DNA from: an alpha proteobacterium SCGC AAA536-K22
GTDB taxonomy: Bacteria; Pseudomonadota; Alphaproteobacteria; Puniceispirillales; Marisalimonadaceae
Assembly (NCBI GenBank): GCA_000421325.1
Contig: ATWQ01000008.1
Coordinates: 1 to 64,000 of the forward strand
DNA length: 64,000 nucleotides
Reading direction: 5' to 3'
Below are positions 1 to 64,000 of the stretch, piece by piece; within the stretch, counting starts at the first letter, position 1, and the number at the start of each line of letters is the position of its first letter. The notes beneath the pieces were generated by a model. That model saw nothing but the letters and a program-made list of their open reading frames with translations. It ran no database searches and was not told the origin of the DNA. A program made the translations under genes and the position numbers.

Positions 1-95
1 AATAAAATTTGTGGCAAACGACTTTTATAGCCATCATTTTTTATTAAATTATAGTTAAAAAAAACCAATCCACTTATTACAGCAAAAAAAGTTAC
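1..95. repeat. 95-bp perfect inverted repeat of 8649-8743 (internal part of the acyltransferase gene)
   Basis: Reverse complement of 1-95 equals 8649-8743 at every base, including homopolymer lengths; match ends at 96/8648 and is cut by the window start. Confidence 0.97.
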
Positions 96-160
96 TTTAT
101 TATTTATTGGTAAGAAATGATCTATCTAATTTAAATTTTTTTTATTCAGAAAAGAAAGAA

Positions 161-1348
161 ATGAAAAAAAATCTAAATAAATTTAAAAATGAGACTATTA
201 CTTCTCATTCAGGAAAAAATCCTAAAGAAAACTACGGAATTCCTGCCCCTCCGTTATATAGGACAAGTACAATCTTAAGTCCTAACATGAAAACTTATAG
301 AAATAAAAACAGGAAATATACGTATGGAAGGAATGGAACTCCTACTTCTGAGTCACTAACTCATTCAATTGCCAGTTTGTACAAAGCTGATGGTTGTGTT
401 CTAGCTCCTTCTGGTATGGCTGCAATAACTACTGGGTTAATGTCTATTTTAAAATCTAAAGATCATATTTTAATACCTGATTCTGTATATGGATCGACAA
501 GACGATTTGTAAAAGAAGAATTTCCAAGACTTGATATTCAGTTTGAATTTTATAATTCAAGAGATTTAAAACATTTAGAAAGCTTGATTAAAGATAATAC
601 GTCGGCCATTTATCTTGAAAGTCCAGGGACATATACATTTGAAATTATAGACATTCAAAAAGTAGTTAATATCTGTAAAAAATATAATTTAAAAACACTT
701 ATTGATAACACCTGGGCAACAGCGCTTTACTTTAATCCCCTTGAATTTGGTGTTGATATTGTCATTGAAGCTATAACTAAATATATATCAGGTCATTCTG
801 ATATTATGATGGGTGCTGTTGTTGGGAATAATGACAATTTAATTGAACTAGAACGTTGGACAAAAAACTCAGGTACTTATGTTAGTCCAGATGATGTGTA
901 CTTGTCTTTGAGAGGTCTTAGAACATTACCTATAAGATTAAGACAATCGTCAGATAATAGTTTAGCCATTGCTCAATTTTTAGAAAATAAAGATGAAGTT
1001 AAAAAAGTAATTCATCCCGCCTTACCTCAACACCCTGACCATAAAATATGGAAAAAAGATTTCAAAGGTGCATCAGGTCTTTTTGCAATTGAATTTCAAG
1101 ATAGTATAACTGAAGAGTGTGTTGATATATTAGCAAATAGTTGTGAAATTTTTGGAATTGGTGCCTCTTGGGGAGGATATTCAAGTCTTCTATCAACAAT
1201 GAATATTGCTGAAAATAGAAATTTGAATTCTAGCTACATACCGAGTGGTCAATATTTGAGAATTTATACTGGTTCAGAACACATTCAAGATTTAAAAAAT
1301 GATTTAGACTTAGGGTTCCAAAAATTAAGAGATTTTATTCAGTCTTAA
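161..1348 (+). CDS. metC: Cystathionine beta-lyase / trans-sulfuration PLP enzyme
   Basis: ORF 107-1348; PLP Cys/Met-metabolism motifs (YGRNGTPT, SGMAAITTGLM, KYISGHSDIMMG); start at 161 (MKKNLNKF) more plausible than 107. Confidence 0.85.
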   Translation: MKKNLNKFKNETITSHSGKNPKENYGIPAPPLYRTSTILSPNMKTYRNKNRKYTYGRNGTPTSESLTHSIASLYKADGCVLAPSGMAAITTGLMSILKSKDHILIPDSVYGSTRRFVKEEFPRLDIQFEFYNSRDLKHLESLIKDNTSAIYLESPGTYTFEIIDIQKVVNICKKYNLKTLIDNTWATALYFNPLEFGVDIVIEAITKYISGHSDIMMGAVVGNNDNLIELERWTKNSGTYVSPDDVYLSLRGLRTLPIRLRQSSDNSLAIAQFLENKDEVKKVIHPALPQHPDHKIWKKDFKGASGLFAIEFQDSITEECVDILANSCEIFGIGASWGGYSSLLSTMNIAENRNLNSSYIPSGQYLRIYTGSEHIQDLKNDLDLGFQKLRDFIQS

Positions 1349-1353
1349 AATTA

Positions 1354-2250
1354 TCAAATAAGCTTTTCTTCTCCTAAAACTGTTGTTCTTCTCATATCTC
1401 TGTTTTCTTTTAAATCATCATATGCTCTAGCTCTATGCATAGTTTGTCTATTATCCCAAATAATCAAGTCATTTTTAGACCATTCATGTATGTACTTAAA
1501 CTTTAATTGCGTAGCATATTCGATCAAATCATCAATAAAACACATTGAGTCGGGCCTAATCCAATTTTTTATTTTGCCTATATGACTTGATAAGAAAATT
1601 GTTTTCCTGTTAGTTACTTTATTCTTTCTAACCAGAGGCTGTTCAACAGGAGTAAAATTTTTAATTTCTTCTGATGATAATTCTTTAACCATATCAAAAC
1701 CTAATCTTTGACGTGAATATATTAGAGAATGTTCACAAATCATTGTATCAATTTTATTTTTAATTCTACTTTCCAGGTTGTCATAAGCACTTCTCATATC
1801 AGCAAATTCTGTGTTACCGCCTTCTTTAGATACATTTCTTGCTGATAAAAGAGAGTATTTTGCTGGAATTTCTTTAAATGAACTATCTGTATGCCACAAA
1901 CGATTTCCTAAGTTAAATATTCTTCTTGGATCATTTTTAGTAAAAGGTTTATTATTTTTATCAAGATTAGAAACATCGGCTAAATCTGTAGATAATCTTC
2001 TGTCTTTTGCTTTAGTTATATTAGATTTACTCCCAGACGCCTCAATTTCTCCAAAATATTTAGTGAACCTTACCTGTTCACTATCATCAATGTTTTGGTC
2101 CTTAAATACTAATACAGACAATTTATTAATTGCATTATCAATCTCTTTTACAATTTTTATATCTAAATCTTTTTTTAAGTCTACCCCATAAACAAAACCA
2201 ACAAAGTTCGGGTATTCAGTTCTTGTTTTTACATTCATAAAAATCTCCAA
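1354..2250 (-). CDS. TauD/TfdA family Fe(II)/2-oxoglutarate dioxygenase
   Basis: WHTDSSF motif and C-terminal WDNRQTMHRARAYD. Confidence 0.85.
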   Translation of the reverse strand: MEIFMNVKTRTEYPNFVGFVYGVDLKKDLDIKIVKEIDNAINKLSVLVFKDQNIDDSEQVRFTKYFGEIEASGSKSNITKAKDRRLSTDLADVSNLDKNNKPFTKNDPRRIFNLGNRLWHTDSSFKEIPAKYSLLSARNVSKEGGNTEFADMRSAYDNLESRIKNKIDTMICEHSLIYSRQRLGFDMVKELSSEEIKNFTPVEQPLVRKNKVTNRKTIFLSSHIGKIKNWIRPDSMCFIDDLIEYATQLKFKYIHEWSKNDLIIWDNRQTMHRARAYDDLKENRDMRRTTVLGEEKLI

Positions 2251-2333
2251 ATTTATTTTTTTTAATAAATTAATGGTTTTGTATATATAATTAATTATAA
2301 AATCTAAGTTGTAAAATCAAAAGAGTTAAAATT

Positions 2334-2819
2334 ATGTGTTTTGTAAAACCTAATAATTTTTTATTAATAGTTACCTTATTATTTTTTAATTTTAGTATTA
2401 AGGTGTTTGCCGTTGAAAAATTAGATGGAGCTTGGTTTGAATGTGAATTCTCTGGCAAAACAAGTCAGCCAACAGATAATTGTGAAATGTTAGATAATGA
2501 TGGTTTTATTTTTTCAAATAATATTGCTGCACATATTTCTGTAATTGATAGCCAGGAAACAAATTGTAAAAAAAATAAAATTGGTCAATGTTTTCAGAGT
2601 AATATAAGCTTTATTACTGTTAGGAAAGGTAGAAAAGATAAGGTAAAATTTGAAGATAGTAAGTTAATATTAACCTTTTTAGGTTGCGGCCAAGTTTTTT
2701 ATCTAACAAGTAAAGTTGACTATATTCAAGCTAAACCTGATGCTAAAAAGTGCTTTTGGGCTGGTAAGAAAATTTTTTATTTAAAAAAATATAATGGTAA
2801 ATTAATATTTAAAAAATAA
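2334..2819 (+). CDS. Hypothetical secreted Cys-containing protein
   Basis: ORF with N-terminal signal-peptide-like hydrophobic segment and several Cys. Confidence 0.6.
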   Translation: MCFVKPNNFLLIVTLLFFNFSIKVFAVEKLDGAWFECEFSGKTSQPTDNCEMLDNDGFIFSNNIAAHISVIDSQETNCKKNKIGQCFQSNISFITVRKGRKDKVKFEDSKLILTFLGCGQVFYLTSKVDYIQAKPDAKKCFWAGKKIFYLKKYNGKLIFKK

Positions 2820-2832
2820 TTATTGGAAAATT

Positions 2833-3312
2833 ATGTACATATTAAGACAGACTAACCTACTTAAATTTGGGTTGATAACAATTGGATTAATAATAGCCTT
2901 ATTTTGTTTCTACGTTATTGTCGGTTTTTTAGGTATACAATATATAATGGAGCCATATCAGTATGGAACTTTTTTTGCATGGGTAATTATTTTATTTGGA
3001 ATCTTTTATAGGTTTACATTTTTACTGTTAACCATTGGTGTTTTTTTTGGTGTAATTAATGTATTAGAATGGCATCTGATATTTGCTATTTTATTTACTT
3101 TACCAAGTCTTATCTTTATTTTTCCTAAACAAATTCTTAACTTCAAAATGCGTTCAAGAAAAACTAAAGAACATAATAACAACGATTTTAATGAATATTC
3201 TAACACTACCAACAAACAAACTATGAATAGATTTAAAACGAAATCCCAAAACAATGAAGTTATAGACGGAGATTATGAAGTAATTAACGAAAATAAAAAA
3301 AATAAGCCTTAA
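2833..3312 (+). CDS. Hypothetical membrane protein
   Basis: Hydrophobic segments followed by polar C-terminus. Confidence 0.6.
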   Translation: MYILRQTNLLKFGLITIGLIIALFCFYVIVGFLGIQYIMEPYQYGTFFAWVIILFGIFYRFTFLLLTIGVFFGVINVLEWHLIFAILFTLPSLIFIFPKQILNFKMRSRKTKEHNNNDFNEYSNTTNKQTMNRFKTKSQNNEVIDGDYEVINENKKNKP

Positions 3313-3872
3313 TTTTTTAATTTTAGATAATATGATTTTTCCGTTTCCAAATCATAAACCGCCATTCCTCCACTTGATAATGACATCCCAGTAAAGGCTT
3401 GAATTACTACATAATGAGTAACCATCAAATAGGTGCCCTTTAATACTTTGAGACTACTAATTAATTTCCTAAGTTCAGCTAATGTTTCCTCTCTATCAAC
3501 ATGTCCTTGATAAAAAGAATTAAGACCTTTATGAGTAAAAAATTTACCCATGTTTAAGAATGATGCAGTGTCTTTACATCTACACCAAAAACTTGAAAAT
3601 ATTTTGGTGAATTTTATTTCATTTTTTTTAATATTTTTTCCTATCATTTGACTTTGTCTAATCCCATTAGAATCAAGATTTCTTTGAGTAGCACAATCAT
3701 CGATTATAAAATTATAAGGATCTCCATTGCCCGGTGCTAGAGCATGTCTCATAAAAATTACTTTGTTATCACTGATATTTTTAAAATTTTGTAATAAAAC
3801 ATAATTTTCATTTGCAAAAGTATCAGTTACTACAAAAATGTAAAAAAAGAATATAAGAATTAATCTCTTCAT
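3309..3872 (-). CDS. Histidine phosphatase family protein with signal peptide
   Basis: FMRHALAPGNGDP and MVTHYVVIQAFTG motifs. Confidence 0.75.
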   Translation of the reverse strand: MKRLILIFFFYIFVVTDTFANENYVLLQNFKNISDNKVIFMRHALAPGNGDPYNFIIDDCATQRNLDSNGIRQSQMIGKNIKKNEIKFTKIFSSFWCRCKDTASFLNMGKFFTHKGLNSFYQGHVDREETLAELRKLISSLKVLKGTYLMVTHYVVIQAFTGMSLSSGGMAVYDLETEKSYYLKLKN

Positions 3873-3912
3873 TAGTTTGAAATATATAGCATTTTAAAAC
3901 CTGCATAATTAT

Positions 3913-4797
3913 TTAAGATTTTTTTTGAGCTTCTCTTCTTATTATCATTAAAGAAGAAAAAATTATTATTAAAGTTCCAATATAAAATGTTGAAGTCAAT
4001 GATTCATTAAATAAATAAACACCTACCCAAATTCCAATAGGAACTGATATATATCTAAGGGGGGCCAAAAGGCTTGCTGGCGCCAACTTTAAACTATAAG
4101 CTAAACAAATTTGTTGAAGGCTTGAAACTAATCCAACAACAATCAAAATAATGAAAACTTGGTCATAATCAGGCCATTCAGTTTTAATTAACATACATAT
4201 AATTAAAAAGACTATGGCTCCAAATATATTATACCATAAAGAGGTAGTTGCCGGATGATCTGTTTTACCGAGTCTCCTAACAGAAAGTGTCATAAGTGCT
4301 CCAAAAAAAGGTGACAAAAAACCCAATAAAACACCAAAGTTAAACCAATTTTCCTTTAAAGGGTCAAGTATTAGCAAAACACCTAAAAATCCAATTAATG
4401 CTATAATTCGTCTAAACCATCCAACCAATTCTTTTATAACAATAGGTGCAAGTAGAGTTATGAATATAGGCATTGTCTGAAATAGAGTTGTCATAAGACT
4501 AAGATCTATAAATTGAAGAGCTGCAAATAAGCATCCAAAAGAGCCTAAGCCCGTTATAGTCCTAATAGCAAGTCCCGACTTAGATTCTATTAGGAAAGCA
4601 TTTGACTTACGTTGATAAAATGCAGTTATTATTAGTAAAGGGATACAAAATAAATATCTAAAAAATAAAACTATAAAAACTGACAAATCACCTGCTATTA
4701 GTTTTACTAAGCTTGCTATGGTTATGGTACATATAACTTCAATTATTGAGAAGGAAACTCCAAGAGGAATATTTGAATTATTGTTTATTAATAACAT
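3913..4797 (-). CDS. EamA/DMT family transporter
   Basis: About ten hydrophobic segments with EamA-type repeats. Confidence 0.85.
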   Translation of the reverse strand: MLLINNNSNIPLGVSFSIIEVICTITIASLVKLIAGDLSVFIVLFFRYLFCIPLLIITAFYQRKSNAFLIESKSGLAIRTITGLGSFGCLFAALQFIDLSLMTTLFQTMPIFITLLAPIVIKELVGWFRRIIALIGFLGVLLILDPLKENWFNFGVLLGFLSPFFGALMTLSVRRLGKTDHPATTSLWYNIFGAIVFLIICMLIKTEWPDYDQVFIILIVVGLVSSLQQICLAYSLKLAPASLLAPLRYISVPIGIWVGVYLFNESLTSTFYIGTLIIIFSSLMIIRREAQKKS

Positions 4798-4812
4798 TTA
4801 TGATTTATATTT

Positions 4813-4897
4813 TAAACCTTTCATCACGTATCTAATTAACAGGCCAATGGGTTCTGAAAACACAACCCTCCGCCTCCCATAGTGAATGAAAGGTTTA
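4813..4897 (-). promoter_or_regulatory. Candidate structured leader upstream of the EamA transporter (overlaps a 35-aa ORF at 4798-4905, minus)
   Basis: TAAACCTTTCAT-T-CAC pairs with GTG-ATGAAAGGTTTA (4813-4827 with 4882-4897); nested GGGTT/AACCC and AGGC/GCCT. Confidence 0.45.
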
Positions 4898-5039
4898 GTG
4901 AGCATTATAATTATTGACTTTTTTCTCCTGAATACATGACTAGTTTTTTTATTATCAAATTTTAATATTTACAAATAGTAAGTCAAGTGCTATAGTATAA
5001 ACTGAAAAACCAAACTTGTCACTAGCTAAAATAGACAAC

Positions 5040-5187
5040 TATATATCATCTTTTTTAGCAAATTATTTTTTTGATTTTTTTAATTATTTAAGTTTACAAC
5101 TTCATATTATAAAACTGATACATCATTTTTTTAACTTTTACTTTATGCATGGAGGTTAAATGATGAAGAACAATTCTAAATTATTCT
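5040..5187 (+). pseudogene. Decayed remnant of an acyltransferase_3 (OafA-like) gene
   Basis: Translation YKTDTSFF*LLLYAWRLNDEEQF*I aligns with YGTDTSFLKPLLHTWSLGVEEQFYI of the intact gene at 7590-9626; clear nucleotide similarity about 5108-5175 vs 7968-8035. Confidence 0.8.
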
Positions 5188-5237
5188 TATTGCTTTGAAA
5201 GTTAGTTTGTAACAATATTTTAAAAATAACTACTATA

Positions 5238-5901
5238 ATGATATATATGTATGACGTAGAAAAAAAATTGTTTGATGTACTTCCTGGAACCGAATATCAA
5301 GAGATAAACAATCCTCTTGATAGAAAACTTCTAATAACAGAAATAAACAAATCCGGTTTAGAAGATATGTTTGAATATTCGAGCCAAGAAATATTTTATC
5401 GAAATTTAAATATGTCTCCTCACAAAAATATTAAGGATACGGCAAATTATCTGAACGAGCTTATAAGAAGAAAAAAAGAAGGTTACTCCGGAGGACTGGC
5501 AAATTATTGGTTTATAAGACTTAAATCTTCGAATAAGGTTATAGGAACCTTTGGATTTGTTGGGTTTAACAGAAGAGAAAATTGTGTTGAAATTGGTAAA
5601 GGGTTATCACCCTCTGTATGGGGTAAGGGATTTGTTTATGAACTTCTTGGTATTATGATGACCTACGCTTTCAATGTTTTAGATCTAAGCTATATGTTCT
5701 CATTCACTCAAATAGGCAACGTCGCCAATATAAAATCTATGGAAAGGGGAGGTTTTAAGATTAACAAGTTTATAAAAGATTATGAGGATGGTATTGGAAA
5801 AAAAAAGTGATTCTTTCAAAATGATTGCGACAAAAGAAACAGCAAATCCTGAAAGTTGCTTTGAAAGGTCGAGGCAAAAATATAGAGAGTTTGGTATTTA
5901 A
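5238..5901 (+). pseudogene. GNAT family N-acetyltransferase, apparently frameshifted in an A9 run near 5798-5806
   Basis: GNAT-like VWGKGFVYELL and GNVANIKSMERGGF; removing one A continues the frame to SDSFKMIATKETANPESCFERSRQKYREFGI* at 5901. Confidence 0.6.
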
Positions 5902-6537
5902 GTACGTTGAATTTTGGATTGATTTATGAAGAGATTAATTTTTTAAAACAAGGTAATTAATCACATTTAAGGAAAACGCATTATTCCACATTTCAGGTTG
6001 AAAATATAGCATAAAAAGTAAACTGACTGCGGTATGTCCCACCGATAATGATTATTTGTTAATGATCATTTTGAAAAAAACTATTCTAGACTTGAGCATT
6101 CAATACAAATAACTGAACAAACAATATCAAATAAAATCGGAATAAAACTTAGGTTCAACAGTTATTCGCGCAGAATTACTAACAAGATTTCTTTAAATAA
6201 ATTTGCAGACATAATCTGCTTCACGTATTTAACATCTTTCACAAGTTTTGTTTTTAGTAATTCTAATCTCATTTTCCAAGCTAATAGAGGTTTGGTAAGT
6301 AAATCTTCTTCTTTTCTTCATCCTACAAAGATATTTATACATCCTATCAATGAATAAACCACCATATTCAAAATTAAATATCATCTGTCTAAATATTACG
6401 TAATTTTTCTAAAATATATCTAATATGGTCTCTAGAGATTTCGTTAGTTCATTTTGAGTGCATTGACCTGAACAACTATATTTGTTGTAAGTAAAATATG
6501 ACTTTGATTTAAGATTTCATCATCATTGATTTTATTA

Positions 6538-6614
6538 TGGTCGGGCCAGCGGGATTTGAACCCACGACCTTCCGTCCCCCAGACGGACGCGCTACCAAGC
6601 TGCGCTATGGCCCG
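6538..6614 (-). tRNA. tRNA-Pro (anticodon GGG), CCA encoded
   Basis: Cloverleaf by eye: acceptor CGGGCCA/TGGCCCG, anticodon arm TCCGT-CTGGGGG-ACGGA, T-arm GTGGGTTCAAATCCCGC. Confidence 0.95.
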
Positions 6615-6665
6615 AATTATAAGTGATAATAACAAAGTATATTGAAAACTTTATATATAAAATCT

Positions 6666-7115
6666 TTATTTAGTTTTACCAAAAGATTCTTGTGGAACAC
6701 CACGATTTAAAGAAAAGTGAGTATGTATACCCTTCCAACTATTATCTAAATTAGACCTCTTTAAAACAACTGTCGCCCTTCCGTTTCTTTTAAAAGAATT
6801 ACCATTTTTGTTATACCCTGTAGAGTTCCAGAATAAAATAGAGTTTGCAAGCAATCTATCTGGAGAAATTTGAACAAAAAGTGTGTTAGTTACGAATTTA
6901 AAATTATTAATGGTTGGCCAAATATTTTTCCATTGGTCAGAATACAGTTTGTCTATACCTTCTACAACATTCATCCAAGTACCGAAACTAACAACATCAT
7001 TTTCAAAAAGTTTTTTAGCTGATTCAAAGTCTTTGTTTTGAACTTGTTTTTCCCAAACTAAAAACCATAATCCAATAGAAATATGATCTGTATTATTTGT
7101 ATCAAATTTATACAT
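6666..7115 (-). CDS. SnoaL/NTF2-like protein
   Basis: WxxxWPTINNFKFVTNTLFVQISPDRLLANSILFWNSTG pattern typical of SnoaL-like proteins. Confidence 0.6.
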   Translation of the reverse strand: MYKFDTNNTDHISIGLWFLVWEKQVQNKDFESAKKLFENDVVSFGTWMNVVEGIDKLYSDQWKNIWPTINNFKFVTNTLFVQISPDRLLANSILFWNSTGYNKNGNSFKRNGRATVVLKRSNLDNSWKGIHTHFSLNRGVPQESFGKTK

Positions 7116-7217
7116 TAATAAGATATATCACCTAATGCATATTTATTATAAGAAATTTTATTTGGATTAACAAGACAGGTCAAATTATTTAACAAGGCAT
7201 TATAGACCTGTTACACC

Positions 7218-7319
7218 CTATGCCTTACGTCTTTCAACCATCTTGTTTGTTTTGATCTTTTTGACCATCTTAGTTTTCTTTTTCTTTGGTTTCATAGAAC
7301 CATAGCATTTACCATACAT
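7218..7319 (-). CDS. 33-aa Lys-rich microprotein MYGKCYGSMKPKKKKTKMVKKIKTNKMVERRKA
   Basis: ATG preceded by strong Shine-Dalgarno AAAGGAG; below the size cut-off of the ORF track. Confidence 0.55.
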   Translation of the reverse strand: MYGKCYGSMKPKKKKTKMVKKIKTNKMVERRKA

Positions 7320-7589
7320 AGGCTTTCTCCTTTGTTAACATTTCCATTAAAGTCATGCCGCTTCTTTCTTGAAGCTATTCAACTACAAAATCAAACATAA
7401 TAAATATAATTCTTGCGTAAATTTATAGAATATGGTTTGTTTTTTCCTTTGTAAGTATTTTTTATTACTTCTTATAAACTATGCTAATTGTCTATAACTT
7501 AATTTATTTAAACAAAAATCTAATTAATAATTAAAGCTGTTTGAAATATTGATAAATATTTATATTGAAGATGATTTTGGTATTGTGTT

Positions 7590-9626
7590 TTGAATTATAG
7601 AGCTGAAATAGATGGCTTAAGAGCAATAGCCGTTGTATCCGTTATCTTATATCACGCACAGATAGTTATCTTTGGTAGAGATTGGTTTGAAGGTGGCTTT
7701 ATCGGTGTTGATATCTTTTTTGTTATCAGTGGCTATCTCATAACTCGAATAATTTTAACTGAACTTGAAGAAACTAATTCATTTAGCTTCATAAAATTCT
7801 ATGAACGAAGAGCACGTAGGATACTTCCTATGCTGTTCCTTGTCATTGTCGTGTGTATTCCATTTGCTTGGCAAAAACTCCTACCATTGGATTTGGTTGA
7901 TTTTGCTAAAAGTGCTTTATCCGCAATAGGGTTTGGCTCAAACTTTTTTTTTTACCTTTCAACTACAAATTATGGAACTGATACATCATTTCTTAAACCT
8001 TTACTTCATACATGGAGTTTAGGTGTTGAGGAGCAATTTTATATCTTTTTCCCTATATTTACCCTTTTAATTTGGAAGTTTGCTCGTAAATCTTTTCTAA
8101 CTCTTCTCATTGGAATGCTACTTATGAGCATTCAATTCGCCGATGTTATGGAAGGAACGAATTCAGATTTTAACTTCTTTTTGCCGTTCTCGCGTTTTTG
8201 GGAATTGTTTATTGGCTCTGCCTTAGCGTTGATTGAATTAAAATATGGGCGAACAAAAAATGTAATATTAACACAAACTTTACCAATTTTGGGTTTGTTT
8301 TTAGTCGTACACAGCATCACTTTCTTTAACGAAAGCACGCCTCATCCAAGTTTCCAAACATTGATGCCAATAGTCGGAGTTGCTTTGGTAATAATGTTTT
8401 GTTCAACTGAAGACTTTGTAGGAAAAGTGCTTTCGTTGAAGCCAATTGTTGGTGTTGGACTAATTAGTTATTCACTATACCTTTGGCATTTCCCGATATT
8501 TGCTTTTGGTAGAATTGGCTCATTCAACCCTTCTGCTTACGACAAGTTAGAATGGATAGCATTAGCCTTTTTGCTCTCAATAATATCTTACTATTTGATT
8601 GAGAGGCCATTTAGGAAAAAATATTTAATTACCACAAAAATTGTTTATGTAACTTTTTTTGCTGTAATAAGTGGATTGGTTTTTTTTAACTATAATTTAA
8701 TAAAAAATGATGGCTATAAAAGTCGTTTGCCACAAATTTTATTGAAGCAAAATTTAGATGAGGCTGTTTGGGATAACTTCAAGCAAAACGGCAAACCATG
8801 TTATCAAAGGAAATCAGATTTTTGTAAAATTGAGAATGATATTTCTTTAACAACAGTTTATTCCTTATCCGACAGTCACTTCTCAGCTATGTCACCTCAA
8901 CTAGTTAAGTTTTTGGGTAAGCAGTTTAATTATACTGAAGCCAATATAGGAAGCTGCCCATTTGTATTGGGAGTTAACAAATATAACCTAGGTGGAAAAC
9001 ATGCTCACTGCACTAACGAATTTCAAAATTTGAGATATTCACTCATTAATCATAAACCATCAATTATTTTAATTGGCGGACGTTTTCCATTATACTTAAA
9101 CTCAATGAAATTTGACAATAAAGAAGGTGGCGTAGAAGGGGGCAAAACGGGACCATTCAAAGCAATTGATGGCTCTACTTTTGAAGATGCCTTTAAAAAA
9201 ACTATAGATAAATTAACTAAGGACGGTCACCAAATTATTTTTGTCTATCCAATACCAGAAGTAGGAGTACATGTTCCTAAACACCTCTTCCAAAAAATTC
9301 AGAAAATTAAGGAAATCAAAAACTTAGAAGTAATAAACCAGTTAATATCTCTTAATCCTCTTACAACAAGTTATAAGGTTTATTCTGACCGTACTAAAAG
9401 TACATTTGAATTATTTGATTCAATTAAATTTACGAATGTTCATCGAGTTTATCCACACAAATTATTTTGTGACATACAGATTAAAAATAGATGTGTAACT
9501 TATAATAAGGATGAAGTTTTTTACGCTGACGATGATCATCCCAGTGATGCAGGTGCTGAAATGGTTGTAAATAAAATAATGCACAAAATTTTTGCAGCTG
9601 AAGAAAATATTAGGAAAATAAAATAA
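7590..9626 (+). CDS. Acyltransferase family 3 (OafA/YrhL-like) with C-terminal SGNH domain
   Basis: RAEIDGLRAIAVVSVILYHA, GVDIFFVISGYLIT, HTWSLGVEEQFYI; C-terminal SDSHFSAM and DDDHPSDAGAEM; TTG start. Confidence 0.93.
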   Translation: MNYRAEIDGLRAIAVVSVILYHAQIVIFGRDWFEGGFIGVDIFFVISGYLITRIILTELEETNSFSFIKFYERRARRILPMLFLVIVVCIPFAWQKLLPLDLVDFAKSALSAIGFGSNFFFYLSTTNYGTDTSFLKPLLHTWSLGVEEQFYIFFPIFTLLIWKFARKSFLTLLIGMLLMSIQFADVMEGTNSDFNFFLPFSRFWELFIGSALALIELKYGRTKNVILTQTLPILGLFLVVHSITFFNESTPHPSFQTLMPIVGVALVIMFCSTEDFVGKVLSLKPIVGVGLISYSLYLWHFPIFAFGRIGSFNPSAYDKLEWIALAFLLSIISYYLIERPFRKKYLITTKIVYVTFFAVISGLVFFNYNLIKNDGYKSRLPQILLKQNLDEAVWDNFKQNGKPCYQRKSDFCKIENDISLTTVYSLSDSHFSAMSPQLVKFLGKQFNYTEANIGSCPFVLGVNKYNLGGKHAHCTNEFQNLRYSLINHKPSIILIGGRFPLYLNSMKFDNKEGGVEGGKTGPFKAIDGSTFEDAFKKTIDKLTKDGHQIIFVYPIPEVGVHVPKHLFQKIQKIKEIKNLEVINQLISLNPLTTSYKVYSDRTKSTFELFDSIKFTNVHRVYPHKLFCDIQIKNRCVTYNKDEVFYADDDHPSDAGAEMVVNKIMHKIFAAEENIRKIK

Positions 9627-9730
9627 AGGTAATTTAAAATAAAAAAGACACTTTTTAGACAATAACCATAAGACACAAGGCTAAAAACTGTGAACCCCTT
9701 GCTCTATCCCTGTCAGCCCTAGTAAATTTT

Positions 9731-9752
9731 ACAAGACACTTACAAGACACTT
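9731..9752. repeat. Tandem 11-bp direct repeat ACAAGACACTT x2
   Basis: acaagacactt at 9731-9741 and 9742-9752; related aagacactttt near 9645. Confidence 0.85.
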
Positions 9753-9908
9753 TTATGCTTTTTGGGGGGTGTTTTTGACCTAATTTCTTGGATTAACTTC
9801 GGAGCAAAATCAGACCAAAATCGGATAGATGGTTTTAAATAACTCAATAACTTCAATAGCTAACAAGCTAAGTCTTTGTTATTTATGACGTATTTTATTT
9901 TGGTGGAA

Positions 9909-9976
9909 ATGGTGGGACTAACTGGGATTGAACCAGTGACCCCTTCGATGTCAACGAAGTGCTCTCCCGCTGAGCT
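9909..9976. repeat. Distal att site: 68-bp direct repeat of tRNA-Val 3' portion
   Basis: 9909-9976 identical to 16321-16388; tRNA-like but lacks the 5' acceptor strand (continues gcctccgg). Confidence 0.95.
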
Positions 9977-10083
9977 GCCTCCGGAGAATTTCAAAAACTC
10001 AAGTAAATCATACACTTAATCTACAATCACTTTTTATGTACTATAGCTCAATATAGCTAATTATCCAGCTTTTTTATATGAGT

Positions 10084-10111
10084 GTGTGACAGGAGTGTGA
10101 CAGAAATTAAG
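10084..10111. promoter_or_regulatory. Putative integrase arm-type sites, left end
   Basis: GTGTGACAG-GA-GTGTGACAGAAATTAAG, 11-bp spacing; matches motif at 16255-16282. Confidence 0.65.
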
Positions 10112-10468
10112 AACTCACCTATACCCCTACCCTATAATTCTATAGGATTTATATATAATAAATAGCCCTGATATTTAGTTAGAAAATATCATCAGGTTAA
10201 TGATTTCTAGTATTAATTATATTTAATTAAGAAATCTTCTGGTAATGGAAAGAGTATATATGTATTTGACTTTACGCTGTCTTTGAGACATGGGGTTATG
10301 GGAGGATATGTATAGTTAGGGTGTGCAGCAGATTGAACAACTTTTATGTTTAATTCCTAAGTAAAATCATTCAGAATATAAAACTATTAAAGTGAAGTAT
10401 TAATTTGTATTGTCATATAGATGTAATAATAGAAAAATAAAATATTTATATTTAAACAGGAGTAAATC

Positions 10469-10834
10469 ATGTCAGGAATAGTTAAAAAATCTTTCAATAA
10501 CCCGGATGAAGTTCGCAGTCCAGATAAAGCTAACGTTCATGTATGTGACTTAGGTGGTGTTGCCGCAGCGAAAATGGTACTTCAACCTGGTTGGAGTTGG
10601 TCAACTTGTATTAAACCTGTAGTCGGTGGAGAGAGTTGTCAAGCACGTCATGTTGGGACTGTACTATCAGGTTCTATGTCAGCAAAGCATAATGATGGTA
10701 CTATTGATACCTTTGTTGCAGGTGATGTATATGTAATTGAACCTGGACATGATGGTTGGGTGGAAGGTGATACTGAGTGTGTAGCTTTAGAATTCAACGC
10801 AACTGCTGCTAAAACATACGCTGCGAAAAATTAA
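10469..10834 (+). CDS. Cupin domain protein
   Basis: RHVGTVLSGSMSAKHNDGTIDTFVAGDVYVIEPGHDGWVEGDTECVALEF; SD AGGAG upstream. Confidence 0.8.
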   Translation: MSGIVKKSFNNPDEVRSPDKANVHVCDLGGVAAAKMVLQPGWSWSTCIKPVVGGESCQARHVGTVLSGSMSAKHNDGTIDTFVAGDVYVIEPGHDGWVEGDTECVALEFNATAAKTYAAKN

Positions 10835-10865
10835 TAATTAATTTATTCATTTGAGACATTACAAA

Positions 10866-10995
10866 CAACTAATGTAGCGTAACCATTTTAATCACTCATA
10901 TAGAAACATACAGCAGCGTTAATGTAACCAGAGTCAATGGTGCATGAGATGTGGTTGTAGTGGGTGTATGAGTCTGTGTGAGTCAGGGATGGTGT
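10866..10995 (+). repeat. Island intergenic repeat copy R1
   Basis: Shared blocks: GTAACCATTTTAAT, CAGCAGCGTTAATGTAA, GTCAATGGTGCATGAGATG, GAGTCTGTGTGAGTCAGGGATGG. Confidence 0.9.
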
Positions 10996-11056
10996 GTTAA
11001 AGTTTGATTATTTAATTATAGTTTCCATTTATCTTAAAATATCATAAGTTAATATA

Positions 11057-11377
11057 ATGTACGCACGTGTAATAAAATTTACTTTTGTGAATCAATTTTC
11101 AAAAGAAGCCACTACTTCCCTTTTAAATAATTTAGTAACGAAAAAAGGCTTTTCTCAGGGGATGATTTTTAGAGTAACCATTGATACATCCGAAACACAA
11201 AGATATTCAGTTACAGTATGGCCTAATAAACAAGGCAGTGATAAAACATGGAAATCATTTGCTGAAAATGTATTGACACAAATAAAAGACACAGGAGCAA
11301 AGGTAGAGACTACTTTTGGACCTATTGACGAATTAAATGTCTCCAAAGACTTTGATTTCTCTAAATACAATTTTTAA
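11057..11377 (+). CDS. Small protein, possibly dimeric alpha/beta-barrel (ABM-like)
   Basis: 106-aa ORF MYARVIKFTF...MIFRVTIDTSETQRYSVTVWPNKQGSDKTW; fold is inference. Confidence 0.55.
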   Translation: MYARVIKFTFVNQFSKEATTSLLNNLVTKKGFSQGMIFRVTIDTSETQRYSVTVWPNKQGSDKTWKSFAENVLTQIKDTGAKVETTFGPIDELNVSKDFDFSKYNF

Positions 11378-11496
11378 TAGATTACAGGTAGTTAACTTTT
11401 AGGATTTTATTCATTAATAAGACCCATTTATAATGGGACATGAAGCTATGGCTAAATATGGAGAGTTAGGATTTCCAACAGTTTTTGAAATATGAT

Positions 11497-11850
11497 TTAA
11501 TAATTATAATCCAATAGGTTAAGTGTTCTTGTAGTTAATCTCTTTACAGTAATTTTTTTAAAGAAATTTTCATTCTCTTTAAAATGTTTTTCTATAACTT
11601 TTTGTCCCTTAACATAGGCATTTTCGTCTTTATATTCAAATAACGTTGATAATGCAAAACCACCTTCTTTGTTCCATACCTGATTCAATCTAAAGCGCAT
11701 CAATCCAATTTTTTTCATGCTTTCATAAAAGTTTGAACCTGTTTTTTCTACATAATTTATAAATAATTCCATTTCTGCTTCACTAGAAAAATCTATTAAA
11801 ACATGACTAATTAGTTTTGCTGAAGGTATTAAATTTTTTTGTTCATTCAT
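11497..11850 (-). CDS. Small protein, paralog of the 13191-13529 product
   Basis: Shared WNKEGxxxxxxLFEYxDExAYVxxQxxxEKH with 13191-13529. Confidence 0.65.
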   Translation of the reverse strand: MNEQKNLIPSAKLISHVLIDFSSEAEMELFINYVEKTGSNFYESMKKIGLMRFRLNQVWNKEGGFALSTLFEYKDENAYVKGQKVIEKHFKENENFFKKITVKRLTTRTLNLLDYNY

Positions 11851-11917
11851 ACATATAACCTATTGGCTAATTTAAAACATTAAACAATAAAATTATAACT
11901 TTGCAGTTACTATATTA

Positions 11918-12220
11918 TTATATTCCTTCAACCATAAGTATATTTGAAGTAGCATTTTCTAATCTTATTTTTTTATAAGGTCTGTATTCTTCACTATCAT
12001 ACCATTTCATAGCTGATTTTTTGTCAGGAAATTTTACTAATACCATTCTAGTAGGTTTCCATAAATTTGTTTCCAAAGAATCTATCTCTCCACCCCGAAT
12101 TAAGTATTCACCACCATAGCTTTCAATCATAGGTTTAACTTTTTCCATATATTTTTTGTATTCTTCTAGGTTGTGTATATCCACGTCACCAATCATATAA
12201 ACTGACATAATTCTCTCCAT
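11918..12220 (-). CDS. DUF1330-like protein
   Basis: YMIGDVDIHNLEEYKKYMEKVKPMIESYGGEYLIRGG...PTRMVLVKFPDKKSAMKWYDSEEYRPYKKIR. Confidence 0.85.
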   Translation of the reverse strand: MERIMSVYMIGDVDIHNLEEYKKYMEKVKPMIESYGGEYLIRGGEIDSLETNLWKPTRMVLVKFPDKKSAMKWYDSEEYRPYKKIRLENATSNILMVEGI

Positions 12221-12348
12221 GTTTTCTTTTTCATATTTATCTCGCTAATCAAACACCTACAAAGTAAATGTATAAACTACCAAACAATAAAATATCAATT
12301 ATGACAATTTTCATAAAGTTATTCATGCTAATAGTTTAATCCAAAGAA

Positions 12349-12477
12349 ACACCCCTCGTAAAGTATTAACCAATTTAATGTCTCATACAGAGTTATACAA
12401 TAGTGTCAGTGTAAGTTAAGTCACTAGAAACATGAGATGTTGTTATAGTGGTTGTGTGAGTCTTTTTGAGTCAGGAG
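12349..12477 (+). repeat. Island intergenic repeat copy R2
   Basis: ACACCCCTCGTAAAGTATTAACCAATTTAATGTCTCATACAGAG...ACATGAGATGTTGTTATAGTGGTTGTGTGAGTC...GAGTCAGG aligns with R1/R3. Confidence 0.9.
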
Positions 12478-12491
12478 TTTATAGTCTGATT

Positions 12492-12866
12492 TTATTTATT
12501 ATTTTCATACCAATTATCTAAGTTTATTATTTCATCTTTTGGTTTTAAACTTGATGTAAACCTCTCTACTTCAACAACAAAAAAACTAGCATACTTATCT
12601 GTTCCCCAACTTTGAACTTGCTTTTCTACATCTTCCTTTGAGTTAGCTAAATAATGAGAACAAAAAAAGGTACTATTGTTTCCAAGCCACGTTTGAGAGC
12701 ATGTTGCAAACTCTCCAACTGCATCTTCAGCCCATTTGCCGTGAGTAACACCTTTTGGATACAATTTGTTAAAAGAGGATTTATATTCATCTGACTTTTT
12801 TTCTGACAGAAAATCATAAATAACAATATAGTTATTCTTTCTATTTTCAGTATTTGTTTCCACCAT
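12492..12866 (-). CDS. Hypothetical small protein
   Basis: 124-aa ORF within island; no recognised family. Confidence 0.55.
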   Translation of the reverse strand: MVETNTENRKNNYIVIYDFLSEKKSDEYKSSFNKLYPKGVTHGKWAEDAVGEFATCSQTWLGNNSTFFCSHYLANSKEDVEKQVQSWGTDKYASFFVVEVERFTSSLKPKDEIINLDNWYENNK

Positions 12867-13190
12867 TAACCTATCAATACTTAAGCAATAGCATCAGTTT
12901 ATGTATTCCTGAATCTGTGTCAACAGGCACAGTTTCTTTCACACTTAAAAAGTCGCTACTGAGTACAGGGGTTCTGCTTCATTTATATGTAATTATAATT
13001 TAACTATAATAATATTTATATGTATCACTTAACTGTAACACTATAAGTGTAATCCTACCCCATGCATGAACCACCCCACCCTTGTACGTAATATATACAT
13101 AGGCTCTGCAGTAGATAGAGGTATTTACAATAATTAGACAGTGAAATATTCTATTATTAATAACTTTAACTTTTTAAATAGGACACTTTT

Positions 13191-13529
13191 ATGACTTCTT
13201 CAAAACTAGTAAATTATACCACAAGAGAATTTATGTCAGACCATGAACTTGAACAATACATAGTTAAACAAAACGAAATTTTTACACCTAAAGTTATTGA
13301 AGAATTTACGAAAGCTGGAATGTTAAGAAGAGTTTTGACTAAACTTTGGAATAAGGAAGGTGTTCATAGAGTTGGTATATTATTTGAGTATAGAGACGAA
13401 AAAGCATATGTTTCATGCCAAAGTCTATTAGAAAAGCATTATATCCCAATGGTAAAAACATTTATTACTAAAGTAATAGGAAGCCGGGGTATTGTAGTCC
13501 ATGAATTTAGTTCTGAAGAATTTAACTAG
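13191..13529 (+). CDS. Small protein, paralog of the 11497-11850 product
   Basis: LWNKEGVHRVGILFEYRDEKAYVSCQSLLEKHY; SD-like AGGA upstream. Confidence 0.65.
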   Translation: MTSSKLVNYTTREFMSDHELEQYIVKQNEIFTPKVIEEFTKAGMLRRVLTKLWNKEGVHRVGILFEYRDEKAYVSCQSLLEKHYIPMVKTFITKVIGSRGIVVHEFSSEEFN

Positions 13530-13536
13530 ATATAAA

Positions 13537-13672
13537 ACACACCCCCCTAGTAAAGTGTTAACCATTTTAATGACTCATACAGAGTCGTACAGCATGGTTA
13601 ATGTAATCAGTGTCAATGGTACATGAGATGTAGTTATAGTGGATGTAAGAGTCTGTGCAAGTCAGGGATGGT
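13537..13672 (+). repeat. Island intergenic repeat copy R3
   Basis: Aligns with R1 and R2; contains nested inverted repeats TTAACCAT/ATGGTTAA and GACTC-ATACA-GAGTC. Confidence 0.9.
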
Positions 13673-13763
13673 TATAGCTATATATGTATAGTTAGGTTAT
13701 GTTGCATATGAAGATTATTAATTTATTGCTTAATTGATAAATACCGCATTTTGTTCTTAATTA

Positions 13764-14453
13764 TTAAAACTTTTGCCAAAGATTTGGGTTTGGTAATAAA
13801 TGTTCAAATTGATTAGAGTTTTTAAGCATAATTGAGATATCACCAGATATTGAAATTCTATCTTCATTTGATAAATTTCTTATAGTGGAGTGTGCAGTTT
13901 TAGATGGAAAAATGACTATTTCATCTTCCATAACGTCAATTTCAAAAACAGTTTGGTTAAGATTATTTATACCACTTAGTAAACCCTTTTGTAGTTTATC
14001 ATATGAGAATAATTTATCTGCAATTTCGTTTGGGTTTTCATTAAAACTAAAAACAATATTACCAGAATTTTGAGGTTTTTTTAAATAGTATGCGAAACTA
14101 ATATTAGACTGCCAGTGTTTATGAGGATTTAAATACTCATTTTTATTACAAACTGTGGCCCAAGACCTCTGCATATAAAAATCAATCATTTCTATATTTA
14201 TGTTTAATGTACTAGCATATTCCTTAACTTTAGTTCCAATTTCTTTATATAATTTTCTAAAAAACTTATTTCTTAATAAGAATTGCTCTCCATTTAAGTC
14301 ACTTGTCCAAGCTGAATTATCATTCTTATTTGAGTTCTTAATGTTTAAAATACGTTCTATCATAATAGATTTTTCACTATTATTCATATCAATAATGTCT
14401 TTGAAAACACTGAAGGGCATAAATTGATAAGATTGATTAGATTTAATTGTCAT
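13764..14453 (-). CDS. Putative 2OG-Fe(II) oxygenase (TIGR02466-like)
   Basis: NPHKHWQSNISFAYYLKKPQNSGNIVF... and FPSKTAHSTIRNLSNEDRISISGDI. Confidence 0.7.
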   Translation of the reverse strand: MTIKSNQSYQFMPFSVFKDIIDMNNSEKSIMIERILNIKNSNKNDNSAWTSDLNGEQFLLRNKFFRKLYKEIGTKVKEYASTLNINIEMIDFYMQRSWATVCNKNEYLNPHKHWQSNISFAYYLKKPQNSGNIVFSFNENPNEIADKLFSYDKLQKGLLSGINNLNQTVFEIDVMEDEIVIFPSKTAHSTIRNLSNEDRISISGDISIMLKNSNQFEHLLPNPNLWQKF

Positions 14454-14593
14454 TTTGTAAACGCTAAATCAATATTATCAAAATGATACATATTATCTAA
14501 AAATTATCATTAATTACAAAACTAATATTTAAATGTTTAATTTGCAGGCAATTATTTAATTAAAAATTAACGACACACACAAATCTTGATTTA

Positions 14594-14721
14594 AGAGTCA
14601 TACAGAGACAATTCATCTTTCTGGCCAGGATTGCGTATAAAATCATTTTACCTAGGTCCTATGACTCTAAAATCGCCATTAAACGCTGCTTTAGATAGCC
14701 GGAAACACACAGCCACCCGGC
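14594..14721. other. Inverted-repeat-rich intergenic element (possible structured RNA or regulatory region)
   Basis: AGAGTCATA (14594-14602) / TATGACTCT (14660-14668); GCCGG (14698-14702) / CCGGC (14717-14721). Confidence 0.35.
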
Positions 14722-14796
14722 ATTACAGAAAATAAGCAATAAAATTAAAAAACTGGAATTTGCAACTTTATATAAATCTATATAGTTTTATTTGAT

Positions 14797-15207
14797 ATGA
14801 AAAAATTAGGTAAATATACAAAAGAAGAATTAGTTATACTTGAAAATATGTATCAAGATGGCTTTACAATTTACAAGATAGCTAGAGATTTAAGAAGAAG
14901 TCAGAAGTCAGTAAGGAATAATCTAATACGATTAAAATTAATGAAGGCCCCTATTGAGACCTGTATAGATTCTAATGAGATAATTTCAAAGAAAACTAAT
15001 TATAATCTTTTAAACTTATTACCTACTACCTTCCTTCTTTTATCTTTAATTCAGCTTAATACTAACTTCTTAAAGTTTAATACCTTAAGTCAACTACTAG
15101 TATTACTACTATCTACTTTTATAATTATATTGATGACTTATAAATTTATTAAAAGAACTTATAATTTAATATTCTTATCTTTGTATTTTTATATTTTAAT
15201 GATGTAG
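14797..15207 (+). CDS. Small HTH protein with C-terminal transmembrane helices
   Basis: N-terminal YTKEELVILENMYQDGFTIYKIARDLRRSQKSVRNNLIRL (HTH-like) followed by two hydrophobic stretches. Confidence 0.55.
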   Translation: MKKLGKYTKEELVILENMYQDGFTIYKIARDLRRSQKSVRNNLIRLKLMKAPIETCIDSNEIISKKTNYNLLNLLPTTFLLLSLIQLNTNFLKFNTLSQLLVLLLSTFIIILMTYKFIKRTYNLIFLSLYFYILMM

Positions 15208-15298
15208 TTATTATATATATATATTATATATTATTATATATCCTAATTATAACTAATATCTCTTCTTATTAATCTTAATTAAACTATATAGAGCGCCT

Positions 15299-16255
15299 TC
15301 AAGATTTTGGATGAGCATATCTAAACAACTGACTTATGGTTCTATGACCACTTACAGCTGCTATTTCAGGTATGGTATTTCCCTTCTCAAATAATCTGCT
15401 AATGGCTTCGTGTCTTAAATCATGGAACCTTATTTTAAGAGATAATCTTTTACATAACCTTTGATACAACAATCTCAAACTGTTTGTAGTCAGTGGAAAA
15501 ACAAATTCATTTTTTACATTAAGAGTTTTTAAAATATTATATGATTTGTCTGTCATTGGTATTATACGTGGATGACCATTCTTTGTATTTTCAACTGTTA
15601 TTAATCGTCTTTTAAAATCAATATCAGCCCATTTTAAAGATAATATTTCACCTCGTCTCATAGCTGTTTCCAGAGCAAGAACAATAATAGGATGAAGATA
15701 AATGTTATTATGGTCTTTTGTGTATTGAAGAATTAATTCTAAATCTTTATCTTGTATTCTTCTTATAACCCGTTGATAAAGCTTGGGTATTTTAATGTGT
15801 CTAAATAGGTCTATTGGCACATCCCAACCCCATTCTACCTTAGCAATCTTTAAGGCATGTCTTAATATACCAAACTCTCTAGCAAAACTTGATGGCTTTA
15901 TATTAGCCAACCTTTCATCTCTGTAATTGGTAATATCAATGGGTTGTAATTTATCAAGTGGTATCAGCATCCATAGGTTACGTGCTAATGATTCAATAAT
16001 GATATTCTCATTATGGGATGATTTTTTAAGAGGTGTAACCTTCTGTTTATACTGAAGAATTATCTCTTTAAAATACTTGGGTCTATATAGTTCCCCAAGC
16101 TTTAACTTACTTTCCAACTCTAGTTCTTTCTGCCTTGCCCACCTCCTTGCATGGTCTAAAGAGATGAGAGTTGCACTGGTAGAAAGTCCTTTGATGCGAA
16201 TCTGAACCTGGTATTTATTATTGCGTTTTCTTATGGTAGCCATATATAACCTCAC
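15299..16255 (-). CDS. Tyrosine recombinase / phage-type integrase
   Basis: ALETAMRRGEILSLKW, FHDLRHEAISRLFEKG, VSGHRTISQLFRYAH; start may be 16243 (MATIRKRNN). Confidence 0.95.
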   Translation of the reverse strand: MRLYMATIRKRNNKYQVQIRIKGLSTSATLISLDHARRWARQKELELESKLKLGELYRPKYFKEIILQYKQKVTPLKKSSHNENIIIESLARNLWMLIPLDKLQPIDITNYRDERLANIKPSSFAREFGILRHALKIAKVEWGWDVPIDLFRHIKIPKLYQRVIRRIQDKDLELILQYTKDHNNIYLHPIIVLALETAMRRGEILSLKWADIDFKRRLITVENTKNGHPRIIPMTDKSYNILKTLNVKNEFVFPLTTNSLRLLYQRLCKRLSLKIRFHDLRHEAISRLFEKGNTIPEIAAVSGHRTISQLFRYAHPKS

Positions 16256-16282
16256 TGTGACACATGTGTGACAGTCATTAAG
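16255..16282. promoter_or_regulatory. Putative integrase arm-type sites, right end
   Basis: CTGTGACAC-AT-GTGTGACAGTCATTAAG, same spacing and trailing ATTAAG as the left end. Confidence 0.65.
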
Positions 16283-16321
16283 TATATATATGATGAATTA
16301 CTGCTAAGTCCTTGAAATTTA

Positions 16322-16396
16322 TGGTGGGACTAACTGGGATTGAACCAGTGACCCCTTCGATGTCAACGAAGTGCTCTCCCGCTGAGCTATAGTCCC
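16322..16396 (-). tRNA. tRNA-Val (anticodon GAC), CCA encoded
   Basis: GGGACTA...TAGTCCC acceptor, anticodon arm CTTCG-TTGACAT-CGAAG, T-arm CTGGTTCAATCCCAG. Confidence 0.96.
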
Positions 16397-16527
16397 ATTA
16401 TCAAAATTTTAAATTTGTGATATTGTTATAAATAATATTAAAAAAGAAAATGTAAAGTTAAATAATTATGAGAAAATAGTTTTTAATATGTGAAAAAGCA
16501 GAATTAATTTTAGATTGAAGACAAGCT

Positions 16528-16839
16528 ATGACTGATGAAATAATTTATAACTTATTACCACTAAAATAAAAAATTCAAAAATGGGAAGAAGAAATATTTT
16601 TTGAAACTGGATTAAACGTTGAATTAGAAAATAATACTAAATCAGTTGTAAATATTGGTGAAATTTCTTTTTGGAATGATGGATCAGCTGTAGCCATAGG
16701 ATATGGTAAAACTCCAATTTCTAAAGGTAATGAAATAAGACTTATCTCACCTTGCAATATATGGGCAGACTGCAAGTTTGACAAAAGTTACATTGAAAAT
16801 AAAAAAGAAAATGAAACTATAATCATAGAAAGAATATGA
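16528..16839 (+). pseudogene. Cyclophilin-like fold protein interrupted by in-frame TAA at 16567-16569
   Basis: MTDEIIYNLLPLK*KIQKWEEEIFFETGLNVELENNTKSVVNIGEISFWNDGSAVAIGYGKTPISKGNEIRLISPCNIWADCKFD; single frame to TGA at 16837-16839. Confidence 0.7.
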
Positions 16840-16841
16840 AT

Positions 16842-17279
16842 TTATAGATCTACAAATATAGTGTCTAATGTTTTTTTAAAATCGTAATTTAAAGCTATTG
16901 GAGTATTTGTCTCTCTATCTACATAAACATGTATGAAAAAGCCATCCGCAGACGAAATTTCATCTTTTTCATGAAATAAACCTACTTCATACCTCACCGA
17001 ACTAGTACCAATTTTAGTTACTCTTATTCCAGCATCGATTTCTTCTGGATATTGAAATGAAGAAAAATAATTACAACCCGATTGAACAATTAATCCAATA
17101 TTTTTACCAAGTTTAATGTCGATAAGATCATTTTGGATTAGCCATTTATTTACTGCAGTATCAAATAATGCGTAATAAACGATATTATTCATATGGCCGT
17201 AAATATCATTATCATTCCACCTTGTACTTATTTTTGAAAAAAAATTATATTCACTTCTATTTGAAGGTTTTTTTTTCAA
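16842..17279 (-). CDS. Acyl-CoA thioesterase (hotdog fold)
   Basis: RWNDNDIYGHMNNIVYYALFDTAVNKWL; TTG at 17279 directly after the upstream gene's stop is a plausible start (ORF track extends to 17363). Confidence 0.8.
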   Translation of the reverse strand: MKKKPSNRSEYNFFSKISTRWNDNDIYGHMNNIVYYALFDTAVNKWLIQNDLIDIKLGKNIGLIVQSGCNYFSSFQYPEEIDAGIRVTKIGTSSVRYEVGLFHEKDEISSADGFFIHVYVDRETNTPIALNYDFKKTLDTIFVDL

Positions 17280-17280
17280 T

Positions 17281-18498
17281 TTAGCTTCCCTTTCCCTTAA
17301 ATTCGGGTAGAGAACATACTTTAGATGAAATAAAATCAATTTTATTTTCCGGTAAAGAGGCAATGTTCACTCGCCCATCAGGCATTAGATATATCCCATT
17401 TTCTTTTCTCAATGTCATAATACCTTCTTGGGAAATAGGCAAAAGAGAAAACATACCATTTTGTACCTTTAAAAAACTAAAAAAATCAGTTTGTTGTTTT
17501 TCTTGTAAAGAATTTGCAAGCCTGTTTCTAAGAGAAACAATTCTATCTTGCATTGTTTCAATTTCTAAAAGCCATTCTTTTTTTAACACTTCATCTTTTA
17601 GTAAAGTATTAATTATTTCTGCTGCATGATCAGGTGGATGGAAATAAAGTTCACGTGCTATTTCGCTTAACATCGTTTCTAGAGATTTACTTTTAGCTTT
17701 ATCTACATCAGTTATAACTGCAATCATTCCACAACGATCTCTGTATACACCGAATGTTTTACTTGATGAAACTGTAATTACTATTTCTGGTACTATTTGA
17801 ACTAATTTTCTAATTCCAAGAACATCGTCAATTATACCCTTTCCTAGTCCCTGATAAACTAAATCAATAAATGGTAATATTCCTTTTTTAAGACATATTT
17901 TTGCAACCTGTTCCCATTGGTCTAATGATAAATCAGCACCAGTTGGGTTATGACAACATCCATGTAACAATAATGAGTCGCCTGAATTAAGTTTATTCAA
18001 GTCATCAATCATATGATTGAAATCTAAAAAATTATTTTGTTGATTATAGTAAGAATATTTAGAAATTTTTAATCCTGCTTTTTCAAACATAAATGGCTGT
18101 TGACCCCAGGTAGGGTTAGGAATAGATATTAACTTATTTTGTAAGTTATTTTTTATTAGCTCACCGGCAATGCGCAACCCTGAGCCAGCACCTGGAATTT
18201 GAATAGCCCCAACTTTTTCTTTACGCTCATTAAGGATGGTTTTACCAAGAACTAAATCTAAAATATTTTTACAATATTCACTGTTTCCCGCAGGAGTTTT
18301 ATATGATTTTGATTTTTCATTTTGATACAAAATATTTTCAGCTTTTTTTACTGCTTTAAAAACTGGAGCTTCACCTTTTTCATTTCTATAAATTCCAATT
18401 CCTAAATCAATTTTTGTGTCTCTTTTGTCGTTTTCTAAATCTCTAAACATTTGTCTAGTTGAATCAAGTAAAGGATCTGGAATATTAAAATATCTCAT
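17281..18498 (-). CDS. Aromatic amino acid / aspartate aminotransferase
   Basis: LGIGIYRNEKGEAPVFKAV, HGCCHNPTGADLS, SSSKTFGVYRDRCG. Confidence 0.9.
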   Translation of the reverse strand: MRYFNIPDPLLDSTRQMFRDLENDKRDTKIDLGIGIYRNEKGEAPVFKAVKKAENILYQNEKSKSYKTPAGNSEYCKNILDLVLGKTILNERKEKVGAIQIPGAGSGLRIAGELIKNNLQNKLISIPNPTWGQQPFMFEKAGLKISKYSYYNQQNNFLDFNHMIDDLNKLNSGDSLLLHGCCHNPTGADLSLDQWEQVAKICLKKGILPFIDLVYQGLGKGIIDDVLGIRKLVQIVPEIVITVSSSKTFGVYRDRCGMIAVITDVDKAKSKSLETMLSEIARELYFHPPDHAAEIINTLLKDEVLKKEWLLEIETMQDRIVSLRNRLANSLQEKQQTDFFSFLKVQNGMFSLLPISQEGIMTLRKENGIYLMPDGRVNIASLPENKIDFISSKVCSLPEFKGKGS

Positions 18499-18604
18499 AT
18501 AAAAACTTTCAAAAATTATTAATTAGTTTTTAAAATAAATTCATATAAAGTAAACATATTAAATGAATATAAAATGACAAATCATATTAATTTAGAAATT
18601 TACC

Positions 18605-19432
18605 ATGCTTTCAAAGTTTATTAGGAGCAATCCCAAAAATCCAGTATTATTAACTGTACCTCATTCTGGTGATTATTATCCTGACATTTTTATTAAAAAC
18701 TTAAAGTTAAATTTAAATAAAGTTAGAAAAATTGAAGATTTTCACTCTGACAAAATTTTAAATTTTATGAATTTAAATAATGCAGATATTATAATAGCTA
18801 AATGCTCTAGGGTAGTTGTAGATTTAAATAGATCCAGAAACGCCATAGATGAGGATATGTTTATTGACAAAGTGAGTAATTGCCAAATAGATGAAAAAAA
18901 AATGATCTCATTTGGCCTAGGTGTTTTCCCAAAAATTATTTTCAGTGAAAATATATTTAATAATAAATTACCGGCTTCATATGCCCAGTCAATTTTAGAG
19001 AGTTATTATGACCCTTTTCATAAAGCTTTATTAAATCAAATAGATGATTTATTAAATAGATTTGGAATTTGCTATCATTTTGATTTACATACCATGCCAT
19101 CCAATGCACTTAGAAGTTTTAAAAAAAAACCAGATATTGTTTTAGGGAATAATTATGGAAAAAGCTCTTCTGGTGAACTAATAAATTATATGCGAAAAAA
19201 TTTTGAAAATCATGGTCTAATTGTTGAATTAAACAATCCTTATGCTGGTGGGTTTATCACACGAAACTATGGAAACCCATCTAAGGGAACAGAAACAATT
19301 CAAATAGAAATTAATAGATCGTTATATATGAATGAAGAAAAACTTTTTATTAATGATCTCAAGCCACTTCAAGAAATCTTTAAAAAAACTTTTGAAAATT
19401 TTAATTTTTGTAAAAAATTAGCAGCTGAATAA
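18605..19432 (+). CDS. N-formylglutamate amidohydrolase family
   Basis: VLLTVPHSGDYYP, VVDLNRSRNAID, IQIEINRSLYM. Confidence 0.85.
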   Translation: MLSKFIRSNPKNPVLLTVPHSGDYYPDIFIKNLKLNLNKVRKIEDFHSDKILNFMNLNNADIIIAKCSRVVVDLNRSRNAIDEDMFIDKVSNCQIDEKKMISFGLGVFPKIIFSENIFNNKLPASYAQSILESYYDPFHKALLNQIDDLLNRFGICYHFDLHTMPSNALRSFKKKPDIVLGNNYGKSSSGELINYMRKNFENHGLIVELNNPYAGGFITRNYGNPSKGTETIQIEINRSLYMNEEKLFINDLKPLQEIFKKTFENFNFCKKLAAE

Positions 19433-21241
19433 TTATAAAAGCCTATCAATCATTAAAAGTTTCTCAAGTTTTTTGTTAATCACTAACGGCTCATTAAGGA
19501 TTTTTTTTACTAAAAGTTCAGCATACAAAGGTGCATAAACAAATCCCCAAGCACCCATACCACCTAAAACATATATATTATCTGACTTTTTATCTGTGAA
19601 AGAGTTTAAACTTGCAAAAAATGGCATTCTGTCTTTAGTACTCGCTCTTACACTTACTCTATATTTATTTTCATTAAAATTGTAAAAAATATTTTTTCTT
19701 AAAAAATCTGGTATTGAGTTTATATTAATATTCTGATCAATTTCTTTATAACTTGTATTGGCACTTCTATTAAATGAGGCCCCTATTTGATGGTATCCTC
19801 CAAAAGCTTGAGAAAAATGATGACCATAACTAAAATTCATTTTTAAATCTGAACTTAACTTATTTGCTTTTAAATAAGTTACTTGGCCTGAAATAGGTTT
19901 TATTGGTACATTTTGACTAAGATTCATCATCTCAAAACCATTAGCCCAAATCACTGTTTTAGCTTTCAATCTGTTACCGTAATTATCAATAATATTTTTA
20001 AAGCCATCATTTAAAGTTTTTATCTTTTCAACGTTAAATTTTGGGATAAATTTAACATCTTTAATAAGATTGTTTATGAATTTCGTATTATTAACAATTC
20101 CACTAGATCTCATGTAGATATAGTTTAAATGTTTTAAAAAATTAAGTTTTTCAAAATTATTATTAATTAACTCTAATGGCCAATTATTTTCTAATAGTTT
20201 TTTATATTTTATAATATCTCTATCTCTAGACGGAATAAGAACAAGACCATTTGAACTTGGTATAGCATTTAAGTCTTTTGCAATTTTTCTTGAAAATAAA
20301 AAAGCTTCAAGTGATAACAAACCATAAGGAGAACTATCCAAAGTTAATTTGGGCATTTGAATGGCTAATTTATTTCCACTTGCACCAGTGCCAAGTTTGT
20401 AAGATTTATCAATTATAAAACACTCTATATTTCTTTTCCTCAAAGCATAAGCTAGAGAGGCACCAGAAATTCCTGAGCCAATTATTGCAACTGGGCCTAT
20501 TTTGTTATTATAATTAAATCCAGATTTTCTACTAATAATTGAATCTTTTTTTATAGCATAAGTAATTTCTTTTTTATTACCGTATCCATTTACTTTTGAA
20601 ACTTTGAAACCTGCTTTTAACAATCCTCTTCTGACATGTCCTGCAACAGAAAATGTACTTAAAGATCCATCTAAATTTGTAAAATTATAGAGTTGTTTAA
20701 AGAGTTTATCAGTCCATGCAAATGGATTTTTTTTTGGTGAAAAAGCATCTAAAAACCAAGTATCTACAATTAAATTAAAATTAATTAAAGAATTAATATC
20801 ATCATAAATCAAAATTAAATTTACATTATCTCCTTTTATATAAATTCTATGAGTTGATTGATATATTTCTGGTATTTTTTTTAAAATTAAGTTTGAGTAT
20901 TTGTCTAATTCTTTAATTTTTTTGTGTACTCTTGATATTTCTTTTCTAGATAAAGGAGCATTTTCAAAACTTATGTAAGTTAACGATGAATTAGATTTTC
21001 TATTTTCTTTCCACAACTTCCAAGTTAAAAGAAAATTTAAACCAGTCCCAAAACCTAACTCAGCAATTACAAAGTTTGCTTTTTTTTTAAATTTCGTAGT
21101 TAAACTATTTGTTTTAAGATAAACATGTTCACTCTCTTGTAATCCACTCAATTTATCAAAATAGATATCGTTATATAATTTTGAATAAACGCCCAATTTT
21201 GATGAAATTGAAAATCCAGGATTTATTAAGTTATTTTGCAT
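19433..21241 (-). CDS. mnmC: Bifunctional tRNA mnm5s2U methyltransferase / FAD oxidoreductase MnmC
   Basis: N-terminal methyltransferase (ELGFGTGLNFLLTW, WFLDAFSPKKNPFAW) fused to FAD domain (GSGISGASLAYALRKRN). Confidence 0.92.
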   Translation of the reverse strand: MQNNLINPGFSISSKLGVYSKLYNDIYFDKLSGLQESEHVYLKTNSLTTKFKKKANFVIAELGFGTGLNFLLTWKLWKENRKSNSSLTYISFENAPLSRKEISRVHKKIKELDKYSNLILKKIPEIYQSTHRIYIKGDNVNLILIYDDINSLINFNLIVDTWFLDAFSPKKNPFAWTDKLFKQLYNFTNLDGSLSTFSVAGHVRRGLLKAGFKVSKVNGYGNKKEITYAIKKDSIISRKSGFNYNNKIGPVAIIGSGISGASLAYALRKRNIECFIIDKSYKLGTGASGNKLAIQMPKLTLDSSPYGLLSLEAFLFSRKIAKDLNAIPSSNGLVLIPSRDRDIIKYKKLLENNWPLELINNNFEKLNFLKHLNYIYMRSSGIVNNTKFINNLIKDVKFIPKFNVEKIKTLNDGFKNIIDNYGNRLKAKTVIWANGFEMMNLSQNVPIKPISGQVTYLKANKLSSDLKMNFSYGHHFSQAFGGYHQIGASFNRSANTSYKEIDQNININSIPDFLRKNIFYNFNENKYRVSVRASTKDRMPFFASLNSFTDKKSDNIYVLGGMGAWGFVYAPLYAELLVKKILNEPLVINKKLEKLLMIDRLL

Positions 21242-21319
21242 TTTAAATCTTTATAAATTAATAAAAGTTATTTAAAACAATCTTATACATTATTCAAACA
21301 TAACAGAATTTAATTAAAA

Positions 21320-21745
21320 ATGTTTTGGGAAAATAAAAAATTAAAAGAAATGACATCAAGTGAATGGGAATCGTTATGTGATAAGTGTGGCAAATGTTGC
21401 GTTATCAAACTAGAAGATTTTGATACTCAAGATATTTATTACACAAATGTGTCATGTAAATTACTTTGTGAAAAAACTGCCTTATGTAAAGACTATACAA
21501 ACAGAAAAACAATTGTTCCTGATTGTACAATTTTGTCTTCTGATAACTTAAAAAACCTAAAATGGATGCCAAAAACATGCGCATACAAACTTATTGATGA
21601 AGGGAAAAAATTACCTAAATGGCACCCTCTTATATCTGGAAATGGAGAAGAAATCGTAAAAAGTGGAAATAGTGTTAAAAATAGGGTAACTAATGAAAAA
21701 AATGTTAAAGTTAAAAACCTACCTGATTATATTTATGATTGGTAA
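21320..21745 (+). CDS. YcgN/UPF0260 family cysteine-cluster protein
   Basis: CDKCGKCCVIKLEDFDT...LCKDYTNRKTIVPDC. Confidence 0.85.
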   Translation: MFWENKKLKEMTSSEWESLCDKCGKCCVIKLEDFDTQDIYYTNVSCKLLCEKTALCKDYTNRKTIVPDCTILSSDNLKNLKWMPKTCAYKLIDEGKKLPKWHPLISGNGEEIVKSGNSVKNRVTNEKNVKVKNLPDYIYDW

Positions 21746-21756
21746 TAATTATAGGA

Positions 21757-21939
21757 ATGACAATGTCAAAAAATATGTGGATTTTAGCAGCACTAATTTC
21801 TGTTTTAGTTATCGCTTCAATTTATCGTGAACAATCAGGCATGAAAATGCCTGATCATTTAAATTGTAAAGAATCAATGTTACAACAAATGTTTTCAGAT
21901 CAATGTACACCAAGGTCAGGATTAAAGAAAACACAATAA
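21757..21939 (+). CDS. Hypothetical small membrane-anchored protein
   Basis: Short ORF with one TM helix; start uncertain (ORF track begins 21739). Confidence 0.5.
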   Translation: MTMSKNMWILAALISVLVIASIYREQSGMKMPDHLNCKESMLQQMFSDQCTPRSGLKKTQ

Positions 21940-21965
21940 ACAATCGAATATAGAGTTCCTAATAA

Positions 21966-23225
21966 ATGAAAATTGCAATAATTGGTTCAGGCATATCTGG
22001 ACTTTCTTCAGCTTTACTTTTGTCTCAAAAACACAATATTACGTTATTTGAATCTAACAATAGGTTTGGAGGACATGCAAACACTGTCGAAATAATGCAT
22101 AAACAGAACGTGATCCCCGTTGACACAGGCTTTATTGTTTACAACAAGTTAAATTATCCAAATTTAGTCTCTTTTTTTGATTTTTTAAAAGTTGAGACAA
22201 TTGACTCAGATATGTCCTTTGCTGTTTCAGCAAGAGATGGACAATTAGAATATTCTGGATCTATGAAAGGAATATTTGCCCAAAAAAAGAATTTTTTTAA
22301 TCTTAAATTTTATAGAATGCTTAAAGATATTATTATTTTTTTTATCTTCGGTTACAATTATGCTTTTCAATTTAAGGAAAGTGAAAGTTTAGGTGAATAC
22401 GTAAAAAGATGTAATTTTAGCAAAGAATTTATAAATGATCATCTTATTCCAATGTCTTCTGCTATATGGTCTTGTCCTGAAAAAGAAATATTAAATTTTC
22501 CTGCTAAAACTCTACTTACTTTTTTTAAAAATCATCAGTTAATTAATTTTATTTTTAGACCTAAATGGAGGACTGTTAAGGGCGGCTCAAAACAATATGT
22601 TAACAAAGTTATAGAAAAACTTTCATCCGATGCAAAAAATAGGCTTATATTAAATTCAAAAATTAAGTCTGTTTATTGTAAAAATAATAAAATTGAAATC
22701 AACTTTGAAGAATCTACTGAAATATTTGATAAGGTTATTATGGCAACACATCCAGATCAAACAATAAAATTGATTAAAAATTTAGATGAACAATCAACAG
22801 ATATTTTAAGAAAATTTAAATATCAAAAAAATATAGTCTATTTACATTCTGATAGTAGTTTAATGCCTAAAAATAAAAAAACATGGTCTAGTTGGAATTA
22901 TATATCAAGTAAAAGTGAAGAAAAATCATCACTGACTTATTGGATGAATTTACTACAAAAAATTAATAATTCACTTAATGTATTTGTTAGTTTAAATCCC
23001 CATATAACACCAATTAAATCTTTAACTTACAAAAAAATTATTTATGAACACCCCATTTTTAACAACCAAACTAATGAAGCCCAAAAAAAAATGACTGAAA
23101 TACAAGGAAAAAATAATATTTTTTATGCTGGAGCTTGGTTAAGATATGGCTTTCATGAAGATGGAATTATGTCTGCTGTAAATATAAGTTCTTTATTGAA
23201 TATTAAAATTCCCTGGAAAAAATGA
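21966..23225 (+). CDS. NAD(P)/FAD-dependent oxidoreductase of the DUF1365/CFA lipid cluster
   Basis: GSGISGLSSALLLSQKHNITLFESNNRFGGHANTV; adjacent to DUF1365 and CFA synthase. Confidence 0.9.
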   Translation: MKIAIIGSGISGLSSALLLSQKHNITLFESNNRFGGHANTVEIMHKQNVIPVDTGFIVYNKLNYPNLVSFFDFLKVETIDSDMSFAVSARDGQLEYSGSMKGIFAQKKNFFNLKFYRMLKDIIIFFIFGYNYAFQFKESESLGEYVKRCNFSKEFINDHLIPMSSAIWSCPEKEILNFPAKTLLTFFKNHQLINFIFRPKWRTVKGGSKQYVNKVIEKLSSDAKNRLILNSKIKSVYCKNNKIEINFEESTEIFDKVIMATHPDQTIKLIKNLDEQSTDILRKFKYQKNIVYLHSDSSLMPKNKKTWSSWNYISSKSEEKSSLTYWMNLLQKINNSLNVFVSLNPHITPIKSLTYKKIIYEHPIFNNQTNEAQKKMTEIQGKNNIFYAGAWLRYGFHEDGIMSAVNISSLLNIKIPWKK

Positions 23226-23235
23226 GCCTTTTTGA

Positions 23236-24045
23236 ATGATATTAAATACAGGTAGCATTAAATTTTACGATGGATTCGTTTATCATAAAAGAAATGGTGC
23301 TAAAGAGCATTTTTTTAAAAACAATATAAACGCAATCTTTATTGAATTAATAAATAATAAATATAGAGAAAAATACAAATATCCTGCTTTATTTTCTATT
23401 GATAAATTTAATTTATTAGCTTGGCACCCCTCATATCATGGAGCACAATTAGAAAAAACCGACAATCAAAATTTGTATAAATTTGTATTAAATTTAATAG
23501 ACAAATCTGATAGTAAAAAACATATGATTGATAATATAAAGTTATTAACATTTCCAAAAGTGTTTGGATTAGGATTCAATCCTTTATCTGTATATTTTTG
23601 TTATGATATTAAAGGATCATTGTTACATACAGTTTTTGAAGTTAGAAATACATTTGGAGACATACATCATTACATATTACAAAATACAAAAAAAAATAAT
23701 AAGACTCAGAAAACAATAAAAAAACTTTTTGTTTCACCTTTTTATCCTCAAAAAGGATATTATCATTTATATGCAAATCAATTAAATGACAAAATTTTAA
23801 CATCTGTAGATTACATAATTAATGACAATAAAGTATTTTCTGCGTCAATGAACTTAAAAGAAATTAAGTTTAACAACTTTAATATTTTAAAGGCTTTATT
23901 AAAATTTTCTTTGTTCCCTGGTAAAGTTTGGATAAATATTCATTTACAAGCCTTTTTTCTATGGTTAAAAAAAATCAGAATATACAAAATTCCCATAAGT
24001 CAAAAAATTAAACATTCTTTTGGAATGAAAATATCAAGAGATTAA
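23236..24045 (+). CDS. DUF1365 family protein
   Basis: LTFPKVFGLGFNPLSVYFCYD...VEVRNTFGD-like motif; FHVSPFYP-like VSPFYPQKGYY. Confidence 0.85.
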   Translation: MILNTGSIKFYDGFVYHKRNGAKEHFFKNNINAIFIELINNKYREKYKYPALFSIDKFNLLAWHPSYHGAQLEKTDNQNLYKFVLNLIDKSDSKKHMIDNIKLLTFPKVFGLGFNPLSVYFCYDIKGSLLHTVFEVRNTFGDIHHYILQNTKKNNKTQKTIKKLFVSPFYPQKGYYHLYANQLNDKILTSVDYIINDNKVFSASMNLKEIKFNNFNILKALLKFSLFPGKVWINIHLQAFFLWLKKIRIYKIPISQKIKHSFGMKISRD

Positions 24046-24082
24046 CAAATTATTTTTATAAATATTAGGAAATTAAAATTAA

Positions 24083-25255
24083 ATGAATTTTTGGAATAAG
24101 TTATTTTTAAATGGAGTACAAAAGTTTCCATATGGTTCTATTACAATAGAATGGCCAAACAGGACAATTAAAAAAATAAATGCAAATAATAATGGTCCCA
24201 ATGCACATTTAAGAATAACTGATAATAATGTTATAAAAGAAATAATTCATGGAGGTTCTGTAAAATTTGCTGAATTGTATATGGACAAAAGAATATCATC
24301 CCAAAACTTAACTTCTCTTATGTATTATTGTGCATTAAATAATGATCAAGCTGAGGAAACATTTAAAATTTCTTTTTTGAAATATATTTATAATAAATTT
24401 TTACATTTTAAAAATAGAAATACTACAATTCAGGCACAAAAAAATATTTCTTATCATTACGATTTAGGGAATCAATTTTATAGATATTGGTTAGATAAAT
24501 CTATGACTTACTCATCAGCAATATTTTCTGATCAACACGATCAACTTGAACTTGCACAAATAAATAAATATAAAAAACTAGCTGATTTATCAGATATTAA
24601 AAATGGAGATAAGATATTGGAAATTGGTTGTGGTTGGGGTGGATTTTCTGAATTTTTAGGAAACAATTATGACTGTGAAATTACTGCAATAACAATTTCT
24701 AAAGAACAATTTAATTTTACAAATAAAAGAATTAAAGAAGCGAATTTATCAAAAAAAGTGAAGATTTTATTCTGTGACTATCGCAATATTGAGGGTAAAT
24801 TTGATAAAATTGTATCAATAGAAATGTTTGAAGCTGTAGGGAAAGATTATTGGAATGTCTTTTTTAATAAGATTGAAAGCATATTAAATCCTAACGGTAA
24901 TATTGGTCTTCAACTAATTACTATTGATGATAAAATTTATAACGTATATAAAAACAATCCTGATTTTATTCAAAAATATATTTTTCCTGGTGGAATGTTA
25001 CCTTCATTCAAAATTCTTGAAAATATTATCAATAATAATTCCTTACATATAGAGAATGTAAATAGTTACGCAAATGACTACGCAAAAACTTTAAGTTTGT
25101 GGAAACAAGAATTTAATAAAAATTGGAAAAATATTGAAAAGCTTGGTTTTGATGAAACCTTCAATCTTATGTGGAATTATTATCTGTCATACTGTGAAGG
25201 TGGATTTTTATCTAAAAATATAGACTTAAAACAAATCAAATTAAAATTTAATTAA
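24083..25255 (+). CDS. Cyclopropane-fatty-acyl-phospholipid synthase family methyltransferase
   Basis: ISYHYDLGNQFYRYWLDKSMTYSSAIF, ILEIGCGWGGFSEF, QYIFPGGMLPS-like motif. Confidence 0.93.
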   Translation: MNFWNKLFLNGVQKFPYGSITIEWPNRTIKKINANNNGPNAHLRITDNNVIKEIIHGGSVKFAELYMDKRISSQNLTSLMYYCALNNDQAEETFKISFLKYIYNKFLHFKNRNTTIQAQKNISYHYDLGNQFYRYWLDKSMTYSSAIFSDQHDQLELAQINKYKKLADLSDIKNGDKILEIGCGWGGFSEFLGNNYDCEITAITISKEQFNFTNKRIKEANLSKKVKILFCDYRNIEGKFDKIVSIEMFEAVGKDYWNVFFNKIESILNPNGNIGLQLITIDDKIYNVYKNNPDFIQKYIFPGGMLPSFKILENIINNNSLHIENVNSYANDYAKTLSLWKQEFNKNWKNIEKLGFDETFNLMWNYYLSYCEGGFLSKNIDLKQIKLKFN

Positions 25256-25676
25256 TTTTAACTTTAAACATCCTTAAACTAATTTTATATAAAATACCGA
25301 TAAAGGGTAATTTTACATATAGACCATTTAACGAATCCCAATAATCTAAATGAGATTCAATCTTTCCTTCTTTATTAAAAGTTATATCACTCATTCCTTC
25401 AATGATTTGTAATGATTTAAAAGCATAAAAGGACATTTTCCATTTCAAAAAAACATGGCTTTTGTTTTGAGCATAATCTAAAATCGTAAATTTTGGCTTA
25501 TTTACATTTTCGAACATATGATAAAATATTTTTTTAAAATTTTTTATACCTTTAACATTATTAAACGGATCTTTAAAAACAATGTCCTCTATAACTAAAT
25601 CGTCAAAATTATTTATGTTATCTTTATTCAAATTAGTAAATAATTTTAGATATTTTTCTATATTTTTTTTAATCAT
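25248..25676 (-). CDS. Nuclear transport factor 2 / SnoaL-like protein
   Basis: VIEDIVFKDPFNNVKGIKNFKKIFYHMF; KIESHLDYWDSLNGLY. Confidence 0.8.
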   Translation of the reverse strand: MIKKNIEKYLKLFTNLNKDNINNFDDLVIEDIVFKDPFNNVKGIKNFKKIFYHMFENVNKPKFTILDYAQNKSHVFLKWKMSFYAFKSLQIIEGMSDITFNKEGKIESHLDYWDSLNGLYVKLPFIGILYKISLRMFKVKIN

Positions 25677-25685
25677 ATTTATTTT

Positions 25686-26429
25686 TTAAGATATAAATTT
25701 TTTTATAAGTAAATAAGATAATTTATCTGGTAATATGCTAAAAATTTTCATGAAAATTGAAAAGGTTAAAGGGAATGAAAATTCAAATTTATTAGAATAC
25801 ATATACTTATGGATCATCTTAGCTGCATTATCTACTTTCATTAAACCTGGCATATAAAAGTCATTAAGAGATGTTGCTGGAGTTTCTACAAAACCAGGAC
25901 TGCATACCTGAACTTTAATACCTTTTGAGTTTAAATCATATCTAATAGATTGTGCAAAAGACCTTAAAGCTGCCTTTGTAGGCCCATAGGCAGCAGCTTT
26001 TGGTAGCCCTATCCATCCTGATATACTTGACATTATAATTATCTGACCTTTCTTTTTACTAATCATCTTAGGTAAAAAAGCCTCATAGCTATTTACAATT
26101 CCTAAATAATTAATAAGCATTTGTTGTTTATAATTTTCTATATTATTTTTACTAGCATCTATTGGGGTATATATTCCCGCATTTAAAAACAACAAATCAG
26201 CAGGATTATTTTTTTTGGCTATTGATTTTAATTTAGAAAAGTCTTGGACATCACAAGCGTAAATGCTCAAAGAATCTTTATTTTCACAAATATTATTTTG
26301 TAAAAATTTTAATTTTTCTAAATTACGACTTAAACCAATTACCTTCCACTCATGTTGTATAAGCAATTTTGTTAATGCAGCGCCTATTCCTTCACTCGCG
26401 CCTGTAATTATAGCGGTATTTTGTTTCAT
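25686..26429 (-). CDS. Short-chain dehydrogenase/reductase
   Basis: ITGASEGIGAALTKLL, LNAGIYTP, SSISGWIGLPKAAAYGPTKAAL. Confidence 0.9.
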   Translation of the reverse strand: MKQNTAIITGASEGIGAALTKLLIQHEWKVIGLSRNLEKLKFLQNNICENKDSLSIYACDVQDFSKLKSIAKKNNPADLLFLNAGIYTPIDASKNNIENYKQQMLINYLGIVNSYEAFLPKMISKKKGQIIIMSSISGWIGLPKAAAYGPTKAALRSFAQSIRYDLNSKGIKVQVCSPGFVETPATSLNDFYMPGLMKVDNAAKMIHKYMYSNKFEFSFPLTFSIFMKIFSILPDKLSYLLIKKFIS

Positions 26430-26462
26430 TCTAGAATTTTCTATTTTATAACAATAATCAAA

Positions 26463-27221
26463 TTAAACCTTACAGCTTTGATATCGAACTAAAACTGCTC
26501 CCCTTACTTTTGATTCTAATATTTTAATATTTACAGAAAATTTTCCTGCCATAATATTTTTACTTAATGGTAAATCACCTTCAATAATATCATTATTACC
26601 TAAATAAATAAAAATCACTCTAAGAGTTTTAGAAGGATCAAAATATGGGTTTTTATTTATTGTATCTGAAATATTACCTTCTACTTTTACTTTCAAGCTT
26701 CCAGATAATAATAATAGCGTATTTTCAGGAGGTATAAAAGATTGGGTGGAAACAGCTAATTCTTTATACTGAAAATTATTACAAATTTTATTTTTTCCTA
26801 ACAATCTTAAATTATCGATGATGTCCTTTTCTTTAACTCCATTTGCTAAACTAGAAGCAAGTATATTTTTTGCATCTCGTCCAAAGTCAGAATTATGATT
26901 GCTAATATTTTGGGTGTTTAAGGCTAAATTAGCTTCTTTTAATTTTAGTCTTGTGTCAGTTAGCTTTCTATCAAGCTCTACTTTCTTATTATTAAAATCA
27001 TTAATAATTTTTTCATTTTCTTGAATAAGTATTAACTTATCACCATTTCCGAACCACCAACCAATAAAAAAGGTCAGAATTACAACTAATAGCTTAACAG
27101 ACAAATTTAAGACGAATCTAAGTTGTTTTTGTCTATATTTATTTTGAGCTTGGTAATAATCCAAATTAAGACCTTGAATATATTTTTTTTTCTTTTTTAT
27201 ATTTAATATGCAATAAATCAA
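26463..27221 (-). CDS. Hypothetical single-TM coiled-coil protein
   Basis: TM helix followed by predicted coiled coil and beta-rich C-terminus; no recognised family. Confidence 0.55.
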   Translation of the reverse strand: MIYCILNIKKKKKYIQGLNLDYYQAQNKYRQKQLRFVLNLSVKLLVVILTFFIGWWFGNGDKLILIQENEKIINDFNNKKVELDRKLTDTRLKLKEANLALNTQNISNHNSDFGRDAKNILASSLANGVKEKDIIDNLRLLGKNKICNNFQYKELAVSTQSFIPPENTLLLLSGSLKVKVEGNISDTINKNPYFDPSKTLRVIFIYLGNNDIIEGDLPLSKNIMAGKFSVNIKILESKVRGAVLVRYQSCKV

Positions 27222-27296
27222 TATTTTTCTTATTTATAAAGGAAACTATACATAATTAAAAATCTGAAAATTAATAATCAAAGAGCTTGGCAAAGG

Positions 27297-27848
27297 ATGT
27301 TATCAGGACGAAAACTTGATATTTTGTCTCCCTCTCCTTTTGACATAGAAATAGAAGACATAGCTTTGGGTTTATCACGAGTTACAAGGTGGAATGGTCA
27401 AACTACTGGTAAACATCCTTATTCAGTTGCTCAACATTCAATGTTAGTTGAAGAAATATTTAACTTAGAATATCCAAATTCAAATAAAAAATGGAATTTA
27501 GCTGCTCTTTTACATGATGCACCTGAATATGTTATAGGCGATTTAATAACACCCTTTAAATATGCACTAAATAACAGCTATAGATCTGTTGAAGATAATT
27601 TAATGAAATCAATCTATATTAGATTTGGATTACCTGCTATTATTCCTAAAAACATTGAAATTAAAATTAAAAGAATAGATAAAGCTGTTGCTTGGTTTGA
27701 AGCCATTGGTATTGCTGGATACGATGAAAGTGAAGTATTTCAGATTTTAAAGAAACCTAGAATTAAAACTAAAAGTAAAAGTATTATATCTTTAGCACCT
27801 AATAGTGTTGCAAAAAAATTTCTAAATAGATTTCAAGAACTTTACTAA
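27297..27848 (+). CDS. HD-domain phosphohydrolase (YfbR-like)
   Basis: HPYSVAQHSMLVEE, ALLHDAPEYVIGD. Confidence 0.85.
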   Translation: MLSGRKLDILSPSPFDIEIEDIALGLSRVTRWNGQTTGKHPYSVAQHSMLVEEIFNLEYPNSNKKWNLAALLHDAPEYVIGDLITPFKYALNNSYRSVEDNLMKSIYIRFGLPAIIPKNIEIKIKRIDKAVAWFEAIGIAGYDESEVFQILKKPRIKTKSKSIISLAPNSVAKKFLNRFQELY

Positions 27849-27856
27849 GAAATATT

Positions 27857-28969
27857 TTAGTATCCTTCACCAATTAATGGAAATGCACTTAAAGCATTTA
27901 AATTTCCAAATGAGTAATCTTTGCTTAAATATGTTTTGTCTAAATCAAAAATTGAATTAACACCTATTAGTCTTAAAGCCGTTAAAATTTCTAATTCTAA
28001 TAATTCTAACATTCTCACTATAGCTTTTGTTCCACCTGCAGCTGCGGCTAATCCTTGAAGTCTTCCTATTCCTACACAATCCGCTCCCAATGCAATAGCT
28101 TTCACAACATCTGTACCTCTCATAATGCCACCGTCAAAAATAACTTTTGCATTATCCCCTATTGCATCAGCTATTTCTGGTAATACATTTAAACCACCTA
28201 GACCATAATCTAATTGTCTACCACCATGATTAGAAACATATACCACCTCAACACCATGTTCGACTGCCAACAAAGCATCTTCTTTGGTTGCAATTCCTTT
28301 AATTATAATTGGTAAGTCACAATAAGATTTAATTCTGTCAATGTCTTTCCAAGAGAATCTCATTTGATGTTCAAAACCACTTGCTGACTGTCTAGATGTA
28401 GTTCTATATCTTTTAGCTAAATCTCTCTCTCTTCTTCCGTATGCATCTAAATCAACAGTTAAACATATTCCGGCATAATTATGTTCAATTGCACTCTTAA
28501 TATTATCATCGACCCAATTTTTATCACCTCTAACATATAATTGAAATAATTTTGGGTAATTTACGCTTTTAGCAACTTCTTCTAAACCGGGCATGCAAGT
28601 TGAACTTATCATGTGCATAATACCAAATTCTGATGCAGCTAAAGTCGGAGCAGTGCCTGCCCCATCCACAAAATCTTGCATTGAACCTATAGGAGCTAAA
28701 ATAACTGGCATTTTAAGTTTATGGCCAAATAAATTTACAGATAAATCTACATTTTCAACATCTCTTAAAACTCTTGGTCTGAAAGCAAGATTATCTAAAG
28801 CAAACCTATTTCTTTTAAAAGTTGTTTCAGTTTCAGACGCACCAATTAAATAATCCCAAGTTTCTTTTGGAAGTTTTTCTTTAGCCTTTTTAGCAAATTC
28901 GTGAAGTACTAAATATTCTTCTCCCTCAATTTTGCTTCCCATTTTTTTTTCAGTCATTTTGTTCTCCAA
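27857..28969 (-). CDS. FMN-dependent alpha-hydroxy-acid oxidizing protein
   Basis: VSNHGGRQLDYG, FDGGIMRGTDVVKAIALGADCVGIGR. Confidence 0.92.
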   Translation of the reverse strand: MENKMTEKKMGSKIEGEEYLVLHEFAKKAKEKLPKETWDYLIGASETETTFKRNRFALDNLAFRPRVLRDVENVDLSVNLFGHKLKMPVILAPIGSMQDFVDGAGTAPTLAASEFGIMHMISSTCMPGLEEVAKSVNYPKLFQLYVRGDKNWVDDNIKSAIEHNYAGICLTVDLDAYGRRERDLAKRYRTTSRQSASGFEHQMRFSWKDIDRIKSYCDLPIIIKGIATKEDALLAVEHGVEVVYVSNHGGRQLDYGLGGLNVLPEIADAIGDNAKVIFDGGIMRGTDVVKAIALGADCVGIGRLQGLAAAAGGTKAIVRMLELLELEILTALRLIGVNSIFDLDKTYLSKDYSFGNLNALSAFPLIGEGY

Positions 28970-29063
28970 GTCTTTAAATTGAACTATATAAAAATTAATC
29001 TTAAATGCTATAAAAAACTTGCCTTAGCCAAAAAGCTAAGTTACACAACAATCATATGGTTTT

Positions 29064-29150
29064 GCGAGCGTGGCGGAATGGTAGACGCACTGGACTTAAA
29101 ATCCAGAGTCCGATAAGGACGTGGGGGTTCAAGTCCCCCCGCTCGTACCA
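29064..29150 (+). tRNA. tRNA-Leu (anticodon UAA), CCA encoded
   Basis: GCGAGCG/CGCTCGT acceptor, anticodon arm CTGGA-CTTAAAA-TCCAG, long variable arm, T-arm GGGGGTTCAAGTCCCCC. Confidence 0.97.
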
Positions 29151-29196
29151 TATAATTGATTTTATTTACCTAGATACAGTACATAGGCCATTATAA

Positions 29197-30009
29197 ATGA
29201 TTATTGCCCGTACCAGAGATGATTTAAATCAAACTCTCCAAAAATTCACTCAAAAGCCTGGTAAGTTAGCATTAATACCTACTATGGGTAATTTGCATAG
29301 TGGGCATCTATCATTAGTAAGATTAGCAAAATTAAATGCTAAAAAGACAATTACAACAATTTTTGTTAATCCACTTCAATTTGGAAAAAATGAAGATTTT
29401 GAAAAATATCCAAGAAGTGAAGAAATAGATATCAACAAATTAAGAAAAGAAAAATGTGATATTTTATTTATACCCATTAACAGACATGAAGTGTTTCCTA
29501 AATTTGAAGAGGTTAAAAAAATTGAGTCTGGAAAGCTTGGAAACGAACTTTGTGGTAAAATTAGACCAGGACATTTTGATGGTGTGTTGACAGTAGTAAA
29601 TAAAATTTTTGATATGATAAAACCTGATATTGCAATTTTTGGTGCTAAAGACTACCAACAACAAATATTGATAAGCGAAATGTCTAAAATATTGCACCCT
29701 TATTTAACTATATTAAAAGCTCCAATTATAAGATCTAAAAATGGTGTTGCCTTATCTTCTAGAAATAATTATTTATCAGAGAAAGAAATGAATTTAGCCT
29801 CAAATTTATTCAAGTGTCTTGAAAATAGTGTGAAGTTATATAATGACAATGTTCTTCTAAATGAAATTATTGAAAATGCACAAAAATTTTTAATTTCAAA
29901 AAAATTAAATCCTGACTATTTCGAACTAAGGGATAACAAACTAAACAATATTAACGAAAATCATTTTAATGGAAAAAAAAGTTTTTTTAAGTTCTGTTAC
30001 ATTAAATAA
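29197..30009 (+). CDS. panC: Pantothenate synthetase
   Basis: LIPTMGNLHSGHLSLVR, FVNPLQFGKNEDFEKYPR, FGAKDYQQ, SSRNNYLS. Confidence 0.95.
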   Translation: MIIARTRDDLNQTLQKFTQKPGKLALIPTMGNLHSGHLSLVRLAKLNAKKTITTIFVNPLQFGKNEDFEKYPRSEEIDINKLRKEKCDILFIPINRHEVFPKFEEVKKIESGKLGNELCGKIRPGHFDGVLTVVNKIFDMIKPDIAIFGAKDYQQQILISEMSKILHPYLTILKAPIIRSKNGVALSSRNNYLSEKEMNLASNLFKCLENSVKLYNDNVLLNEIIENAQKFLISKKLNPDYFELRDNKLNNINENHFNGKKSFFKFCYIK

Positions 30010-30040
30010 AACACGAATAATCGATAACATTGAATTTTAA

Positions 30041-30760
30041 ATGTTTTTTTTTCCTTTTGCTGATGAAAATCCAACCAAAAAAAAACCCATAGTTAGTTGG
30101 AGCATCATTTTTATTTGTTCTCTGTTGTTTGTTAATTATGTTTTTGAACAAGAGTATATTAAAGATAAAATTATTTTAAGTTTTGGAATGATACCTGCTG
30201 TTTTATTTGGGTATTCTGAGTTGTCTACAAATTTAAAAATTATTCCTCCTTTTCTTTCAATAATCACTTCTATGTTTTTACATGGTGGATGGATGCACTT
30301 AGTAGGTAACATGACTTATCTATATATTTTTGGTGATAATATTGAAGAAACATTAGGAAAAACAAAATTTATTATTTTTTATTTTTTAACTGGTGGGTTT
30401 GCTGCTTTATCACAAGCTATGTTAGATATAAACTCTACAATCCCCATGATTGGTGCTTCAGGGGCTATTGCAGGAGTATTAGGTGCATATTTAGTTTTAT
30501 TTCCAAAAGCAAAAATCAAGGTTTTTTTCTGGTTTATTATTTTTTTTAAAATATTTAAAATTAGAGCCTTTATAGTTCTTGGAGGTTGGATTTTTATACA
30601 GTTTTTAAGCTTTAATCAAAATGACTTAAACTCAGGCGGCGTGGCCTATGCTGCACATATTGGAGGCTTCATTTCTGGGGTTGTTTTAATTAACCTTATG
30701 AAAAATAAAACAAGAACAAAAGGGAAAATATCAAGAACCTCAATACCTGATTCTAAATAA
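30041..30760 (+). CDS. Rhomboid family intramembrane serine protease
   Basis: HGGWMHLVGNMTYLYIFGDNIE, GASGAIAGVLGAY, AHIGGFISG. Confidence 0.93.
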   Translation: MFFFPFADENPTKKKPIVSWSIIFICSLLFVNYVFEQEYIKDKIILSFGMIPAVLFGYSELSTNLKIIPPFLSIITSMFLHGGWMHLVGNMTYLYIFGDNIEETLGKTKFIIFYFLTGGFAALSQAMLDINSTIPMIGASGAIAGVLGAYLVLFPKAKIKVFFWFIIFFKIFKIRAFIVLGGWIFIQFLSFNQNDLNSGGVAYAAHIGGFISGVVLINLMKNKTRTKGKISRTSIPDSK

Positions 30761-30764
30761 GTTT

Positions 30765-31538
30765 TTAGAAAGACCTTTCATCTAATTCATTTTCTTCAAC
30801 AATTTTACCTATTCCTCCTAATTTAATTATTGCTGATAAAACAGCTTGAGATGCCTGATTTAGTAAACTTTCATATTCTGATCTCAAAACTATTGAAGTA
30901 CCAAAATTGCCAGGTTTAAAATACGGATAGGACCCTATTTTTACAGTTTTAAATTTTTTTTCAATTTGTTCTAAATCTTTAGCAATTAAACCTTCACCTA
31001 CGTTACTAGAAACAGTTTTTGACTTAAGTTTTATTCCACCTACAAGATCATATAAGATGGTACTAAACATACCTTGCATTATTTTAGGAACTCCAGCAAA
31101 AACAAATAAATTTTCTATTTTATAACCTGGTGCTGCTGAAACAGGATTATCAATTAAAATTGAATTAGTAGGAATTATTGCCATTTTTTGACGAGCTTCG
31201 TTAAACTCAATATTCGTCCCTTCATAATGTATTTTTAATCTCCGCATAGCCTCAGGATCCTTAACTAATTTTTGATTAAAGGCACTTGCAACAGAATCTG
31301 TAGTAATATCATCATGTGTTGGGCCTATACCTCCACAAGAAAAAACATACGTAAATTTTTTTGTAAAAGTTTTTACAGTTTCAATAATTGTTTCAGAATC
31401 ATCTGAAATTATTCTTGCCTCGATTAGCCTGACACCAATATTATTTAATTCAGTTGCAATCCAATTAATATTAGTATCTTTAGTTCTACCTGACAAAATT
31501 TCATCACCAATTATTATTATACCTGCCGTTGAAACCAT
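30765..31538 (-). CDS. CinA-like / molybdopterin-binding domain protein
   Basis: IIGDEILSGRTKDTN, SCGGIGPTHDDIT, GAPGYKIE-like motif. Confidence 0.9.
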   Translation of the reverse strand: MVSTAGIIIIGDEILSGRTKDTNINWIATELNNIGVRLIEARIISDDSETIIETVKTFTKKFTYVFSCGGIGPTHDDITTDSVASAFNQKLVKDPEAMRRLKIHYEGTNIEFNEARQKMAIIPTNSILIDNPVSAAPGYKIENLFVFAGVPKIMQGMFSTILYDLVGGIKLKSKTVSSNVGEGLIAKDLEQIEKKFKTVKIGSYPYFKPGNFGTSIVLRSEYESLLNQASQAVLSAIIKLGGIGKIVEENELDERSF

Positions 31539-31615
31539 AAATAGTTATCCTTAAAAAAAATTAATATTGTACGTAAATACTTATAAATATATATATATAA
31601 CATATAAACTAATGT

Positions 31616-32413
31616 TTGGTCATAATGAATAATCAAATTGAAATACATAATAAAGAAGCTTTTAACAAAATGCACAATGCAGGCACATTAGCTGCAAAAG
31701 TGTTAGATTATATAACTCAATATGTTAAGAAAGGTGTTTCAACAGGACACTTAGATGATTTATGCCATGATTATATAATTAAAAATCATGCTGTACCTGC
31801 ACCTCTTAATTATAGAGGATTTCCAAAATCTACATGTATTTCAGTAAATCATGTTGTTTGTCATGGTATACCTGGAGATAAAATTCTTGATGAAGGCGAT
31901 ATCTTAAATATTGATATTACTGTCATACTTGACGGATGGTATGGAGATACTAGCAGAATGTATTTTGTAGGAGAACCTTCAAAAAAAGCAAAATTTCTTA
32001 CAAAAATTACATATGAATGTCTCTGGTTAGGCATAGAAACAGTAAAGCCTGGAAGTACAACAGGTGACATAGGTCATGCCATTCAAAAGCATGCAGAAAA
32101 AAACAGTTTATCTGTAGTTAGAGATTTTACTGGTCATGGTTTAGGTAAAGTTTTTCACTCACCTCCAACTATTTTACATTATGGACAACCTAATTCTGGT
32201 GACACTCTTGAAGAAGGTATGTTTTTTACAATTGAGCCAATGATAAACTCGGGTAAATATGATGTTAAAATTTTGTCTGATGGATGGACAGCTGTTACAC
32301 GAGATAAAAGTTTGTCTGCGCAATTTGAGCATAGTATTGGCGTGACCTCAAATGGTTATGAGGTGTTTACTAATTCACCTAAAGGGTATACCCAGCCAGA
32401 ATATCCAATTTAG
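31616..32413 (+). CDS. map: Type I methionyl aminopeptidase
   Basis: NYRGFPKSTCISVNHVVCHGIP, NIDITVILDGWYGDTSRMY, FTGHGLGKVFHSPP. Confidence 0.95.
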   Translation: MVIMNNQIEIHNKEAFNKMHNAGTLAAKVLDYITQYVKKGVSTGHLDDLCHDYIIKNHAVPAPLNYRGFPKSTCISVNHVVCHGIPGDKILDEGDILNIDITVILDGWYGDTSRMYFVGEPSKKAKFLTKITYECLWLGIETVKPGSTTGDIGHAIQKHAEKNSLSVVRDFTGHGLGKVFHSPPTILHYGQPNSGDTLEEGMFFTIEPMINSGKYDVKILSDGWTAVTRDKSLSAQFEHSIGVTSNGYEVFTNSPKGYTQPEYPI

Positions 32414-32426
32414 AAATTAAAAATAT

Positions 32427-32603
32427 TCACCTGTTATTTTTTAAATTGTTATCTAGTGTTTTCTTAATAGAATTAGACGTTTCTTTTATAATAGGCTTAG
32501 CTTTTTTATATGCTTTTAAAGCAACTTCTCCTGCCTTTTTTCTTGCTTTAGGATTAGTTGCTAAAATTTTGATCGCATTTTTTAAAATTGAACCAATTAT
32601 CAT
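32427..32603 (-). CDS. 58-aa Lys/Ala-rich small protein
   Basis: MIIGSILKNAIKILATNPKARKKAGEVALKAYKKAKPIIKETSNSIKKTLDNNLKNNR*; not in ORF track. Confidence 0.55.
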   Translation of the reverse strand: MIIGSILKNAIKILATNPKARKKAGEVALKAYKKAKPIIKETSNSIKKTLDNNLKNNR

Positions 32604-32732
32604 TAAACTCTCGTATTAAAATTAAAAAGAAAATATGTATATATTAATACATTTTTTAAGTATAAGGAAATCTTATAAAATAATTTTTTTATTATTTTTT
32701 TTTAAAAAAATTGCATTTCATTAGGTTTAAAT

Positions 32733-34049
32733 ATGATTGAACGATATTCAAGAAAAGAGATGGTTCAGATTTGGTCTCAAGAAGAAAAATTTAATATTTG
32801 GTTCCAAATTGAAGCACATGCGTGTGATGCTCAAGCAGAATTAGGTGTTATACCAAAAATTGCTGCTAAAGTGATATGGGAAAAAGGTAAATTTGACATA
32901 GATAAAATAGATGAAATTGAAAAGACCACTAAACATGATGTTATTGCTTTCTTAACAAACTTGGCTGAATATATTGGAGAAGATGCAAGATTTATTCACC
33001 AAGGAATGACGTCATCAGATGTTCTGGACACTACTCTATCAATACAGTTAAAAAAAGCATCTGATATTTTGTTAAAAGATATTGATGAGTTACTTGCAAC
33101 ACTTAAAAAGCGTTCTCTAGAACACAAAAAAACCGTAACAATTGGAAGATCACATGGTATTCATGCTGAACCAGTAACTTTTGGGTTAAAGTTAGCTGGG
33201 TATTATGCTGAATTTAAACGTAATAGAAAAAGATTGCTTGAAGCTAAAAAAGAAATAAGCACATGCGCAATTTCAGGAGCAGTAGGCACATTTGCTCACA
33301 TTGATCCTTATATAGAGTATTATGTCTCAAATAAATTAGGATTAATACCTGAGGAAGTTTCTACACAAATAATTCCAAGAGATAGGCATGCAATGTTTTT
33401 TTCTACGCTTGGAGTTATTGCGTCTAGTGTTGAACGACTAGCAACTGAAATTAGACATCTGCAAAGAACAGAAGTCAGAGAGGCAGAGGAGTATTTTTCA
33501 CAAGGTCAAAAAGGTTCAAGCGCAATGCCTCATAAAAGAAACCCTGTACTTACAGAAAATTTAACTGGACTTGCTAGATTAGTAAGATCTTCTGTAGTAC
33601 CAGCATTAGAAAATGTAGCACTATGGCATGAGCGTGATATTTCTCATTCTTCTGTTGAAAGAATGATGGCTCCTGATGCAACAATAACTCTAGATTTTGC
33701 ACTTCATAGATTAAATAATGTAATTCAAAACTTACTAATATACCCTGATACTATGCTATCTAATTTAGAAAAATTAGGTGGACTAGTTCATTCCCAACAA
33801 TTGTTAATAGCACTTACACAAAAAGGTGCAAGTAGAGAAAACGCCTATGAAATGGTCCAGAGCAATGCCATGAAGGTCTGGGAAACTCCTGAACATAAAC
33901 GAAAAAATGTTTATAAAGATTTACTTAAAAAAGATTCTGAAGTGTCGAAATTTCTTAATGAAAAGGAAATAGATGACTTATTTAATCTAGATCAGCATTT
34001 TGTTCATGTTGACACAATTTTTGATAGAGTTTTTGATAAAGAGGAATAA
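32733..34049 (+). CDS. purB: Adenylosuccinate lyase
   Basis: IGEDARFIHQGMTSSDVLDT, QKGSSAMPHKRNP. Confidence 0.96.
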   Translation: MIERYSRKEMVQIWSQEEKFNIWFQIEAHACDAQAELGVIPKIAAKVIWEKGKFDIDKIDEIEKTTKHDVIAFLTNLAEYIGEDARFIHQGMTSSDVLDTTLSIQLKKASDILLKDIDELLATLKKRSLEHKKTVTIGRSHGIHAEPVTFGLKLAGYYAEFKRNRKRLLEAKKEISTCAISGAVGTFAHIDPYIEYYVSNKLGLIPEEVSTQIIPRDRHAMFFSTLGVIASSVERLATEIRHLQRTEVREAEEYFSQGQKGSSAMPHKRNPVLTENLTGLARLVRSSVVPALENVALWHERDISHSSVERMMAPDATITLDFALHRLNNVIQNLLIYPDTMLSNLEKLGGLVHSQQLLIALTQKGASRENAYEMVQSNAMKVWETPEHKRKNVYKDLLKKDSEVSKFLNEKEIDDLFNLDQHFVHVDTIFDRVFDKEE

Positions 34050-34053
34050 TTTT

Positions 34054-34821
34054 ATGTCAAAAAAGAAAATTTTGTATGAAGGTAAGGCTAAGACAATACT
34101 TGAAGGCCCTACTCCAGATACCGTCATACAATATTTTAAAGATGATGCTACAGCGAATAATGCTGAAAAACACTCAATTATTAATGGAAAAGGTGTGTTA
34201 AATAATTCAATTTCTGATTTTTTAATGAAAAGGATCAATGAAATTGGAATACCAACTCATTATATAAAAAAATTAAATATGAGAGAACAACTTGTAAGAA
34301 AAGTAGAAATTATTCCTGTTGAATTTGTTGTAAGAAATATTGCAACTGGATCTATTGTAAAAAGGCTAGGCTTAAAAGAAGGTAAAATTTTTTCTAGACC
34401 TTTGATAGAGCATTATTTAAAAAAAGACGAATTAGGTGACCCTTTAATTAATGAATATCATATTATTAATTTTGAGTGGGGAACTCGTGATGAATTAGAC
34501 GAAATGAATGAGTATGGACTTCGCATAAATGATTTTCTTAGGGGATTATTTTTGGGAATTGGCCTTAAACTTATAGACTTTAAAATCGAATTTGGTAGAT
34601 ATTATTCTGAAGATGGTAATTCTGTATTATTATTAGCCGACGAGATAAGTCCTGATAATTGTAGATTATGGGATGTAAAAACTAACCACAAAATGGATAA
34701 AGATTTATTTCGTCAAGATATAGGCGGCTTAAAAGAGGCATATCAAGAAGTTGCAGACAGATTAGGAATTCTTCCTGAAAAGAAAAAATACTCAAATGCT
34801 AAGACAGAAATTGTTAAATAA
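34054..34821 (+). CDS. purC: SAICAR synthetase
   Basis: KKKILYEGKAKTILEGPTPDTVIQYFKDDATA, ADEISPDNCRLWD; start 34054 preferred over 34000. Confidence 0.95.
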   Translation: MSKKKILYEGKAKTILEGPTPDTVIQYFKDDATANNAEKHSIINGKGVLNNSISDFLMKRINEIGIPTHYIKKLNMREQLVRKVEIIPVEFVVRNIATGSIVKRLGLKEGKIFSRPLIEHYLKKDELGDPLINEYHIINFEWGTRDELDEMNEYGLRINDFLRGLFLGIGLKLIDFKIEFGRYYSEDGNSVLLLADEISPDNCRLWDVKTNHKMDKDLFRQDIGGLKEAYQEVADRLGILPEKKKYSNAKTEIVK

Positions 34822-34832
34822 AGAGGGGTTGA

Positions 34833-35078
34833 ATGAAAGTTGTTATAAATATATCCCTTAAAGAAGGTGTGTTAGACCCAGAAGGACAAGCAATTAAAAC
34901 CTCTCTATCAAACCTTGGTTTTAAAAACTTTAGTGATGTTCGAACTGGAAAACAAATTATTTTGAATTTTAAAAAAATAGATGAAAATGAGGCTATTTTA
35001 GCGACTAAAAAAATGTGTGAAGATTTGTTAGTTAATACTGTTATTGAAACGTATAAAATAAATGTTTTAAAGGATTAA
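34833..35078 (+). CDS. purS: FGAM synthase subunit PurS
   Basis: DPEGQAIKTSLSNLGFKNFSDVRTGK; between purC and purQ. Confidence 0.93.
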   Translation: MKVVINISLKEGVLDPEGQAIKTSLSNLGFKNFSDVRTGKQIILNFKKIDENEAILATKKMCEDLLVNTVIETYKINVLKD

Positions 35079-35086
35079 AAGAATTA

Positions 35087-35779
35087 ATGCGCTCAGGAGT
35101 TACAATATTTCCAGGGTCTAATTGTGATAGGGACATCATTGTTGCACTTAAAGAAATCAGTGGTAAAACACCTATTAAAATGTGGCATAAAGATACAGAA
35201 TTTCCTAATTTAGATTTAATTGTAATTCCTGGAGGGTTCAGTTTTGGCGATTATCTTAGATGTGGAGCTTTGGCCGCAAGATCTCCAATAATTAAAAATA
35301 TTAAAAATCATATAAGTCGTGGAGGTGCAGTTCTTGGCATATGTAATGGATTTCAAATATTGATTGAAGCAGGAATACTTCCAGGGTCATTAATAAGAAA
35401 TGAGAAATTGCTTTTCACATGTAGAAAGACAATTTTAGAAATACAAGATTCAATGATAAGTCCTTTTCTATCTGGTCTTAAAAAAGGGCAATATTTAAAT
35501 ATACCTGTAGCTCATAACGAAGGTAATTTTTTTGCTTCAGAAACACTTTTGAATGAATTAAAAAATGAAGGAAGAATTGCTTTTAAATATGTAAAAGAAG
35601 CAAATACAGATGATGATTATAATCCTAACGGGTCGTGCAATGATATTGCAGGAATATTGTCTAAGAATGGAAAAGTTCTAGGTATGATGCCTCACCCTGA
35701 AAGAGCTATATATAATCTACATGGTGGAACAGATGGCTTGAAATTTCTTTCTAAAACTTTTGAAAAATTAATTGGGTAA
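35087..35779 (+). CDS. purQ: FGAM synthase glutaminase subunit PurQ
   Basis: FPGSNCDRD, PGGFSFGDYLRCGALAA, GICNGFQILIEAG. Confidence 0.96.
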   Translation: MRSGVTIFPGSNCDRDIIVALKEISGKTPIKMWHKDTEFPNLDLIVIPGGFSFGDYLRCGALAARSPIIKNIKNHISRGGAVLGICNGFQILIEAGILPGSLIRNEKLLFTCRKTILEIQDSMISPFLSGLKKGQYLNIPVAHNEGNFFASETLLNELKNEGRIAFKYVKEANTDDDYNPNGSCNDIAGILSKNGKVLGMMPHPERAIYNLHGGTDGLKFLSKTFEKLIG

Positions 35780-38077
35780 ATGATGAAAACTTTAAATGAA
35801 GATCTTTACAATATTAATGAAAATGAATATCTAGCTCAGCAAGAAAGTAAGCTTGAAGAAGCTTTAGAAATGGGATTAACAGAAGATGAATTTAATTTAA
35901 TTTGTACTAAAATTAAAAAAAAACCAAATAAAACTGAATTAGGAATTTTTTCAGCCATGTTTTCAGAACACTGTTCTTATAAAAGTTCAAAAAAATGGCT
36001 TAAAACTTTGCCTACTAAAGCTAATCATGTAATTCAAGGACCAGGTGAAAATGCTGGTGTTATTGACATTGGGAACGATTTAGCAGCTGTTTTTAAAATA
36101 GAATCTCATAATCATCCATCTTTTATAGAACCTTATCAAGGAGCTGCGACTGGTGTTGGCGGTATTTTGAGGGATGTTTTTACCATGGGTGCAAGACCGA
36201 TAGCTCTATTAAATGCTTTAAGATTTGGTTCCCCAACTCAACCTTTAACAAAACATCTTGTTTCAGGAGTAGTAAAAGGAATTGGAGGATATGGGAATTG
36301 TATTGGTATTCCAACAGTCGGAGGAGAAACAAACTTTAATCAATCATATGATGGAAATATTTTAGTAAATGCAATGGCAGTCGGACTAGCAAATAAACAT
36401 AGAATATTTTACTCCGCTGCAACTGGTAGCGGGAACCCAGTTATATATGTAGGAGCAAAAACTGGAAGAGATGGAATACATGGCGCTACTATGGCTTCAA
36501 CTGAGTTCACAGAGAACAGTTCTGAGAAAAGACCAACAGTTCAAGTTGGTGATCCTTTTACTGGAAAATTACTTTTAGAAGCCTGTCTTGAATTAATGAG
36601 CACAGATGCTGTTTTATCTATTCAAGACATGGGAGCTGCTGGATTAACAAGTTCAAGTGTTGAGATGGCTTCAAAAGGATCATTAGGGATGCATTTAAAT
36701 CTAGATCTAGTTCCTACAAGAGAAGAAAAAATGACTAGTTACGAAATTATGCTTTCTGAAAGTCAAGAAAGAATGTTAATGATTTTAAAACCAGGATCAG
36801 AAGAAAAGGCAAAAATGATTTTTGATAAATGGGATCTAGACTTTTCTGTAATAGGAGAAGTAACTAAAACAGGCAGATTAATATTAGATAAAGATGGCTT
36901 TGAGGCATGTAATATTCCAATTAATCCACTCGTAGAAGACGCTCCTGAATATGACAGACCTTACAAAATTATCCAAAATAAAAAAATCATTAAACCCAAT
37001 GAACTTAATATAAATGAAACAATAAGTGAAATTTTAACTAAAATGTTCAAAAATCCTAACATAGCAAGTAAAAGGTGGATTTGGGAACAATATGACAGCT
37101 CTGTTATGGGTGATACTATTTCTTCAAACAGTAAAAGTGACGCTGCTATAGTAAAAATACATGGAACAGAGAGTACTAAAAGTCTTGGGAAAGGAATTGC
37201 CATGACAACTGATTGTACACCAAGGTATGTAAAATCAGACCCAATCAATGGTGGAATGCAAGCAGTATGTGAAGCAGCTAGAAACATTGCAGCTTCTGGA
37301 GCCAAGCCTATGGCAATCACAAATAATTTAAATTTTGGTAACCCTGAGAAATTAAATATAATGGGAGAAATTGTTGGATCTATTAAAGGAATTTCAAAAG
37401 CTGCCTCCTTTTTAAATACTCCAATCGTTTCTGGGAACGTTTCCCTTTATAATGAAACTAATGGAAAAGGAATTCTTCCAACACCAGTGATAGGTATGGT
37501 AGGCGTCATAGATGAGGTCGAAAATTGCCTAGAAATAAATGCACAAGATGACAATACCCTAATAGTTTTAGGACAATCAAAAAATTTAATTGAAGGCTGG
37601 ATTGGGTGTAGTGTCTATCAGGAGATAACAAACAATAAAACTGATACAGCCCCTCCACCAGTTTATTTAGTAAACGAAAAAAAAATTATTGATATATTAT
37701 TAAAACTAAATAATAAAAAACTTTTGACGGCAGCACATGATATTTCAGATGGTGGTTTACTAACAACAACATGTGAAATGTTATTTAAAAATAATTTAGG
37801 TTTAAGTATTAACCTTCCTAAATCATTGTTCAAATGTGATAGCAAAGACCCCACACTTCACTCATGGTGTTTTGGTGAAGATCAAGGAAGAATAATAGTA
37901 GCTACCGATAAAATCGATGATGTTGAATCTTTTCTAGAAGATGGCAACATAGATTATTTTATTCTTGGAAAGACTAATTCAAGCAATAACTTGAATTTAA
38001 ATGATAAAACTATTATATCAATAAGTGATATAAAAGAATTAAATAATCAAACATTACCTTCTCTTATGGGTGAATAA
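35780..38077 (+). CDS. purL: FGAM synthase subunit PurL
   Basis: [35 protein letters not shown]. Confidence 0.96.
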
Positions 38078-38097
38078 AGTTAAAATCGGGTTCAAAT

Positions 38098-38334
38098 ATG
38101 TCTATGACTGCAATTGAAATTGAAGAACTTATTCTTAAAACATTTCCAGACGCCAAAATTATAATTGATGATTTAAGGGGTGATGGTGATCATTACGCTG
38201 CTCAAATAATTTCTGAAAAATTTAGGGGAAAAACTAGAGTTCAACAACATCAAATGGTTTATAATGCAATGGATGGTAAAATGGGTAAAGAGCTGCATGC
38301 CCTAGCTTTAAATACATCCGCACCAAAGGATTAA
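38098..38334 (+). CDS. BolA family protein
   Basis: [35 protein letters not shown]. Confidence 0.92.
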
Positions 38335-38345
38335 AGGAGATCAAA

Positions 38346-38672
38346 ATGGAACAAAATACTAAAGAAAAAATTGAAAATATCATTAAAAATAATGAAATAT
38401 TATTATTTATGAAGGGCACCCCAGTTATGCCCCAATGTGGTTTTTCAGCTGCGGTCGTAGGCGTTTTAAGTCATATGGGCGTGAAATTTAATAGTGTTAA
38501 TGTTCTTGAAGATGCCGAAATAAGAGAAGGAATTAAAGAATATTCTGATTGGCCAACTATACCACAACTTTATGTTAAAAATGAATTTGTTGGTGGGTGC
38601 GATATTATAAGAGAAATGCATGAAAACGGCGAACTTACTGAATATTTTAGCCAAGCAGGAATTAATACATAG
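38346..38672 (+). CDS. grxD: Monothiol glutaredoxin (Grx4 family)
   Basis: [42 protein letters not shown]. Confidence 0.95.
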
Positions 38673-38680
38673 TTATAATT

Positions 38681-38709
38681 ATTAAACGCTACATAATGCA
38701 ACGTTTAAT
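38681..38709. terminator. Hairpin between convergent grxD and rpsD, candidate bidirectional terminator
   Basis: ATTAAACG (38681-38688) / CGTTTAAT (38702-38709). Confidence 0.4.
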
Positions 38710-38721
38710 TAATTAAGTATA

Positions 38722-39348
38722 TTAACGTGAATAAAACTCGATAACTAGATTAGTTTCCATTTGAACTGGATAAGGAACATCATCTGGCATAGGAATTCTT
38801 ACGAGTGACCCTGTGAAGTTTGAATGATTAACTTCTACATATTCAGGGACATCTCTTTCTGGTAAAGTAGTAGCTTCAATAACGGCTGGGATCCCCTTAG
38901 CTTTTTCTTTTAAAGAAATTACTTCACCAACATTAATCATTCTTGAAGGAATATTACACCTACTTCCGTTTACCATAACATGACCATGGTTTATTAACTG
39001 TCTACAAGCAAAAACAGTTGGGGCCAATTTCATTCTGTATAAGATAGCATCAAGTCTACACTCTAAGATACCAATTAAATTAGCACCCGTATCACCTTTT
39101 TTTCTAACTGCAGCTGTGTAGTATTTTTTAAATTGTTTTTCGCCAATATTGCCATAATAACCCTTTAACTTTTGTTTAGCCATTAATTGGACCCCAAAAT
39201 CTGTTGGCTTTTTTCTTCTTTGACCATGTTGGCCAGGAGCGTATTCTCTGTCATTCAACGGGGATTTTGGTCTTCCCCATAAATTCACTCCTAATCTTCT
39301 GTCAATCTTATGTTTTGAACTTGTTCTTTTATGATCTGACTTAGGCAT
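38722..39348 (-). CDS. rpsD: 30S ribosomal protein S4
   Basis: S4 fold with [39 protein letters not shown]. Confidence 0.97.
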
Positions 39349-39485
39349 ATTTAAACCTTTATATGTACTACTTAAAAAGTAGAAGATTATTCCAATCAGG
39401 AGTTATAACCCCGGGATAAGTAACACCATGCCATTATCCACATTATCGGAAATTAATCTGAAAAATACTATCTAAATGCTAAAAG

Positions 39486-40244
39486 TCAAGTACGATTTGA
39501 AGTTCCTGATAGAGATCTAATAATTCCATGAAGTGTTCTCAAATCTTGGTGAGTTAAAGATGCTCTATTAAATAAACTTCTTATGTTTCTTTTAACAATA
39601 GGTGCCATTTCTGGTGAGTGAAAAAAACCAGACTTACTAAGTAAATCATCTAACTGTGTATAAAAGTACTCTCTATCACCAACATTAGAAAGTTCAGTAC
39701 TTTTTTTTAATTTTTTATTTACTTTAATAGTTTCATTATCTTCTTTTAAGTAAGACATCCTAACTTTATTCCATTCCCAACAGATCAACAAAACTGCTTG
39801 AGATAAATTTAAAGAAGAAAAATTTTCATTTAACGGAATTGAAATTGTAAAATCTGCTTGTACAACATCATCATTTGACAAACCTGATTGTTCCGGTCCA
39901 AATAAAAAACCTACTTTTCCACCATTTACAACATGATCGAAAGATTTATTTATTGCCTCAAAAATATTTAAAGATTTTGTACCAATTACACGTTTTCTAG
40001 CCGTAGTAGCAAATAATAAAGAAATATCTTTAGTAGATTCAATTAACGATTTAAAAAGCTTTGTTTTATCTAATATATTATCCGCTCCAGCTGAAATGGC
40101 ATAGGCAGAACTATTTGGCCACCCATCTCTGGGTTCGATCAACCTAAGCTTTTCAATTCCAAAATTCTTCATAGCTCGAGCACAAGAGCCTATGTTTTCT
40201 CCAAGCTGTGGTTTTGATAAAATTATATTTGGTGTTAAATCAAT
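39486..40244 (-). CDS. TrmJ/TrmH-type SPOUT RNA methyltransferase
   Basis: LGENIGSCARAMKNFGIEKLRLIEPRDGWPN, FGPEQSGLSNDD, SSLNLSQAVLLICWE. Confidence 0.9.
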   Translation of the reverse strand: MDLTPNIILSKPQLGENIGSCARAMKNFGIEKLRLIEPRDGWPNSSAYAISAGADNILDKTKLFKSLIESTKDISLLFATTARKRVIGTKSLNIFEAINKSFDHVVNGGKVGFLFGPEQSGLSNDDVVQADFTISIPLNENFSSLNLSQAVLLICWEWNKVRMSYLKEDNETIKVNKKLKKSTELSNVGDREYFYTQLDDLLSKSGFFHSPEMAPIVKRNIRSLFNRASLTHQDLRTLHGIIRSLSGTSNRT

Positions 40245-40261
40245 CATATAAGTACATAAAT

Positions 40262-41641
40262 TTAACTTTTTCTCCAAATTGTTTTGTCAGGTTTATCTTC
40301 CAATATTATATCAAGTTTAAGTAATTGTTCTCTGATTTGATCTGCATTGGTATAATCTTTATTTTCTTTTGCAATTTGACGTTTTAATATGAGCTCATCT
40401 ATTTCTTTTTCAGTTAAAGCAATATCTAAACTTTGATTTTGATTATCTTTTTTTTCAAACTTAAACCATCTTTCAGTGGATTGAGATAAAACTCCCAAAA
40501 TTTTGCTCGAATTTTTTAATTTTTGAGCACATTCTTTACTTCCTTTATTTGCTTGATCAGTTAGATAATGAGCTCTAGCAAGAGCTTTAGGAGTATTTAT
40601 GTCGTCACACAGATTAATTATAAGTTCTTTATCTGGGTTACCATTAACTTCAAATCCATCTACAGCTCTATAAAGTCTTGATAAAGACTTTTTAGCCTCT
40701 TCCAAAGATTTTTTACTAAAACTTAGTGGAGCTCTATAATGAGCCTGTAAAAGGGCATATCTGATAGCTTCACCGTTGAATTGAAAAAGAAGTTCATTAA
40801 TAGTTGTAAAATTTCCAAGTGATTTAGACATTTTTTCACCCTCGGAAGTAACATAACCGTTATGAAGCCAAAAATTAGCCATAACTTCTGAATCATTCGC
40901 ACAACAAGATTGAGCAATTTCATTCTCATGGTGAGGGAAAATTAAATCTAGACCACCTGCGTGTATATCAAATTGTTCACCTAAATACTTTTTGCTCATA
41001 GCAGAACATTCTATATGCCAACCTGGTCGTCCTCTTCCCCATGGACTATTCCAACCTGGCAAGTCTTCTGTAGATGGTTTCCATAGAATAAAATCTCCTG
41101 GTTTATCTTTATATTCTGCAACATCAACTCTTGAACCAGATATCATATCTTTAAGAGATCTTCCTGATAACAGCCCATATTTTTTATATTTTTCAACCGA
41201 AAAAAGAACATTTCCTGAAGAAACATAAGCAAAACCTTTTGAAATTAATATTTCAATCATCTCTATTATTTCATTAATGTGATCTGTGGCCCTTGGTTCA
41301 AAATCTGGATATAAATTACCTAATGATTTACAATCGTTATGAAAATTTTTTATTGTCTCTTTTGTTAATTCAGAAATTTTTATTTTTTTTTCAGTTGCTC
41401 TTTTGTTAATTTTATCATCAATGTCAGTAATATTTCTAACATAGGTAACTTTAGGATACATTTTTCTAAGCAATCGAACTAAAACATCAAATACCACCAA
41501 AGGTCTTGCGTTACCAATGTGGATAAAATCATAAACTGTAGGTCCACATGCGTACATTCTAACGTCATTTTTATCAATTGGATTAAAAACAGAAATTTTT
41601 TTTTCAAGAGTGTTGTATAAATTTAAGTTATTCATAGTCAA
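40262..41641 (-). CDS. cysS: Cysteinyl-tRNA synthetase
   Basis: YACGPTVYDFIHIGNAR, GWHIECSAMS, DLIFPHHENEIAQS, KMSKSLGNF. Confidence 0.97.
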   Translation of the reverse strand: MTMNNLNLYNTLEKKISVFNPIDKNDVRMYACGPTVYDFIHIGNARPLVVFDVLVRLLRKMYPKVTYVRNITDIDDKINKRATEKKIKISELTKETIKNFHNDCKSLGNLYPDFEPRATDHINEIIEMIEILISKGFAYVSSGNVLFSVEKYKKYGLLSGRSLKDMISGSRVDVAEYKDKPGDFILWKPSTEDLPGWNSPWGRGRPGWHIECSAMSKKYLGEQFDIHAGGLDLIFPHHENEIAQSCCANDSEVMANFWLHNGYVTSEGEKMSKSLGNFTTINELLFQFNGEAIRYALLQAHYRAPLSFSKKSLEEAKKSLSRLYRAVDGFEVNGNPDKELIINLCDDINTPKALARAHYLTDQANKGSKECAQKLKNSSKILGVLSQSTERWFKFEKKDNQNQSLDIALTEKEIDELILKRQIAKENKDYTNADQIREQLLKLDIILEDKPDKTIWRKS

Positions 41642-41650
41642 AATTACTCA

Positions 41651-42982
41651 TTAATCCTTATTATTTAATCTTTCAACAATTTTGTCTCTTCCCATTGTTA
41701 AAACTAGATTTGCCATTTCTGGACCATTACTTTCTCCTGTCAGGGATAATCTAAGAGGTTTGAATATGTCTTTACCCTTTCTGCCGCTTTCCTTCATTAA
41801 CAAGCCAGTCCATGTTGACCAAGTGCTTTTATCAAAACTATCTTTAGGTAAAGTTTTTAATGCCAAATGTTTAAATTCTTGATCATCATTTATAGATTTA
41901 ATTTTTCCATATATAATATTCCACCAAAACTTTACATCGTTCAATGTGTTAATATTTCCTTTAATTAAATTCCAAAACTCACTAGTTATTTTTAAATCTA
42001 AATTATTTAGTTGATCAAAAATATCTTCGTAATTCATTAACTGAAAAAATTTTGAATTTAAGTTTGAAAGTTCCATTTTATCAAATTTAGGCTTTGACTT
42101 TCCAAATTTATTTATATCAAAGTCTTTAATTATATAATTTATATTTTTAAAAACATCTATTGCATCAGAGGTACCTACCTTTGACAACAATGAAGATAGA
42201 GCCATTGGTTGAAAACCCTCTTTTCTAAGGTCTCGTAATGATAAACTACCAAGCCTTTTAGAGAGACCTTCTCCTGAGATATCTGTTAACAAAGATAAAT
42301 GCCCTAACCTAGGTGGAAAGGATTCTAAAGCCTCAAACAGTTGTATTTGAGCTGCTGAGTTTGTCATATGATCCTCACCTCTCAAAATATCTGTAACTTT
42401 AAAATCAATGTCATCAACAACTGAGGCAAGCGTGTATATAACTCTTCCATCTTCTCGTAAAATAACTGGGTCAGATAAATTTGACATGTTATATTTACTA
42501 TTACCTTTAATTAGGTCATTCCAATTAACATCAATGTGCTTTAATAAAAATCTATAATGAGGTTTTTTTCCTTTAGATTTAAAATCAGCTATATCTGAAT
42601 CTGATAACTTAAGAGCAGATCTGTCATAAATAGGAGGTTTTCCAGAAGATAATTGACTCTTTCTTTTCAAAGATAATTCATCAGCAGTTTCAAAACACGG
42701 ATATGCTCTTTTTTTATTCAGTAATATTTGTAATGCATCGTCATAGCAAGCTAATCTTGAGGATTGTTTTTCAATACTATCCCAACCAATATTCATCCAG
42801 CTTAAATCTTCTTTAATTGCATTTTCATATTCTAATAAGGACCTTTCTTGATCCGTATCGTCTATTCTTAACATAAAATGCCCATTATTTTTTCTGGCAA
42901 ATAAAAAATTTACTAGTGCAGTTCTAAAGTTTCCAATATGTAAGTAACCAGTTGGACTTGGAGCAAAACGAACTTTTATCAT
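41651..42982 (-). CDS. gltX: Glutamyl-tRNA synthetase
   Basis: VRFAPSPTGYLHIGNFRTALVN, RIDDTDQERS, GLSKRLGS. Confidence 0.95.
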   Translation of the reverse strand: MIKVRFAPSPTGYLHIGNFRTALVNFLFARKNNGHFMLRIDDTDQERSLLEYENAIKEDLSWMNIGWDSIEKQSSRLACYDDALQILLNKKRAYPCFETADELSLKRKSQLSSGKPPIYDRSALKLSDSDIADFKSKGKKPHYRFLLKHIDVNWNDLIKGNSKYNMSNLSDPVILREDGRVIYTLASVVDDIDFKVTDILRGEDHMTNSAAQIQLFEALESFPPRLGHLSLLTDISGEGLSKRLGSLSLRDLRKEGFQPMALSSLLSKVGTSDAIDVFKNINYIIKDFDINKFGKSKPKFDKMELSNLNSKFFQLMNYEDIFDQLNNLDLKITSEFWNLIKGNINTLNDVKFWWNIIYGKIKSINDDQEFKHLALKTLPKDSFDKSTWSTWTGLLMKESGRKGKDIFKPLRLSLTGESNGPEMANLVLTMGRDKIVERLNNKD

Positions 42983-43035
42983 AACTAATTCCTAGTCTTA
43001 AAAAGATATTAAATTTAATTCTATGGACGGTTTGA

Positions 43036-44694
43036 TTAATTCCAATTTCTAAACCCACTAGTTAAAGGGTATCTTCTATCTCTACCAAAAGCTTTTTCAG
43101 TAACTTTTGGACCAGGTGCAGATTGAAATCTTTTATATTCAGATCTCGATAAAAGCATAGAGATCTTTTTGACATCATCTATCATATAACCTTCAGAAAC
43201 TATTTGATCTATTGATAAATTGTCTTCAACTAATTTTTTTAGAATAGCATCAAGAACGTCATATTCCGGAAGACTATCAGTGTCTTTTTGATCTTCTCTT
43301 AGCTCCGCGCTAGGAGGTTTTGTTATAATTCTTTCAGGTATAACTTCGCCATTTGGTCCTAAAAACTCAACAGATTTATTTAAATTTCTCCACTTACATA
43401 ATTTAAATACATCACTTTTCCAAACATCTTTTATAACTGCAAAGCCTCCACACATGTCACCATACAAAGTGGCATAACCAACAGCATATTCAGATTTATT
43501 TCCAGTAGCTAATACCATTGATCCATATTTGTTGGAAATTGCCATCAAAAGTAGGCCTCTTATTCGAGATTGAATATTTTCTTCCGTTATTCCTGGAGCA
43601 ACTTTAGGACCATTAAAACCTAAAAGAATTTTGTCTACAATTTCCATACCACCTTTTATATCTAAATAAGAATAATCTATTCCTAGATTGTAAGAGGCTA
43701 ACTTTGCGTCTTCTAAACTTTCTTGACTGGTATAAGGACTTGGCATCATAACTGCTTTTACTAAATTTGGACCTAAAGCATCCGTTGCAATCGCGGCTAC
43801 TAATGCTGAGTCTACTCCTCCAGACATGCCGAGAACAACGCCAGGGAAACCATTGTTTTGTACATAATCCCTAACACTTACTACAAGAGATTTATATAAA
43901 GCCTCTATATTTGAAGAAACACTATTAATATTTTCTTTGAAAATCCATTTATTATTATTTTTTTGTAAATCAATATTTAGTATGTGTTCTTGAAAATCTT
44001 TCAGTTGAACATTTAACTTACCTTCATAACTCAAACAAAAGGAGGCTCCGTCAAATATTAATTCATCTTGGCCACCAACCCTGTTTAAGTATATTAAGGG
44101 TAATTTTGATTCTAAAACTCTAGACACAGCTACAGACATTCTTTGGTCATTCTTTTTAATAGAATATGGAGACGCATTAATAGATAATATTATTTCTGCA
44201 CCTGTTTCACATAAACATTCTATAACTGTTTCATTCCAAATATCTTCACAAATTGGTAACCCAATTAATACATCTCTAACTTTAACTGGGCCAGATAAAG
44301 AACCAGGAGAAAAAATTCTTTGTTCATCAAACACACCAGTATTCGGAAGATTATATTTATCTCTATAAGATAAAATTTCTCCTTTATCTAAGACAAAAAC
44401 TGAATTTTTAATTGATTTATTATCTTTTCTTGGAGCACCTAAGATAATGGCAGCTTTCCCATCATTAGTCAGTTTAGCTAATGAAATAATTTCATTTTCA
44501 ACAAGTTCTAAAAAATCATTTCTAAGAACTAAATCGTCAATGGGGTATCCAGTAACGTATAATTCAGGAACAACAATTATATCAATCTCATCACTTAAAT
44601 TATCCCTTATGTTAACCAATTTAATAATATTGCCCTTAACGTCACCAACTATTGGATTCAACTGAGCAAGGACTATTTTAAGTTTATTTTTCAT
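43036..44694 (-). CDS. nadE: Glutamine-dependent NAD+ synthase
   Basis: N-terminal nitrilase-like domain plus GVVLGMSGGVDSALVAAIA. Confidence 0.95.
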   Translation of the reverse strand: MKNKLKIVLAQLNPIVGDVKGNIIKLVNIRDNLSDEIDIIVVPELYVTGYPIDDLVLRNDFLELVENEIISLAKLTNDGKAAIILGAPRKDNKSIKNSVFVLDKGEILSYRDKYNLPNTGVFDEQRIFSPGSLSGPVKVRDVLIGLPICEDIWNETVIECLCETGAEIILSINASPYSIKKNDQRMSVAVSRVLESKLPLIYLNRVGGQDELIFDGASFCLSYEGKLNVQLKDFQEHILNIDLQKNNNKWIFKENINSVSSNIEALYKSLVVSVRDYVQNNGFPGVVLGMSGGVDSALVAAIATDALGPNLVKAVMMPSPYTSQESLEDAKLASYNLGIDYSYLDIKGGMEIVDKILLGFNGPKVAPGITEENIQSRIRGLLLMAISNKYGSMVLATGNKSEYAVGYATLYGDMCGGFAVIKDVWKSDVFKLCKWRNLNKSVEFLGPNGEVIPERIITKPPSAELREDQKDTDSLPEYDVLDAILKKLVEDNLSIDQIVSEGYMIDDVKKISMLLSRSEYKRFQSAPGPKVTEKAFGRDRRYPLTSGFRNWN

Positions 44695-44720
44695 TCATCA
44701 ACTCATCAAACAGAATACTA

Positions 44721-45929
44721 TTAACGCCTAAGTAAAAACTCTCTTCCAAGTTTAACTTGAGACTTACCACCATAAGAAATAATGTCGGCTGTTGCATAAG
44801 TTTCAGACCATCGGCTTGGAAGATAAGATCCTGTACCGATAACATCTACAGGGACATTTGCAAGAGAAAAAACTTTACATTTTTCTGGACCAAATCCACT
44901 AGAAGCGACAATTTTAACTTTTTTAAAACCTGCATTATTAAGAATTTCTCTAAGATGCCAAACTGCTGCTGCAGAAACGCCAGTTCCAATTAGATAGCGA
45001 AGTTCTTGTTCTGTCCTATAACCTCTTATAGATTCAGGAGCGTTTCTTTCTAAAACAGCATAAGAGCCAGCAACATCTAATCCTTCAATATATCTTCCAC
45101 CATGAGTATCTAATCTTAGTGACAATGTTCCATTATCTGATAAATCTGTAAACGATCTGCAAACCATAAGACCATCAGTTATTTCTTTACCAAAATAATC
45201 AACTAAAACAGTTAATGGTTGATCAGGCCATGTAGAATGAAACATTTCTGCTGCCTTTAATGTCGAACCTGAATAACCAACCAAAGCATGAGGCATGGTC
45301 CCTAAACCCTTAGTATTTTCAAATAAGTGGGCAGTTTTATCTGTAGCGCATCCTATAAAACCAATTGCATTCATCTCAGATTTAACTCTTTTAGATCCAA
45401 CAAATGCACCATAAGCCATTAGATCTGACATATCTGTTCCAGCGCAGTGTCGAGCATCCATAGCTAAAAAAGATGTTTTGCGTAAACTCTCTACCATAGA
45501 TCTAGCATTATAAGCAGCCACACAAGTTGCTCCAATTTTTTGAAGTAAAGCTGTCTCTAAATCTACTAATAATAGCATAGAGCCAGATATATAAACCATT
45601 GGTTCCCCTGCTCCTACGTCACTTCCTTCTTCAAAACAGCGGTTAATATTAACGTTGCCCTTTCTTTCTTTTACAATATGTTGAAGCCAATCAATCGCTG
45701 GATTTAAAGCCGATATTACAGGTCTTCTCATAAAAATTGCATAAGTAACTTCAGTATCTCCATATTTAGACACTATGTCTTTAGTTCTTAAAAAATATGT
45801 GTCTGTAACAGAAGGTAACTGATCTGGATTTGGTCTTAACTCATTTGGCCAAGTATTTTTTTGTATAAGATTAATATTAGTTTTTTTTTTATGATCAGAC
45901 AATTTCAAACCTTTAAGATACCGCTGCAA
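44721..45929 (-). CDS. Nicotinate phosphoribosyltransferase family
   Basis: DTHGGRYIEGLDVAGS, VASSGFGPEKC, VIGTGSYLPS. Confidence 0.85.
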   Translation of the reverse strand: MQRYLKGLKLSDHKKKTNINLIQKNTWPNELRPNPDQLPSVTDTYFLRTKDIVSKYGDTEVTYAIFMRRPVISALNPAIDWLQHIVKERKGNVNINRCFEEGSDVGAGEPMVYISGSMLLLVDLETALLQKIGATCVAAYNARSMVESLRKTSFLAMDARHCAGTDMSDLMAYGAFVGSKRVKSEMNAIGFIGCATDKTAHLFENTKGLGTMPHALVGYSGSTLKAAEMFHSTWPDQPLTVLVDYFGKEITDGLMVCRSFTDLSDNGTLSLRLDTHGGRYIEGLDVAGSYAVLERNAPESIRGYRTEQELRYLIGTGVSAAAVWHLREILNNAGFKKVKIVASSGFGPEKCKVFSLANVPVDVIGTGSYLPSRWSETYATADIISYGGKSQVKLGREFLLRR

Positions 45930-47298
45930 TTTTTTTCCCTAGACCCACTCGATTTTCTGCAAGTAAGTCAGCTACTAAAAATGCTAATTCTAAAGATTGA
46001 GTTGCATTAAGTCTTGGGTCACAATGCGTATGATATCTGTCAGCTAAGTTTGATTCACTTACTTCATATACGCCACCAACACATTCAGTAACATTTTGTC
46101 CAGTCATTTCAAAATGAACTCCGCCTGGTATGGTATCCATTTCATTATGAACTTCAAAGAAACCTCTTACCTCAGCCATGATATCATCCATTTTTCTTGT
46201 CTTAAATCCTGTGGATGCTTTAACAGTATTTCCGTGCATAGGATCGCAACACCAACCTACAATTAAACCTGATTTTTTAACAGCTGATATTAACGGTTTT
46301 AATTTTTTATAAACATTATCCGAACCCATTCTAGCAATAAGAGTAAGTCGTCCAGCTTGATTTAATGGGTTTAGTTTTTCAATAAGCCTAAGTAAGTCGT
46401 CAGAGTCAGTGGATGGACCACATTTTAATCCAATTGGATTAGCTATACCTCTCATGTATTCTATGTGAGCTTCATCAATACTTCTCGTTCTATCTCCAAC
46501 CCACAACATATGTGCTGAGGTTGCAAACCATCCTTTTTCTTCAGTAATAGTATCTTTTCTAGTCAGCGCCTGTTCATAATTAAGTAAAAGAGCTTCGTGA
46601 GAAGTATAAAATTCAGTTTCTCTTAGTTGGGCAGTATTTTCTGGTGTCATGCCGCAAGCATTCATAAACTCTAAAGATGAGGTAATTTTAGCAGCAAGTT
46701 CTTTATATTTATTGGCTTCATTAGTTCCTCTAACAAACTCCAAATTCCATTCATGTAATTTTGTTAAATCTGCCATTCCTCCACTCGCAAAAGCTCTAAC
46801 CAAATTTAACGTAGAAGCTGATTTGTCATAAACTTGAAGTAGTCTTTCAGGGTTAGGTTCACGCGCTTTATCGTCAAAAGCCATGTCATTTACCATATCA
46901 CCACGATAACTAGGTAAAGACACACCGTTTATGACTTCAACAGAAGAAGACCTAGGTTTAGAATATTGACCCGCTAATCTACCTATTTTAATTACAGGTA
47001 AAGCAGAACCAAAAGTAAGTACAACTGCCATTTGTAACAATACCCGAAAACTATCCCTGATATTATTAGCATTATGTTCTGCAAAAGATTCAGCACAGTC
47101 CCCACCTTGTAACAAAAAAGCTTTACCTTCAGCAACTTCAGACATTCTCTTCCTGAGTCTTCTGGCTTCTTCGGCAAATACTAAAGGTGGCCGAACAGAA
47201 AGTTCTTTTTCAATAGAATTTACTCTAGCCATGTCGCTATATTTAGGAACTTGCTTTATAGGAAGTTTTCTCCAAGAATCTATTTTCCAGTCAATCAT
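45913..47298 (-). CDS. Class II DAHP synthase
   Basis: LLQGGDCAESFAEH, GRLAGQYSKPRSS, CDPMHGNT, THCDPRLNATQSLELAF. Confidence 0.95.
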   Translation of the reverse strand: MIDWKIDSWRKLPIKQVPKYSDMARVNSIEKELSVRPPLVFAEEARRLRKRMSEVAEGKAFLLQGGDCAESFAEHNANNIRDSFRVLLQMAVVLTFGSALPVIKIGRLAGQYSKPRSSSVEVINGVSLPSYRGDMVNDMAFDDKAREPNPERLLQVYDKSASTLNLVRAFASGGMADLTKLHEWNLEFVRGTNEANKYKELAAKITSSLEFMNACGMTPENTAQLRETEFYTSHEALLLNYEQALTRKDTITEEKGWFATSAHMLWVGDRTRSIDEAHIEYMRGIANPIGLKCGPSTDSDDLLRLIEKLNPLNQAGRLTLIARMGSDNVYKKLKPLISAVKKSGLIVGWCCDPMHGNTVKASTGFKTRKMDDIMAEVRGFFEVHNEMDTIPGGVHFEMTGQNVTECVGGVYEVSESNLADRYHTHCDPRLNATQSLELAFLVADLLAENRVGLGKKIAAVS

Positions 47299-47404
47299 CT
47301 TTTTTTCCTCTAAATAATCCCATACTAGTCAAATTAATTAATAATTAAAATATCCAATTAACAGAAATTAGCTAAATCTTCAATTAATCAGTTAAAATTT
47401 ACTA

Positions 47405-48763
47405 TTAAGATCTCATTGTTACAAATTCTTCTGCAGCTGAGGGATGAATTCCAATAGTACTATCAAAATCTGACTTTAAAGCACCTGCTTTGATTGCTAT
47501 TGCTATGCCTTGAATGATTTCAGCTGAATCCGGACCTATCATATGAGCTCCTATTACCTTTTGTGAATTCTCATCAACTATTAATTTCATTATAGTTCTC
47601 TCAAGATTTCCAGAAATAGTGTTTTTTAATGCTCTAAATTCACTTTTATATTCTCTTGCTTTAATACCATTATTTATAGCATCCTCAAAAGTGAAACCCA
47701 CAACTGCAATTGACGGTTGACTAAAAACTGCACTTGGGACATTACTGTAAGAAATATACCTGTTAATTTTTCCAAATTCGCGGTCTGCAAAAGCATGTCC
47801 TTCTGCAATAGCCACAGGAGTTAGTGTAATTTTATCCGTAACATCCCCAATTGCAAATATAGAATTGATATTAGTTTGATTAAGATTATTTACCAATATT
47901 TCACCACGTTTGCCTAAATCTACTCCAATTTCATCCAAACCTAAATTAAATACTTTAGGTTTTCTTCCTGTAGCTCCCATAACGGTTTCAACGACTATAT
48001 TTTTACCATTTGAGAGTTTGATTTTATTTATTTTCTCTTCTTCTTCAATCTTTGAAATAGTAACTTCATTATGTATAGTTATTCCCTTTTGTTTCATTGA
48101 GGTCATTAAATGTTGTCTGATATCATTATCAAATCCTCGTAAAGCCATATCAGCTCTAAAAATAAGATGGGTGTCAACTCCAAATCCATTAAATATTCCC
48201 GCAAATTCAACAGCAATATAGCCAGATCCATATATTGCAATAGAATTGGGTAATTTGATAAGATCCAAAGCGTTGTCTGAATTAATCATGTGATTATTAC
48301 CGTCAAAACTTGGAAAGGATGATTCACCACCAACAGCAATCATGATTTTTTCTGATGATAATTGAATTGTTTCATTATTTTCTTTAGTTATTGAGACAGT
48401 ATTTGGGCCAGTAATTTTCCCCCAGCCTGATATTAAATCACAACCTGAGTTTTTTATTAAATTAACATAGATCTCATGAAGCCTATCCAATTCTTTATTC
48501 TTTTTTATAATTAGCTCATGCCAATTACTTTTAAAATTATTTACTTGCCAGCAAAAGCCTTCAGCATCTGATACTTGTTCAGAAAATTGAGATGCATAAA
48601 CCAATAATTTTTTTGGGACACAACCTCTTAAGACACACGTTCCACCAGCCCTATCACCTTCTACAACAAGTACTTTGGCACCATAAGATGCTGAAATTCT
48701 AGCTGTTCTTGTGCCACCAGACCCAGCTCCAACAACAATAAGATCATAATCAAAATTTGACAT
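47405..48763 (-). CDS. gor: Glutathione-disulfide reductase
   Basis: GGTCVLRGCVPKKLLVYAS, AIGDVTDKITLTPVAIAEG. Confidence 0.93.
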   Translation of the reverse strand: MSNFDYDLIVVGAGSGGTRTARISASYGAKVLVVEGDRAGGTCVLRGCVPKKLLVYASQFSEQVSDAEGFCWQVNNFKSNWHELIIKKNKELDRLHEIYVNLIKNSGCDLISGWGKITGPNTVSITKENNETIQLSSEKIMIAVGGESSFPSFDGNNHMINSDNALDLIKLPNSIAIYGSGYIAVEFAGIFNGFGVDTHLIFRADMALRGFDNDIRQHLMTSMKQKGITIHNEVTISKIEEEEKINKIKLSNGKNIVVETVMGATGRKPKVFNLGLDEIGVDLGKRGEILVNNLNQTNINSIFAIGDVTDKITLTPVAIAEGHAFADREFGKINRYISYSNVPSAVFSQPSIAVVGFTFEDAINNGIKAREYKSEFRALKNTISGNLERTIMKLIVDENSQKVIGAHMIGPDSAEIIQGIAIAIKAGALKSDFDSTIGIHPSAAEEFVTMRS

Positions 48764-48811
48764 AAAATCTCCAAAAATACGAAATAAAAATATTGGTTAT
48801 TTTGTAAGCAA

Positions 48812-49669
48812 TCAAAAAATTGCCTCTGCTTTCATTGTCATACCTGCATCTTTAGTACTCGTAAAGCAATTAAGACTACCATTAGGTTTATTTTCAATAT
48901 TTATAATTAAGTCATCATTTGCATATACTGGCGCAACACCCCTATGAGAAAAAGATTTAACCTTTGCTTTCTTATATTTTTCAGCGGCTCTCAACATTAA
49001 TGTTGCTTGCAATGGTCCATGAAAGACCAAATCTTTGTATCCTTCTTCTTCAATAGAATAAGGATAATCATAATGTATCCTATGACCATTAAACGTTATA
49101 GCTGAATATCTAAATAACATCGTTGGGTGTGCAAATATTTTTTCTTCATAATCTGATTTAATGAAAGGTAAATCATTTTTAACAAATATAGTCTTATCCT
49201 CTTTGTTATAATCTCTATAAACAAGGTCATGATCTTCTTTAATCATTAACTGATCATCTACAAAGAATTCATAATTTGCAGTTACAAAACATAATAATCC
49301 AGACTTTCCATCTTTTAAATTTATATCAACTACTGAAGATCTTTTTTTAACTAAATCGCCAATTTTTAAAGGCTTTAAGAAATGAGTTCTACATCCTGCC
49401 CACATTCTTCGAGGAAGTGGAACCGGAGGAAGAAATTCCCCTTTTTTAGGATGGGAATCTTTTCCTAACAATGATGACTTGACAACTGCTGGGGCCAAAG
49501 CCCAATGAAGACCTGATGATGCAATTTCACCTTTTTGAGGATTTCCTGGATCTTCATCAAGAGTTGCCCTAAACCTTGCCTCTAAGCTTTGTGAAACCTC
49601 ATCAAAAGCTATTTCATCATTACCAATCCAAGATTTTAATTCATTAACGTTAATATTCATAATACCCAC
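48812..49669 (-). CDS. FAS1-like / MaoC-family dehydratase
   Basis: MWAGCRTHFLKPLKIGD; FNGHRIHYDYPYSIEEEGYKDLVFHGPLQATLML. Confidence 0.8.
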   Translation of the reverse strand: MGIMNINVNELKSWIGNDEIAFDEVSQSLEARFRATLDEDPGNPQKGEIASSGLHWALAPAVVKSSLLGKDSHPKKGEFLPPVPLPRRMWAGCRTHFLKPLKIGDLVKKRSSVVDINLKDGKSGLLCFVTANYEFFVDDQLMIKEDHDLVYRDYNKEDKTIFVKNDLPFIKSDYEEKIFAHPTMLFRYSAITFNGHRIHYDYPYSIEEEGYKDLVFHGPLQATLMLRAAEKYKKAKVKSFSHRGVAPVYANDDLIINIENKPNGSLNCFTSTKDAGMTMKAEAIF

Positions 49670-49757
49670 TTCATAATATTTAAAATAATATTTTATTTAA
49701 TATATTGAAAATTATGATCTAAAACAAGTTAACTAAGATAAATGTTTGGGGTTGATT

Positions 49758-50606
49758 ATGAATGATGTTCTTAAATTAAACATTGGAATTGCTGGATGTG
49801 GTACAATGGGATTACCAATGTTAGAAGTCCTTATAAAGAATGGTGTGAATGCATTTGGTTATGACGTAAAACCTAAAGAGAACTTTTCCTGCGTAAAAAG
49901 TAATTACATATCTTCAAAAGTTAATTTTTTTGATAAGTCAGATATTATTTTAAGTGCTGTAAGAGACATAGATCAAACACTAGAACTTTGCGAGGGTGAA
50001 AATGGCCTTTTTAAAATAAATACTCCTAAAACACTTATAATTTGTTCAACATTATCTCCTACTTTTCTAAAAGGTTTTTTTAAAAAAGCACCTGAGAATA
50101 TAACAATTATCGAAGCTCCAATGTCAGGTGCACCTATGAGAGCCAAAGACGCATCCTTAACATTTATGGTTGGATCTAAAAAACAAGAATTTGACGTGGT
50201 TAAACCAATTTTGAGTTTATTAGGAGAAAAAATTCATTATCTAGGTGAATTTGGATCGGGTATGTCTGTAAAAGTCTTAAATAATTTTGTAGCATCTTGT
50301 TCTGTTGTAGCAGTCAGACATGTTTTAGCCGAAGCTAAAAATCTTAATATTACTTCTAAACAACTCCTAACAATTCTTAATTGTTCATCTGGACAAACAT
50401 GGTTTAGTGAAAATTTAAATAATATAGATTGGGCAAAAGAAATTTATACAAAGGATAATACAATTGCTATTTTAGAAAAAGATGTAAAGAGTTACTTAGA
50501 TGGACTGGCAAATTCAAAAGCGAATACAAGTAGCGCAATGGTTAATTTTCAAAATGCTCTTATACAAGGATTACAAAATATTCCTGATTATCCAAATGAA
50601 GACTAA
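49758..50606 (+). CDS. NAD(P)-dependent oxidoreductase, 3-hydroxyisobutyrate dehydrogenase family
   Basis: IGIAGCGTMGLPMLEVLIKNG, APMSGAPMRAKDASLTFMVG. Confidence 0.88.
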   Translation: MNDVLKLNIGIAGCGTMGLPMLEVLIKNGVNAFGYDVKPKENFSCVKSNYISSKVNFFDKSDIILSAVRDIDQTLELCEGENGLFKINTPKTLIICSTLSPTFLKGFFKKAPENITIIEAPMSGAPMRAKDASLTFMVGSKKQEFDVVKPILSLLGEKIHYLGEFGSGMSVKVLNNFVASCSVVAVRHVLAEAKNLNITSKQLLTILNCSSGQTWFSENLNNIDWAKEIYTKDNTIAILEKDVKSYLDGLANSKANTSSAMVNFQNALIQGLQNIPDYPNED

Positions 50607-51067
50607 TAAATCCCAAGCTCAATTCCATTGGCAAATGTTAAAACATACTCCTCTATCTGGTCAATATAATCATCACTCCAAACACCTTTTAAAATAAGCG
50701 GGGGTAAAACTTGTTTCCAACTTAAACCCTTTAAAATTTTATTTATGGCAAGTTTACTACCTTCCCCATCTAGTCCAGCACGAACATAATAAACTATAGG
50801 AAGACCTTGTGTTTTTTCTCTTAACTCGTCATAGCACCTATCAAAAAAATCTTTAGTTAAACCCGACATATAACCAAAATTTTCTGTAGTTCCAATAATA
50901 AGACCGTCAATTAAATGAAAAGATGAAGTGTTTGCTTCTAATGAGCTTAACATCTTAAAATTAATATTTTGACTAAAGTTACAAAGATTATTTTCAACAT
51001 GATTAGATAATTTTATTGTGTTAGTTGAAGGAGAATGATGAATATATAGAATATTTTTAGGTTTCAT
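50603..51067 (-). CDS. Flavodoxin-like / NAD(P)H-FMN reductase-like protein
   Basis: HHSPSTNTIKLSNHVEN, IIGTTENFGYMSGLTKDFFDR. Confidence 0.75.
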   Translation of the reverse strand: MKPKNILYIHHSPSTNTIKLSNHVENNLCNFSQNINFKMLSSLEANTSSFHLIDGLIIGTTENFGYMSGLTKDFFDRCYDELREKTQGLPIVYYVRAGLDGEGSKLAINKILKGLSWKQVLPPLILKGVWSDDYIDQIEEYVLTFANGIELGIY

Positions 51068-51100
51068 TTTTTATAATAATCATAGCATGAAGATTTAAAA

Positions 51101-51715
51101 TTATCTTTTAGAAACACCAAAATGGTTTAAAAACTCAACTAAATTTTCAAAGGGTTGAGCTCCTACCATACTTTGTTTTTGATATACATAGGTAGGGACT
51201 CCAGTAACACCATAATTTCTAGATTTTTTCCAATCTTCATCAATGTTTTTCATAAAAAGTCGATTTTTAATGACTTTTTTTGCTTCTTTAGGATCTAACC
51301 CAGATTTAGAAACGACGTCTAAAATTACACTTTCCAAACCTACGTTCAAACCTTGAACAAAATAGGCCTCAAAAAAATTATCATGAATAGATGTTTTATT
51401 GTCTATAGACTGAGCCCAAGCTCCAATTTCTTGAGCTAATCTACTATTGTAAGTATGCGTCCTATCATTGTATGAAAGACCTTCGTTAATCATTAGTACT
51501 TTCATTCTTTCATTTTTTTGATCTATATCATCTTGGGTTGATCCAAAAAGTTCAAGTAAAGTTTTTCCTTCTGTTGGTGTTTCAGGATGGAGAGGAAAAT
51601 GAATTAATTGAATATCAATTTTGAATCGCTTTTTAATTTTTTTAATTCTAGAGTCACCTAAATAACACCATGGGCAAACGTAATCGGTAAATACTTCTAG
51701 CTTTTGATTACTCAT
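51101..51715 (-). CDS. DsbA family oxidoreductase (FrnE-like)
   Basis: VFTDYVCPWCYLGDSRI; GVTGVPTYVYQ. Confidence 0.9.
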   Translation of the reverse strand: MSNQKLEVFTDYVCPWCYLGDSRIKKIKKRFKIDIQLIHFPLHPETPTEGKTLLELFGSTQDDIDQKNERMKVLMINEGLSYNDRTHTYNSRLAQEIGAWAQSIDNKTSIHDNFFEAYFVQGLNVGLESVILDVVSKSGLDPKEAKKVIKNRLFMKNIDEDWKKSRNYGVTGVPTYVYQKQSMVGAQPFENLVEFLNHFGVSKR

Positions 51716-51972
51716 TTATTTTCCTAAAATTACAATGTGACAGTTTTTATTAATAAATAAAAAATATGTAATTGTAAATTTAATTGAGTGTTTGAAAATT
51801 AAGTTATAACCTTTTGATAAGGATTAACATTATATGGATTAAAGTTAAATATATGAGGTATCAATATAAAATCCATATTTTATAAACCGGTAAGATTGAA
51901 TATTAATTCAACAAGGTACTAATTATTATCATTCTAATGAAGATCGTTGCTTACAAAAGATAATAATAAAAA

Positions 51973-52801
51973 ATGAATTTTTTGAAAGGACATAAATTGC
52001 AAAGTTTAAAAGATAAAAATGCTGTTGTAACTGGAGGATCAAAAGGGATTGGTAAAAGTGTTTGCCTTGCCTTAGCTAATGCAGGAGCGAATATTTTCAT
52101 TTTGGATATAAATAAAGAAGAGGGTTTAAAAACGGTTGAAGAGCTTTTAAAATTAAATGTTGAAGCATATTTTTTTTTCTATGAATGTTTCTGAAGAAAA
52201 TGAATGGATAGACTTTGTTACTTCTTTAAAGGTCAAAAATAAACCTATAGATATTTTGGTTAATAATGCCGGTATATGGTTAGGCAAAGAAATTAACAAT
52301 GTTACTTTTGAGGAATATCAAAAATTAATATCTATAAATCTAACTGGCGTATTTTTAGGTATAAAACATCTTACACCATCCCTTATAGAGGCTGGAGAAA
52401 AAACAAAATTTGGAAGTTCTGTAATTAATCTTAGTTCAGTTGCTGGGTTAGTAGGTTCTCAACTTGATCCATTATATTCTATGACAAAGGGTGGTATAAC
52501 AACTTTCACTAAATCAATGGCTATATATTTTGGTAAAAAAAAATATCCTATTAGAATAAATCAAGTACATCCTGGCATAATTGAGACTGACATGGGGAAA
52601 CAAGTTGCTGAAGCTAGAATTAATCAAAACCCTAAAATGACAAAGGAAGAATCTTATTCATCAGGAATTATGCAAACTCCACTAGGACGTTTAGGAACAG
52701 TACAAGAAGTAGCTAACACAATATTATTTTTATCTTCGGATGAATCAAGTTTTATGACAGGTTCAAGTTTAGTGGTTGATGGTGGTTTAACTGCACAATA
52801 A
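51973..52801 (+). pseudogene. Short-chain dehydrogenase/reductase split by +1 frameshift in a T9 run (52170-52178)
   Basis: ORFs 51973-52194 (VTGGSKGIGKSVCLAL) and 52157-52801 (LVNNAGIW, YSMTKGGI) join if one T is removed. Confidence 0.85.
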
Positions 52802-52845
52802 TTTTAAAATTACATAAATTCAAATTGAAGGATTGTTGAAAAATC

Positions 52846-53601
52846 AAAAGAAATCTTGAAAATAAAATTGCCTGGATAACTGGAGCAGGTTCAGGAATAG
52901 GCCAAAATGCTGCAATCAAATTATCAGAACTGGGTATGAAGGTAATTTTATCCGGTAGAAACACAAAAAATCTGAAAGATACTTCCTTAAAATGCAGGCA
53001 TAATACTATAATCAAAACTCTGGATGTTTCTGATAAACAATCTGTAAAAGAAATTGTGAATGAAATTAAAAAAGAAGTTAAATTTATTGATGTTTTAGTC
53101 AATTGTGCTGGAATAAATATTGAAAGTAGAGATTGGGATAATGTCAATGAAGATGAATGGGACAATGTAATTCAAACCAATTTAAATGGACTGTTTTATT
53201 GTTGTAAATCTGTAATACCAATTATGAAACAGAAAATGGATGGGTTAATTATTAATGTTTCATCTTGGTCAGGTAATCACGTTAGTTTATTATCTGGTGT
53301 TTCATACACTTCCTCAAAACATGCATTAAATGCAATGACTGAAACAATTAATATGAAATATTGTAATTATGGGATTAGGGCTTGCGCTTTATGTCCTGGT
53401 GAAGTGGCAACTGCAATATTAGATAAACGTCCAAAAAAACTCACTATTGAACAAAAAAATAAAATGCTTCAACCTGATGATTTAGGAGAAACAATATCTT
53501 TCTTATGTCAAATGCCAAAACATGTATGCATAAATGAATTAACTATTAGCCCAACTTGGCATAGAAGGTATATTGCTGACCTTGGAATTGAGAAATTATA
53601 A
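52846..53601 (+). pseudogene. Second SDR; conserved N-terminus lies upstream of the called start with no in-frame start codon
   Basis: LENKIAWITGAGSGIGQNAAIKLSELGMKVILSGRN continuous with ORF 52936-53601; upstream TGA and no ATG/GTG/TTG in frame. Confidence 0.65.
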
Positions 53602-53616
53602 TACAGTCCTAAATTA

Positions 53617-54486
53617 TTAAACTTCTATCTTATCTTGTGTTTTATGAATAAAGTCACTTTCATCATGTCTTTCATGAAGTTGGGCACCTAAGTAACCTGT
53701 TATTTTATTAACCATTCTTCCCCTTTTAACAGCAGGTCTTTCATTAATAAGATTTGCCCACCTCATAACATTTTTATAGGATTTTACATCTAAAAATTCT
53801 TCAGCTCCATATAATCGTCCTAAAACTAATGCGCCATACCATGACCAAATTGCAATGTCAGCAATAGTATATTCTTCATTACAAACAAAAGTTTTTTCTG
53901 ATAGTAACTTGTCTAAGACATCAAGTTGTCTTTTAACCTCCATAGAAAAACGATTAATGGGGTATTCAATTTTTTCAGGAGCATACGCATAAAAATGGCC
54001 AAAACCACCTCCAAGATATGGTGCGCTAGCCATTTGCCAAAACAACCAATTCATGCATTCAGTTCTAGATGCAAAAGATTTAGGTACAAATTTTTCAAAT
54101 TTATCAGCTAAGTACAAAAGTATAGAGCCTGATTCAAAAATTTTTAATGGTTGATCATTTGAATTATCTAATAGACTAGGTATTTTTGAGTTAGGATTAA
54201 TATCTACGAACCCTGAACTAAACTGATCCCCTTTTCCTATTCTAATTAGCCACGCGTCATATTCAGCTTCTTTAATACCTAATGATAGTAACTCCTCTAG
54301 CATAATAGTTACTTTTACACCATTAGGAGTTCCTTGCGAATATAATTGAAAAGGGTGTATCCCAATTGGAAGATCTTTTTCATGAGTGTGTCCTGATATT
54401 GGTCTGTTTATATTAGCAAACTTTCCACCATTTTCTTTATCCCATTGCCATTTTTGAGGAGGAGTATAATTTTGAGAGTTAGACAA
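53617..54486 (-). CDS. Glutathione S-transferase, YghU-like
   Basis: GKFANINRPISGHTHEKDLPIGIHPFQLYSQGTPNGVKVTIMLEE; ESGSILLYLADKF. Confidence 0.92.
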   Translation of the reverse strand: MSNSQNYTPPQKWQWDKENGGKFANINRPISGHTHEKDLPIGIHPFQLYSQGTPNGVKVTIMLEELLSLGIKEAEYDAWLIRIGKGDQFSSGFVDINPNSKIPSLLDNSNDQPLKIFESGSILLYLADKFEKFVPKSFASRTECMNWLFWQMASAPYLGGGFGHFYAYAPEKIEYPINRFSMEVKRQLDVLDKLLSEKTFVCNEEYTIADIAIWSWYGALVLGRLYGAEEFLDVKSYKNVMRWANLINERPAVKRGRMVNKITGYLGAQLHERHDESDFIHKTQDKIEV

Positions 54487-54519
54487 TTTAGTTCCCTTCT
54501 AATTTATAAAATGCAGGTA

Positions 54520-56160
54520 TTAATAATTTAAGTTAATTATTTCCAAGGGTTCTTTTCCTAAAACTAGATCTGATCCTTTTTCACCTATTAATGTTGCACC
54601 AGAGTGTAAATTAGCAGACAACATCGTAGGCATTATAGATGCATCTACCACTCTAATATTCTGAAGACCATATACTTTCAGTGAGTTATCAACAACTGCA
54701 GTTGGATCTGTTTTTGGACCCATTCTACATGTACCCATTTGATGATACGTGGTTGTTCCTCTTTCTCTAGCAATTTGTAATAATTCTTCATCAGATTGCG
54801 CATCCAATCCAGGATAAACCTCGTAATCAAAGTAATTAGATAAAGCTTTCGAATGCATTAATCTTCTTGATAATTTTAATCCTGCTACAACTACCCTCTT
54901 ATCTTCTTCTGCATCAAGATAGTTAGGTTGAATCTCAGGTGCTTCAAAAGGATTATTACTTTTAGCTTTAACCCATCCTAGTGACTCAGGTCTTTGTTGC
55001 CAAGCAGCAACAGTAAAGCCCGGTTCAGTATCAAGAGTTGATTGAACTCCTTCTTTATAAGAAGCAGGAGTAAATGTCATTTGTAAGTCATGGTTTCTTA
55101 TAGCTTCATTAGAATGCCAAAAACAGTAAACTAATGTTGGACTCAAATTGACAATTGATTGTTTACCTAGAATATATTTCCCAATTTCTTTGAATAATTT
55201 GTATCCTCTAGATTTTTCATTAATAGTTTCAACATTCTTAGCTCTTGCTGTCATTCTAGGTGCAAAGTGATCTCTTAAATTCATACCTACACCCTTCAGG
55301 TCATGAATTACATCTATCCCAATATCTTTTAAATATTCTCCTGAACCTACACCTGATAAATGCAATAAATGTGGTGATTTTATAACTCCTGATGAGAGGA
55401 TTACTTCTTTATTAACTTTTAAAATCACTTTTTTATCTTTTATACCACCTTTGAGATACTCAACCCCTGTCGCAGTTTTATTTTCAATAACAATCTTAGT
55501 TACAAAAGCATTAGTAATTATTTGAAGGTTTCTTCGAGATTTGGCAGGGTTCAAAAAAGCTTTAGCTGAACTTACTCTAAATCTACCTTTAGTAGTTCTT
55601 TGAACATAGGAAACACCCTCTTGAGACTCTCCATTATAATCTTTGTTTAGAGGAATACCTTCTTCAACGGCTCCTTTTATAAATGCTTCACAAAGTGGAT
55701 CTCGGTATTCCAAATCAGTTATTGGCAATTCACCTTCTGATCCTCTGAAAATATCATCATGTTCTCCTATTCTTTTTTCATATCTTTTGAAATAAGGAAG
55801 TAAATCAGAGTAGCTCCAACCTTTATTTCCCTTTTGAGCCCAGACATCAAAATCCATATTTTGACCTCTATTGAAAACCATTCCATTAATTGAACTTGAT
55901 CCACCTAATGTCTTACCCCTGGGAATATCAATAACTCTTCCTGCTGTTCCCCAACTTGGTTCAGATTGAAATAACCAATTCACACTTGGATTAGTAAGAG
56001 TTTTCATAAAACCTGCTGGTATGTGGATAAAAGGGTTCCAATCTGGGGGGCCTGCTTCTAGAAGACAAACAGAGTTTTTTCCATCTGCACTCAATCTATT
56101 TGCAAGAACACAGCCTGCTGAGCCTGCGCCAATAATAATATAGTCAAAACTATTTACCAT
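54520..56160 (-). CDS. GMC family oxidoreductase (choline-dehydrogenase-like)
   Basis: IIGAGSAGCVLANRLS, GGSSSINGMVFNRG, THYQMGTCRMG-like TYHQMGTCRMGPKTDP. Confidence 0.93.
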   Translation of the reverse strand: MVNSFDYIIIGAGSAGCVLANRLSADGKNSVCLLEAGPPDWNPFIHIPAGFMKTLTNPSVNWLFQSEPSWGTAGRVIDIPRGKTLGGSSSINGMVFNRGQNMDFDVWAQKGNKGWSYSDLLPYFKRYEKRIGEHDDIFRGSEGELPITDLEYRDPLCEAFIKGAVEEGIPLNKDYNGESQEGVSYVQRTTKGRFRVSSAKAFLNPAKSRRNLQIITNAFVTKIVIENKTATGVEYLKGGIKDKKVILKVNKEVILSSGVIKSPHLLHLSGVGSGEYLKDIGIDVIHDLKGVGMNLRDHFAPRMTARAKNVETINEKSRGYKLFKEIGKYILGKQSIVNLSPTLVYCFWHSNEAIRNHDLQMTFTPASYKEGVQSTLDTEPGFTVAAWQQRPESLGWVKAKSNNPFEAPEIQPNYLDAEEDKRVVVAGLKLSRRLMHSKALSNYFDYEVYPGLDAQSDEELLQIARERGTTTYHQMGTCRMGPKTDPTAVVDNSLKVYGLQNIRVVDASIMPTMLSANLHSGATLIGEKGSDLVLGKEPLEIINLNY

Positions 56161-56275
56161 TAATATATCCAGTTTAATTTTGATTAACGAATTTTAATTT
56201 AATATACTAATTTATCATTTTATTTATACAAATAGAAAAGATAAAATTCTTAATTTAACATCAATCTTCATATTA

Positions 56276-56398
56276 TTACCAAGATTGCAACCAAATTACT
56301 AATTGATCTCTTAGACCTGTAGAAACTAATATTGCTTGGATATCATCAAAGAAAAAAAATATTAAAGCTGATAAAATTATTCCAAATATAAAAGTCAT
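56276..56398 (-). CDS. 40-aa single-TM microprotein
   Basis: MTFIFGIILSALIFFFFDDIQAILVSTGLRDQLVIWLQSW*. Confidence 0.5.
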   Translation of the reverse strand: MTFIFGIILSALIFFFFDDIQAILVSTGLRDQLVIWLQSW

Positions 56399-56493
56399 TT
56401 AAATTCCTTTGCAAAAAATATTTTATATTAAAATTTAAAAACTTGAATTATAAAAAAAAAAAAAATAAAGTAACTAATCAATAGGAGAAAAAA

Positions 56494-56598
56494 ATGAACA
56501 ACGATAAATATACATTTACTGAAACTTTAAAATCTGAATTAGTTATTGCAGCTATAATGTTTATTCCCCTTACTTTCACCATCACTGGATTATTTTAA
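56494..56598 (+). CDS. 34-aa single-TM microprotein
   Basis: MNNDKYTFTETLKSELVIAAIMFIPLTFTITGLF*, preceded by AATAGGAGAAAAAA (SD). Confidence 0.6.
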   Translation: MNNDKYTFTETLKSELVIAAIMFIPLTFTITGLF

Positions 56599-57773
56599 AG
56601 ACCAAATATTACCTCTTCATCTAAAAGTTTTGTTATAAAGTCTTCACTATAGCCTAATCCTTTAATTATTTCTTTAGTATGTTGTCCTAAAGACGGAGCT
56701 ATTGATAATTTATCTCCATTAACCAATCTTGACATGCCAGGTAAATTTGGAACAGGCCATACTTGGTTAGTTGTAGGTTGATCTAACCAAGAAATTAACT
56801 CTAATGCTTTAGTTTGTTCACTTTCTACGAATTCTTTATAGTTTTGTACTTTTTCGTTCTGAACTTCAAATTTGTTTAATAAATTTTTCCAATACTCAGT
56901 TGTCTCTGTAATAAAAAGTTTTTGTACATCCTTTGAAAGAATAGATTCATGTTGTCTTCTTACGGAGTTAGTTGAAAAACGTTTGTCAGTAAGATAACTA
57001 TCCCATCCAACAGCATTACAAAATTTGGTAAACTCATGATTTTTCACAACAATAATTTGTATCCATCCATCTTTAGTTTGAAAAGTTCCTGAAGGTGAAG
57101 AAGCATGAGTATAAGGCCCTTCCATATATCCACTCATAAGTCTTATTGACTGCATGGCTGCAGCAGCTTCCATTAAACTAACTTCAATTTTTTTTCCAAC
57201 ATCTTCATTTATTCTAGCAAATAAAGCTGAAGCAATTAGTTGAGTTGCATATAAGGCAGTAGTCATATCAAAAATAATAACAGGAGTTCTGTGAGGAATG
57301 GCATCGGGACCCTTGTTTTCTGACATAAAACCAGTAAAAGCTTGTAAAACAGGATCCATAGCAGGTTTGTTACACAAAGGACCTTTTTGACCAAACCCTG
57401 AAATAGATAAATAGATAAGTTTAGGATTAATATTTTTTAATCTCTCATAATCATAACCCAATCTATCTATTACTCCTGGCCTAAAGCCTTCGATGAATAC
57501 ATCACATTCTTTAATAATTTTATCCAATACAGGCTGACTTTTTTGATTTTTTAAATCAAATACTATACTTTTTTTTCCCATATTTGCAGTTACAGAAAAA
57601 GCAGAATGTTGTCCATATTCTTGACCAAGGTTTCTTGCCCAATCTCCATCTTTTGGCTCAACCTTAATTACTTCAGCTCCATATTGAGCCAAAAGCATTC
57701 CACAGTATGGGCCAGCAACTCCTTGAGAAAAGTCTATTACTTTTAGACCTTCATAAGGTTTTTCATATGACAT
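56595..57773 (-). CDS. CaiB/BaiF family CoA transferase
   Basis: DFSQGVAGPYCGMLLAQYGAEVIKVE, GFGQKGPLCNKPAMDPVLQAFTG. Confidence 0.92.
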   Translation of the reverse strand: MSYEKPYEGLKVIDFSQGVAGPYCGMLLAQYGAEVIKVEPKDGDWARNLGQEYGQHSAFSVTANMGKKSIVFDLKNQKSQPVLDKIIKECDVFIEGFRPGVIDRLGYDYERLKNINPKLIYLSISGFGQKGPLCNKPAMDPVLQAFTGFMSENKGPDAIPHRTPVIIFDMTTALYATQLIASALFARINEDVGKKIEVSLMEAAAAMQSIRLMSGYMEGPYTHASSPSGTFQTKDGWIQIIVVKNHEFTKFCNAVGWDSYLTDKRFSTNSVRRQHESILSKDVQKLFITETTEYWKNLLNKFEVQNEKVQNYKEFVESEQTKALELISWLDQPTTNQVWPVPNLPGMSRLVNGDKLSIAPSLGQHTKEIIKGLGYSEDFITKLLDEEVIFGL

Positions 57774-57924
57774 AAAAAAACTTTCAAAATAATTATAAAT
57801 ATTATTGACTAAGTTTTATTTTTCTCAAGTATAATTTTTTATTTAATTTCAATTAGTTGAATTTAAATCAATTTCAACTTATAGATTTATTATTTTTAAA
57901 TAAATTAGTTAAAACGAGAATAAT

Positions 57925-59361
57925 TTGAAACAAAACGTAAGCATATACTGGATCAGACAAGATCTTAGGTTAAATGATAATCCTGCTCTAACAGCATCTG
58001 TTAAAATTGGGTCAATAATTCCAATCTATATCCTCGATGATGAAAATCCTAAAGAACATAAAATAGGAAGTTCCAGTAAAATTTGGCTTCATTATTCATT
58101 ACAAAAACTCAGAAAACAATTTGATAATAAATTAATATTTTCTAAAGGAAATTCTGAAGTAATTTTGACTGAGCTTTGCCAATCTGAGTCAATAAGTAAT
58201 ATATTTTGGAATAGAGTTTATGAACCCTGGAGTATTTCAAGAGATAAAAAAATAAAGGAAAATATGAAAAAAGAAGGTGTTGAGATAAACACTTTCAATG
58301 GATCACTTTTGTGGGAACCTTGGCAAGTATTAAAAAATGACGGAACGCCTTATCGAGTTTTTACTCCCTATTATAGGAGGGGTTGTCTAAATGCAAATGA
58401 GCCAAGAAGACCATTGGAAAAACCTTGGAGAATAGACTATTTTGAAGTCAAAAACTTTAAATATTTAACTATTGATCAATTAAATTTATTACCCAAGCAT
58501 GCTTGGAAAGAAAAAATAATAGAGACATGGAATATTGGTGAAAAAGCAGCAAATAGACGATTAGACGAATTTGTTGAAAGTGAATTAAACGATTACAAAG
58601 AAGGTCGCAATTTTCCTTCTAAAAAAAATGTGTCCAGACTATCACCTCATCTACATTGGGGTGAAATCTCACCAAATACAGTATGGTTTAAAGTTTGGGA
58701 TTTAAATCAACTAGGAATTCAACACCAGCAAGACACAGATACTTTTTTGTCTGAAATGGGATGGAGAGAATTTTCTAATTACTTATTATACTATTTTCCA
58801 GAGTTGCCCCGAAAAAACTTGCAAAAGAAATTTGATAATTTTTCTTGGGATAATAATCCTTTATTTCTAAAAGCATGGCAAAAAGGTCAAACTGGTTATC
58901 CAATCATAGATGCTGGTATGAGAGAACTATGGTCAACAGGCTACATGCATAATAGATTAAGAATGATAGTTGGATCATTTTTAGTAAAGAACTTACTATT
59001 ACATTGGCATGAAGGTGAGAAGTGGTTTTGGGACTGTCTTGTAGATGCTAACTTGGCAAGCAATAGTTCAGGTTGGCAATGGATTGCAGGATGCGGAGCA
59101 GATGCTGCTCCATATTTTAGAATTTTCAACCCTATCACCCAAGGTTTAAAATTTGATGCAGACGGTGATTATGTTAGAAAGTTTGTTCCAGAAATCTCTT
59201 TGCTTCCTAATAAATTTTTATTCAATCCATGGGAAGCTCCAGATGACATCCTAAAAAAAGCCAATGTAAAATTAGGAGAAAATTATCCAAAACCAATTGT
59301 AGATATAAAGACATCTAGGCAAAAGGCGCTTTCTGCGTTTGCTAAATTGAAATCATCTTAA
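57925..59361 (+). CDS. phrB: Deoxyribodipyrimidine photolyase
   Basis: YWIRQDLRLNDNPAL, SRLSPHLHWGEIS, ASNSSGWQWIAGCGADAAPYFRIFNP. Confidence 0.94.
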   Translation: MKQNVSIYWIRQDLRLNDNPALTASVKIGSIIPIYILDDENPKEHKIGSSSKIWLHYSLQKLRKQFDNKLIFSKGNSEVILTELCQSESISNIFWNRVYEPWSISRDKKIKENMKKEGVEINTFNGSLLWEPWQVLKNDGTPYRVFTPYYRRGCLNANEPRRPLEKPWRIDYFEVKNFKYLTIDQLNLLPKHAWKEKIIETWNIGEKAANRRLDEFVESELNDYKEGRNFPSKKNVSRLSPHLHWGEISPNTVWFKVWDLNQLGIQHQQDTDTFLSEMGWREFSNYLLYYFPELPRKNLQKKFDNFSWDNNPLFLKAWQKGQTGYPIIDAGMRELWSTGYMHNRLRMIVGSFLVKNLLLHWHEGEKWFWDCLVDANLASNSSGWQWIAGCGADAAPYFRIFNPITQGLKFDADGDYVRKFVPEISLLPNKFLFNPWEAPDDILKKANVKLGENYPKPIVDIKTSRQKALSAFAKLKSS

Positions 59362-59362
59362 A

Positions 59363-60421
59363 ATGTATCAAAGGTTATATAGATATTTATTTTATATAAT
59401 CTTGTTTTTATTGACTTATCTTTTTTATATATTTCCTTTTGAAACTCTCAGTAAATATTTATCAAATGAAACTACATCTTATGAATATTCAATAATTAAC
59501 ACAATTATATTTTTTATATTAATTGTCTTTTACCTAAGATCTCACAGTACTTTTAAACCTCTAAAAATATTTGTCTATGAGGGATTAGGAATTGGTTTTA
59601 TAAGTTTTTTAATTATTTCAATTAGTCTTTTATTCAATTCATTTATCTCCATTAGTGAAAAATACATAGGGGTAATGTCATTGTTAATAATTATGATGAT
59701 ATCAATTTACGGAATGTTTAATGCTAGGAAAGTATTATTAAAAAAGATTAATGTAGAAACATCTAAAATTAATAAAAACTATAATATAATTTTTATTAGC
59801 GACGTACATTTAGGTACAAATACATCAAAACATCTTTCAAAAATCTTAAGTAAAATAGAAACTTTAGAATATGATTTTTTATTGATTGGAGGGGATCTTA
59901 TAGATTCTAGTTCCTTTAAATTAAATGATCTTAACTTATTCAATAACATTAAAAAGGATATATATTTTGTTAATGGAAACCATGAATATTATCTGAAGGA
60001 TTTTAAAAATAAAATAGAACAATTAAAGAAATTTAAAATTAAAGTTCTTAAAAATTCTAGTATACAAATCAACGAAATAAACTTAATCGGAATTGATGAT
60101 TTGCAAAGTAAATATTCTAAAATAAAATTTGTTGAGAAGTTGAATAAAAAAAACTTATTTAACTTAGTCCTATCACATAAACCTGATATCTGGGACAATA
60201 TAAAAGGTAAAAGTGATCTTATGTTGTCAGGTCATACTCATAACGGTCAAATTTTTCCATTTAACTTTTTAGTTAAATTAAAATTTAAATTTATTTATGG
60301 AATATATGAATATAAAAATTCAAAGCTTTATGTTTCGTCAGGCTCTGGTTGCTGGGGACCTAAGTTGAGAATTGGATCATCAAACGAGATTATAAATATT
60401 CAGCTAACAAAGATATCTTAA
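59363..60421 (+). CDS. Membrane metallophosphoesterase (YkuE/YaeI-like)
   Basis: FISDVHLGTNTS, LIGGDLID, VNGNHEYY, SGHTHNGQIFPF. Confidence 0.9.
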   Translation: MYQRLYRYLFYIILFLLTYLFYIFPFETLSKYLSNETTSYEYSIINTIIFFILIVFYLRSHSTFKPLKIFVYEGLGIGFISFLIISISLLFNSFISISEKYIGVMSLLIIMMISIYGMFNARKVLLKKINVETSKINKNYNIIFISDVHLGTNTSKHLSKILSKIETLEYDFLLIGGDLIDSSSFKLNDLNLFNNIKKDIYFVNGNHEYYLKDFKNKIEQLKKFKIKVLKNSSIQINEINLIGIDDLQSKYSKIKFVEKLNKKNLFNLVLSHKPDIWDNIKGKSDLMLSGHTHNGQIFPFNFLVKLKFKFIYGIYEYKNSKLYVSSGSGCWGPKLRIGSSNEIINIQLTKIS

Positions 60422-60425
60422 ATGT

Positions 60426-60902
60426 TTATTTAAGAAGCAGACTATTATCAATTTTGTAAAATTTAGATGCAGACTTTTTCAATGAATTTGCTGTTAAATT
60501 ATCTACACCATACACCTCTGCAAAAACTTTATTTTTCGAAATTATCCTTTGTAACAACAAATCAAAATCCCCATCACCTGAGGCTAAAACTATAATGTCT
60601 GATTGAGATGCATAATCCATGACATCTATTGTTATACCCACGTCCCAATCACCTTTTGATGAGCCATCATTTCTACTTATAAAAGGTTTTAATTTCACTT
60701 CAAAACCAATTCCCCTTAATATATTTTGAAATTGTATTTGTTTAGTATCATTTCTGTTAGTAGTGTAAGCAAATGCCGCAACTACTTCTCTGTCACAAGT
60801 GATCTTTTTCCAAAATTTGTTATAATCAAAATTAGATCCGAATATCTGCTTAGTAGTGTAATATATATTTTGTACATCAATGAATATTGAAACTTTCTTC
60901 AT
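60426..60902 (-). CDS. NYN domain protein (LabA/DUF88 family)
   Basis: IFIDVQNIYYTTKQ, KGDWDVGITIDVMDYA, LASGDGDFDLLLQR. Confidence 0.9.
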   Translation of the reverse strand: MKKVSIFIDVQNIYYTTKQIFGSNFDYNKFWKKITCDREVVAAFAYTTNRNDTKQIQFQNILRGIGFEVKLKPFISRNDGSSKGDWDVGITIDVMDYASQSDIIVLASGDGDFDLLLQRIISKNKVFAEVYGVDNLTANSLKKSASKFYKIDNSLLLK

Positions 60903-60942
60903 AACAACTCTCTTTAACCAAAAATGATAAACTTAACAATAT

Positions 60943-62154
60943 TTACACCAAACCTTCAATCTCAACTGGCAAGCCATTTCTTTCAATTTCTTTAACAATT
61001 TTGTTTAAATGATCTGAATTTTGGGTTTCAACAGTGATGTTTAATTTAGCTAAACTAGCTGATAAATCTATTGTGAATCTACTATGCTCAACTTGAAGAA
61101 CATTTGCTCCATTGGCTGCACAAATTTTTGATATAATCGCTAATTGGCCGGGCTTGTCAGGCAACGTAATACTTAGCGTTGTAACCTGTCCTGACCTAAC
61201 TAAATCTCTCATTAAGATTGAAGATAAAACTTTTGAGTCAATATTTCCTCCACATATTACAACACCAACTTTTTTACCTTTAAACATGCCAGTATTTTGT
61301 AATAATGCAGCTAGTCCCGTTGCACCTGCTCCTTCTGCAACAACTTTTTCGTGTTCTGCTAACATTGCTATCGCTCTTTCAATCGATTTATCTGAAACGG
61401 TAATTACGTCATCTACAAAATTCTGAATTATAGAAAAAGGAATATCACCTATTTTTGAAACAGCTATACCTTCAGCTAAAGTAGATCCTTTACACTTAAT
61501 TTTTTTATTAAACATCTTATTTGTTAAAGATGGATATAAGTCTGATTCAACGCCAATAACCTTTATGTTTTTATTCATTTCTTTTGCTGCCAATGCACAA
61601 CCAGCTATTAATCCACCACCCCCAACAGGTATCAGTAGAACATCGATTTCATTACAGTCAGATATCATTTCATATGAAATAGTGCCTTGGCCAGAAATTA
61701 CATTTAAATCATTGTAAGGATGTACTTCAATGAAACCTTTACTCTTTATAAGATCTTGTACATGTTGATAGGACTCGTCTAAATCAGATCCCTTAATAAT
61801 AACATTTCCACCAAAATTTTTCGTTCTCCTAATTTTTGTAAAAGGTGTACCTTCAGGCATTACAATATTTGAATTAATATCCATTTTTTTTGATATAAAA
61901 GCTAATCCTTGCGCATGGTTTCCAGCAGACATAGCAACTACACCAGAGCTTCTTTCATCGTCTGATAGTGACAAAAGCTTGGAGTAAGAACCTCTTACTT
62001 TAAATGCGCCTGTATTTTGTCTATTTTCAAACTTGAAGAAAATATTAACACCTAATTTTTCCGAAATAGAGCTTGAGAAGCTGGTTTCAGTCCACTTTAC
62101 ATTTTTGGAAATTTTTTTATGTACATCTATAATGTCATTAAGTGTTAATTTCAT
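60943..62154 (-). CDS. ilvA: Threonine ammonia-lyase with ACT-like C-terminus
   Basis: FKFENRQNTGAFKVRGSYSKL, SAGNHAQGLAF, PVGGGGLIAGCALAAK; start 62154 (MKLTLNDI) likely. Confidence 0.92.
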   Translation of the reverse strand: MKLTLNDIIDVHKKISKNVKWTETSFSSSISEKLGVNIFFKFENRQNTGAFKVRGSYSKLLSLSDDERSSGVVAMSAGNHAQGLAFISKKMDINSNIVMPEGTPFTKIRRTKNFGGNVIIKGSDLDESYQHVQDLIKSKGFIEVHPYNDLNVISGQGTISYEMISDCNEIDVLLIPVGGGGLIAGCALAAKEMNKNIKVIGVESDLYPSLTNKMFNKKIKCKGSTLAEGIAVSKIGDIPFSIIQNFVDDVITVSDKSIERAIAMLAEHEKVVAEGAGATGLAALLQNTGMFKGKKVGVVICGGNIDSKVLSSILMRDLVRSGQVTTLSITLPDKPGQLAIISKICAANGANVLQVEHSRFTIDLSASLAKLNITVETQNSDHLNKIVKEIERNGLPVEIEGLV

Positions 62155-62257
62155 TGTTAACTCTATTTGTTTAAGATTATAATGGGTTATTGCCAAAATA
62201 AAGCTTTGTCAAATATAATGATGAATGTAGATAGTATTATTAGTTTTTTGAGAAAAA

Positions 62258-63463
62258 ATGACTGTTTTTGACTTAAATAAAATCATGAAAGGTAGTCCAC
62301 CTCCAATTGAATATCAAGTTACACTAGATAATTGGCGAAAATATCCTTTCAATTCTTGGTCGTTTGTAAATGTAAGAAATTTAATCCCAACATCACCAAT
62401 TTATAATAATCCTGATAAAGAGATTATTTTACAAAAGAAATTAATAGACTTAAATAATCTAGTCATTGATCATAAAAAATCTTCTTACAGACTTAATGAA
62501 ATTTTCAAAATATGTGATACAGATGCTTTTTTAGTCATGCATAAAGGTAAAATTAAATTTGAGTTTTATGATAAATTTACAAACTTTAATACTCCTCATA
62601 TTATTTTTTCAGTTTCTAAGTCTTTAACTTCGTTGTTAACTGGAATACTAGTTGAGAAAAAAGTAATAAATATTAACAGGTACATTTCACATATTTTACC
62701 AGAAACCAAGGGAACTGCTTATGAAGACGCAACAGTTAGAAATCTTCTTGATATGAGCGTTGCTTCTGGATTTGTAGAAGACTACACTGGTCAAGCAGAC
62801 ATATTCAAGAAATATAGATCATCTACTGGTTGGGACTTGCCTGAAGCACACTCAATGCAAACAATGAAAGGATTACATGATTTTCTTTCATCAATGCCCA
62901 AGTCTAATCAGAAGCATGGTAAAAAATATCATTATTGTTCCCCTCATAGTGATTTATTAGGATGGATTATTGAACGGGCTTCAGGTGAAAATTATTCTAA
63001 AATAATGGCTGACTTACTTTTCAAAAAGGCAGGCATAAACCATGAAGCAAATGTAACTGTTGATAAATGGGGAGCCTGCAGAGCCGCAGGAGGAATTAGT
63101 ATTTCACCATATGATTTACTTTTAATTTCCGAGTTAGTTCGTAATTATGGATCAAATGATAATGGTCAAATAATACCAGCCTCGTGGATAGAAGATTTCA
63201 GAAATAGTAAAAATAACAGTAGCTATCTAAATCAAGATAATTTGGAGAGATTTCCTAAAGGAAATTATCGATCAAAGTGGTATCAGACCGGGTTCAAAGA
63301 TAATGAATTTTGTGCTATTGGAATCCATGGTCAGAATATATGGATAAACCCTAATAAAGAAATAACAATAGTAAGAATGTCATCTGCATCAGATCCAATA
63401 AATATTCAAACAGAAGAACTAATGTTTTCAGTTTTTGATGAAATTAGTAAAATTTTTATTTAA
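62258..63463 (+). CDS. Beta-lactamase-related serine hydrolase
   Basis: FSVSKSLTSLLTGILVEK (SxxK); HYCSPHSDLLGWIIERASGENY. Confidence 0.88.
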   Translation: MTVFDLNKIMKGSPPPIEYQVTLDNWRKYPFNSWSFVNVRNLIPTSPIYNNPDKEIILQKKLIDLNNLVIDHKKSSYRLNEIFKICDTDAFLVMHKGKIKFEFYDKFTNFNTPHIIFSVSKSLTSLLTGILVEKKVININRYISHILPETKGTAYEDATVRNLLDMSVASGFVEDYTGQADIFKKYRSSTGWDLPEAHSMQTMKGLHDFLSSMPKSNQKHGKKYHYCSPHSDLLGWIIERASGENYSKIMADLLFKKAGINHEANVTVDKWGACRAAGGISISPYDLLLISELVRNYGSNDNGQIIPASWIEDFRNSKNNSSYLNQDNLERFPKGNYRSKWYQTGFKDNEFCAIGIHGQNIWINPNKEITIVRMSSASDPINIQTEELMFSVFDEISKIFI

Positions 63464-63480
63464 TAGGAGATTACTTTACA

Positions 63481-64000
63481 ATGACTTTATCTTTAATTTA
63501 TTTTGATTTTCCATTTTGGAGAGCAGAAGTTAGCAGAATCGCACTTAACATTGGCAAAATAAAATTTAATGATATTCGAGTAGACCGTGAAGAATTTATG
63601 AGAGCAAGAAGTTCGGGTAAATTAGATGACGGAACCATTATTCCATTTAATCAACTTCCATGTTTAAAAGTTAACGATGAAAGTATTGCGCAAACTGCAG
63701 GGATTGCAAGGTTCTGTGGAAAATTATCTGGCCTATATCCGAACGATAACAATATTACAGCAGCTAAAATCGATCAATTCTTAGATTTTATTACTGACAT
63801 TACTGTATTAATTTTTAACTCTGGTAGGGATCTGGAACCTGATCAAAAAATTATTAAACGAAGAGAATTTTTTGAAACTGAGTTCACAAGAAAATTTGAA
63901 ATGTTAGAGAAAAACATCCCTGAAAACAGTGATTTAATAATTACTAATTACTTTAGCATTGCAGATATTGCCTTATGGAGTTTTGTGGGTTGGACAACTT
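63481..64000 (+). CDS. Glutathione S-transferase family protein, truncated by window end
   Basis: MTLSLIYFDFPFWRAEVSRIALNIGKIKFNDIRVDREEF...IPFNQLPCLKVNDESIAQTAGIARF; open at 64000. Confidence 0.85.
   Translation, partial: MTLSLIYFDFPFWRAEVSRIALNIGKIKFNDIRVDREEFMRARSSGKLDDGTIIPFNQLPCLKVNDESIAQTAGIARFCGKLSGLYPNDNNITAAKIDQFLDFITDITVLIFNSGRDLEPDQKIIKRREFFETEFTRKFEMLEKNIPENSDLIITNYFSIADIALWSFVGWTT

Follow-up and report, generated by a model that had tools for sequence, protein, structure and literature searches.

Short palindromic intergenic repeats are represented by ERIC, Correia, BOX and REP, of which BOX and REP/BIME have a modular build as well. A CALIN is by definition devoid of IntI, so the absence of IntI alone does not exclude this class. 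Closest to the locus described here are two systems that link repeats or gene modules to exchange. Neisserial intergenic mosaic elements (NIMEs), which consist of dRS3 and RS repeats, are mosaic arrays with short inverted repeats (dRS3 motif, ATTCCC(N8)GGGAAT); their proposed role is to stimulate recombination between neighbouring genes and incoming DNA, and dRS3 is the suspected target of a phage integrase (PMC3898611). Minimal mobile elements (MMEs) are whole-gene modules that are exchanged between strains by homologous recombination (PMC3898611). Like the NIMEs, the repeats of our locus, R and B, form an intergenic mosaic of repeat types with raised exchange at adjacent genes; like the MMEs, the modules between them are exchanged as whole genes.

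The tRNA-Val island and its repeats

The window, which is the whole stretch of 64,000 nucleotides that was analysed, contains an island of ~6.4 kb (9909–16396) that is bounded by tRNA-Val at one end and by a 68-bp identical tRNA-Val copy at the other. The three hallmarks of a tRNA-anchored integrative island, namely a tRNA, an integrase and direct att repeats, are all present. Besides the integrase, the island contains eight small genes, which are located on both strands; the gene calls are mechanical ORFs, backed by recurrence. The features are as follows.

9909–9976, − strand: partial tRNA-Val copy, the far att-like repeat; 68 of 68 nt identical to 16321–16388, partial tRNA match
10276–10333, + strand: partial element B (3′ part, ending ...TATAGTTAGGGTGTGCAGCAGAT); B profile 38 bits, read directly
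10469–10834, + strand: cupin-like small protein, 121 aa, family F19; Pfam Cupin_3 E = 0.0022, weak and below the curated cut-off
10866–10995, + strand: R1; profile match 10880–10992, 108 bits, 86% identity to R3
11057–11377, + strand: small ORF, 106 aa, family F1 (27 members in the sampled loci); no convincing Pfam match
11497–11850, − strand: DUF6974 protein, 117 aa, family F0 (64 members); Pfam DUF6974 40.5 bits, cut-off 26
11918–12220, − strand: DUF1330 protein, 100 aa, family F39; Pfam DUF1330 2.7e-28
12345–12478, + strand: R2; profile match 12363–12477, 83 bits
12492–12866, − strand: small ORF, 124 aa, family F10, 3′ flank of R2; without Pfam match
12877–13126, + strand: diverged element B, upstream of an F0 gene; B profile columns 86–333, 55 bits
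13191–13529, + strand: DUF6974 protein, 112 aa, family F0; Pfam DUF6974 2e-43
13536–13673, + strand: R3, nearest to the consensus; profile match 13555–13671, 111 bits, RNA fold z = −3.57 on the + strand
13764–14453, − strand: putative 2OG-Fe(II) oxygenase, 229 aa, family F40; Pfam 2OG-FeII_Oxy_5 4.6e-16
14797–15207, + strand: HTH protein with hydrophobic C-terminus, family F41, a possible phage-type regulator; PHROG 323 D5-like regulator 7.9e-07
15299–16255, − strand: tyrosine recombinase, phage-type integrase, family F42; Pfam PF00589 4.7e-29, PHROG 1 integrase 5.2e-48
16322–16396, − strand: tRNA-Val(gac), the attachment site; ARAGORN, Rfam tRNA

Phage matches of the island are confined to tRNA-Val. 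The F19 protein has a 99% identical counterpart in another genus (locus L102). Elsewhere in the window, a 98-nt direct repeat of 78% identity (5084–5181 and 7947–8044) probably reflects two adjoining related acyltransferase-like genes.

The sequence-only reading had described R1, R2 and R3 as three diverged, alignable copies, all on the + strand; both the repeat search and the profile agree with this. In the repeat search of the window, R1 and R3 form a direct repeat of 114 nt with 86% identity, R2 and R3 match over 72 nt with 79% identity, and the three copies share 45 nt (87%). The shared block CATGAGATGTNGTTATAGTGG occurs exactly three times in the 64 kb at up to 3 mismatches (shuffle mean, 0.00). 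The nested inverted repeat noticed in R3 is real; it belongs to a larger imperfect palindrome that extends across the whole element. R is a non-coding imperfect palindrome of ~118 nt, with consensus arms TGACTCATACAGA-G-TCATACAG and CTGTATGA-G-TCTGTATGAGTCA. It carries near-invariant blocks of ~25 nt at both ends, and the copies are only ~67% alike in the interior. The term single-gene units does not fit these arrays: the R1–R2 interval holds three genes and the R2–R3 interval two, and across the family the median between consecutive copies is 2 (57 intervals, exactly one gene in 12). That R follows directly on the 3′ end of one or more ORFs is true as a trend and not as a strict rule; the 3′-side neighbour points its 3′ end at R in 89 of 114 cases, the 5′-side neighbour in 57 of 109.

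A second element, B, was absent from the sequence-only reading. B is a non-coding repeat of ~330 nt that ends in TATAGTTAGGGTGTGCAGCAGATGGGG, and it is itself a mosaic. It is found upstream of many R copies and also at many places without R; in the window it occupies 10276–10333, 11433–11481 and 12877–13126, and other loci with B include L031, L038 and L085. In 110 of 119 adjacent pairs B and R are on the same strand, and their order and strand are kept in other families of the order. R, too, is often followed by the terminal ~46 nt of B; B, B-tail and R combine in several orders. One family-wide ORF group, F23, is probably a spurious frame inside B.

The sequence-only reading had also suggested a transcribed or structured element. 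If R were a functional RNA or a terminator expressed from the + strand of each array, better folding of that strand than of the − strand would fit, and RNA parameters give this result for 45 of 45 aligned copies; R1 and R3 fold better than shuffles as RNA. However, the + strand also wins with DNA parameters (44 of 45), and R2 folds no better than shuffles. Paired cells amount to 84.5% versus 84.7% in shuffles, with a covariation score of 0.084 versus 0.088, and GU and AC cells match permutation. RNAalifold gave a fold without a long consensus stem, and a hand-built hairpin was without covariation. With no covariation above shuffles and no Rfam match, the RNA part of the suggestion is not supported, and we regard an RNA function as highly improbable. 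The palindrome may matter as DNA.

Distribution of R

The family profile, which was built from the window copies, kept the better strand per site, since the palindrome matches its own reverse complement. In the genus-wide search (E ≤ 1e-5), R was present in 31 of 40 genomes, with 1–8 copies per draft genome; homologous islands carry the repeats, as the modular-linker interpretation of the sequence-only reading implied. The loci fetched from these 31 genomes contain 116 R copies with a profile score >25. The copies lie nearly always within tRNA-anchored islands, 85 of the 116 have another copy within 5 kb, and 18 of 23 adjacent R–R pairs are on the same strand. Several copies follow an F2 integrase that adjoins tRNA-Arg, -Gly or -Leu. 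Outside the genus, R is rarer or partial: full or partial copies occur in four further members of the same family, from genera g11 and g13, and in a few genomes from other families of the order. The first ~36 nt of R, its 5′ box (TGTTAACCATTTTAATGACTC...), keeps 89–94% identity over 32–45 nt in other genera and families, and outside the family R is diverged beyond it. R had no match in the phage and plasmid collections, and literature searches of an open-access library gave no description of these repeats. Draft contigs often end near R. Assembly chimeras are unlikely as the cause of the joints described below, given that R copies from one genome reach only ~67% likeness and that many islands are embedded in long contigs.

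With its length, palindrome and intergenic position, R resembles ERIC, Correia and BOX, and the 3′ end usually presented by the 3′-side neighbour would suit a MITE-like or REP/ERIC-like selfish palindrome that inserts after genes, with R as a passenger of ordinary island turnover. We consider this quite unlikely. The copies are concentrated in island arrays, and the identity shared by flanks continues into R and stops within it. No clean R-less site with the same flanks was found; the apparent empty sites, which would have indicated insertion as a transposon, proved to be B and its 46-nt tail, which recur there. The Y1/RAYT transposase (PF01797) was found in 0 of the 40 genus genomes.

R separates modules that occur in many combinations

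Flank classes were defined by 300 nt on each side of R, and 108 copies had both flanks. These copies have 39 kinds of 5′ flank and 49 kinds of 3′ flank in 85 combinations. Among recurrent 5′ flanks, 13 of 16 have more than one 3′ partner (up to 10); the same holds for 13 of 16 recurrent 3′ flanks (up to 6 partners on the 5′ side). Cells and pairs are non-independent events, and the counts describe diversity, not rates. Flanks that are 93–99% identical between species join unrelated DNA across R. For example, DNA 98–99% identical to that of the F10 gene, which lies 3′ of R2, is found in four other loci, with a different 5′ module there. In all, 108 pairs of R copies have one flank, but not the other, in common at ≥93% identity, a tally with a few artefacts from flanks that are truncated by a contig end. 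The distance from gene to R stays constant while the partner varies; F4, for instance, lies 14 nt from R in many loci. The ORFs between the repeats do vary and gene order is not fixed, as the sequence-only reading anticipated; its concern that the repeats might be remnants of duplicated gene tails is answered by the many unrelated families that flank R, which is therefore not the duplicated tail of one gene. The modularity of island genes around R is strongly supported. Because the flanking genes combine differently in almost every genome, R marks joints where island genes swap between species.

Flank polarity is strict, and each flank keeps its own side of R. Only 6 matches between a 5′ (U) flank and a reversed 3′ (D) flank were found, all from one gene start region; inversion at the R palindrome was rejected on this ground.

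The shuffled cargo is mostly small: DUF6974 (64 members in the sampled loci), DUF1330, DUF6854, cupins and a 2OG-Fe(II) oxygenase. Further cargo includes transporters (TauE, Mem_trans), a caspase-domain protein, and enolase-superfamily and beta-lactamase-fold enzymes. The expansion of DUF6974 stands beside DUF1330, DUF6854 and similar families of ~100 aa in one island pool. The caspase-domain (Peptidase_C14) genes (L042:7157–8650, L031:2959–6000) have their 3′ end 5 nt from R in several loci. One protein of ~490 aa, F5, recurs in R islands and in other families (L029:792–2267, L035:4776–6251, L080:764–2158); it matches only PHROG 4756, a phage family of unknown function, and is possibly a replication protein, to judge by its motifs. 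No phage structural genes were recognised among the proteins searched, except for a weak tail/lysin match of the beta-lactamase-fold protein.

Crossovers are scattered within R

For pairs that share one side only, the break was placed on the R alignment at the likeliest end of ≥93% flank sharing. Breaks on the 5′ (U) side extend from about column 10 to column 125 and are frequent at 20–45; those on the 3′ (D) side extend from column 10 to the end of R and are frequent at 110–131. These clusters are inflated, because breaks within the two near-invariant blocks lack precise placement. Recombinant trios have crossovers at about columns 45–46, 69–71, 83 and 100–119. The sole trio that passed the strict filter, L042_8656, has its crossover at column 83 and shows 3 mismatches when treated as a chimera, compared to 20 and 37 mismatches to its parents. 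Linkage inside R decays, with r2 between sites falling from 0.15 (<10 nt) to 0.03 (>90 nt), and four gametes are seen in 91–99% of site pairs. Since crossovers are scattered in R and linkage decays across it, the recombinogenic linker fits best among the ideas of the sequence-only reading. Its modular-linker interpretation is supported in two parts, the modularity and the recombinogenic linker, and not in the single-gene units or the transcribed, structured RNA.

Copies of one locus have an R-interior identity of 0.679, those of one genome 0.670 and those of different genomes 0.669. Because identity within genomes matches that between genomes, R undergoes no concerted evolution within genomes; its copies in one genome are no closer than copies of different species, which indicates that each genome samples a common pool. 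Compared to background, ends of ≥93% identical shared segments are enriched 4.7-fold in R, 2.7-fold in B and 2.3-fold in other intergenic DNA, and reach 0.46-fold in genes; the divergence of R itself may end alignments early and add to its enrichment. As R has only ~2 times the segment ends per base of other intergenic DNA, exchange also takes place elsewhere between genes: R is a preferred joint, not the sole one.

These data bear on a site-specific cassette system, in which a tyrosine recombinase (F2, F42 or XerC/D) would recognise boxes in R, such as the inverted repeat TGACTC-ATACA-GAGTCA, and move modules in an integron-like manner. The imperfect palindrome, the strict polarity and the strand-coherent arrays are what such a system would have. 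Moreover, many of the detected breaks fall within the two boxes or close to them, the 5′ box is conserved in other genera and families as given above, and an F2 integrase adjoins B or R in several islands, other families included. However, R also has clean crossovers in its interior, linkage decays smoothly, and D-side flanks come without a whole R attached, unlike attC-ended cassettes. When attC boxes (RYYYAAC ... GTTRRRY) were sought at the two ends on either strand (for the R′-box form of attC, see PMC9892861), both boxes were found in 0 of 108 copies. IntI (TIGR02249) was above the curated cut-off in 0 of 40 genus genomes, and products of U/D inversion were not seen. The system is in our opinion unlikely. 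The sequence-only reading, which had seen no integron attC, was correct on this point.

Discussion

We consider it probable that homologous recombination through R/B homology patches in tRNA-targeting integrative islands makes the joints. A family of such islands in the order carries both R (~118 nt) and B (~330 nt), which often accompanies it, and their recurring same-orientation copies would act as portable stretches of homology; this role is suggested because the same repeats recur in the same orientation in island after island. A crossover between a resident R (or B) and a copy on incoming island DNA would join the left-hand module of one copy to the right-hand module of the other. Repeated exchange would build islands with small cargo genes from a genus-wide shared pool, and R would remain at the joint as a patchwork of past exchanges. 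The palindrome may help to start the exchange, and ordinary homologous or homeologous recombination may complete the joints. Exchange of this type between repeated stretches of homology yields just such a picture of scattered crossovers, strict orientation and linkage decay. Several observations go against it: the excess of segment ends in R over other intergenic DNA is only about twofold, an interior likeness of ~67%, beside near-invariant end blocks of ~25 nt, is low for efficient RecA exchange, and the clustering of breaks near the end blocks would also be yielded by a site-specific enzyme.

For the arrival of DNA, ComEC (PF03772) was not found in the 40 draft genus genomes, whereas the control genomes were positive. 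A competence-driven route as in Neisseria is thus unlikely, and a phage, a gene transfer agent or island excision become candidates for the supply of DNA.

The origin of the repeats is a separate matter. B–R could be the cis-acting site of an integrative element (an attP arm, or a single-strand or transfer origin) that was duplicated by repeated integration and deletion; recombination at B–R would then be a side effect. Since this concerns origin, it is compatible with homologous exchange through R and B, and we hold it as a tentative possibility. B–R follows an F2 integrase in several islands, an association that extends to other families, and B and R keep order and strand across families; however, many copies have no integrase nearby, and no relaxase was recognised among the proteins searched. 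The F2 integrases themselves (L056:3647–4789 and relatives) consist of DUF6538 and a tyrosine recombinase and are often followed by B–R. Rather doubtful is an enzyme-driven cassette system of the order that works independently of IntI, with a recombinase or a single-strand process acting on B–R and the 36-nt 5′ box as its recognition site. If true, a genus-wide pool of small gene modules would circulate among tRNA islands.

R gives physical joints for the shuffling of island gene content in a group with small (~2 Mb) genomes, and R copies scored on both flanks make gene exchange between uncultured species countable. Reaching several families with a ~36-nt box that is ~90% identical, R is also a testable candidate for a recombination hot spot.

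Compared to ERIC, Correia, BOX and REP, R is set apart by description: it is concentrated in islands, its flanks are shuffled as modules and no Y1 transposase accompanies it. The window island shares tDNA attachment, an integrase beside the tRNA and variable cargo with other tRNA-targeting tyrosine-recombinase islands, including tycheposons, to which the likeness is a general resemblance; different from these, it has internal R/B linkers between modules.

Like integrons and CALINs, R arrays present small genes between same-orientation imperfect palindromes, often at gene 3′ ends, and the palindrome can fold single-stranded (consensus hairpin, R1 and R3; R2 weak). Different from them, an R unit has a median of two genes, on both strands. 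The fixed crossover point of integrons (G|TTRRRY) has no counterpart in R, where crossovers are scattered over many positions; the integron reading fails on IntI, on paired R-boxes and on this fixed crossover. R arrays resemble integron arrays in layout only and are not an integron, which is a caution for annotators: integron-like layouts arise without integrons.

Compared to NIMEs, R is ~118 nt in size rather than 20 bp as dRS3, has 1–8 copies per draft genome rather than ~700 and is concentrated in tRNA islands, in genomes where ComEC was not found; no sequence relationship is expected, and the dRS3 motif is absent from the R and B consensus as read. MMEs use conserved flanking genes at one locus, whereas here non-coding repeats are the joints and the modules move among islands at several tRNA genes. 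R is no NIME by sequence, copy number or DNA source; by analogy, the NIME together with the minimal mobile element appears to be the nearest functional parallel found.
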